A stretch of DNA of 33,085 bases, taken from contig JAAUSE010000010.1 of NCBI GenBank assembly GCA_012031925.1, forward strand, positions 1-33,085. Direction: 5' to 3'. Within the stretch, counting starts at the first letter, position 1. Each line of letters begins with the position of its first letter. The notes under the pieces were generated by a model that saw nothing but the letters and a program-made list of their open reading frames with translations, had not been told where the DNA came from and did no database searches. Made by a program: the position numbers and the translations under genes. The DNA comes from Candidatus Altimarinota bacterium (GTDB taxonomy: Bacteria; Patescibacteriota; JACMRA01). This document shows, one piece after another, positions 1 to 33,085 of this stretch.

Positions 1-80
1 CTCTTCAGATATTTTCTAGTAATAATGCTCCAAAAGAAGTCGAAGCTGAACCCATTATGGAAGTGGCTGACGATAAATAA
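1..80 (+). CDS. 3' end of an upstream gene, possibly ribosomal protein S6
   Basis: The window opens inside a reading frame that ends with TAA at 78-80. The visible residues form an acidic, Pro/Ala/Glu-rich tail ending in EVADDK. The next gene on the same strand, 26 nt later, is ssb. In very many bacteria ssb follows rpsF (30S protein S6), and S6 often has an acidic C-terminal tail, so rpsF is the natural guess. That identification rests on gene order only, because no diagnostic S6 core residues are in the window. Confidence 0.4.
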   Translation, partial: LQIFSSNNAPKEVEAEPIMEVADDK

Positions 81-106
81 TTTAAATTTTTAATAAATAG
101 TTTTGT

Positions 107-574
107 ATGAATAGAGTATTTTTAATAGGAAGATTAACTAAAGATCCTGAGATAAGGACAACCCAATCTGGATCCAAAGTAGCCTCATTTTCGTTGGCAA
201 TCAATGATGGTAAGAACAAGGATGGGCAAGAAATTACTCAGTATTTTAACCTTTCTGCTTGGGAAAAATTAGCTGAAGTTCTTGAAAGATATGTGACTAA
301 AGGTGTTAAGGTTGCAGTGATGGGAGCTCTCAAAAACCGTTCGTGGGACAAACCAGATGGAACCAAAGGCTATGCAACTGATATTACAGTTAGAGAATTA
401 GAGATTCTGTCTACCAAAGCAGAGTCTCAAGCACTTCAACAACAAAACCAATCTGGGACAGAAGATGATGCCAACACTACTAGCCCTTCCTCAACCAAAA
501 AAGATGTAACTCCTCAAGAAGAGCTTCCAGAGATTGACGTAGATGATATTAACAATATACAAATGCCATTTTAG
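107..574 (+). CDS. ssb: Single-stranded DNA-binding protein
   Basis: SSB coats single-stranded DNA in replication, repair and recombination and recruits partners through its C-terminal tip. The 155-residue product opens with the classic MNRVFLIGRLTKDPEIR start of the OB fold. The fold continues to about residue 105, with the SLAINDG and TQYFNLSAWEKLAE strands typical of bacterial SSB. A Gln/Thr/Ser-rich linker (about 106-138) leads to an acidic tip ending DVDDINNIQMPF, equivalent to the DDDIPF tip that binds partner proteins. Length and layout are normal. It probably belongs to the operon of the upstream gene (rpsF-ssb order), but rpsR does not follow. Instead a minus-strand gene converges with only 4 nt between the two stop codons. 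Confidence 0.95.
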   Translation: MNRVFLIGRLTKDPEIRTTQSGSKVASFSLAINDGKNKDGQEITQYFNLSAWEKLAEVLERYVTKGVKVAVMGALKNRSWDKPDGTKGYATDITVRELEILSTKAESQALQQQNQSGTEDDANTTSPSSTKKDVTPQEELPEIDVDDINNIQMPF

Positions 575-578
575 AGAA

Positions 579-804
579 TTATAGTGGTAAAAATATAAGT
601 ATCAAATTGTTTGTAAGATGAAAAGCATATGCCTTCCAGAACCCATTTTTATGAGTAATTCTAACCCAAGTTAGAAACACTGCCTTTGGAAAATGCATAA
701 AAAAGACAAACAAAAATGTTGCTATGAAATTTTCTTTGGAGGTTTCATAGTTGGATATATGCATCATAGTAAACAAAAACACAGATAAATAGGTTCTAAA
801 TTTA
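579..804 (-). pseudogene. CPBP intramembrane protease, C-terminal part (frameshifted)
   Basis: This is the C-terminal half of a CPBP (CAAX protease / bacteriocin-processing, Abi-like) membrane metalloprotease whose N-terminal half lies in another frame just upstream. It carries family motif 2 (FTMMHISNYE, with the metal-binding His) and motif 3 (FHLTNN). The frame is open from about 804 (reading NKFRTYLSVFLFTMMH), but no good start codon lies there, so the stretch is not an independent gene. Adding one base near 801-807 (minus-strand ACCAAATAA, A3 to A4) joins it to the upstream ORF and gives a protein of about 220 residues with motifs in the normal order. It ends 4 nt from the ssb stop codon. 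Confidence 0.6.
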
Positions 805-1242
805 TTTGGTTAATATAAGTAATTTATAGAAATAATTATTTTGGTATTTACCTGATAGATTGACTAATGCGAAGACTGATGCAGATAATAAAAATATTGG
901 AGTTACTCCTGTAAATACTTCCTTCCGTATTCGACTTCCAATTGTAGTAAAGTACACATGATAGCACAAAGTAAAAACCCATAATCCACTGAACAGACTT
1001 TTTTTGGTCAAAGGGAATCTGAAGATTACTTCTTCAAAGAATGCAAAAAATACAATTATCACAAATGTCATCCAGCTTATGGGAAAATCTCTTCCTATAT
1101 TCATAACCCTTGCATCAAAATATATAAAAGTAAAAAAGCTAACAAAATAGAATAAATAAACAGAAGACAAGTCAAAAGTCAATGAGGCCACAGATTGGTC
1201 ATATTTGGAAAGTAAGGGCTTTGATAGTGCTAGTCTTGACAA
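802..1242 (-). pseudogene. CPBP intramembrane protease, N-terminal part (frameshifted)
   Basis: This is the N-terminal portion (146 residues) of a CPBP-family membrane protease. It has several hydrophobic segments and the hallmark EEVIFR (motif 1, EExxxR; the Glu pair is catalytic) at about residues 69-74, after a transmembrane helix. The frame ends at TAA 802-804, before the His motifs, which follow at once in another frame. The full-length protein therefore needs a one-base correction. CPBP proteases of bacteria act in protein maturation, immunity to bacteriocins or prenyl-protein processing; the substrate here is unknown. A good promoter lies upstream (1360-1386), so the gene is probably transcribed. 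Single-base gene inactivation or a consensus error are both possible. Confidence 0.6.
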
Positions 1243-1359
1243 AGTTTGTAGTTTTGTCCAGAATCCCTTTCATCAATTTAATTCCTTTTGAATTGAGTTA
1301 GAACATGTAATAATAGAAATAGAGTTAATTGTTGTAGCAACTATCTCTAACTAACTTCT

Positions 1360-1386
1360 ATCTTAGCATGTTTTTTTTAATGTCAA
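1360..1386 (-). promoter_or_regulatory. Promoter of the CPBP gene
   Basis: On the minus strand TTGACA (1386-1381) is followed after 15 nt by TAAGAT (1365-1360), preceded by TGC, an extended -10. It drives the CPBP gene starting at 1242. It sits back to back with the plus-strand promoter at 1415-1443. Confidence 0.55.
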
Positions 1387-1414
1387 GTGGAGTTTTTAGT
1401 TGGGTTGTTTTCAT

Positions 1415-1443
1415 TTGACAATGCCTGTTTTATGGTGTATACT
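1415..1443 (+). promoter_or_regulatory. Promoter of the small secreted protein gene
   Basis: TTGACA (1415-1420), 17-nt spacer, TATACT (1438-1443): a near-consensus housekeeping promoter. Transcription should start near 1450, about 30 nt before the ATG at 1480. Confidence 0.8.
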
Positions 1444-1479
1444 AGGTATTAGTACAATCTAATTTTGTGGAATTTGACT

Positions 1480-1941
1480 ATGAAATATGTTAGTTGTTTT
1501 TTACTATTTTGTTTGGGTTTTGCTAATCCTGTTTTGGCTCAAGAAATCTATAACAGTGATGGTACTATTCCAGAATCTACTCCAGTGAATTCACCTACTA
1601 CCCCTAGTTTGAATCAAGGAATATCAACTTCATATCCAAGTTATCCTACTTCTATTGGTAGTGGTAATTTTGTTAATGGTAGCTTCAATGGTCTCGCAAA
1701 TCAATGTGGACTGGGTGGTAGTTTACAAGCTAGTAACCATGCTAATCCATTTGGTAGCAATAATAGTATTACTGCTAGTGTGACTTATTCTTCCCAAAAG
1801 TGTAACAATCCAAAAGAAGAGACTAAAAGAACTTGTATCTCTACAAGAGGACAAGTGGCTATAGAGTTAAGGAGACTAAGTAGCTCCATACAAGAGTTCA
1901 AAGAGAGTTTGGATATTGTCTGCACACTCCAAGAAAAGTAA
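1480..1941 (+). CDS. Small secreted protein of unknown function
   Basis: I do not recognise a family. The ATG at 1480 is preferred over an in-frame TTG at 1465 because it begins a clean signal peptide: MKYVSCFLLFCLGFANPVLA, with likely cleavage after ALA-like PVLA before QEIYNSDG. The mature protein of about 134 residues is rich in Ser, Thr, Asn, Pro and Gly in its first two thirds, typical of an exposed, low-structure envelope protein. It then has a charged amphipathic C-terminus (QVAIELRRLSSSIQEFKESL). Four cysteines in the mature part could form disulfides outside the cell. It is a single-gene unit with its own strong promoter and its own terminator. Confidence 0.7.
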   Translation: MKYVSCFLLFCLGFANPVLAQEIYNSDGTIPESTPVNSPTTPSLNQGISTSYPSYPTSIGSGNFVNGSFNGLANQCGLGGSLQASNHANPFGSNNSITASVTYSSQKCNNPKEETKRTCISTRGQVAIELRRLSSSIQEFKESLDIVCTLQEK

Positions 1942-1947
1942 AACACA

Positions 1948-1980
1948 ATCCCTAAGTTATTATACTTGGGGATGTTTTTT
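1948..1980 (+). terminator. Intrinsic terminator after the small secreted protein
   Basis: A 10-bp stem with one G-U pair (1948-1957 with 1964-1973), loop TATTAT, followed by TTTTTT at 1975-1980. It may also slow transcription from the lepA-like gene on the other strand. Confidence 0.8.
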
Positions 1981-2076
1981 AGGTTGGAGCTTATTCCAGA
2001 GGGTTTGGATTGTGGTTTTCCAAGGGTTTTTCCTCATAAATGTATGAGAGTAATATACTATATATTGGATGATTTG

Positions 2077-2715
2077 TCAAGTATATAACTCTGTAGGAGG
2101 TGGGATTCTTTCAACTATAGTTTGAAGAAGCAAATCAACCCCTTCTCCGGTTTTACCGCTAACTTTGATTATATCTTCAATCTCATATCCGAGAATTTTT
2201 TTGATTTCTACTGCTCTTGTATGGACATCGCTGGCTGGTAAATCAATTTTGTTTAGGACTGGTATAATAGTAAGGTCAAGTTCCATGGCGTTGTATAGAT
2301 TTGCTAAAGTTTGAGCTTGGATTCCTTGTGTTGAGTCAACGACAAGCACAGCTCCTTCACAGGCGGCTAAAGAACGACTAACTTCGTAAGCAAAATCTAC
2401 ATGACCTGGTGTGTCTATAAGGTTCAAAATGAACAATTGATTTTGCCAATCTTCTTTTGGATGGAGAATTAAGTTACGATTTGGAGTGTTTTGCAAACCC
2501 TTAGATAACCTTGGCTTATATACGTATTCCATACGAACTGGTTGCAATTTTATGGTAATACCCCGTTCTTTTTCGAGATCCATTTTGTCTAATGTTTGCT
2601 CTTTGAGATCTCTATCCAAAACTGTTTGTGTTAGTTGCATCATCCTATCTGATAAAGTAGACTTACCGTGATCAATATGAGCAATTATCGAAAAATTCCT
2701 GATTCTATCTAACAT
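2077..2715 (-). CDS. lepA: Elongation factor 4 (LepA)-like GTPase domain only
   Basis: LepA/EF4 is a ribosome-associated GTPase of about 600 residues. This 212-residue product contains only its G domain, with every GTP-binding motif intact: G1 [10 protein letters not shown]2 RGITI, G3 DTPGH, G4 NKID and G5 SGKTGEG. Family-typical stretches include [14 protein letters not shown] and [10 protein letters not shown]-like residues. The frame stops in IPPPTELYT*, exactly where LepA normally passes from the G domain into domain II. I see no domain II to V in any frame of the following 130 nt, so a deletion rather than a simple frameshift removed two thirds of the gene. It keeps a promoter and an ATG. 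It is either a remnant or a stand-alone GTPase domain. Confidence 0.8.
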
Positions 2716-2721
2716 TTAGGA

Positions 2722-2750
2722 AATATTGCATCAAATCTATCAGTTGTCAA
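2722..2750 (-). promoter_or_regulatory. Promoter of the lepA-like gene, apparently leaderless
   Basis: Minus strand: TTGACA (2750-2745), 17-nt spacer ending TGC, then AATATT (2727-2722). Only 6 nt separate the -10 from the ATG (2715-2713), so RNA would start at or next to the start codon. Confidence 0.5.
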
Positions 2751-2830
2751 TTAAGAGCTTGTTTTTGGTATAAAACCCGTAATTTATTGTATACGTTGAT
2801 AAAAGCCTTCAAGCTAGATTATATATTTGT

Positions 2831-2860
2831 ACAAAAAACAACCCCGCAGCTACTGCGGGG
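2831..2860 (-). terminator. Intrinsic terminator after the DedA-like gene
   Basis: On the minus strand a perfect 8-bp GC-rich stem, CCCCGCAG/CTGCGGGG (2842-2849 with 2853-2860), loop TAG, is followed by TTGTTTTTTG. It lies just past the stop codon at 2877. Confidence 0.85.
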
Positions 2861-2876
2861 AATTAGGCCCAAAAAA

Positions 2877-3590
2877 CTATTTGGTGTTTAGCTTTTCTTG
2901 AAGTAAAAACCCTCCAGTAATTGACCAAGTAATAAACATTGGGACTATTACCAATAATAAATATATGGAGTTGTTTTTGTCAACAAGAAGATCTCTTGAA
3001 AGCATCAAACTGGTTGTGTAGATACCCCCTAAAGTTAAGCTGACCAGGAAGTTTTTGTATTCTTGTTTTTGCATTCCTGAGATATAGGACATTTGCACAT
3101 AAGAAAAAGCAAAATAAAACAAAATTGATCTCGTCTGAGACTTGGTAACAAATTTTTGGATTTTTTTGATACTTTTGACACAACTTCTACCTGCCAAAAA
3201 ATACATAAAGATCTTGTAGATTTTTTTGTTGTATTTGTATCCTAGAAAATAATTAATATTTCCTCCAATAACAAAGACTAGAATCGAAATCAATAATGAT
3301 TTGTAAAGACCAATTGATCTATGATATAGTATTGCAATTATCCCAAGTTTTATTTGGAATGAAACAACAGTTATGATTCTTAGAATAAAGAAAATTACCC
3401 AACCAAAGACGTTATCTCCGTATTTGGAAATATATGGCCCAAGAAGAGGTTCCAAAAGTGGTATCAAAACAATTGATAGAACACTTGAAAGCACCAGAAG
3501 AACGAGTATTGAATAGATAATAATGTCTTTTTTTTGGTAATTATTTTTTTCAAAACAATTCTCCACAACGTTATATGCTTTATTTAGCAC
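2877..3590 (-). CDS. Polytopic membrane protein, possibly DedA/VTT-like
   Basis: The 237-residue protein has about six hydrophobic segments (roughly 25-50, 62-85, 95-120, 150-175, 180-200, 208-230). The stretch GGNINYFLGYKYNKK followed by a later amphipathic segment and a small-residue-rich helix faintly resembles the SNARE-associated/VTT fold of DedA lipid scramblases (pattern G-D-x-x-x-Y-x-x-G-R). The usual acidic and Arg residues of that family are not clear, so this is only a suggestion. The start is a GTG at 3590, the only start compatible with the promoter. It lies 99 nt downstream of the oxidase gene on the same strand, but has its own promoter and terminator. Confidence 0.5.
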   Translation of the reverse strand: MLNKAYNVVENCFEKNNYQKKDIIIYSILVLLVLSSVLSIVLIPLLEPLLGPYISKYGDNVFGWVIFFILRIITVVSFQIKLGIIAILYHRSIGLYKSLLISILVFVIGGNINYFLGYKYNKKIYKIFMYFLAGRSCVKSIKKIQKFVTKSQTRSILFYFAFSYVQMSYISGMQKQEYKNFLVSLTLGGIYTTSLMLSRDLLVDKNNSIYLLLVIVPMFITWSITGGFLLQEKLNTK

Positions 3591-3599
3591 AACAAAAAC

Positions 3600-3628
3600 A
3601 TAATGTCAATATGTTTTGAACCTGTCAA
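3600..3628 (-). promoter_or_regulatory. Promoter of the DedA-like gene, nearly leaderless
   Basis: Minus strand: TTGACA (3628-3623), 17-nt spacer, CATTAT (3605-3600). The GTG start codon is at 3590, 9 nt after the -10, leaving room for at most a few leader bases and no ribosome-binding site. Confidence 0.55.
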
Positions 3629-3689
3629 ATTAATTTATAGATAAAAAAATATGATTACTCTTGCTTTTTTTGGCAGAATAAGGAAAATC

Positions 3690-4319
3690 TCAAACAAAAT
3701 AACTTGAATAGTTTTCAATAGACTTGTTCATATCTTGGGTATGAATTTTTTCATCATTTCGAATTGCTACAAATACGTCGTACATTGTTACATTTTTTTT
3801 GGTATTTTGTTCTTTGGGTTCCATTCGAAAATCACCAAAATAGTATTCTTTGGCTATTTCTGTGATGGGTTGTTTGGTTAGTTGTTTCTTATTTTTTATC
3901 AAAAATTTATTATAGCTTAGGACAGCTTCAGATTCAACAAGCTCCATCAGATAGTAACCAGATCTTGGTGCAATCAAATATAAGATAACCACCAACCAGT
4001 AGTATACAATTCCGAGTGTTCGGGCAAAAACTTTATCTAAAATGTTCGATCCTCCTCCCAAATCTTCTATTATTCTTAGATGATATGTTTCGTTGATTGA
4101 CTCCTGAAAATGAAGACTGAGTAAATCGATAGACGGTTTTGCTCCTAAGGATTGATAAAGATGAAGTACCGATAAATAGCTAAAGTATGGAATCCTAGCT
4201 ACTGTTTCCAATACAAAAAACCTACGATAATTATATTTGTAAAATATTGCCAAAAAATTAATAATCAATGGTAATATTATGCTGATTGATTTGTTAAAAA
4301 ACTTTTCAAAGATGGTCAT
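3690..4319 (-). CDS. Alternative oxidase, plastid-terminal-oxidase (PTOX)-like
   Basis: This is a membrane-bound di-iron quinol oxidase that passes electrons from quinol to O2, making water without pumping protons. The match to the PTOX branch is strong. RRFFVLETVARIPYFSYLSVLHLY and HFQESINETYHL-IIEDLGG correspond to the plant RFFVLETIARVPYF and HFAESWNEMHHL-IMEELGG blocks. APRSGYY, LVESEAVLSYNKFL and YDVFVAIRNDEKIH follow in the right order. All six expected iron ligands are visible: Glu38, Glu77, His80, Glu129, Glu190 and His193. The 209-residue length lacks a transit peptide, and there is a hydrophobic interfacial stretch near 101-117. No quinone-synthesis or respiratory genes are in the window. 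Function is inferred from conserved ligands; transfer from a cyanobacterial, phage or algal source is a hypothesis. Confidence 0.88.
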   Translation of the reverse strand: MTIFEKFFNKSISIILPLIINFLAIFYKYNYRRFFVLETVARIPYFSYLSVLHLYQSLGAKPSIDLLSLHFQESINETYHLRIIEDLGGGSNILDKVFARTLGIVYYWLVVILYLIAPRSGYYLMELVESEAVLSYNKFLIKNKKQLTKQPITEIAKEYYFGDFRMEPKEQNTKKNVTMYDVFVAIRNDEKIHTQDMNKSIENYSSYFV

Positions 4320-4444
4320 AAATTTGTAATTATTATTAAGATTAGTAAAATTTGAATGAGTTTTTGTTTTTGATCAACTCAGGAAATACTAAATTGCTAA
4401 ATACTTTTTTGAAAATTATAACCTCCTGATTAATTATTCTAACC

Positions 4445-4490
4445 TTGACTAAAGTCCAAATATGTGCTATATTCAAGGGGTGTTATGGAG
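4445..4490 (+). promoter_or_regulatory. Promoter and ribosome-binding site of the 93-residue gene
   Basis: TTGACT (4445-4450), 17-nt spacer ending TGC, TATATT (4468-4473): an extended -10 promoter. GGAG at 4487-4490 sits 10 nt before the ATG at 4501 and selects it over the ATG at 4485, which would give only an 11-residue frame. Confidence 0.7.
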
Positions 4491-4500
4491 ATAACTACTA

Positions 4501-4782
4501 ATGATGGAAGAGAATATTGAGCTTAATATTGTTAGGATTTTTGTGAGCCGCAACAGAACAGCTTTGACATTTGAGTCTGATAGTAATTTGGTATTTAGAT
4601 ATATTCTAGCCCTATTTCGCAAAACTCCATTTATCAAAGTTTTGGTTGAGATCCAGATTCTGGTCATCGATCGAGATGGCTTGATGAGAAATTTGTTAAA
4701 AGATTTATTGAATGAGTTAAAAGTGTATTATCGTGTTGTAGAATATAATAATAGTACAGAGATATTGTCTCCAAGTTACTAA
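4501..4782 (+). CDS. Small protein of unknown function
   Basis: The 93-residue soluble protein is of unknown family. It has mixed alpha/beta character: a basic middle (FRYILALFRKTPFIKVLVEIQ), then a short stretch LVIDRDGLMRNLLKDLLNEL. That stretch superficially recalls the start of a response-regulator receiver domain (VDDE-type strand followed by a helix), but the protein is far too short for that fold and I do not assign it. The gene has its own promoter, ribosome-binding site and terminator, which supports it being real. Confidence 0.55.
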   Translation: MMEENIELNIVRIFVSRNRTALTFESDSNLVFRYILALFRKTPFIKVLVEIQILVIDRDGLMRNLLKDLLNELKVYYRVVEYNNSTEILSPSY

Positions 4783-4794
4783 ATACAAAATCCA

Positions 4795-4820
4795 ATACCT
4801 GTTTAATTGCAGGTATTTTT
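4795..4820 (+). terminator. Intrinsic terminator abutting the next promoter
   Basis: Stem ATACCTG/CAGGTAT (4795-4801 with 4810-4816), loop of 8, T-run 4816-4820. One base later the TTGACA of the next promoter begins. Confidence 0.75.
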
Positions 4821-4821
4821 C

Positions 4822-4850
4822 TTGACATTTTTGAAAAAAGTAGTCATATC
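4822..4850 (+). promoter_or_regulatory. Promoter of the 308-residue gene
   Basis: TTGACA (4822-4827), 17-nt spacer, weak -10 CATATC (4845-4850). A GGAGG at 4863-4867, 10 nt before the ATG at 4878, marks the start. Confidence 0.5.
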
Positions 4851-4877
4851 TTTTCGTAGTTTTGGAGGTTTAGTTTT

Positions 4878-5804
4878 ATGAGTAACTTGACTTTTTTAAT
4901 ATCTCAACTAGCAGCATCTTCAATAACTCTTTTTGTTATAACCAGATTAAATATTAAAGAGGGTATCTCAAATAAGAATTACGACACAAGTCAAATTAAA
5001 AAAATTCTTCCCAAAAAATTGAAGATTTGGAAGAATAATTCTAGCTTGGATTATCAACTACAATCAAGATTTGGTATAAAGCTAGATAAAGAAATTTATT
5101 TTCCTTATTATTGTTTGTTTTTGGTCATAAACTACAAAAAACTTGGTGACAACTATTATAGTTATTTAAACATTTGCGGATCAGAACAGATTTTTGAATA
5201 CTATGTTGAAATTTCAAAATACGAGAAAGAGTTAGAAAAAATTATAGCAAAAGAAAGATTCAAATTCAAATACTTAGATTCGTTCAAAGATATTTACTAT
5301 TTTTGGAAATCATATTTTATTGAACATGATTGTAAAGTTGCATATTTTTACTATTCGTTTGAACTAGATTGGATGAGTCAAATTAGTGATTATATATCAG
5401 ATACTGAGAAAAAACGTATACTGTTTTTACTGCTTTTGAGTAAAGGATTCAACCTTGATATCAAAAGTGTGAATGACACAAAAAAATGGCTCAATAATAA
5501 GTACGATCAGCTCACAAAAAAAGGTTTCATTAGTATTATTGAATTGTTTTCTAGGTTCTTAACTAAGCAAGAATTGTCAGAAATAAATAACCTACTTAAT
5601 ATGGTTAATTGGCAAAAAGAGAATTACCTTGAGCTAATTATCATAATTGCAGAATCAACTTATTGTTACAACTTTGATTCATATTGGCGAAAAGAACACT
5701 CAAAGTATTTTGTAGAAAAACTTCCAGATTTCGAAGTTGAGTATCTTAGTTATACTCCAAAACTATATGAGCTAGTTTTGCAAGAAAATGCAAACATAGT
5801 ATAG
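4878..5804 (+). CDS. Protein of unknown function with N-terminal hydrophobic segment
   Basis: A 308-residue protein of no family I recognise. Residues 1-24 (NLTFLISQLAASSITLFVITRL) could be a membrane anchor or uncleaved signal. The rest is rich in Tyr, Phe, Lys, Glu and Ile and appears mainly helical, with no catalytic motif that I can see. A strong Shine-Dalgarno (GGAGG) decides the start at 4878. It is a single-gene unit between two intrinsic terminators. Confidence 0.65.
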   Translation: MSNLTFLISQLAASSITLFVITRLNIKEGISNKNYDTSQIKKILPKKLKIWKNNSSLDYQLQSRFGIKLDKEIYFPYYCLFLVINYKKLGDNYYSYLNICGSEQIFEYYVEISKYEKELEKIIAKERFKFKYLDSFKDIYYFWKSYFIEHDCKVAYFYYSFELDWMSQISDYISDTEKKRILFLLLLSKGFNLDIKSVNDTKKWLNNKYDQLTKKGFISIIELFSRFLTKQELSEINNLLNMVNWQKENYLELIIIIAESTYCYNFDSYWRKEHSKYFVEKLPDFEVEYLSYTPKLYELVLQENANIV

Positions 5805-5812
5805 CAGGTTTT

Positions 5813-5842
5813 CAGTTACTTGAAAGAGTAGCTGTTTTTTTT
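5813..5842 (+). terminator. Intrinsic terminator after the 308-residue gene
   Basis: Stem CAGTTACT/AGTAGCTG (5813-5820 with 5827-5834, one G-U), loop TGAAAG, then eight T. Confidence 0.8.
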
Positions 5843-5899
5843 GGGATTAGTTTTGCTGAATAAACTGATTATTGTGTTACTATAATTATGATTTTATGT

Positions 5900-5928
5900 A
5901 AAAGTAAAACCTGCAGTGTAGCAGGTTT
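5900..5928 (-). terminator. Intrinsic terminator of the secreted-protein block
   Basis: Minus strand: perfect 8-bp stem AAACCTGC/GCAGGTTT (5921-5928 with 5907-5914), loop of six, followed by TACTTTTACA. It lies 22 nt past the M23 gene stop. The T-tract is interrupted, so it may be weak. Confidence 0.6.
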
Positions 5929-5949
5929 CAATAGTTATAGTTATTATAT

Positions 5950-7152
5950 TTAGTAAACCTTTCCTCCACTTTCAATAATTAACCTTGATCCTGGTTTGGC
6001 AACGATTTTGTTGCTTGTCATATTTATGTTAAGAGAAGCTCCATTTTTGATACGCAATGTCGAATTGTTATTGACAATAACATTTGCTGGTGCAGTGGCA
6101 GCTCCAACAAAATCACAACTAGATGTAATATTCCAATCTCCTGAAATTGGAGGGTTACAACCATTGGTATAATTTACATTATATGAAACAGTCCCAGGAA
6201 GGCAATTCGTTATAGTACCATTTGAGACACAACCTTCATAATTATTATTTCCTTCAGAAAATCCCCAACCACTAAAATTTAAACCCTCAATATCTTGATA
6301 AGATCCATTTATCCTTGTTGAAAAATGTACATGTGGTCCAGATGCACTTCCTCCGCAACCTGATTGAATTGAAATATCACCCAAATAAGTGTTTGCTGTC
6401 ACCACTTGGTTATTCAATACTTGAATATTAGTTAAATGATAGTAGGTTGTTTCCAAACCACCTAAATGAGATATGCTAACAAAATTTGGACAGCTTGTTG
6501 AATAACTAACAGTTCCATTTGCTGATGCTCTAACAATTCCTGGAGTACTTTTAGCTAAATCAACTGAAGCCCATGGTTTAGGACCGTTAAAAACAATAGC
6601 GTTGTGTGGTCCACCAGTCATACCCCAATTCTCATTAGCTCCATATGGAAGTTGTAAAGGAACATTATCTGGATTAGATCCAACTGCGAATACTTTTGTT
6701 TGAAAAAAAGAACTAATAATGTTTTTCTTATCTTTTTCTTTTGCAGCCTTTTCAGTAGAAAAAAGGTACTGCTTAGCCTCATCTAAAATGAGTTCATCAG
6801 GAATTTCAGGAAGAAGTTTATCAAATTTTGTAGTATATTGAAGCGCAATCATATATTTACCATTTTCCAATTTACCAATAAACCTAGTCAATTGTGGTTC
6901 GCTTTCATCTTTTGCTTTTACAAATACTACCCCAGCTAAATAGTCTTCATATTTTTCTTCGTTACCTATAAATACTTCTTCTTGTTTTCTATCAAAATAC
7001 TCAGCAGAACTTTTTTTTATTTCTGTTTTTGTTGTTTCGTCTAATTCAGGAATATCAGTTTGAGCATCAACACTGTTGGATAATTGTATATTAAAAACAA
7101 AAACCAATCCACTAAACACTATTAAAAACAAGATAATAAGTTTTTTTAACAT
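5950..7152 (-). CDS. Secreted M23-family metallopeptidase
   Basis: The 400-residue protein starts with a signal peptide (MLKKLIILFLIVFSGLVFVFNIQ, likely cleaved near VDAQ). A charged helical region follows (about 30-150). Residues about 165-300 form an M23 (LasA/lysostaphin-type) zinc peptidase domain: GGPHN and WASVDLA supply the first His and Asp ligands, TTYYHL the catalytic His region, and GSASGPHVHFSTR the last His ligands (HVH). Such enzymes cut peptidoglycan cross-bridges or other Gly-rich peptides. The tail (about 350-400) has short Asn/Ile repeats (LRIKNGASLNI, SRLIIESGGKVY) like a small beta-helix, perhaps for surface attachment. It is the last gene of a secreted-protein block, 23 nt after the fibre-like gene, with no Shine-Dalgarno. 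Confidence 0.85.
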   Translation of the reverse strand: MLKKLIILFLIVFSGLVFVFNIQLSNSVDAQTDIPELDETTKTEIKKSSAEYFDRKQEEVFIGNEEKYEDYLAGVVFVKAKDESEPQLTRFIGKLENGKYMIALQYTTKFDKLLPEIPDELILDEAKQYLFSTEKAAKEKDKKNIISSFFQTKVFAVGSNPDNVPLQLPYGANENWGMTGGPHNAIVFNGPKPWASVDLAKSTPGIVRASANGTVSYSTSCPNFVSISHLGGLETTYYHLTNIQVLNNQVVTANTYLGDISIQSGCGGSASGPHVHFSTRINGSYQDIEGLNFSGWGFSEGNNNYEGCVSNGTITNCLPGTVSYNVNYTNGCNPPISGDWNITSSCDFVGAATAPANVIVNNNSTLRIKNGASLNINMTSNKIVAKPGSRLIIESGGKVY

Positions 7153-7175
7153 ATATAATATTTATTGATTTTTAT

Positions 7176-7847
7176 CTAACATGCACCTAAACAAACTTCT
7201 CCATTGTTACTAGTCAACCAGCCACCATTGGATCCTAATTTGATACGGACTTGGTTGCTATTTTGATTACCATATATTCCAAGAGTGTTTGCTTGATCTA
7301 AATCAGTCATATATGTATCATCACCTACCTCTAAAAATCTTGAACCTGCTGCCTTACCAATATCTGTAGCTACTATTTTACCATCAGTAAATAAGTTAGA
7401 ATTTGTATGAATCTCTCCATTTACATCTAATGGATAAAGAGGGTTAGTCAATCTTAATCCTACATAACCAGTTCCGTTTCCAGGATTTCCTCCATTGATT
7501 GATAACTTACCCCAACCTTGGTTTACGCCACTATTTTTATACACACCAAATGTACCTATATTATTACCCCCTGTATTATCAAAACCTTGGAATAAGTATT
7601 GACCAGAGTAAGCGGTGTTACTCACAATTGAATTATCAGCTACATCCAGTCTATTTGATGGAGCTTTACCAATACCAACAAACCCAGAATTAAAATAAAT
7701 ATTTTGATAACCAGTTCCACTTGTTCCAGCATCCCAAAAGGGTGATGTTGTGCTAGCACTTGCACTAATTCCATTTACCAATAACACCAATGTAAACAAA
7801 CCACCGAAAAAGATATTTATATTGAGATTTTTTTTAAATAAAGTCAT
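7176..7847 (-). CDS. Secreted tail-fibre-like surface protein
   Basis: The ATG at 7847 gives a good signal peptide (NINIFFGGLFTLVLLVNGISASA); an in-frame TTG at 7904 overlaps the upstream stop and is less likely. The roughly 220-residue product has units of the phage tail-fibre/adhesin type: VGIGKAPSNRLDVADNSIV and VGLRLTNPLYPLDVNGEI, the Patescibacteria/phage 'GIGTTSPxxxLDVxG' pattern. These are followed by Gly/Asn-rich beta sequence (VRIKLGSNGGWLT) and a CLGAC end. In fibre proteins this pattern forms trimeric beta structures, often in front of a chaperone domain, which is absent here. A role in surface contact is inferred. It lies between the TSP3-type gene and the M23 gene. Confidence 0.7.
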   Translation of the reverse strand: MTLFKKNLNINIFFGGLFTLVLLVNGISASASTTSPFWDAGTSGTGYQNIYFNSGFVGIGKAPSNRLDVADNSIVSNTAYSGQYLFQGFDNTGGNNIGTFGVYKNSGVNQGWGKLSINGGNPGNGTGYVGLRLTNPLYPLDVNGEIHTNSNLFTDGKIVATDIGKAAGSRFLEVGDDTYMTDLDQANTLGIYGNQNSNQVRIKLGSNGGWLTSNNGEVCLGAC

Positions 7848-7900
7848 ATTAAAAAGCAATGATATTGCTAAGCAAAACTTAGCAAAAAAAAATAATAGTG

Positions 7901-8313
7901 TCAATACGGTCTTATTTTAACATTATTTTCCTCGCATTTTGAACTAATTCCATCAGCATCAAGTTGCTCTAAAATCTCTCCTTCTATTCCATATATCCTA
8001 GCTAGCTCTCTCCAAAGAGCAGATTCATAGAACAACAGTTTACCTTGACTATAATCAACTGGATTGTAGCAATTCAATACTTCAATATAGTCATTAAAAC
8101 CATCTTTGTCAGTATCTAAGGTATAAGGACTTGTCATGTATACATAAAATTCATTTCTGTCAGACAAACCATCTTTATCAGTATCCAAATACCAATTATG
8201 TGCAACATTATTAATAATATAATTTACATGATTTTTCTCATTAAACAAAAACAAATTTGTAATAACAATAGAAAAACAAATATAAATCCTATAGTTATCT
8301 TATTGAATTTCAT
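7901..8313 (-). CDS. Secreted thrombospondin-type-3 calcium-binding protein (start frameshifted)
   Basis: The C-terminal 117 residues contain two TSP3/EF-like loops, DTDKDGLSDRNEF and DTDKDGFNDYIEV, which bind calcium in secreted proteins, then a weaker third (LDADGISSKCEE). In its own frame the only start is a poor TTG (8254). An ATG at 8313 opens another frame with an excellent signal peptide (MKFNKITIGFIFVFLLLLQICF) that runs into a stop within 30 codons. One extra T in the T5 run near 8246 joins them as ...LLLLQICFLFNEKNHVNY, so I annotate one gene with a single-base frameshift. Its stop at 7901 comes 53 nt before the fibre-like gene's ATG. Confidence 0.6.
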
Positions 8314-8337
8314 ATAAATAATAATTTTTAGATATAC

Positions 8338-9891
8338 TTACATCCTTAAAGTTAAGTATATTAAATCCTCAGGATATTCGATTGATCCATTTCCTTTAAA
8401 GATTACCAGTAATTCATTATTTTTAGGTAAGCAGTTTATTTCTATAATGAGATTAAGATTTAGTATATTTTTTTTAATATACTCGAAAGAATCACTATGT
8501 ATATCTTTATTCAAAACAAATAAACAAATCTTGCTTATATTATTCTGTTTAGCAAAATTTAGAATATCCGTTGTATCTTGAAAGGATATACTTCTGTAAG
8601 TATCGTTAAATTTTTGATTGTAGTATTTATCAATATCTTTATAGTTAGCTTGTGTAGAGAGTATATAAATAAAAATTGAGAATACCAATATTACTTTTGA
8701 ATATACTTTTTGGTACTGTAATCTTTCTAATAACAAGATAACTCCTATTGGTGGCAGCAAATATGCAAAATACATAAAATGCAAGTGGCTTAATCCAGTC
8801 AAATTAGCTGACGATAAAATATAGACTAAAGCAAGAATCAATAACACTTTATTTTTTTTATTATTTTTTGAACTTATTATTAATCCTGAGAATGATAAGA
8901 TTGAAATAAAAATTATATATGTGGAAAGTGTTTTGGGTAAATAAACCTCTGTTATGATATCAACCCAAGAATAAAATGCGTTGTGGAATAGAAAAACAAA
9001 TCTTTGAAACAAATTAAAATCAATGTAGTTTTTACCATTTGTTAATATTAAATAAGAAAATCTAATAGTATTAGAGAAATTATTATTAATTTCAACGAAA
9101 AAATAGCTTATGGACAATATAAACCACCCAATAAAATTATAAATATAAAAAATATTTTTTAACTTTTTTTCAAATAAAACCCCAATTAATATTGTAAAGA
9201 TTGGCAATATAATAAAACTAGAACCATGTAAACCCATCATTATTGAGCTAATAGCTCCACAAAACAAACTATATTTTATAAAAGATGGTTTGATTACTTT
9301 AATATTATTACTACTAATATCTATCATTTTAAATAGTAGAGTTATGAGAATAAGCAAAAATAAGGGTAAAAAATTTGGATTCCACATAGTATTTGCTTGC
9401 CAAATTAAGTCTCGATTAAAAGAGTATATTGTTGATATTATACCAAGTATGAATAATTTATATTTTGACTTGTAGAATATTTGACCACATAAAAAAATTA
9501 ATAGAATTAAACTAATTACGTTAAAAATAGAATTAATAAGTATGTGAACAAGAGGACTATTCCCAAAGAACATAACACTTAGATATAAAAAATAATAATA
9601 GTGTGGAAAAATATTAAAACCTCTTGATGTTATTGGACCATATTGTGGTAGATTACCACTAGAGATATAATCAATAACTGTGTTAAGATCTCTTGCTTGA
9701 TCTGAGCCAAAATCAATTGATTCTGTTAACCAAAATATTCTTGATGTTAATACAAATCCTGCGGATATAATAATCAAAATAATACCAATCTTATTCAAAA
9801 TATAAATAAGGTCTTTATTAAAATATTTATTATCATTTTTTGTGATATTAGATGCTAATCCTAAAATTCTTTTGTATAAATTATTTATCAT
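8338..9891 (-). CDS. GT-C family membrane glycosyltransferase (PMT/ArnT-like)
   Basis: The 517-residue protein has about 10-12 transmembrane segments. The first long external loop carries FGSDQARDLNTVIDYISSGNLPQYGP, where GT-C enzymes of the protein mannosyltransferase/ArnT type hold their catalytic acidic residues. These transferases use a lipid-phosphate-linked sugar and modify proteins or envelope glycans outside the membrane. The C-terminal about 100 residues (from TANYKDIDKY) form a soluble domain. It is adjacent to the secreted block (TSP3, fibre, M23), whose products are plausible substrates; that link is inference from position. Extremely AT-rich, no Shine-Dalgarno before the ATG at 9891. 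Confidence 0.8.
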   Translation of the reverse strand: MINNLYKRILGLASNITKNDNKYFNKDLIYILNKIGIILIIISAGFVLTSRIFWLTESIDFGSDQARDLNTVIDYISSGNLPQYGPITSRGFNIFPHYYYFLYLSVMFFGNSPLVHILINSIFNVISLILLIFLCGQIFYKSKYKLFILGIISTIYSFNRDLIWQANTMWNPNFLPLFLLILITLLFKMIDISSNNIKVIKPSFIKYSLFCGAISSIMMGLHGSSFIILPIFTILIGVLFEKKLKNIFYIYNFIGWFILSISYFFVEINNNFSNTIRFSYLILTNGKNYIDFNLFQRFVFLFHNAFYSWVDIITEVYLPKTLSTYIIFISILSFSGLIISSKNNKKNKVLLILALVYILSSANLTGLSHLHFMYFAYLLPPIGVILLLERLQYQKVYSKVILVFSIFIYILSTQANYKDIDKYYNQKFNDTYRSISFQDTTDILNFAKQNNISKICLFVLNKDIHSDSFEYIKKNILNLNLIIEINCLPKNNELLVIFKGNGSIEYPEDLIYLTLRM

Positions 9892-9915
9892 ATATTATAT
9901 ACTAATCTAATATTT

Positions 9916-11240
9916 CTATTCGAGTTCTAGGAGTTGTTCTTCTTGTTTGATTTCTGCGGATTCGAGTTTGAGGATGTTGGTTTGTAAGCCTACTAGGTTT
10001 TTATCGGCTACGTCGTAGTTGGTTTGGGCTTGGCGGATTTTGTCGCCTAACTTGCGGAATTCTTCTCGGAATGAGTCGACATTTTTGGATACTTTTTGGA
10101 GACCTTGGATGATCATCTCGGCGTTTTCGTTGACTTTGAGTTTGAACTCATAAGCGTTAACGAGCAGAATAATAGGGAAGATTGTGGTTGGGCTCACTGG
10201 GGTTACTTTGGTCTTGTGAATGGCTTCCATTATCTCGGGATCATTGACCACCTCGTTGTACATACTATCACTTGGCAAATACAAAAATAGCGTGTCTATA
10301 AAACCTGGTTTGGAATATTTGTGAGAGATTTCTTTGGCCATGGTTAGGACTTGTTTGAGATAAGCTTTTTTGAGTTTGGATTTGTTTTCATAATCACCAT
10401 CCAAATAATCTTGATAAGCTGTAACTGGGAACTTGCTATCGATTCCAATTTTTTTACCACCAACTGTTATCATAAAATCGATCTTATCTTGAGAGTCTGG
10501 GACTTGGACCTGTTTGGACCAATCTCGGACGTTGAGATGTTCACTGAGAATAGTTTCCAAGTAGTTTTCGGCAAAGTTTCCAAAGCCTTTGGAGTTGGTT
10601 CGCTCAAAGATATTGTTGAGTTTATCAACTGACTTGGTGGAATCAATCATTTTTTGGGCGGTAGATTGCATATGACCAAGATTTTTGGTAACATCTTCAA
10701 AGGACTTAAGATTTTGACGGAGGTTTTCGGTGAGACGTTTGTCTATCTCACCTTGGATTTGAGTAAGTTTTTCATTGTTGATTTTGGCTAATTGCTCAAA
10801 GTTGTTCTTGTTGTGGTTGAGAATATCTTGAATAGAATTGGATAATTGCTTGGAAACAACTTCGCTAATTCTTTGGAGCGAGTTGAGATTCTCGCCTTTG
10901 AGTTTTTCAAAATGAATTATTTGCTTTTGGTTCTGGTCATTGAAAAGTTCACCCGTTTTATCAAGGTGCTGGCTTTGACCAAATTTGATATTGTTAAGCT
11001 CCAACTCTATTTTACCTTCTAACTTGGATTGTAGTTCGGTAAATTTTGAAGCGAGTTCTTGAAGATTTTTGCTCGTCTCTGTCTGGAATTGGATCTGTTG
11101 TTGGGATAGACCGGCTCCAACTTTGTTGATGATTTCATCAGAGTTAACCTCACCATTAGTTGACTTTTTGAATACATTAGCCATACTAAAGTCAACAAAA
11201 TCACCCCAATTACTACATTTATGCCAATTAATAATTCCAT
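9916..11240 (-). CDS. rmuC: RmuC-like DNA recombination protein (N-terminal frameshift)
   Basis: RmuC limits recombination between inverted repeats and has a C-terminal restriction-nuclease-like domain. The continuous frame (from 11184) shows a coiled coil (about 25-190) and then the RmuC core: FGNFAENYLETILSEHL, KIDFMITVGGKKIGIDSKFPVTAYQDYLDG, YLPSDSMYNEVVNDPEIME, VTPVSPTTIFPIILLV and the closing coiled coil. The nuclease-fold residues (Glu in AENYLE, Asp in KIDFM, DSK) are present. The N-terminal membrane anchor typical of RmuC (MELLIGINVVIGVILLTLVWLMYSK) is in another frame starting at ATG 11240. One extra A in the A5 run near 11171 fuses both. The 5' end overlaps the divergent tsaB-like gene by 20 nt. 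Confidence 0.88.
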
Positions 11241-11664
11241 AATTTTTTATTTAGATAATATATTTTTAGCCTACAGAGTATCACTTGTCAACTCAAAAGA
11301 GACTGAGCTTGATACTATTGACCTTGATGAGATTGACAGGATTGAGAGTGAGAATAATTATTTGGAACTGGCTGATAGGTTTGAAATATTTATGGAGATG
11401 TTCTCGGAAAAATTTGACCTAAATACCCTGCAAGTTTTTTTATTGATTGGCCCTAGAGCTGGATTTACAGATAGTAGAATAATATTCACCTGGCTTAGAA
11501 CTAACAAAATGTTCAATTCAGGATCAGATTATTTTGTAGCAAAAATTTCGAAGAGTATTAATGAATTTGGCGGAGATGAATTGCTAAATCTGCTTCAACA
11601 AACAGAAAATGCTAACCAAAAAAGTCTTGTATACTCAAGAGAGCCAAACATTGGGAAGAGGTAA
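11221..11664 (+). CDS. TsaB-like protein (t6A tRNA modification partner), divergent
   Basis: The 147-residue protein starts SIIFYLDNIFLAYRV, matching the first strand and 'D-nucleotide-like' start of the ASKHA fold. About residue 73 it has LQVFLLIGPRAGFTDSRIIFTWLRTNKMF. This aligns with the TsaB signature 'I-V-x-x-GPGSFTGLR-I-x-x-x-x-A-K'. TsaB scaffolds the TsaD-TsaB-TsaE complex that makes N6-threonylcarbamoyladenosine at tRNA position 37. The protein is shorter than typical TsaB (about 220) and the GPGSFTG motif is altered to GPRAGFTD, so confidence is moderate. The ATG at 11221 lies inside the rmuC start region; no Shine-Dalgarno. Its 3' end overlaps the convergent minus-strand membrane gene by 70 nt. 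Confidence 0.5.
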   Translation: MPINNSIIFYLDNIFLAYRVSLVNSKETELDTIDLDEIDRIESENNYLELADRFEIFMEMFSEKFDLNTLQVFLLIGPRAGFTDSRIIFTWLRTNKMFNSGSDYFVAKISKSINEFGGDELLNLLQQTENANQKSLVYSREPNIGKR

Positions 11665-12206
11665 TTATAATTAATAATTATAACACTCAATAATTTTATT
11701 TTTTTTGTTTCAGATATGTCAGGATTTGAAAATGAGATTCCGTTACTCACTTCATATCCAATTTTTTCCAAAAATATTACACTATATTTGGGAGCATAAA
11801 TGTTGAATCTACCCTCAAGCCCATAGTTATTATTAATTCTATAAATAGGAAAAAATATACAGCTACTTTGATTAGAATATAGATTGAATAACAATGATAA
11901 TAATGAAAATGTAAAATATCCAAATGTCAAAGCCTTCATGACTAATTTGTTTAATACTGATCTTAAACGTTCAATAGAACTATCACCTTTAAATATTAAA
12001 CTAAATAATAAAATCCAGATTAATTGATAAATTGGGTTTGATAAATTTGGGTTGAGGAATAGGCTATATCTAGATGGAATAACCATAATAAAACTAAAGA
12101 AATCGATTAATAAAACCAAAGTGTTTAAAATAATAGGAAGTAATAAAACAATTATTTTAATTTTGCTGCAATGATTCTTTACTTTTATCTTAGCTTTATC
12201 TAGCAT
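11595..12206 (-). CDS. Polytopic membrane protein of unknown function
   Basis: I choose the ATG at 12206, because the promoter -35/-10 (12242-12270) would lie inside a longer TTG-started frame from 12257. The roughly 203-residue protein has a basic N-terminus (DKAKIKVKNHCSK), four hydrophobic segments (about 17-45, 57-75, 90-115 and a weaker later one), and a soluble C-terminal part. No family is recognised. The last 70 nt overlap the end of the tsaB-like gene on the other strand. Confidence 0.55.
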   Translation of the reverse strand: MLDKAKIKVKNHCSKIKIIVLLLPIILNTLVLLIDFFSFIMVIPSRYSLFLNPNLSNPIYQLIWILLFSLIFKGDSSIERLRSVLNKLVMKALTFGYFTFSLLSLLFNLYSNQSSCIFFPIYRINNNYGLEGRFNIYAPKYSVIFLEKIGYEVSNGISFSNPDISETKKIKLLSVIIINYNYLFPMFGSLEYTRLFWLAFSVC

Positions 12207-12241
12207 ACGTCTTATACCAATACGGATATGTTGCACTTCTT

Positions 12242-12270
12242 GATATATTTGTATCAAAATTTATTGTCAG
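12242..12270 (-). promoter_or_regulatory. Promoter of the membrane-protein gene at 12206
   Basis: Minus strand: CTGACA (12270-12265), 17-nt spacer, TATATC (12247-12242), 36 nt before the ATG. Confidence 0.45.
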
Positions 12271-12287
12271 CGAGATTTTCATAAACC

Positions 12288-12698
12288 CTAATAATTGCAG
12301 CTGACTGTATAGATTTCTAGAGGAAATGGAATTAGAAAGTGTCTTTTACGAAATGTGAATTCGTAAGTGGTGACATTACCATTTTTAGACTCAGTATCGA
12401 AACAACTTTCATAATCATCAATATTTGCATTTTTTATAATCCTTAACTCTTCCCACTGTATTTTTACAAAATTAATATCTAAATCCCCTCCTTTTAATCC
12501 TTCTTGGATCTCCTGACTATTTATAAAACTAAGTGACTTTATGTTCAAAGCTTCTTTTCTTTCCTGCAATATTCTCATTCGATCAATGCTTTCTTTAGTA
12601 TTATTTGAAGAGGATGTGTACAAAAAGATTGATAATAATAAATAAAGTCCTACAACTAAGATAATTATTTTTAAAAAGGATGCACTTCTTATATTCAT
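12288..12698 (-). CDS. Small single-span membrane protein of unknown function
   Basis: A 136-residue protein with a basic start, one transmembrane helix (FLKIIILVVGLYLLLSIFLY, about 9-28) and an extracytoplasmic domain. It ends in a pattern of Cys-x-x-E-S...beta strands...PFPLEIYTVSCNY. The protein at 14707-15072 shows the same layout (helix, charged stem, a Cys-E-x-N turn, a strand with I-S-F-P-Y, final VLVCIT), so the two may be distant paralogues. The gene starts 10 nt after the stop of the halogenase-like remnant and is probably co-transcribed with it. Confidence 0.55.
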   Translation of the reverse strand: MNIRSASFLKIIILVVGLYLLLSIFLYTSSSNNTKESIDRMRILQERKEALNIKSLSFINSQEIQEGLKGGDLDINFVKIQWEELRIIKNANIDDYESCFDTESKNGNVTTYEFTFRKRHFLIPFPLEIYTVSCNY

Positions 12699-12708
12699 GG
12701 TTAATGCT

Positions 12709-13041
12709 TTACTTATTATTCAAGCTTTCTTGAGCGAAGAATTTGATTACATCCAACATTGTTTTGTCTTCAAAGAAGTGTTTCTTGTAAGATGCTGTTT
12801 TCATAAAGCCTGAGTTGGGGTTGAATAAGTCTAACCTGATTTTACGCTTTGGTAGATGATTCTTGCCTTGTAGAAGGTCTTTGAAAACTTGAGGGACCCA
12901 ATTGGTATCCAAAATAATTGCTGAACCTTCTTTAAAAAGATGCTCGACTTTTTTCTGGAGAGTTCTCTCCACCAATATATTTGTCCATAATTTTGTGAAT
13001 CTTGTTTTCAAGGGTATCAAATTCCTTGAACCCTCCCCCAA
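12709..13041 (-). pseudogene. Halogenase-like flavoprotein, C-terminal part (third frame)
   Basis: This is the last segment of the flavin-dependent halogenase-like gene. Only the part from about 12960 onward (LQKKVEHLFKEGSAIILDTNWVPQVFKDLLQGK...) continues the protein; the N-terminal residues of the open frame shadow the middle part. Removing one A from the A6 run near 12956 (minus-strand CCAGAAAAAAGTC) gives a continuous SPEKVEHLFKEGSAII. The helical C-terminal region is the least conserved part of these enzymes and probably packs over the active site. Confidence 0.55.
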
Positions 13042-13774
13042 CCATTCTTAGTTGAAGTAACTTTTTGTTGAACTGTTTATAATTGCTTGAGAAAGCTCTA
13101 ATGGTTGTGAGTTTGAGATATTCATTATAGGCTCCAATTAGCCAGATTACTGAATACAGCCGATACATTTTTTTGCTAGCGAAAGATTTGTACGAATAAT
13201 AAACCAGATCGTCATTGCTTGTTACATAGTCTAACATCACTTTGTTGTAGGCTTTTTGGTATGGCTCCAAGTTAGTATTTTTTTGGCAGGCTTCAATAAT
13301 ATTCCCAGCCAGTATTGAGACTGAGACCATCGAATAATAAATTCCTTTGGAGTAAAGTGGATCTACAAACCCGTTGCTACTAGCAAGAAGAGCCCACCGA
13401 TCACCCATTGACTGAGTTGATTTGAACTGAATTGCTGATGGTGCGTTGACCCAAGTCATAACAGTTCGATAATTGGCGAATTGTTTTTGGATAGAAGGGA
13501 ATTTGGTCAGAAAATTTTGAAACTCGTTCTCTGGAGAAATATTTTTGTTGTAAGAATATTTATCAGGATCCAGTAGAAGCCCAACGCTGACAAGATTATT
13601 CTTGGAATTACGGTGATTATTGAAAGGAATTACCCAAGACCAGCCTCCATCGAATAAGTTGTGAAGTGTTCCTTGATTCATTCTCCAAGGTAACTGGTGA
13701 CTTAGCTCCATACCATCTTCTACCTCACCAACATTAATCATATGCGTAAAAAGTCCTCTGGCTTGGGTTCGCAT
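12932..13774 (-). pseudogene. Halogenase-like flavoprotein, central part (second frame)
   Basis: This segment holds the diagnostic motifs. DGGWSWVIPF contains the WxWxIP signature of flavin-dependent halogenases, thought to keep the enzyme from acting as a monooxygenase. WALLASSNGFVDPLYSKGI corresponds to the 'GDAxxFxDPxxSxG' flavin-binding region, although the usual GDA has become ASS. The preceding LNLHSKEMRTQARGLFTHM also fits the family. The 280-residue open frame begins with an ATG (13774) inside the protein, so it is a fragment and not a separate gene. It overlaps the N-terminal fragment by 37 nt. Confidence 0.65.
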
Positions 13775-14355
13775 TTCTTTGGAGTGGAGGTTGAGTTTTT
13801 GCGGATGATTGACCCAAAATTCCCTCCATCGACAACGAACTTGGCTTGAAAATTTTCTTTGGGGGTTTTGATAATTACTTTGTTTTTTTGGAGAGTGATA
13901 TCTTCTACAGTGGTTTTTTGGTGAACTTCACAGCCATATTTGATAGCTGCTTGCAGAAGTAGATAATCTGAGTCTTGCCTGAATATATGAATCTCGTGAC
14001 CATATGGTTTGTCAGGAATTATAGCTTGAAGAACATCATCATCTGTTGCAACTTCACCTTCTTGGTGCAATACAAACCCAAAATGTTTTTTGACTCCATA
14101 ACTATTGACCGTCTTGGTGGCGGTTTTGACTGAGCTATAATAGTTAATTTCTGGAACATCGTAGAATTTGGCAAGAGACCTCATCATCTCGGAAGACTCC
14201 AGAATCATTGACTCACCGATGGCGAAACGCGGATGGGAATTTTGCTCAAAGATTATTACACTCAATCCTTTTTTGGCAAGAATACAAGCAAGTGACGACC
14301 CACTGATTCCACTGCCAATTATTGCTACATCATAAATCTTTGTTTGAGATTTCAT
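13738..14355 (-). pseudogene. Halogenase-like flavoprotein, N-terminal part (first frame)
   Basis: This is the N-terminal part of a flavin-dependent halogenase-like protein (tryptophan/phenol halogenase superfamily), which uses FADH2, O2 and halide. IYDVAIIGSGISGSSLACILAKKG is the GxGxxG dinucleotide-binding start. EQNSHPRFAIGESMILES matches the family's 'RxHIGES' block, and a Lys in GVKKHFGF is a candidate for the catalytic lysine. The ATG at 14355 is chosen because homology starts there; the 37 residues upstream are translated from a repeat. The frame ends in TGA at 13738. One extra A in the A5 run near 13797 restores the frame. The whole gene (12709-14355) would encode about 545 residues. 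Confidence 0.65.
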
Positions 14356-14397
14356 ATAGCTATGATAGTTAACACATATATTATTATTTGTACAGAA

Positions 14398-14448
14398 AAA
14401 GCCGTGAAGGGCTTTGATAAGATTCTGAATCGAGTCCAGAATGACACA
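14398..14448. repeat. REP-like palindromic repeat, copy 1
   Basis: A hairpin AAAGCC...GGCTTT (14398-14403 with 14410-14415) is followed by GATAAGATTCTGAATCGAGT, CCAGAATGACA. The same order of parts recurs at 17391-17443. On the minus strand the hairpin is followed by T-rich sequence and can act as terminator for the remnant gene at 14467-14667. Confidence 0.55.
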
Positions 14449-14466
14449 TACCAAATACGAAGCCAA

Positions 14467-14667
14467 TTATTTACTATAGGCAAGCATAATAAGTCTGTTA
14501 CCACACCAATCTGGCCTCATCTCTCCAAGTTGAGGTGATAATTTAAATACTGGTCTATCTCTTCCGCCCTTGTCCGCAGTCCAGTAGTTTACATAAGACT
14601 TATTAGCAATAATTTCATCTGGTTTACTACTCCCAAATGGGATAAGAATAAGATCTGCTATATTCAT
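14467..14667 (-). pseudogene. Duplicated C-terminal remnant of the large secreted protein
   Basis: The 66-residue frame aligns with the end of the large secreted protein at 15093-17292. FGSSKPDEIIANKSYVNYWTADKG aligns with FGTSNPSQLSANKQYVNYWTSDKG, and RPVFKLSPQLGEMRPDWC with KPVFKLTAQLGEMRPDYC. Similarity extends a few codons upstream of the ATG, then the frame closes. It therefore looks like a truncated partial copy, not an independent gene. The copy keeps the reading frame that the main gene has lost at DKGIRK, which helps locate that frameshift. Confidence 0.65.
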
Positions 14668-14706
14668 ATACTGTATTTTGAAGTTAAATACTACAAATTA
14701 ATTTGA

Positions 14707-15072
14707 TCAGGTAATACATACTAACACATGCTTTTTATAAGGAAAAGAAATAAATGTTTGATAATATACTAATTCTATTTTTTTATTATCTGGATAATTA
14801 TTTTCCTCACAATAGCCAAAACTGATCTGGTCATCAGCTTTTTGTTTAGTTACTTTTTCAGAAATTAAAAATAAATCAACCAATCTAGAGTTATTGATAA
14901 TACTCTCAGTTTTTATTATTTTATTTTTGTTGGATGATAAAGACTTTATAATGAATTTTTCAGGTTGATCTTTTAGAACATTATTCTCATTGTATGTCAA
15001 AAGAGTGTAGGACAAAATAAGTAATAAGAAAAATACAACAAAAACAAGAGAGATGTATGTTATTTTTTTCAT
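14707..15072 (-). CDS. Small single-span membrane protein of unknown function
   Basis: The ATG at 15072 (MKKITYISLVFVVFFLLLILSY) is preferred over an upstream in-frame start at 15117 inside the previous gene. The protein of about 121 residues has one N-terminal transmembrane helix and a charged exterior part that ends ISFPYKKHVLVCIT, with a second Cys in GYCEENNYPD. Its layout matches the protein at 12288-12698. It starts 20 nt after the stop of the large secreted protein and is probably co-transcribed. Confidence 0.55.
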   Translation of the reverse strand: MKKITYISLVFVVFFLLLILSYTLLTYNENNVLKDQPEKFIIKSLSSNKNKIIKTESIINNSRLVDLFLISEKVTKQKADDQISFGYCEENNYPDNKKIELVYYQTFISFPYKKHVLVCIT

Positions 15073-15092
15073 ATAGCTAATTATTAAGATTA

Positions 15093-15323
15093 TTAAAATG
15101 GATAAACCCAATACCAATAAGGATAAGTACCACTTTGAGTTAAATCAGTCTTATACTCATTGTTCGGAGTTAATATAAGTGCTTGTGTAGAAAAACTACA
15201 CCATTCATCACCAGCCACATTACAACTATATCTTGAATTATCGTTGAATTCATCTTCACAATCATCTCTATCTAAACAATAATCAGGCCTCATCTCACCT
15301 AATTGTGCTGTTAATTTAAACAC
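15093..15323 (-). pseudogene. C-terminal continuation of the large secreted protein (frameshifted)
   Basis: This frame starts with a GTG at 15323, directly after the stop of the large secreted protein. It reads FKLTAQLGEMRPDYCLDRDDCEDEFND...SGTYPYWYWVYPF. The duplicated remnant at 14467-14667 shows that YVNYWT-DKG and PVFKL--QLGEMRPD belong to one polypeptide. Deleting one base near 15329 (minus-strand AGAAAATAAGCC) would fuse the two parts into about 730 residues. The Cys- and Asp-rich end could bind metal or be disulfide-linked. Confidence 0.6.
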
Positions 15324-15327
15324 AGGC

Positions 15328-17292
15328 TTATTTTCTTATACCTTTATCTGAAGTCCAATAGTTAACATATTGTTTATTTGCTGATAGTTGACTTGGATTA
15401 CTTGTACCAAATGTGTACGAAACCTCATCTGTCGCATTATCACATAATTGGAAGGGGTTTATTGTTGCTTCAATTCTAGTATCTAAATAATAACTGGGTA
15501 AAGTTGATGTTGCATATCTAACTTCTGGATAACAACCTTTTGGAGGAAATTGCAATTGATATGGTGTTGTATTTTTTGTCAAATAAGTCGTATTATTTTG
15601 ATCAGGGTTATTCCCATTCCATAGAAAAATATCATGTTCATATGTAGCATTAGGGCCAAAATCAGGGTTATCCCATATCATTTCTGTTATATATCCTCTA
15701 GAGTCAGTGCTAAATCCTAATTTTCTATGTTTTATACCATTTCCTGGATTGGTGTCACTCTCTCCGCCAACAACCACCTGCATTAATTGCCAGTCTTTAG
15801 CTAAAGCTGGTGGATAAGCTGAATTGATATTGGAATTAATTGTAAACACTCTATTTGGTAAGTTCGGGTCATCTGCACACCCTTGCACTACTGCATTATT
15901 AGGATTGCGGAACAAGAAACAAAGACGAGATCCAATACTAGCCATCCCAAAACTTTCATCTGTACCATTACGTACTTCACGCCAATTATTATCTGACCAG
16001 CTTAGTCCATTGATATTAACGTAGGCTTTGTTATCTGTGCCTCTTATTCCAAAATATAATGTGTTATTGTGAGCAGCTAGCACAGGCTTGTCTATGGTTG
16101 ACCAACCACCTTTGAGTACCCAGCCTGTCCAGTTGTTGCTGCCGTTATCCATTCTGTTGAGATAGAGTCTGTTGTTGGTTCCTCTGGCTCTTGCGTATAG
16201 ACTATTACCTACCCTTTCTAGATCCCATCCGCTGTTGATTACTCCGCCGATGTCAGCCCAGCCTGTCCAACTTGCTCCACCGTTGCCTGACCATTTGAGG
16301 TATGTTCTGTTGTTGGTTCCGCGGATACCCACATATATCCTTCCCCAGTACCACTCAATCGTTGGACTGTCTGGTGTTACCCAGTTATTTCCAATTTGAC
16401 TCCAGCCTTGGAAGTCGTCACCATTGCTGTTCCAGTTACCCACATAGACTTTGTTATCCGTCCCTCGTACTGCTACATACATACGACCATTACCAAAGGT
16501 GACTGAGGGTTGAGCATTGGAGCTACCTTGGGATGATACCCATGAGCTATCCACCCATGTACCTACCTCATCCATATCAAAGAAGTTGACACTACTAAAG
16601 TCAGGTACCCAATCTGGTGTTGATTGTGCTTGTGTTGAGATGGGATTGATTATCTTACTGGTGAAATTGCTTACTTTTTCTTTGGTTTGGTTTACTATGG
16701 AGTCTTCTTGGGGTTGCTGGATTTGGACTTTTTGTTCTTTGATATTTTTGAGTTTTTTGTTTTTTTCTAGCTTGGATTTGAGTTGGTCTTTTTCATCTCT
16801 TTTGGTTAGGAATTTGATTTCTTTGATTTCTGATTTTTGTTCGTTCAGGTTTTCTTTGGTGGCTTCAATCTCTGCTTTGGTGGCTTGTTTGATTTCTTTT
16901 TTTCCTTTGGCTTCGCTAGGTGCTTCTTGTAAGTTGTGCAAAAATCCTCCACGGTGATTGTCGATTTCTCTTTCTATCTCACTTAGATCTTCGCCTTGGG
17001 TTTTGATAACAAAGTCAGTTTGGGTCTGGTCTCCTATCTCGAAATTACTTTTGAGGGTGATTCTTTCATAATTGAGATCTTTTAGATCTTTAGCAACATC
17101 ATCAGTAGTGTATCCTTCTTTGGTTTCGGCTATTATTTCTAGTATCTCTGGTTCTTGCACTTCTTGTGCTGACTCCTGGCTACTAGCTTGTAAGCCAAAA
17201 TTGGACGAATAAAAATTAAAGGATATTAAAATTAGGCAAAAAATACAAGCTCCAATAAATGAGCTTTTTATGAATAATTGGGTTTTGGTCAT
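15328..17292 (-). CDS. Large secreted protein with PLL/tectonin-like propeller repeats
   Basis: The 654-residue frame has a signal peptide or anchor (about 7-29). A Lys/Glu-rich predicted coiled coil follows (about 105-205). A domain of about five repeats (roughly 245-460) comes next: each contains (L/M/I)Y(V/F)(A/G)(V/I)RGT(D/N)N(K/R)xY, then W(S/T)GW(S/A)xIG or similar. This fits the beta-propeller lectins of the PLL/tectonin type, which often bind sugars. The C-terminal part has an unrecognised domain with FPPKGCYPEVRYATSTLPSYYLDTRIE and YVNYWTSDKG. The frame is broken at about 15328-15330 and the true C-terminus lies in the next frame. A promoter at 17330-17358 precedes it; no Shine-Dalgarno is visible. 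Confidence 0.7.
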   Translation of the reverse strand: MTKTQLFIKSSFIGACIFCLILISFNFYSSNFGLQASSQESAQEVQEPEILEIIAETKEGYTTDDVAKDLKDLNYERITLKSNFEIGDQTQTDFVIKTQGEDLSEIEREIDNHRGGFLHNLQEAPSEAKGKKEIKQATKAEIEATKENLNEQKSEIKEIKFLTKRDEKDQLKSKLEKNKKLKNIKEQKVQIQQPQEDSIVNQTKEKVSNFTSKIINPISTQAQSTPDWVPDFSSVNFFDMDEVGTWVDSSWVSSQGSSNAQPSVTFGNGRMYVAVRGTDNKVYVGNWNSNGDDFQGWSQIGNNWVTPDSPTIEWYWGRIYVGIRGTNNRTYLKWSGNGGASWTGWADIGGVINSGWDLERVGNSLYARARGTNNRLYLNRMDNGSNNWTGWVLKGGWSTIDKPVLAAHNNTLYFGIRGTDNKAYVNINGLSWSDNNWREVRNGTDESFGMASIGSRLCFLFRNPNNAVVQGCADDPNLPNRVFTINSNINSAYPPALAKDWQLMQVVVGGESDTNPGNGIKHRKLGFSTDSRGYITEMIWDNPDFGPNATYEHDIFLWNGNNPDQNNTTYLTKNTTPYQLQFPPKGCYPEVRYATSTLPSYYLDTRIEATINPFQLCDNATDEVSYTFGTSNPSQLSANKQYVNYWTSDKGIRK

Positions 17293-17329
17293 ATGTAGTT
17301 GTTTTGTTTTTAACTACTAGAATATATAA

Positions 17330-17358
17330 TGTATAAACCAAATCGTTTTTTTTGTCAA
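17330..17358 (-). promoter_or_regulatory. Promoter of the large secreted protein gene
   Basis: Minus strand: TTGACA (17358-17353), 17-nt spacer, TATACA (17335-17330), about 38 nt before the ATG at 17292. Confidence 0.65.
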
Positions 17359-17390
17359 TGTAGTTATATCAATACTATATATAAAGCATA

Positions 17391-17443
17391 AAAGCCCCGA
17401 AGGGCTTTTTGGGTTCTGAATCAAGTTCAAAATGACAATCTTA
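17391..17443. repeat. REP-like repeat copy 2 / terminator of rpsT
   Basis: Hairpin AAAGCCC/GGGCTTT (17391-17397 with 17402-17408), loop CGAA. It has T-rich flanks on both strands, so it can terminate rpsT on the minus strand. It is followed by TTCTGAATCAAGTTCAAAATGACA, matching the copy at 14424-14446 with a few changes. Confidence 0.65.
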
Positions 17444-17471
17444 GTTTTTGAATAAGACTAAACTTTGTGAA

Positions 17472-18041
17472 CTACTTTTTGGTTGTTGGTTTTTTTGGAG
17501 TAGCTTTTTTGGTGGTGGTTGTTTTTTTAGTTACTGTCGCTTTTTTTGTTATTTTCTTGGCTGGTTTTTCAACTTCTTTTTTGACTACAGTTTTCTTAGC
17601 TGGTGCTTTTTTGGCAACTGGTTTTTTTGTAGTAGATTTCTTCGTCTCTTCAGTTTTTTTGACTACCTTCTTGGGAGCTGCTTTCTTGGCTGGGGTTTTT
17701 GCTTGAGGAGTTGCGGCCTTTTTGCTAGCTTGCTTGGCTTTTTTGATAAGTTTTCTATCTGATTTGTTGGCTACTTCTCTTCCAAGAGCTTTATCGACCA
17801 TAGCTGATACTCTAGATTTTTTGCGATTGGCTCGTGATTTTGGAATAAGATTGGTTTTGACTGCTTTATCAAAAGCTGAGAAAACTTTAGACAGAGTTGC
17901 TTGATACTCAGACGGTTTGGTAGCTAGAACCTTCCTGAGTTCTTTGAGCGATTGTTTGATATGATATTTTTTAACATCGTTAAATTGTCTTTTTTTTTGT
18001 GAACCACGAAGGGCTTTTTTGGCTGATGAAGTGTTTGGCAT
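17472..18041 (-). CDS. rpsT: 30S ribosomal protein S20 with a long Lys/Ala-rich tail
   Basis: S20 binds 16S rRNA early in small-subunit assembly. Residues 1-95 match bS20: MPNTSSAKKALRGSQKKRQFNDVKKYHIKQSLKELRK, then a helix ending SKVFSAFDKAVKTNLIPKSRANRKKSRVSAMVDKAL. Normal S20 ends at about 85-90 residues. Here about 95 further residues form a low-complexity Lys/Ala/Thr/Pro tail (repeats such as KKAAPKK, KKPVAKKAPAKK) like histone H1 or AlgP/HU-type tails. Such a tail would be disordered and bind nucleic acid. The frame is uninterrupted, so the tail is a real extension. The gene lies downstream of tRNA-Gly on the same strand. Confidence 0.9.
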   Translation of the reverse strand: MPNTSSAKKALRGSQKKRQFNDVKKYHIKQSLKELRKVLATKPSEYQATLSKVFSAFDKAVKTNLIPKSRANRKKSRVSAMVDKALGREVANKSDRKLIKKAKQASKKAATPQAKTPAKKAAPKKVVKKTEETKKSTTKKPVAKKAPAKKTVVKKEVEKPAKKITKKATVTKKTTTTKKATPKKPTTKK

Positions 18042-18129
18042 ATTATATTATTCTAATTATTTCTTCTGCTTAGAGAATATATAAATTAACAGAATTATCT
18101 TATATATTGTCTAATAAAGGTTTTGTTTA

Positions 18130-18293
18130 TTTTGGGTTCCCCCTGGAAAGCAAAGCTTTTTAGGGAGGAGGAATAATTTCCTTATTTATAGGGTTCCTAA
18201 TAATCTGTTAATTTTGGTAAGAGGAGCAATGAATGGAATAGTGTGAAATTTTGCGAATAGCAAAATGTAACAAAGTGTAATTCATTACGACGA
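18130..18293. repeat. tRNA-flanking structured element A (3' of tRNA-Gly)
   Basis: Directly after the CCA end of tRNA-Gly lies a sequence closely related to that after tRNA-Leu (25808-25914). Shared blocks on the plus strand include TTTTGGGTTCC, GCTTTTTAGGGAGGAGGA, GTGAAA-TTTGC, AGCAAAATGTAACA and TTACGACG. It contains hairpins such as ATTTTGC/GCAAAAT. Copy A has about 50 extra nt in its middle, including a second GGGTTCC. Confidence 0.6.
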
Positions 18294-18367
18294 TGGAGCG
18301 GGTACGGGGAATCGAACCCCGATTTCATCCATGGCAAGGACGTGTTCTACCACTAAACTATACCCGC
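18294..18367 (-). tRNA. tRNA-Gly (GCC)
   Basis: Minus-strand cloverleaf. Acceptor GCGGGTA (18367-18361) pairs with TACCCGC (18304-18298); D-arm AGTTTAGTGG; anticodon loop CTTGCCA with anticodon GCC; T-arm CGGGGTTCGATTCCCCG; discriminator T. CCA is encoded (18296-18294). All arms pair well. Confidence 0.95.
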
Positions 18368-18424
18368 GCTTCCGTATTACTTGCACACTTATATTATTAA
18401 TTAAAAATTAATAATTTTAGTATT

Positions 18425-18498
18425 CCAGAATCCCTCAGCTTTCCCACAATAACAAGTTTTTGCGAGGACCCCAAAAATTGGGAAGACTTGGAATCTGG
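18425..18498. repeat. Imperfect palindromic repeat
   Basis: CCAGAATCC (18425-18433) faces GGAATCTGG (18490-18498). Inside it TTCCCA faces TGGGAA, giving an imperfect stem of about 20 positions around a loop of about 32. It resembles an intergenic REP/MITE-type element in the gap between tRNA-Gly and the wall-protein gene. No second copy is seen in this window. Confidence 0.4.
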
Positions 18499-18581
18499 CT
18501 TTCCTTATACAGTTGTTTTTTGACAAAAGTTGGAGGAAACTAATAGTTAATCTTGGTTAGAATTAAAAAATTGTCAAGAAG

Positions 18582-18601
18582 AAAAAGCCCCGAAGGGCTT
18601 T
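18582..18601 (-). terminator. Intrinsic terminator of the Ser/Thr/Asn-rich protein
   Basis: Stem AAAGCCC/GGGCTTT (18584-18590 with 18595-18601), loop of four, T-run on the minus strand. It is identical to the hairpin of the REP-like repeat at 17391, but lacks the TTCTGAATC half. Confidence 0.8.
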
Positions 18602-18621
18602 GATAATCGTAAGGGGTTGGA

Positions 18622-19653
18622 TTAAAGTTTTAACTTTTTCTTTTTTAGGGAGAGAGTTGAAACTCCACCAAAAGCTCCAAGAGATAGAATAGATGCAATT
18701 GCAAACCCTCCTGATCTTGGTGTTACGTTCACTGAATCAAATGCTTTGGTTGAAGTAGAAACTTTATCTTCAGATTTTGTTGAAGTCTTAGAAGTAGTGT
18801 TTACTTGTGATTGACTTTGGCTTTGAGACTGGCTTTGTTCTTGGTGTTGGTTGTTTTCTATATCACAATCATCATTAGAAGTAGTGTTTGTTGTGTTACC
18901 ATTAGTTGTAACACTAGTTGATGAACATGAGCTTGATGAATTAGTTCCAGAATCGGAATTGGACTCACAAACCTCAGTTGTTACTCCATTAACAGTGGTA
19001 GTTGAGCAACTATCACTAGTAGATGATGTGCTAGAATTACCACTAGCATCAGTAGAAGCTGAAGTTGAACCACCAGAAGTTGAAGTGCTACTTACTGATC
19101 CACTTCCTGAAGCATTAGAATTGCTTGAAGAGCTAGAAGAAGATTGAGCAACTATCTCACTATTATTAGAAATAGATGAGTTTTGGTTGTTGGAAGTATT
19201 GGTACTGACGTTAACATTAGTACCAGTTCCACTTCCAGTAGCTGTAGAATTACCAGTAGTTGAAGCACTAGCGCCTCCGTTACTATTAGTTGAGGTTGCT
19301 GTTCCAGTATTAGTGTGAGTCGAACTTGAGGTATTCCCACCATTGGAGCTAACATTAGAATTGGCTTCTTGATTAGAGTTAGCTGTTGAAGTAATATTAC
19401 CACTAGTTGACGAACTTGATGAGTTGGCTGTGGAGCTAGAAGTACTTGATGAGCTGTTTGTGCTGTTGCTTGAACTGTTTACATCCATATTAATATCATC
19501 AATAAGTGAATTAATATAACTATTAATGTTGTTGGATCCATGATTGTTAAAATTTGAATCTGAATTCCAAGCAAAAGACTGCACAGTAAAAGCAAATACT
19601 GCTGTCAAAAGAACAAAACTAACTGCTCCGTAAAAATATAATTTTCGGTTCAT
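18622..19653 (-). CDS. Ser/Thr/Asn-rich cell-surface protein with sorting-type C-terminus
   Basis: The 343-residue protein has a signal peptide (about 5-28, YGAVSFVLLTAVFAFTVQSFA). About 270 residues of extreme low complexity follow, built from Ser, Thr, Asn and Gly with a short QSQSQSQSQSQ run. One small Cys cluster (SDSCSTTTVNGVTTEVCES and SSSCSSTSV, then DDCD) interrupts it. The end has the tripartite layout of a sortase substrate: TPRSGG (311-316), a hydrophobic helix (FAIASILSLGAFGGVSTLSL) and a KKKKLKL tail. TPRSGG is a variant of LPxTG, so a dedicated sortase is a guess. Likely a glycosylated stalk or fibre. It has its own promoter and terminator. Confidence 0.7.
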   Translation of the reverse strand: MNRKLYFYGAVSFVLLTAVFAFTVQSFAWNSDSNFNNHGSNNINSYINSLIDDINMDVNSSSNSTNSSSSTSSSTANSSSSSTSGNITSTANSNQEANSNVSSNGGNTSSSTHTNTGTATSTNSNGGASASTTGNSTATGSGTGTNVNVSTNTSNNQNSSISNNSEIVAQSSSSSSSNSNASGSGSVSSTSTSGGSTSASTDASGNSSTSSTSDSCSTTTVNGVTTEVCESNSDSGTNSSSSCSSTSVTTNGNTTNTTSNDDCDIENNQHQEQSQSQSQSQSQVNTTSKTSTKSEDKVSTSTKAFDSVNVTPRSGGFAIASILSLGAFGGVSTLSLKKKKLKL

Positions 19654-19685
19654 AAAATAAATAAATAATTTTCTAAATTGGAACT

Positions 19686-19714
19686 ACTATAGCATGTTCT
19701 TGACCTTTTGTCAA
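19686..19714 (-). promoter_or_regulatory. Promoter of the Ser/Thr/Asn-rich surface protein
   Basis: Minus strand: TTGACA (19714-19709), 17-nt spacer ending TGC, TATAGT (19691-19686): near-consensus with an extended -10, in line with an abundant surface protein. Confidence 0.8.
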
Positions 19715-19759
19715 GTAATAAACGGGTTTATTGAGAATTTTATAAATAATACTTAATTA

Positions 19760-19786
19760 TTGACAGTTTTTGGAATAAATTAAAAT
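19760..19786 (+). promoter_or_regulatory. Promoter of the dTTP module
   Basis: TTGACA (19760-19765), 15-nt spacer, TAAAAT (19781-19786). Spacing is short. AGAGG at about 19806-19810 precedes the ATG at 19816. Confidence 0.5.
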
Positions 19787-19815
19787 CTTTTAAAGTTTAA
19801 TTATGTAGAGGTTAT

Positions 19816-20529
19816 ATGGGTAATTACAATAGAATTTCTTTGATTGGTACTCACGGAGCTGGTAAGGGTTTTATTCTTGAGAATGGACCGTTATTTGGTT
19901 GTTTTGATATTTCTAAAAACCCGGTAGTTAGGTCAAGTGTTTCAGCATTTTGGGAGGCTATTAATGAACCAGTTCTAAGAGATATTCATATTGTTGATAG
20001 GTTCAAGTATCAATTTTCTCTCATTGGTGTTGGTGTGAATCAATATCTTGAGAATAAGAACGGAGTTTTTGAAAGATCTCCGCTAGATATAGTTGCTTAT
20101 TGTGAGCTTTTAGTAGAGGATGCTCAAAAAGAGTTTGAAATTGGAGGTATAAGTAGAACAGACTTTGATTATACAAAGCAGACAAATCTTATTGAACTAT
20201 CTAAACAAGCACTGTTTCCCTTCACTGAGAAGGAGATTGATATCTTGGTATATGTGCCATACGATGCCAGAATTGCCGAAATAAGACAAGAAGTAACAGA
20301 TTATAAAGAGCTCAAAAATAATAGCCAACACACTGATGAATTAATTATTATGATTCTTAGAGAGTACTTTGAGTATAATTCAAGTAATAACACTTCAAAA
20401 CGGAAAACAAAATTCATTCATCTTAATTGTCAGCCTGAAGAAAGACTAAAAGTGTTAAAAAATTCCTTAGAAAAATTGGATGATAATTGTAACCAATTTG
20501 TATTCAATGGTCTTAATCTATTGATCTAA
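19816..20529 (+). CDS. P-loop nucleotide kinase-like protein, probably for deoxynucleotides
   Basis: A 237-residue protein with a Walker A loop, SLIGTHGAGKG (residues 8-18), at the very N-terminus. It also has FERSPLDIVAYCELL (about residue 90), the substrate-side motif seen in deoxynucleoside and thymidylate kinases and in AAA_28-type NTPases (pattern (D/E)RSPLDxxAY). The strand DILVYVPYD follows. The two next genes encode ThyX-like and dCTP-deaminase-like enzymes, so a role as dTMP or deoxynucleoside kinase is a reasonable inference, but substrate residues are not certain. The gene has its own promoter, a ribosome-binding site (AGAGG) and a terminator. Confidence 0.6.
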   Translation: MGNYNRISLIGTHGAGKGFILENGPLFGCFDISKNPVVRSSVSAFWEAINEPVLRDIHIVDRFKYQFSLIGVGVNQYLENKNGVFERSPLDIVAYCELLVEDAQKEFEIGGISRTDFDYTKQTNLIELSKQALFPFTEKEIDILVYVPYDARIAEIRQEVTDYKELKNNSQHTDELIIMILREYFEYNSSNNTSKRKTKFIHLNCQPEERLKVLKNSLEKLDDNCNQFVFNGLNLLI

Positions 20530-20534
20530 ACTCC

Positions 20535-20567
20535 TGTCGGCTTTTTGTAGTCGACATTTTTTTGACA
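20535..20567 (+). terminator. Intrinsic terminator merged with a -35 box
   Basis: Stem TGTCGGCT/AGTCGACA (20535-20542 with 20549-20556, one G-U), loop TTTTGT, T-run 20557-20563. The last two T also begin TTGACA (20562-20567). No good -10 is found at the usual distance, so the downstream promoter is uncertain. Confidence 0.7.
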
Positions 20568-20626
20568 AAACCAAGAAAATACTCAAGCTTATGTAGGTCA
20601 AAATTACTTTGATTATTGGAGGAAAA

Positions 20627-22369
20627 ATGGATTCATCAAGATATACTTGGAAGACCTCAAATGTTACAGAAACTGGTCTCAAAGTTATTGCTAATATAAG
20701 TAATGAAACTGGAATAAAGGCTGAAACTGTTGAGTTTAATAGTCTAGTTCCCTATGTTTCATCATTGATGGCGTATAGTGGTGCAAAGATTTCAAGACAA
20801 AATATTGGTTTGGTTGAGCTTTTAACTCAGATCAATAGCATGACCAAGAAAAACGCTTCTCAAGCGATTGGTGGTATTGTAAATTATGGACACGCTTCTG
20901 TTGCTGAAATGTCTCAGTTAATTGTAGTTCTAACAGGAATCACTGATAGTATTGTTACCAAGTTTTTTGCTAACACGAGTGTTGGAGCGGGACAACAATC
21001 TTCAACAAGATATATTGATTTTGGTGGTAGTGGTATTGTTACATTAAGTAGTTACTTCACACTAGAAGAGCTAAAAACTATTAATTCCAAACACCATAAA
21101 TCATATAATTCTTTAAACTCATTACTTACAAGCTATCAACAAAAATCTCTTGAACTTTTTAACCATTGGAGAGATACTCTTACATTTGCTTATTCAAAAC
21201 ATTTTGGGGTTTATGAACAATTGGAAGGAGATGACCCCAAATGGGCTAAAAACCAAAGAAAAAGTGCATTGAGTGCAAGAGTACTTGATACTGCTAGAGC
21301 TTTTTTGACATTTGGTTTGTACAATAGAACTACCATGTTTTATCTGACAAATGCTAGAGAATGGGCTTCTATTATTGGAAGAATGCGTTCTAGTGATGAT
21401 TGGATTGAGAGATACACAGGTGACCAGATCTTTGATCTTTTGGCTCCCCAATTAGAATTGATGGGGGATGTTGATTACACACCTGAGGCTGCTGATTTAA
21501 TCAAGTATGCTTCTATGGATGAGACAACTAAAACTAATTTTGAAAAGCTTGATCAATGGCTTATCAAAAATACAGAATCTTTTCACCCTGACTATTTTTG
21601 TACTAATCAAGCGCGTTTTGAGTTGGATGTTGTTGAATTAAGCGTATCTAAATCATCTACCAGATTCGATCCTACTGTAAGATTAATTGCTTTGATGATT
21701 CTAGAGGTTCGACCGGAATGGAATTTTAGTAAAATTTGCTCTGTTGTGCTTTGTCTAAACTATGAATTACAAATTCAGTTAAGTGATTTACTTCTGCTTA
21801 ATTATGACTGTTACAATATGGTACCAGGAAGGTTCAATACACATTCTTACTCTTTTGACTACGATGCTCCCCTTTCTGTATACAGAGATCTGAATAGACA
21901 CCGGGCCTGGACAAGATATTCACCTCTTGTTAACGGACTTTCTGGCGATAATATATTTCAAGGATTTGGACTTTGTATACCAATGTACTTGAGTCATATT
22001 CAAGAATTTCGAGATGAATTTTATGATGTGTTTGTTGATGATTTGATAAATCTGGAATCTCAAAGACTTGATTTGCTAAATAATTTAAAAAATGAAGTTT
22101 GGATGCATAATAATATAGTCAAAGACACCTTATTATTTGCTACTAACTCACGATTCAATATGTCAGCTGGCATCAAGGAAATCAGTTACATGACTGATAG
22201 AAGGGAACGTCCTGGTGGTCATATTGATTATAGATATTTAGCCTACCAAACTGCCAAGATTCATGCTGATAGCGAACCTATTAACGCAGGATTAAGACTT
22301 AATCGTAAAGGTTTGAATGTGTTAGAACCAGATCCCAAAAACAGATACGACTTTTTAGATCGAAGCTAA
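20627..22369 (+). CDS. thyX: Double-length ThyX-like flavin-dependent thymidylate synthase
   Basis: ThyX methylates dUMP to dTMP with FAD, NADPH and methylenetetrahydrofolate. This 580-residue protein is more than twice the usual ThyX length and looks like two ThyX folds in tandem. Domain 1 has VNYGHASVAEM (86-96) and GQQSSTRYID, matching the 'QSxRY' end of the ThyX motif, but the RHR triplet before it is replaced by ANTSVGA. It then has ARVLDTARAFLTFGLYNRTTMFYLTNAREWASIIGRMR. Domain 2 has DLNRHRAWTRYSP, carrying an RHR (424-426). One site may therefore be built from both halves. GGAGG (20618-20622) selects the ATG at 20627 over a TTG at 20609. The gene lies between the kinase and dcd. Confidence 0.8.
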   Translation: MDSSRYTWKTSNVTETGLKVIANISNETGIKAETVEFNSLVPYVSSLMAYSGAKISRQNIGLVELLTQINSMTKKNASQAIGGIVNYGHASVAEMSQLIVVLTGITDSIVTKFFANTSVGAGQQSSTRYIDFGGSGIVTLSSYFTLEELKTINSKHHKSYNSLNSLLTSYQQKSLELFNHWRDTLTFAYSKHFGVYEQLEGDDPKWAKNQRKSALSARVLDTARAFLTFGLYNRTTMFYLTNAREWASIIGRMRSSDDWIERYTGDQIFDLLAPQLELMGDVDYTPEAADLIKYASMDETTKTNFEKLDQWLIKNTESFHPDYFCTNQARFELDVVELSVSKSSTRFDPTVRLIALMILEVRPEWNFSKICSVVLCLNYELQIQLSDLLLLNYDCYNMVPGRFNTHSYSFDYDAPLSVYRDLNRHRAWTRYSPLVNGLSGDNIFQGFGLCIPMYLSHIQEFRDEFYDVFVDDLINLESQRLDLLNNLKNEVWMHNNIVKDTLLFATNSRFNMSAGIKEISYMTDRRERPGGHIDYRYLAYQTAKIHADSEPINAGLRLNRKGLNVLEPDPKNRYDFLDRS

Positions 22370-22377
22370 TAGACTGA

Positions 22378-22431
22378 CTCCATCATATTGGTGGAGATTT
22401 TTTTGACAAATTGATTTTTATTTGTTATTAG
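22378..22431 (+). promoter_or_regulatory. Terminator fused to the dcd promoter
   Basis: Stem CTCCATC/GGTGGAG (22378-22384 with 22390-22396), loop ATATT, T-run 22398-22404. This flows into TTGACA (22403-22408), 17-nt spacer, TATTAG (22426-22431). GAGGT at 22444-22448 is the ribosome-binding site for the ATG at 22455. Confidence 0.75.
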
Positions 22432-22454
22432 TGGTGAGATCTTGAGGTAAGATA

Positions 22455-23177
22455 ATGGATAATTCGGTGTTAAAGGCAAAATTTATTCCTGATGAGGAAT
22501 TTAAAAAATTCACAGGAAGACTTCCAGATTGGCTAATTAGAAGTTCTGTTGAGGATGGGTATATTTATGTAGATGAAGATAGTAGAGATAATTTTATTGC
22601 GAATATTCAATATTCGAGTGTTGATGTTAGACTGTCACACACTTTGAAATATTTTTACCCTTTTGTGTCAATTGACCCAACTAAACCACAAGATTCAAAT
22701 ATGTGGAATTTGGAATTACCTTCAAAAAATTTGGAAAATGATCAATTAATTAATGGATCTGGACCTGATATTCAACTAAGAAGGATTCAATTTGAGATTG
22801 AAAATTTGTTTTTTGCAGGTGTTGATAATGAAGGATATTTTTTTAGAGTCCCGCCATTAGGTTCTTGTCTTGGTAATATTATTGAGTATATTGGAATAAG
22901 AAACCAATTAGAGTATTTGATTACTGGAAAAAGCAAAATTGCAAGATGCGGGTTGGGTATTGAGGATGCTGGTTTTGCTGACCCTGGATTTCATGGTCGA
23001 ATGACCATAGAGATTAGAAATTCAAATCTCTTTAATCCAGTTATACTTAGACCAGGAATGAAAATTGGACAAATTATGTTTTCCGGTTTGGCGGCTGCTA
23101 CAGAAGAAACTTATAACGATAAAGCCAACAACTTTCAAGATTCCAAAACTGTTATGGCTGGATCTGGAGAAAAATGA
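22455..23177 (+). CDS. dcd: dCTP deaminase / dUTPase-family protein
   Basis: The 240-residue protein belongs to the dCTP deaminase/dUTPase superfamily, which supplies dUMP (via dUTP) for thymidylate synthesis. Core motifs: SSVDVRLSHTL (about 55-65), GKSKIARCGLGIEDAGFADPGFHGRMTIEIRNSN (about 155-190) and RPGMKIGQIMF. These match the 'GRSSxARxGL...AGxIDPGFxGxxTLExxN...pGmkIgQlxF' pattern, including the Glu (in TIEI) equivalent to the catalytic Glu of Dcd. It is longer than E. coli Dcd (193) because of an insert around 70-105. Whether it is mono- or bifunctional (DCD-DUT) cannot be told. The gene has its own promoter and terminator. Confidence 0.85.
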   Translation: MDNSVLKAKFIPDEEFKKFTGRLPDWLIRSSVEDGYIYVDEDSRDNFIANIQYSSVDVRLSHTLKYFYPFVSIDPTKPQDSNMWNLELPSKNLENDQLINGSGPDIQLRRIQFEIENLFFAGVDNEGYFFRVPPLGSCLGNIIEYIGIRNQLEYLITGKSKIARCGLGIEDAGFADPGFHGRMTIEIRNSNLFNPVILRPGMKIGQIMFSGLAAATEETYNDKANNFQDSKTVMAGSGEK

Positions 23178-23181
23178 ATCC

Positions 23182-23210
23182 ACTGACCTATTAGTTTGGG
23201 TCAGTTTTTT
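23182..23210 (+). terminator. Intrinsic terminator after dcd
   Basis: Stem ACTGACCTA/TGGGTCAGT (23182-23190 with 23197-23205, one G-U), loop TTAGTT, then TTTTT. It overlaps the 3' end of the convergent gene by two bases. Confidence 0.85.
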
Positions 23211-23823
23211 ATACATTTTTTTTATTTTGCAAATCTTTGTTTACTTCTTCCAACAAAAGCAAAAAATTGATTAACATATTTTGATCAATTGCCCTATTGG
23301 TATCCATATCATTAACAATTAAATAGATCTGATCTTTTAAAACCCTCTTAAAATCTTCATTACCTGGAATTTTTGAACGACCTAACAGACTTTGGAAGGC
23401 CTTAAAAACTTTTTGATTCTTAGAATTTTTGGCATACCTAATTACATCGTTGATGGTGTCACTGACACTTGAATAATGATTAATATTATCAAAACTTGTT
23501 GGGTACGGCGGCTCAGTACTTTCAAAGGTTCTATCAGTAAATTCTTTGACGCTGCTAATAACCTCTTCTTTACTGTGAGGCTCAAACACTTCTTCTGAAT
23601 TTTTTATCATTTCTTGTACAAATAGTTGAAGTTTTTCTTGAACGGATTTGCGGATTCTACTTATCATTGAGATTTTTTCTTTCGATGATGATTGGTTTTG
23701 TGTGATATCAGGATTATACATAAAATATTTGCTTACTGGTTTACAGTTAAGAAAATAGCCATAAATTTTAAATAAAGTCAAGTAACATATCAAAACCATC
23801 TTAATTCTTTTAGTCAAATTCAT
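23209..23823 (-). CDS. Protein of unknown function
   Basis: A 204-residue protein with a short basic/hydrophobic N-terminus (KRIKMVLICYLTLFKIYGYFL, about 6-25) that could be a membrane anchor. A helical, charged body follows (KEKISMISRIRKSVQEKLQLFVQEMIKNSEEVF) and a helical end (NMLINFLLLLEEVNKDLQNKK). No known motif is seen. The gene converges with dcd and diverges from the lipoprotein gene. Confidence 0.55.
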   Translation of the reverse strand: MNLTKRIKMVLICYLTLFKIYGYFLNCKPVSKYFMYNPDITQNQSSSKEKISMISRIRKSVQEKLQLFVQEMIKNSEEVFEPHSKEEVISSVKEFTDRTFESTEPPYPTSFDNINHYSSVSDTINDVIRYAKNSKNQKVFKAFQSLLGRSKIPGNEDFKRVLKDQIYLIVNDMDTNRAIDQNMLINFLLLLEEVNKDLQNKKNV

Positions 23824-23869
23824 CTAAACCCTCTTTAAGGGAATTAGGTCAGAGATTTGGGAGAAGTTA

Positions 23870-23920
23870 TTGACAAAAGGGTTTTTGTGTGTTATTTTGG
23901 GCCAGTTAAATTTGTTGAGG
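23870..23920 (+). promoter_or_regulatory. Promoter and ribosome-binding site of the lipoprotein gene
   Basis: TTGACA (23870-23875), 17-nt spacer, TATTTT (23893-23898). GAGG at 23917-23920 precedes the ATG at 23928. Confidence 0.75.
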
Positions 23921-23927
23921 AAAAGTA

Positions 23928-24908
23928 ATGAAAAACCCAACTATCTTGGCGACTCTGATTTGTGTTTTGATTGGAATGACTGGATGCAAGGCTGATTCAG
24001 AAGCAGCCTTTGATACTTCGTCTAGCTCCCCAACTCAAGGATCAGTTTTAGAAAAGTATGCAGCTGTTGCCTTTGATCGAAATGGTGATCTCTATACTCA
24101 GTATGGTGAGGATGAAGAAAGTTCAGCCTCGACTGTAGTGCTTGAAAGATGTGAGCAAAAAAGTAGTGATTGTAAGCTTCTAGTTTCTGGTAAAGGACAA
24201 AAAATTTATGTTGCATATAGTTATAATCAAGATGAGAATTATTTTATAAACAGCAATTTTGCTGCAATTATAACTAATGATGAAACTAATCGTGGAACAC
24301 AAAAAGTGATTGATGAATGTGAGCAAGGAGGATACAATTGTAAGATTTGGCGAATTCTGGATCATATAAAAAATATTGAGTATAGATATTACAATATTGA
24401 GGGGCAATTTTTGGAATATCCAGTAGCTATTAAGCCAGAGCTTGACTCACCGCCAACTGAGCAAAATAATTCGAAATATTTAGGAGCAGTGGTAGCTCAT
24501 GAAGTAAATACATCTGATATATATGTTGTTTCAAACGCTAGTAGTATGGAAACAGCTGTCGAGGAGGCTTTGAATTTATGTAAACAAGATAGCAGTAATA
24601 GTATTTCTAGTAATTGTTCACTTGTTTTGGGGAAAAATGCTAGATACATAGTCATATCCAAGACTTTGGAAGGATCGTCTCAAAAATTTGGTACTTATCT
24701 GCCTTTCTCACTTGAATTTACTGATCAATTTGATCAGAGTATTATGGAGCAGATAAATCAAAATTGTAAAAACAGTCAACTTTGGACATCTATGACAGAT
24801 ACAATCTGTCAAATATACGAAGTTTACGATCAGCAAGAACAGCTTAAGTACAGTTACCAAAAAGATATGATTTTTATTAATGACCCAATTGTAACCAAGA
24901 TTGAGTGA
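23928..24908 (+). CDS. Lipoprotein with DUF4189-like repeats
   Basis: The 326-residue protein has a lipoprotein signal, TILATLICVLIGMTGC, with lipobox MTGC (Cys20), so it should be lipid-anchored outside the membrane. The rest contains about three related units, each of the pattern 'aA(V/I)...(g)..y......A...vl..C.....(D/N)C(K/S)(L/I)': EKYAAVAFDRNG...VVLERCEQKSSDCKLL, FAAIITNDET...KVIDECEQGGYNCKIW and LGAVVAHEVN...ALNLCKQDSSNSISSNCSLV. This fits the DUF4189 family of secreted domains with one disulfide per unit, whose function is unknown. The gene has its own promoter, ribosome-binding site and terminator. Confidence 0.7.
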   Translation: MKNPTILATLICVLIGMTGCKADSEAAFDTSSSSPTQGSVLEKYAAVAFDRNGDLYTQYGEDEESSASTVVLERCEQKSSDCKLLVSGKGQKIYVAYSYNQDENYFINSNFAAIITNDETNRGTQKVIDECEQGGYNCKIWRILDHIKNIEYRYYNIEGQFLEYPVAIKPELDSPPTEQNNSKYLGAVVAHEVNTSDIYVVSNASSMETAVEEALNLCKQDSSNSISSNCSLVLGKNARYIVISKTLEGSSQKFGTYLPFSLEFTDQFDQSIMEQINQNCKNSQLWTSMTDTICQIYEVYDQQEQLKYSYQKDMIFINDPIVTKIE

Positions 24909-24927
24909 TAACCATTATCAAAAAACT

Positions 24928-24955
24928 AGAGGTGTTTAATTGACACCTCTTTTTT
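24928..24955 (+). terminator. Terminator of the lipoprotein gene, overlapping the tmRNA promoter
   Basis: Stem AGAGGTGT/ACACCTCT (24928-24935 with 24943-24950), loop of seven, T-run 24950-24955. Its last Ts form the start of TTGACA (24954-24959). Confidence 0.85.
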
Positions 24956-24982
24956 GACAAAAAGTAGATATTAGTCTATTAA
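24954..24982 (+). promoter_or_regulatory. Probable tmRNA promoter
   Basis: TTGACA (24954-24959), 17-nt spacer, TATTAA (24977-24982). Transcription would begin about 70 nt before the mature tmRNA 5' end at 25061, leaving a leader for RNase P to remove. Confidence 0.6.
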
Positions 24983-25060
24983 TCTAATTGCTAATGATTG
25001 TTAGAACTTTTTGTTTTTAAAAAGTATAAGAGCAAAATCAAATGAAGTTTATTTTAATAA

Positions 25061-25546
25061 GGGGATGTATTAGTTTTGACAGTTGGTAGAATTGTTATTT
25101 GGACTAGGTAAGTTGTTAGAAATTCTTTGAAACTAACCACTAACTTAAGTGCAAACAAAACACAATCATTTGTAGATAGAGTTGAAGCTTACGCTGCTTC
25201 TTTGCTACAAGGTGTACCGCAAGCTGCCTAAAATGACTATTTTGTAGTCGTATTAGCGTTAAGCTCGTCGTCACTGACTAGGGTTTGAGAATGTGTATAT
25301 TTTCTCTTATCTTAGCTTAAAATTCTAATGTATACACCATTGTTATCTGTGTGATTGATGCAGAATACAATGCACTCCATCAATCTATCGATCAGTAGTT
25401 TGTTAGTTCTCTATCTATTGATACTGAAATATTGCAACAACTTTTGTTTTAGTTGGAGCATGCAAAACTAAATATGTGTCTAGTCTGAAAAACTGAATAA
25501 CAAAGAAACTAATTGGACGTGGGTGCGAATCCCACCATCTCCACCA
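25061..25546 (+). ncRNA. ssrA: Transfer-messenger RNA (tmRNA)
   Basis: tmRNA frees stalled ribosomes and adds a degradation tag. The 5' end GGGGATGTATTAGTTTTGACAG matches the tmRNA start; GGGGATG (25061-25067) pairs with CATCTCC (25536-25542). The T-arm GTGGGTGCGAATCCCAC and an encoded ACCA complete the tRNA-like part. The tag frame runs from GCA at 25151 to TAA at 25229-25231: ANKTQSFVDRVEAYAASLLQ then GVPQAA, 26 residues. It is longer than the common 8-15 and ends QAA instead of LAA. The 486-nt RNA is also long (about 350-400 is usual). It is the standard one-piece form. Confidence 0.93.
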
Positions 25547-25574
25547 GTAAATTGACATTTTTATGTCAATTTAC
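25547..25574 (+). repeat. Perfect 12-bp inverted repeat directly after tmRNA
   Basis: GTAAATTGACAT (25547-25558) pairs perfectly with ATGTCAATTTAC (25563-25574) around TTTT. It begins at the base after the tmRNA CCA. It may guide 3' processing or transcription arrest. Confidence 0.7.
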
Positions 25575-25700
25575 GGAGATTTTAGGTAAATCTGTGATTT
25601 GCCGTAAAGAAATCTCTTTACACACTATAGGTGTTTATTTTTATGTCAATTTACGGAGATTTTAAGAAAATTTATAATTTTTTGTTAAGAAATCTCTTTA
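25561..25700 (+). repeat. Two 60-nt hairpin repeats with an 80-nt period
   Basis: Units 25561-25620 and 25641-25700 share their first 24 nt and last 14 nt exactly. Each folds with an outer stem GGAGATTT/AAATCTCT (25575-25582 with 25610-25617 in unit 1). The inner stem is GGTAAATC/GATTTGCC in unit 1 (25585-25592 with 25596-25603) and AGAAAATT/AATTTTTT in unit 2. Pairing is kept at all eight positions although bases differ (G-C to A-U, U-G to A-U, C-G to U-A). An alternative hairpin GTAAAG/CTTTAC is possible in unit 1. Confidence 0.7.
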
Positions 25701-25721
25701 AGAATTAATTCCGACTACGAC

Positions 25722-25745
25722 ATTTTGCCCGCTGGGCAAAATTTT
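25722..25745 (+). terminator. Intrinsic terminator after tmRNA and its trailer
   Basis: Perfect 9-bp stem ATTTTGCCC/GGGCAAAAT (25722-25730 with 25734-25742), loop GCT, then TTTTGTT. Confidence 0.75.
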
Positions 25746-25752
25746 GTTATCA

Positions 25753-25780
25753 AAACAAAAAAATAATCGCCATTAGGCGA
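25753..25780 (-). terminator. Intrinsic terminator of the tRNA-Leu transcript
   Basis: Minus strand: stem TCGCC/GGCGA (25780-25776 with 25771-25767), loop TAAT, followed by TTATTTTTTTGTTTTG. It lies past element B, so B is part of the tRNA-Leu precursor. Confidence 0.65.
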
Positions 25781-25807
25781 ATATGATTGTTTAGAACAGG
25801 TTCTTAC

Positions 25808-25914
25808 TTTTGGGTTCCTTGAAAAGCTTGGCTTTTTAGGGAGGAGGAGTAACAAATGTAATGGAGTGAAACTTTGCCAAAGCAAAATGTAACAGAATGA
25901 ATTTTGTTACGACG
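25808..25914. repeat. tRNA-flanking structured element B (3' of tRNA-Leu)
   Basis: This is the related copy of element A, again directly next to the encoded CCA of a tRNA. On the minus strand it contains GTAACA...TGTTAC and TTTTGC-TTTG-GCAAAG hairpins and then CCTCCTCCCTAAAAAGC. It holds no open frame of note. Confidence 0.6.
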
Positions 25915-26000
25915 TGGTGCTGCGGGCGGGACTTGAACCCGCAAGCTCTAGGAGCAAGGGATTTTAAGTCCCTCGTGTATACCAATTCCACCACCGCAGC
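25915..26000 (-). tRNA. tRNA-Leu (UAA)
   Basis: Minus-strand class II tRNA. Acceptor GCTGCGG (26000-25994) pairs with CCGCAGC (25925-25919); anticodon stem AGGGA/TCCCT around CTTAAAA, anticodon TAA; a long variable arm (TTGCTCCTAGAGCTT); T-arm GCGGGTTCAAGTCCCGC; discriminator A; encoded CCA (25917-25915). Confidence 0.95.
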
Positions 26001-26011
26001 TTATTTTTAAT

Positions 26012-26040
26012 TCTTTAGCATAACCATCAATGTTGGTCAA
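26012..26040 (-). promoter_or_regulatory. Promoter of tRNA-Leu
   Basis: Minus strand: TTGACC (26040-26035), 17-nt spacer ending TGC, TAAAGA (26017-26012), 11 nt before the tRNA. Its -35 is only 1 nt from the -35 of the divergent promoter at 26042. Confidence 0.5.
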
Positions 26041-26041
26041 G

Positions 26042-26091
26042 TTGACATTTGCAAATTTTTGTAGTATGATGGATTGGATCAATTCTTGAGG
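26042..26091 (+). promoter_or_regulatory. Promoter and ribosome-binding site of the coiled-coil protein
   Basis: TTGACA (26042-26047), 17-nt spacer, TATGAT (26065-26070). GAGG at 26088-26091 sits 8 nt before a TTG at 26100, supporting that unusual start codon. Confidence 0.7.
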
Positions 26092-26099
26092 ATTGGATT

Positions 26100-26625
26100 T
26101 TGATATACTTTTTGACACAAATCGAAACTACAAAAAACTTTGTACCACCATGGTATTTAGTTTCTGTTGTTGTTCCAGCAATAACTACATTAATGTCTGT
26201 GATTAGCTCTCTTTGGGTTGGAAAATTATTAGGAGTTTTTAGTAACCAATTGACAATAGAAACAAACAAAGAGATTAAGGAAGAGCAGAGAATTGAGGAA
26301 TTAGCAGAAATGGTTACTTTGCAACAGATTAAAGATGTTGTTGAAGGGTCTGAATCTAGAATTTTGACTTTGATCAAAAATCAGGGAGATGGACTTGGTC
26401 AACGGATTGATAGCGTTAAAACTGAACTCAAAGGATGATATTAAGTCTTTGGATGAGAAGATTGATAGCGTTAAAACTGAACTCAAAGGAGATATTAAGT
26501 CTTTGGATGAGAAGATTAACTCAATTGATAAAGATCTAAACAAAACCAATTGTAATATTGCTATCATTATCAATGCTATGAATCAACAACAAAAAGGTAA
26601 ACCACCTTTGAATATGATTAACTAA
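26100..26625 (+). CDS. Membrane-anchored coiled-coil protein with tandem repeat (frameshifted)
   Basis: The first frame (26100-26438) has a TTG start, a transmembrane helix (WYLVSVVVPAITTLMSVISSLWV, about 18-40) and a charged coiled coil ending RIDSVKTELKG. The second (to 26625) continues DIKSLDEKIDSVKTELKGDI... to the end NMIN. An 18-residue (54-nt) repeat, (K/R)IDSVKTELKGDIKSLDE, is present in tandem. In the first copy an extra T at 26436 changes GGAGAT to GGATGAT and makes a TGA stop; the second copy lacks it. Removing it yields one protein of about 174 residues. No enzymatic motif is visible. It may span the envelope or organise the membrane. Confidence 0.65.
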
Positions 26626-26637
26626 AAATACTAAAGG

Positions 26638-26665
26638 GTCAGGAAATATTCTTGACTTTTTTTTT
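26638..26665 (+). terminator. Intrinsic terminator after the coiled-coil gene
   Basis: Stem GTCAGGA/TCTTGAC (26638-26644 with 26650-26656, one G-U), loop AATAT, then nine T. Confidence 0.8.
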
Positions 26666-26742
26666 GAGTCAAATCATAGAGGAAAATAATGAAAATTTTT
26701 TTGACTCAATATATAACCATCTTGAATTTCAATAAAATAGGT

Positions 26743-27846
26743 CTAATGTCTAAAACTTAAAAAGAATTTTGAAGATTCTAGTGAATTAGCTTTTATTTGT
26801 AATTTTTTGTAATGACTTAATAAATCTGAAATTACTTTGACCGCTTCTTTTGGATTCTTTCCAGTAGCTGATTCTGCTGATAACATAACATACTCTGCTT
26901 GGTTACTTACTATAGCTCTATACAAATCACTTATTTCAGCTCTAGTTGGAGTTTTAGACAAAACCATTGATTCTAGAATTTGGGTAGCGATGATAAGTTT
27001 TTTGTGTTTGGCGTGAGTAACATTTTTTATTGTTTCTTGGTAAAAAGGTACCATCAAATGTAATGGTTTGGTTTCTAGAGCAAGGTCTCCACGAGCAACC
27101 ATAACAAAATCTGATTTGGCTACAATTTTGTTAAGATTTTGATTCTTTAAGGCACTTGATTGTTCAATTTTGGAACAGATTTTGGCTTCATAATCATAAA
27201 GCTGATTATCTTGAAGAATTTTGATGATGTATCTGTTGAGAGTATCTATTTGTTCTGGATTTTGAATAAAACTAGCAGAGATTACTTCTGGATGCACTAT
27301 TGGAATAATGGCTTGTAAAAATCCTTTGTCTCTAGAGGTTAAAAAATCAATATTAATGTCAGAATCAGGAAAGTTGATGCTTTTTCCACTACTAACCAAA
27401 CCTCCTTGCTGAACATAACAAGTACAAAAATTTTCATAAGAATTTTCAACCTCCAACTCTACTTTACCATCATCGATGAGAACTGAATCACTATTTTTTA
27501 TTGAGTCAAAAATATTATGTCTGATAGGTAATACCAAGTAATTGGCATTGGAAAATTTAGTAAAAAACGGATACTTTTTTGTTTTACTTTCTTTTTCTAA
27601 TATAACTTTGGCACAATCCTCAAGATTGATTGGAGTTGATAAATTTCCTAGGCGAACTTTGGGCCCAGCTAAATCAAGTAATATCTGAAGTCCAAATTTG
27701 CGAGCTTTGAGCATGGTTTTGATATGCCATTGAGTGGAATTGTGCGAAGTGTTGAACCTAGCATACTCAACATTATGATCTACAAAATACTTGAGAACTT
27801 CGCTACTCTCACTACTTGGACCTATTGTGGTGATTATCTTTGCCAT
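26743..27846 (-). CDS. pyk: Pyruvate kinase, lacking the C-terminal domain
   Basis: Pyruvate kinase converts phosphoenolpyruvate and ADP to pyruvate and ATP, the last ATP-yielding step of glycolysis. The 367-residue protein has the A/B-domain motifs in order: AKIITTIGPSS, YARFNTSHN, ILLDLAGPKVRLG, the B-domain cap, AKICSKIEQ (with the catalytic Lys-Ile-Glu), MVARGDLALE (metal-binding), ATQILESMVLSKTPTRAEISD and EYVMLSAESATGKNPKEAV. It ends about 25 residues after the last motif, whereas usual enzymes (about 470) continue with an allosteric C-domain. No such domain follows in another frame, so it is probably a naturally short, unregulated form. A strong promoter with a perfect TATAAT precedes it. 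Confidence 0.9.
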   Translation of the reverse strand: MAKIITTIGPSSESSEVLKYFVDHNVEYARFNTSHNSTQWHIKTMLKARKFGLQILLDLAGPKVRLGNLSTPINLEDCAKVILEKESKTKKYPFFTKFSNANYLVLPIRHNIFDSIKNSDSVLIDDGKVELEVENSYENFCTCYVQQGGLVSSGKSINFPDSDINIDFLTSRDKGFLQAIIPIVHPEVISASFIQNPEQIDTLNRYIIKILQDNQLYDYEAKICSKIEQSSALKNQNLNKIVAKSDFVMVARGDLALETKPLHLMVPFYQETIKNVTHAKHKKLIIATQILESMVLSKTPTRAEISDLYRAIVSNQAEYVMLSAESATGKNPKEAVKVISDLLSHYKKLQIKANSLESSKFFLSFRH

Positions 27847-27864
27847 TTTTGTTTGATTGTATTA

Positions 27865-27893
27865 ATTATACTTGTAATAGTTATTTTTGACAA
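27865..27893 (-). promoter_or_regulatory. Promoter of pyk
   Basis: Minus strand: TTGTCA (27893-27888), 17-nt spacer, perfect TATAAT (27870-27865). Its -35 overlaps the -35 of a divergent promoter (27887-27892). Confidence 0.75.
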
Positions 27894-27915
27894 ATCCAAA
27901 AAACTATCATAATAT
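27887..27915 (+). promoter_or_regulatory. Plus-strand promoter divergent from pyk
   Basis: TTGACA (27887-27892), 17-nt spacer, TAATAT (27910-27915). The two -35 boxes share five bases, so only one polymerase can bind at a time. Confidence 0.65.
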
Positions 27916-27946
27916 TGGTATATTCTAGTTGGAGAAAAAGACACAA

Positions 27947-28206
27947 ATGAAAATTTTCTTTGCAACTTTCTACATAGAACTCTATATTTTCAGCTAATAT
28001 TTAATTTAGAAGAGTCGAACATTCAATATTTTGATAAGTTTAGGGAAAAATCTACTGAACTTTTTCTTATGAATTTGTTAAATGATATTCGTGAAAATCT
28101 TATTCATTTACCCAAAGGATTGTTTAGTTTGGAGAATTCTGATGAAATTATCAACAGAACTAAAAAAATCTTGAGAATTTATTGGGGGAAACACTATCAC
28201 GATTGA
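27947..28206 (+). pseudogene. Small broken gene between pyk and rarA
   Basis: A promoter (27887-27915), GGAG (27931-27934), an ATG (27947) and a terminator (28272-28296) frame this stretch. The ATG frame stops after 16 codons (MKIFFATFYIELYIFS). Another frame, open through the whole segment to TGA at 28204-28206, reads ENFLCNFLHRTLYFQLIFNLEESNIQYFDKF and then REKSTELFLMNLLNDIREN to ILRIYWGKHYHD. It looks protein-like but has no start. A single indel just after the ATG would join them into about 85 residues. Family unknown; a non-coding RNA is the alternative. Confidence 0.4.
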
Positions 28207-28271
28207 ATATCTGTTATACAAGAATGATCCAATTTTGAATTGTTAATTATTCTTAAGAATTAAGAATTTAC

Positions 28272-28296
28272 CTCCTAATTTTGGGAGTCTTTTTTT
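28272..28296 (+). terminator. Plus-strand terminator overlapping the 3' end of rarA
   Basis: Stem CTCCTA/TGGGAG (28272-28277 with 28282-28287, one G-U), loop ATTT, then TCTTTTTTT. It supports transcription of the small broken gene. Confidence 0.6.
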
Positions 28297-29459
28297 GGAA
28301 AGTAATTTGAGTTTTTGAGTTCTAGAGGAAGACAATTTTGAGTAGATTTTTTGGAGACCAAATCATGATCATATTGATAATTTTTTCCGTAATTTAGGTC
28401 TTTCATAAGTTTGGTTGGAGCGTTGCGAAAATGCAAGGGAACTGGTAGTGTTGCATGTTTTTGAATATCTAGGTGGGCAAGTTTTTGTGCAACATAAGCT
28501 GAATTATCTTTGGGAGAATCAGCTAGAAATTGAGCAAGCTGCACTAAAAAAATCTCGGCCTCTGGCATCCCTACTTTTTGGATGGCTTCATAGACTTGAT
28601 TAGCTAGGAGCAAAGCGTTGGGATTAGCGTTACCAATATCTTCTGAGGCGAACCTGAGTAATCTTCTAGCAATATAGAGTGGATCTTCACCAGCATTGAG
28701 CATCCTGCACACCCAATAAACTCCAGCCGTTGCGTTGGAAGACCTTAATGATTTGTGAACAGCTGAAATAATATTATAATGCTCTTCCCCATCTCTATCA
28801 TAATTAAGAGATTTTTGGGCAGCAATATCTATATTTTTGATAGAAAAATCACCTAGACTATTCAAAATTTCTAAAGTGTTGAGACCAAAACGGATGTCAC
28901 CATCACTAAGCTTTGCTAAATATTTTTGTGATTTGGTTGACATTTGACGATTGATTTTTTTTAGACCTCTATCTATTGCTTTTTGCACTTCTTGGTTAGT
29001 TGGTTTTTGAAGAACAAATACTCTGGTTCTTGATAATAAAGAGTTATTGATGGTAAAGGAAGGATTCTCAGTTGTTGCTCCAATTAAAATGATTGTTCCA
29101 TCTTCCACAAAAGGTAAAAGAGTATCTTGTTGGGCTTTGTTCCACCTATGAATCTCGTCTATAAAAAGAATGGTCATCTTTTGAAAAAGGGAATTTTCTT
29201 TAGCAGAGCTTATTATCTTCATAAGATTCGATTTACCGTCAGTGACAGCAGAAAGCTGAACAAACAAAGCTTCTGTGGTGTTGGCAATAATTTTGGCTAA
29301 GGTAGTTTTGCCACTAGCTGGTGGGCCCCAATAAATGTGAGAAAAAATATTATTGGTTTCAATCATTTTGAAAATTGGACCATTTTGATTGACTAATTGA
29401 TGTTGACCAATAAAGTCTTCAAGATTGGTTGGTCTAATCATATCTGCTAAGGGTTGCAT
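28275..29459 (-). CDS. rarA: Replication-associated recombination protein A (RarA/MgsA), AAA+ ATPase
   Basis: RarA is a clamp-loader-like AAA+ ATPase that acts at stalled replication forks. The 394-residue protein has all family landmarks: [20 protein letters not shown] at the start, Walker [13 protein letters not shown] (about 44-55), Walker [17 protein letters not shown], sensor 1 [10 protein letters not shown], the arginine-finger region LLSRTRVF, and the C-terminal domain with [41 protein letters not shown] and the [26 protein letters not shown] block. Length is slightly shorter than E. coli RarA (447). The frame is intact. An upstream TTGACA (minus, 29497-29492) has no clear -10. Confidence 0.95.
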
Positions 29460-29531
29460 ATTTAGTTATCTTGTTTAGAAAACACAATTTTTGTCAAAGG
29501 AATAGTTTTTGGGACAGGTTTTTAAATTTAA

Positions 29532-29560
29532 TTGCATAAATATTAATATAATGATATACT
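29532..29560 (+). promoter_or_regulatory. Probable promoter of the acidic 329-residue gene
   Basis: TTGCAT (29532-29537, weak -35), 17-nt spacer, TATACT (29555-29560), 24 nt before the ATG at 29585. No Shine-Dalgarno. Confidence 0.45.
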
Positions 29561-29584
29561 TAAATCATATCAATAAAAATAAAT

Positions 29585-30574
29585 ATGATTACAGCAAATA
29601 CTTTAGAAAAAAATATAAATAATTCTGAGGAAACTTCAAAGTTAGTCAATCCAATATTATATCGTGAAATTTATCAGGATTTATCAAGCATAGCAGCTTC
29701 ATGGAGTGAAGAAGAAAAAAATTTTTATGGCTCTTCTTTGAAGCAAACAATTCCCAAATTAAAAACAATTAATGAAGAAGAATTGGCTAGTTTTATTAAT
29801 GAGGCTGATCCACTTGCTATGGGAATACTAGTAAAATCTGATACATTTAATAATATTAGGAAATCCAGATTAAAGCTGGATATAGAAGAATTAATGGAGT
29901 CAAAGGAAAATATTTCTGATGAAGATTTTGAAAAATTCAACCACCTAATGGATAATTTTGAAGGATATTTGGGAGATAATAATTTGTTTGAGTCTCTTGA
30001 GAGTGATCTTAAAGATTTGATTATTTCATATTACCCTGAATTAAGTTACATGAGTAGTCCCCAAGAAAATCATAATTTGTTTGAGGAAATGTTCAACAAT
30101 TCTAAATTAGACAAGAATGAACAAGAGCTATTAGAGTCTCTATATCTCGAACACGGTGATGACTTTTTTGCTCACCTTCCTATAGAGATTGCAGAAAAAT
30201 TACTAGGTAATGATAATGAAACCAATCAAGAAGAGCTTGATGATAAAATTGATGAAAAAATTACTTCAATTAGACTACAATTAAATGATTTTTCAGAACA
30301 ATTTGCACAAGAATACGGCGCTCAAGAATTAGTGATGGTTGCAAAACTTAACCAAAGTATTTCTGCAAAATTAGTGAAAGACTATTCTGATAGAAAAATA
30401 ACTTGGGAAGATTATAGATCAGTCTTGGAGTCTGCTTCACAAAAAATTCAGGCTTCTACTAACGAAAATCTCAAAGCTTATATTGAAGGATTTATTGGTT
30501 TGGTTGATAGTAATAAAAACTCAATTACTAGTTTGAATGGTCAAAGGTTATTTGAATTCGCCACCAGTTTTTAG
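29585..30574 (+). CDS. Acidic helical protein of unknown function
   Basis: A 329-residue soluble protein with no signal peptide or membrane segment. It is strongly acidic (many Glu/Asp: SWSEEEKNFYG, LDIEELMESKENISDEDFEKF, NQEELDDKIDEKI) and appears almost entirely helical. No catalytic or binding motif is recognised. It lies between the divergent rarA and the co-directional radA, with a 146-nt gap to radA that contains the radA promoter. It could be a cytoplasmic structural or partner protein; function cannot be inferred. Confidence 0.6.
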   Translation: MITANTLEKNINNSEETSKLVNPILYREIYQDLSSIAASWSEEEKNFYGSSLKQTIPKLKTINEEELASFINEADPLAMGILVKSDTFNNIRKSRLKLDIEELMESKENISDEDFEKFNHLMDNFEGYLGDNNLFESLESDLKDLIISYYPELSYMSSPQENHNLFEEMFNNSKLDKNEQELLESLYLEHGDDFFAHLPIEIAEKLLGNDNETNQEELDDKIDEKITSIRLQLNDFSEQFAQEYGAQELVMVAKLNQSISAKLVKDYSDRKITWEDYRSVLESASQKIQASTNENLKAYIEGFIGLVDSNKNSITSLNGQRLFEFATSF

Positions 30575-30669
30575 GGTTTTGAATTTTATTTTGGAAAGAA
30601 AATAAAGTTAAGTTTGGATTGTAACTTTTTAGTTTGATTGTTTGCAGGATTTGGTTATGGATTTTTGGT

Positions 30670-30698
30670 TCGACATTTTCTTAAAATTATGCTATTAT
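30670..30698 (+). promoter_or_regulatory. Promoter of radA
   Basis: TCGACA (30670-30675), 17-nt spacer ending TGC, TATTAT (30693-30698): extended -10. The ATG is at 30721; no Shine-Dalgarno. Confidence 0.65.
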
Positions 30699-30720
30699 TG
30701 TAATAATCAAATCACAAAGT

Positions 30721-32094
30721 ATGAAATTAAAGACTGTTTTTGTATGTTCTATTTGTCAGCACCAGGAACCCAAATTTGTTGGTAAGTGTCCAAGTTGTGG
30801 TCAGTGGAATACTTTTGTAGAAGATACTATTAATGTAGGTAAGCCTTTGGATGATAAACCTCGCCCTACTCTAATTGGAGGTGAGAGTGATTTTTTGGAG
30901 CCAAAAGCTATTGAAGATGTTTTGAATGAAATCAAGTCTCAAAAAGAACCAAGAATTTATAAATTTTCTTCTGATTTTTTGAACAATTTTTGGGGGGGCG
31001 GTCTTGTCGCTGGTGGGTTAACATTGATGGCAGGTGAACCAGGATTAGGTAAGTCTACTTTATCTTTGCAATTGTTAAGAGCTTTGAAGGCGAACAATAA
31101 AAACATCAAATTACTATGTATCACAGCCGAAGAAAGTACATTTGAACTTGCTAGAAGGAGTGAAAGATTGAAGATACCTAAGGAAATTCTTGTAGTTCAA
31201 TCTAATAATTTTGAGCAGATTCAAAAGCTACTAGAGAGAGAAAATCCACATGTGGTGATTATTGACTCCATCCAAACAGTTTCATCATCCAATATTGCTT
31301 CCAGTCCAGGTTCTGTGAGTCAAGTAAGCACCTTAACTAATAATTTTTTGGCAATTGCTAAAGCTCGTAACATAAGTATTATTTTGATTGGCCATGTGAC
31401 CAAAGGTGGCGATATTGCTGGACCAAAGACTTTGGAGCATATGGTCGATAGTGTTTTGTTAATGCAATCTGAAGAAAATCAACATTACCGAACTTTGACT
31501 TTTTCCAAACATCGCTTTGGAACTACTTCTGCAATGCTTTTGATGAAAATGGAATCAAGTGGATTAGAGATTGTTACAGATCCTTCTTTAGCTCTTTTGG
31601 AAAACTTGGAAACAGGAGTTGGCGTTTGCTATGGCATTAGTTTAGATAAAGACTTGCCATTGGTGGTTGAGGTTCAAGCTTTGGTGGGTAATGAGAATTA
31701 CTCTGAGAAAAGCTTTGGCCGCCGCGAAGCACTTGGAATAAAAAATAACAAACTAAACACAATTCTAGCAATTTGTGAAAAATACCTTGGAATTAGTCTA
31801 AGGAATCAAGATGTCTTTGTGCAAGTTACTGGTCTTCCCAAAAATGCTGTAGATGATAGTCTTGATTTGCCTATACTGCTAGCAATTTTGTCATCTTTAA
31901 ACAACAAATCCTTAAGTCAATTGATGAAAACTGACGATAAACTAGCTTTTGCTGGGAGGCTTACTCTGAGTGGCAAAATTAGAAAAGCAACCCATAGTGA
32001 GAGTAGAGAAAAAACCGCCAAAAAACTGAAATTTGAGTATAATAAGAAGATTGAACCAGGTGATTTGCAGGAGATTGTAGGTAGGATTAAATAG
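30721..32094 (+). CDS. radA: DNA repair protein RadA (Sms)
   Basis: RadA is a RecA-like, DnaB-like hexameric helicase that helps branch migration in recombination. The 457-residue protein has the full layout: a zinc finger (Cys9, Cys12, Cys23, Cys26), then the Walker A loop GEPGLGKST (about 105-113), a Walker B strand VVIIDSIQT, and the RadA signature KHRFG (usually KNRFG, here with Asn to His) in FSKHRFGTT. A Lon-protease-like C-terminal domain (NKLNTILAICEKYLGISL...DLPILLAILSS...FAGRLTLSGKIRKA) completes it. Length is normal. Its own extended -10 promoter precedes it. Confidence 0.95.
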   Translation: MKLKTVFVCSICQHQEPKFVGKCPSCGQWNTFVEDTINVGKPLDDKPRPTLIGGESDFLEPKAIEDVLNEIKSQKEPRIYKFSSDFLNNFWGGGLVAGGLTLMAGEPGLGKSTLSLQLLRALKANNKNIKLLCITAEESTFELARRSERLKIPKEILVVQSNNFEQIQKLLERENPHVVIIDSIQTVSSSNIASSPGSVSQVSTLTNNFLAIAKARNISIILIGHVTKGGDIAGPKTLEHMVDSVLLMQSEENQHYRTLTFSKHRFGTTSAMLLMKMESSGLEIVTDPSLALLENLETGVGVCYGISLDKDLPLVVEVQALVGNENYSEKSFGRREALGIKNNKLNTILAICEKYLGISLRNQDVFVQVTGLPKNAVDDSLDLPILLAILSSLNNKSLSQLMKTDDKLAFAGRLTLSGKIRKATHSESREKTAKKLKFEYNKKIEPGDLQEIVGRIK

Positions 32095-32246
32095 TTGTTG
32101 CTCTTGTTGTTGATAAGTAAATGAAACTTTGTGGAATCACAGTCCAAAATTTTATCCAATTATTTGATGACTACAAATGGCTTTTAGATTGAGATAGTAG
32201 TTAAAGTTCTTGCCAAATTGTGAATTGTTATTTGTAATACTTCAAT

Positions 32247-32711
32247 ATGAGAGATAGAACATTGGTTATGGTTTTGGTATTTCCAGTAATTTTTTTCTTA
32301 ATCTTGGCTGGATTAGTATGGGTTCCTAGAATTTGGTTAAACCCTGAATATGATTTTGTATATTCGTTTGATCAAGGTTGTGATACATTTGAATTGAAAA
32401 ATACTAAAATTCAAGAAATAGATAGGTGTGGAGGCTCCTTGGATCAAAACAAACCAGATTTGTATTATTATAATGTAGATTCTAAAGACAACGAAAAGAT
32501 TGATTTAGAAAACGCCAATGAGCTAAGCTTACTTGATCAAGAAAAATCTCCAGATGGGTTTGTACTCAAAAAAGATAACAATAACTCAGTATTTGGAGGG
32601 GGCTCTTCTAACAATCTGTATTTGCAAGGTAAAGGAGGGAGTTTGTCGATTGATACTCCGGAAGAACATAAATATGGGCAGTTGGTATTTTTAGGGTGGG
32701 TAAAAAAATAA
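32247..32711 (+). CDS. Small membrane-anchored protein of unknown function
   Basis: A 154-residue protein with an N-terminal transmembrane helix (TLVMVLVFPVIFFLILAGLVWV, about 5-26). An external domain begins NPEYDFVYSFDQGCDTFELKN with a nearby second Cys (DRCGG), and a Gly/Ser-rich middle (FGGGSSNNLYLQGKGGS) follows. The strand-rich end, YGQLVFLGWVKK, recalls nothing specific. The gene is 9 nt upstream of the next, so the two are likely co-transcribed and may work together at the membrane. Confidence 0.6.
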   Translation: MRDRTLVMVLVFPVIFFLILAGLVWVPRIWLNPEYDFVYSFDQGCDTFELKNTKIQEIDRCGGSLDQNKPDLYYYNVDSKDNEKIDLENANELSLLDQEKSPDGFVLKKDNNNSVFGGGSSNNLYLQGKGGSLSIDTPEEHKYGQLVFLGWVKK

Positions 32712-32720
32712 CTTAGATTT

Positions 32721-33035
32721 ATGTCAAAAAAAAGCGCTTTGAGTACAATCAAAAAAATAATCCAAGAGAATCAAATAACTAAGACAGAAGTCTTGGAAAT
32801 GTTTCCAAAGTCTACAAAATTGGTTGATGAACCAAAGAAAATTTTTGATTTTTTGGGTATTTTGAATTATATTGGAGGTTTAATTTTATTGTTTGGACTG
32901 GTTTTTGTGGTCAGTCTTTTTTGGTCTGATCTTGGAGATATTGGACAAGTAGTAATGACATTAGGAATAGGTCTTGTGACTTTTGGCATAGCTATTATTA
33001 GTGATATAAAAAAAATCTCAGGAAGGAATTGCTAA
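32721..33035 (+). CDS. Membrane protein, DUF2157-like start (C-terminus uncertain)
   Basis: The 104-residue frame has a charged helical N-terminus (SALSTIKKIIQENQITKTEVLEMF), then two hydrophobic helices: FLGILNYIGGLILLFGLVFVVSLFW and IGQVVMTLGIGLVTFGIAII. The arrangement resembles the N-terminus of DUF2157-type membrane proteins, which continue with several more helices. The frame ends abruptly at SDIKKISGRNC just after an A8 run (33008-33015). Other frames remain open and hydrophobic to the window end (for example SQEGIANPFF, then VASIVNSIWSL), so a frameshift at A8 and at the T9 run near 33040-33048 is likely. It may therefore be a fragment of a longer gene. Confidence 0.5.
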   Translation: MSKKSALSTIKKIIQENQITKTEVLEMFPKSTKLVDEPKKIFDFLGILNYIGGLILLFGLVFVVSLFWSDLGDIGQVVMTLGIGLVTFGIAIISDIKKISGRNC

Positions 33036-33085
33036 TCCGTTTTTTTTTGGTAGCATCTATTGTTAATTCCATTTGGAGTCTTTGT

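Follow-up and report, generated by a model that had tools for sequence, protein, structure and literature searches.

Structured repeats flush with the ends of tRNA, tmRNA and protein-coding genes in Patescibacteria: candidates for a small mobile element

Two related elements that lie directly behind the tRNA-Gly and tRNA-Leu genes of the window, the 33,085-nucleotide stretch of DNA analysed here, are members of a structured repeat family (family 1). Family 1 and a second family (family 2) together occupy 15 of the 33 tRNAs of this genome, and related units are found in two further genomes. The copies are joined to gene boundaries, share conserved folds, are numerous, form arrays and are specific to the genome in which they occur. 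We consider both families to be, on balance, small non-autonomous mobile elements that insert at gene ends, and this explanation ranks ahead of an unlikely one in which they are 3' trailers retained by selection.

The elements behind tRNA-Gly and tRNA-Leu

The source genome (G000; 1.07 Mb, 51 contigs, 81% complete) was searched as a whole and then read stretch by stretch over its 1,068,337 bases. The genes for tRNA-Gly(gcc) (18294-18367) and tRNA-Leu(taa) (25915-26000), identified by ARAGORN and Rfam, are located on the minus strand, which is also the RNA sense of elements A and B on the 3' side of their encoded CCA. The first-pass annotation had placed both elements directly 3' of these tRNAs, which was borne out by gaps of 1 nt for element A and 0 nt for element B, and the four sequence blocks that it quoted as common to them are all present in both. 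Each starts with CGTCGTAA, followed by hairpin A, CTCCTCY, a second hairpin and a GGAACCC end.

Element B is a complete family-1 unit (25808-25914, minus strand), recognized from its sequence and by the covariance model R2 (108.5 bits, E 3.9e-20). Its hairpin A (25849-25910, minus strand; fold z-score -3.5, with covariation across the family) consists of the outer stem GTAACAAA/TTTGTTAC, internal loops and the inner stem TTTTGC/GCAAAG. The pyrimidine linker TCCTCCTCCC (25839-25848, minus strand), similar versions of which are present in copies from G000 and the two other genomes G004 and G311, joins hairpin A to the hairpin B region with its GGAACCCAAAA end (25808-25838, minus strand; assigned from the fold). 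Element B is placed between the CCA of tRNA-Leu and an ordinary intrinsic terminator (25757-25784, minus strand; sequence and terminator scan), which was called 147 nt after the CCA and itself separates element B from an array behind the tmRNA gene. Element A had been described as one element, which holds for the complete unit at 18187-18293 (minus strand; R2 107.1 bits, E 8.1e-20), but the remainder is a second, 5'-truncated unit without hairpin A (18130-18173, minus strand), identified by comparison with 25808-25851 and probably an older copy. Upstream of tRNA-Gly, the window contains an open reading frame for a 343-amino acid, Ser/Thr/Asn-rich low-complexity protein with a likely signal peptide (18622-19653, minus strand).

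A BLAST search of the whole genome with element A retrieved element B (2.8e-11) and a third copy after a tRNA-Thr gene (5.7e-4). R2 extended this to six confident family-1 copies, all at tRNA ends, below which the list is noise (E 0.98). Five of them are positioned 0-1 nt from the CCA of tRNA-Leu(taa), -Thr(tgt), -Gly(gcc), -Gly(tcc) and -Leu(caa), while the sixth is a diverged copy in reverse orientation that abuts the 5' end of tRNA-Gly in the window (18369-18476, plus strand; R2 41.3 bits, E 2.7e-5). Five family-1 copies of G000 share one fold, in which 11 of 19 pairs have changed on both sides; none of 500 shuffles was as good, and shuffled and slid controls came nowhere near. This agrees with the initial impression that the internal hairpins persist despite sequence variation. 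Scattered copies, or an absence of elements from other tRNAs, were looked for and did not occur. The reverse-oriented copy next to tRNA-Gly, the array behind tmRNA and the genome-wide extent of the elements go beyond what had been noted before.

Immediately upstream of tRNA-Thr(tgt), contig C39 carries an insertion sequence (L004, 410-1350) that has terminal repeats (GAACCTGTCGAAAATCTC) and contains a transposase gene. It shares no border with the element, and a link between the two was rejected.

Family 2 at tmRNA, other tRNAs and stop codons

Inspection of the DNA behind every tRNA of G000 revealed family 2, which has the layout GTAnnTnGAnAC-loop-GTnTCnAnnTAC, then GGGAAATTTAG...TTTCC, corresponding to a palindrome (H1) plus a module a. 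It starts with GTAA or GTAT, with these bases inside the stem, and family 1 starts with CGTCG/TCGG. Family 2 follows with no gap behind the window's tmRNA and behind ten tRNAs that lack family 1, i.e., those for Val-tac, Lys-ttt, Lys-ctt, Ile-tat, Phe, Glu-ttc, Tyr, Arg-tcg, Ala and Ser-gga. The covariance model R1, built from ten family-2 copies, has changes on both sides in 17 of 28 pairs. In the window, family-2 hairpins occupy 25547-25701 (plus strand) behind the tmRNA gene (25061-25546, plus strand; Rfam RF00023, E 6.1e-19) and belong to a family other than that of elements A and B. The first unit (25547-25621, plus strand; R1 93.4 bits and sequence) comprises H1 at 25547-25574 and module a and is flush with the tmRNA CCA, and the second (25645-25701, plus strand; R1 52 bits and arm count) is 5'-truncated and lacks the left arm of H1.

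Besides tRNA and tmRNA, family 2 is found at five stop codons, those of tuf, infB, dnaB, parB and yifB. The junctions read TA|GTA in tuf, dnaB and infB, GGGG|GTAA in parB and GGGG|CTAA in yifB, and all five separate codon position 2 from position 3. Because the NCBIfam matches of these genes extend to the end of the profile or close to it, the five genes end naturally. A scan for perfect hairpins with arms of at least 10 found 70 in G000, and the complete H1 palindromes near gene ends in that scan are either flush with the gene or inside the stop codon. Two weak R1 matches are lone H1 palindromes of 28-29 bp (GTAAAATGACACTTAATGTGTCATTTTAC), each lying in frame in a different copy of a repeated coding gene on contig 23 (C23:25546-25574 and C23:28671-28699; L078 and L076).

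Arrays and isoacceptor pairs

In arrays, the gene-proximal unit is intact and the outer units lack their left part: left arms measure 12 bp in most proximal units versus 1-7 bp in distal ones. Of two apparent exceptions, one is the next tRNA's own unit and the other a nested unit; nesting occurs in the parB and Ala arrays. The same polarity is seen in element A and at tRNA-Met, -Gln and -Trp of G004, and it suggests that elements arrived repeatedly next to the gene and that whatever had been there was lost. The two elements of the tRNA-Glu pair in G004 are identical at 102 of 105 positions, and the tRNA-Lys pair of G000 (C16/C40) carries an identical H1 followed by different modules. These isoacceptor genes are on different contigs or far apart. 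Since both pairs share elements, exchange between isoacceptor genes may therefore aid their spread.

Elements in other genomes

Family 2 gave no match in 57 other genomes, five of which are from the same family as G000, and no element was found behind about 25 tRNAs sampled in the same-family genomes G001, G002, G003 and G005. G004, a Patescibacteria MAG (CALITC01) and a relative from a genus other than that of G000, has units with the family-1 layout and a sequence type of its own, 0-3 nt behind the CCA of 13 tRNAs. In its hairpin A, 19 of 26 pairs have changed on both sides and single mismatches are conserved. Further G004 units are located directly after, or about 10 nt downstream of, four stop codons (those of secE, a ribonucleotide reductase gene and two further genes), and one unit (L169), about 35 bp ahead of a start codon, is an exception that lies off the gene ends. 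In addition, a convergent pair of family-1-type units of about 235 bp is present inside the RNase P RNA gene rnpB (C8:33834-34068; L164), with a match to RF00010 on one side (E 5.6e-23) and the P4 motif GAGGAAAGTC on the other; the pair apparently sits at the tip of a peripheral hairpin. A longer variant at L095, L134 and L169 of G004 ends in a common tail that carries two additional hairpins (AGATTATTC...CCAGAATA...TTTTTT) and is perhaps a larger member of the element family.

The model R3, built from G004 copies, was searched over 380 genomes of the phylum and matched only in G004 and in G311, a Patescibacterium of another family. The four G311 units in about 796 kb read are all flush with tRNA ends or within 3-6 nt of them. 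Three adjoin the 5' end of a tRNA (Lys, Phe or Ser(gct)) in reverse orientation, and the fourth follows the CCA of tRNA-Thr(cgt). As G004 was the source of R3, the G311 units independently confirm the link to tRNA ends. The occupied tRNAs differ between genomes, with only partial overlap between G000 and G004, which led us to reject a fixed ancestral set. Among GTDB contigs, the family-1 core pattern occurs on five contigs of one MAG (G004) and as single matches in unrelated bacteria, which are taken as chance; four element patterns had no match in viral contigs.

Terminators, candidate enzymes and known families

The elements end with GGAACCC-AAAA or GGGGACCCC and no U-run follows, and a scan for intrinsic terminators made no call for most of them. 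In G004, a terminator lies within about 60 nt of the CCA for roughly 10 of 15 element-free tRNAs versus 1 of 13 element-bearing ones, a pattern that fits either replacement on insertion or a role as terminator. Few element-free tRNAs of G000 have a nearby terminator, and no trade-off is visible there. A role as intrinsic terminator was rejected because of the missing U-run and the lack of this trade-off in G000.

Searches for a mobilizing enzyme covered reverse transcriptases, Y1 transposases and Xer-type recombinases. Reverse transcriptase (RVT_1, PF00078) was absent from six genomes of the class, all of them incomplete. For the Y1 transposase (PF01797), the likewise incomplete genomes of G004 and G000 gave no match and a match to residues 2-37 only, respectively; the G000 fragment (C46:6-113) lies at a contig end and has an in-frame stop. 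It is similar to an ordinary-looking IS200 with its own hairpin ends in G003 (C7:31734-32096; L183), where no elements were seen behind the tRNAs examined despite this IS200, and the different ends led us to reject it as the source of the elements. Each genome has a single Xer-type recombinase, except G005 with two, whether elements are present or absent; against TIGR02249 the single recombinase scores 126 bits (cut-off 265), with XerA/XerC as best match. Target-site duplications were not found, nor was a second copy of the tRNA end behind elements A and B or in the arrays.

At gathering score, Rfam recognized only tRNA and tmRNA in the window, and the G004 elements had no match beyond chance up to E 1. 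A resemblance to the 16S rRNA 3' end (GTCGTAACAA...CCTCC) was rejected, as the matches are short and not kept across copies. Our literature search found no description that fits these elements.

Proposed origin and alternatives

Elements A and B are copies of a non-coding structured repeat of about 105-125 bp, in which a CCTCC-type linker connects hairpin A, with its fixed internal loops, to hairpin B. In the explanation that we favor, it is a non-autonomous mobile element, and its CGTCG/TCGG end is joined exactly to a gene boundary. This boundary is usually the mature 3' CCA of a tRNA and sometimes a tRNA 5' end, in reverse orientation, or a stop codon. Family 2, with H1 plus module a, behaves likewise in G000, including at tmRNA. 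New copies would enter next to the gene, and older ones would end up outward with their 5' part missing; movement by insertion and this order of arrival are what we infer from the arrangement of the copies. A mobile element targeting tRNA ends was one of three readings offered by the first-pass annotation and is the best supported of them, by elements that are multicopy, genome-specific, on different tRNAs in each genome, arrayed, nested and present in rnpB, although it was too narrow, as stop codons are used too; the other two were a trailer for tRNA 3' processing or stability and a small-RNA family. Against mobility count the stems, which in almost all copies have compensatory changes and mismatches that are conserved and also fit selection in place, the absence of target-site duplications, the position of G004 elements where other tRNAs have terminators, and the lack of a candidate enzyme in the RVT_1, Y1 and Xer searches.

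Selection in place is at the core of the alternative that the elements form or protect the 3' ends of tRNAs and mRNAs, either as terminators without a U-run or as signals for processing or stability. The strong covariation with conserved mismatches, the nearly constant position 3' of genes in G000 and the distribution of terminators in G004 speak for such trailers, but more than half of the tRNAs have no element, the occupied set varies by genome and two unrelated families show the same placement. Trailers also do not predict the reverse-oriented copies next to tRNA 5' ends or the placement at stop codons, and the units inside rnpB, the truncated tandem copies, the ordinary terminator after element B and the missing trade-off in G000 further argue against them, making this alternative unlikely. 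It is considerably more probable, however, than stable small RNAs that would be freed by CCA processing and perhaps act via the CCUCC linker. These would be structured, co-transcribed with the tRNA if read-through occurs, and equipped with a linker that resembles the 16S 3' tail and has CCTCCTTT-like versions in G000 and G311 copies; yet family 2 has no linker, G004 keeps it poorly, copies flanking tRNA 5' ends would be read in antisense and no Rfam family corresponds, so that we regard this as very improbable. Hardly better placed is homologous recombination between tRNA genes, by which an old trailer would be copied via shared tRNA sequence with the CCA junction kept. The nearly identical Glu elements of G004 and the Lys pair of G000, with its shared H1 and differing modules, are in line with it, but it leaves unexplained the copies at stop codons, in rnpB and at tRNA 5' ends, and the spread among isotypes with little shared tRNA sequence.

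Returning to mobile elements, a rather speculative version is that they attach to mature RNA ends rather than to DNA sites, and that the chimera then replaces the locus. Element sequence would be joined to a processed tRNA or tmRNA at its 3' end; joining to the end of a full-length tRNA copy would yield the reverse-oriented 5' cases, and an mRNA cut at the stop codon could account for the five junctions between codon positions 2 and 3.

Comparison with known repeats

REP/BIME sequences, which are mobilized by RAYT transposases (Y1, IS200/IS605-like), are likewise short hairpin repeats between genes, many of them close to gene 3' ends. Family 2 has GTAA or GTAT at the hairpin foot, inside the stem, and the REP type has a GTAG-type tetranucleotide 5' of an imperfect hairpin. 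Unlike REP/BIME sequences, the present elements are flush to the base, concentrated at tRNAs and without an intact Y1 partner in our searches. Rickettsia palindromic elements are hairpin elements of about 100-150 bp that are tolerated at gene and structured-RNA loci. They and similar palindromic repeats match in size and type of locus, but Rickettsia elements insert within genes and are unrelated in sequence, whereas the present ones abut gene ends. Integrative elements with tyrosine integrases also use the 3' ends of tRNA, tmRNA and conserved genes; however, they bring an integrase with them and restore the gene end through att identity, and the present repeats are about 0.1 kb long, gene-free and found on many dissimilar tRNAs. 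Integron attC sites share the position directly behind stop codons, the conservation of structure above sequence and the arrays. In contrast, the only tyrosine recombinase is Xer-like and far under the integron-integrase cut-off, and the neighbors of the present elements are ordinary core genes. Mitochondrial double-hairpin elements (PMC2800124) are similar in their covarying hairpins, their single, double or tandem arrangement and their scattered occurrence by lineage; they are also found inside rRNA genes, and the passages considered here do not report that they abut tRNA ends or stop codons exactly.

Conclusions

The biology of RNA processing in Patescibacteria is little studied. To our knowledge, no small bacterial repeat has been described that is flush with mature tRNA ends in nearly half of a genome's tRNA genes and also present at tmRNA and stop codons. 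If the attachment to RNA ends were true, these repeats would be a mobile element that reads the ends made by RNA maturation. The elements point either to an unrecognized mechanism of insertion by which gene ends are sensed or to a hitherto unrecognized 3'-end signal in Patescibacteria.
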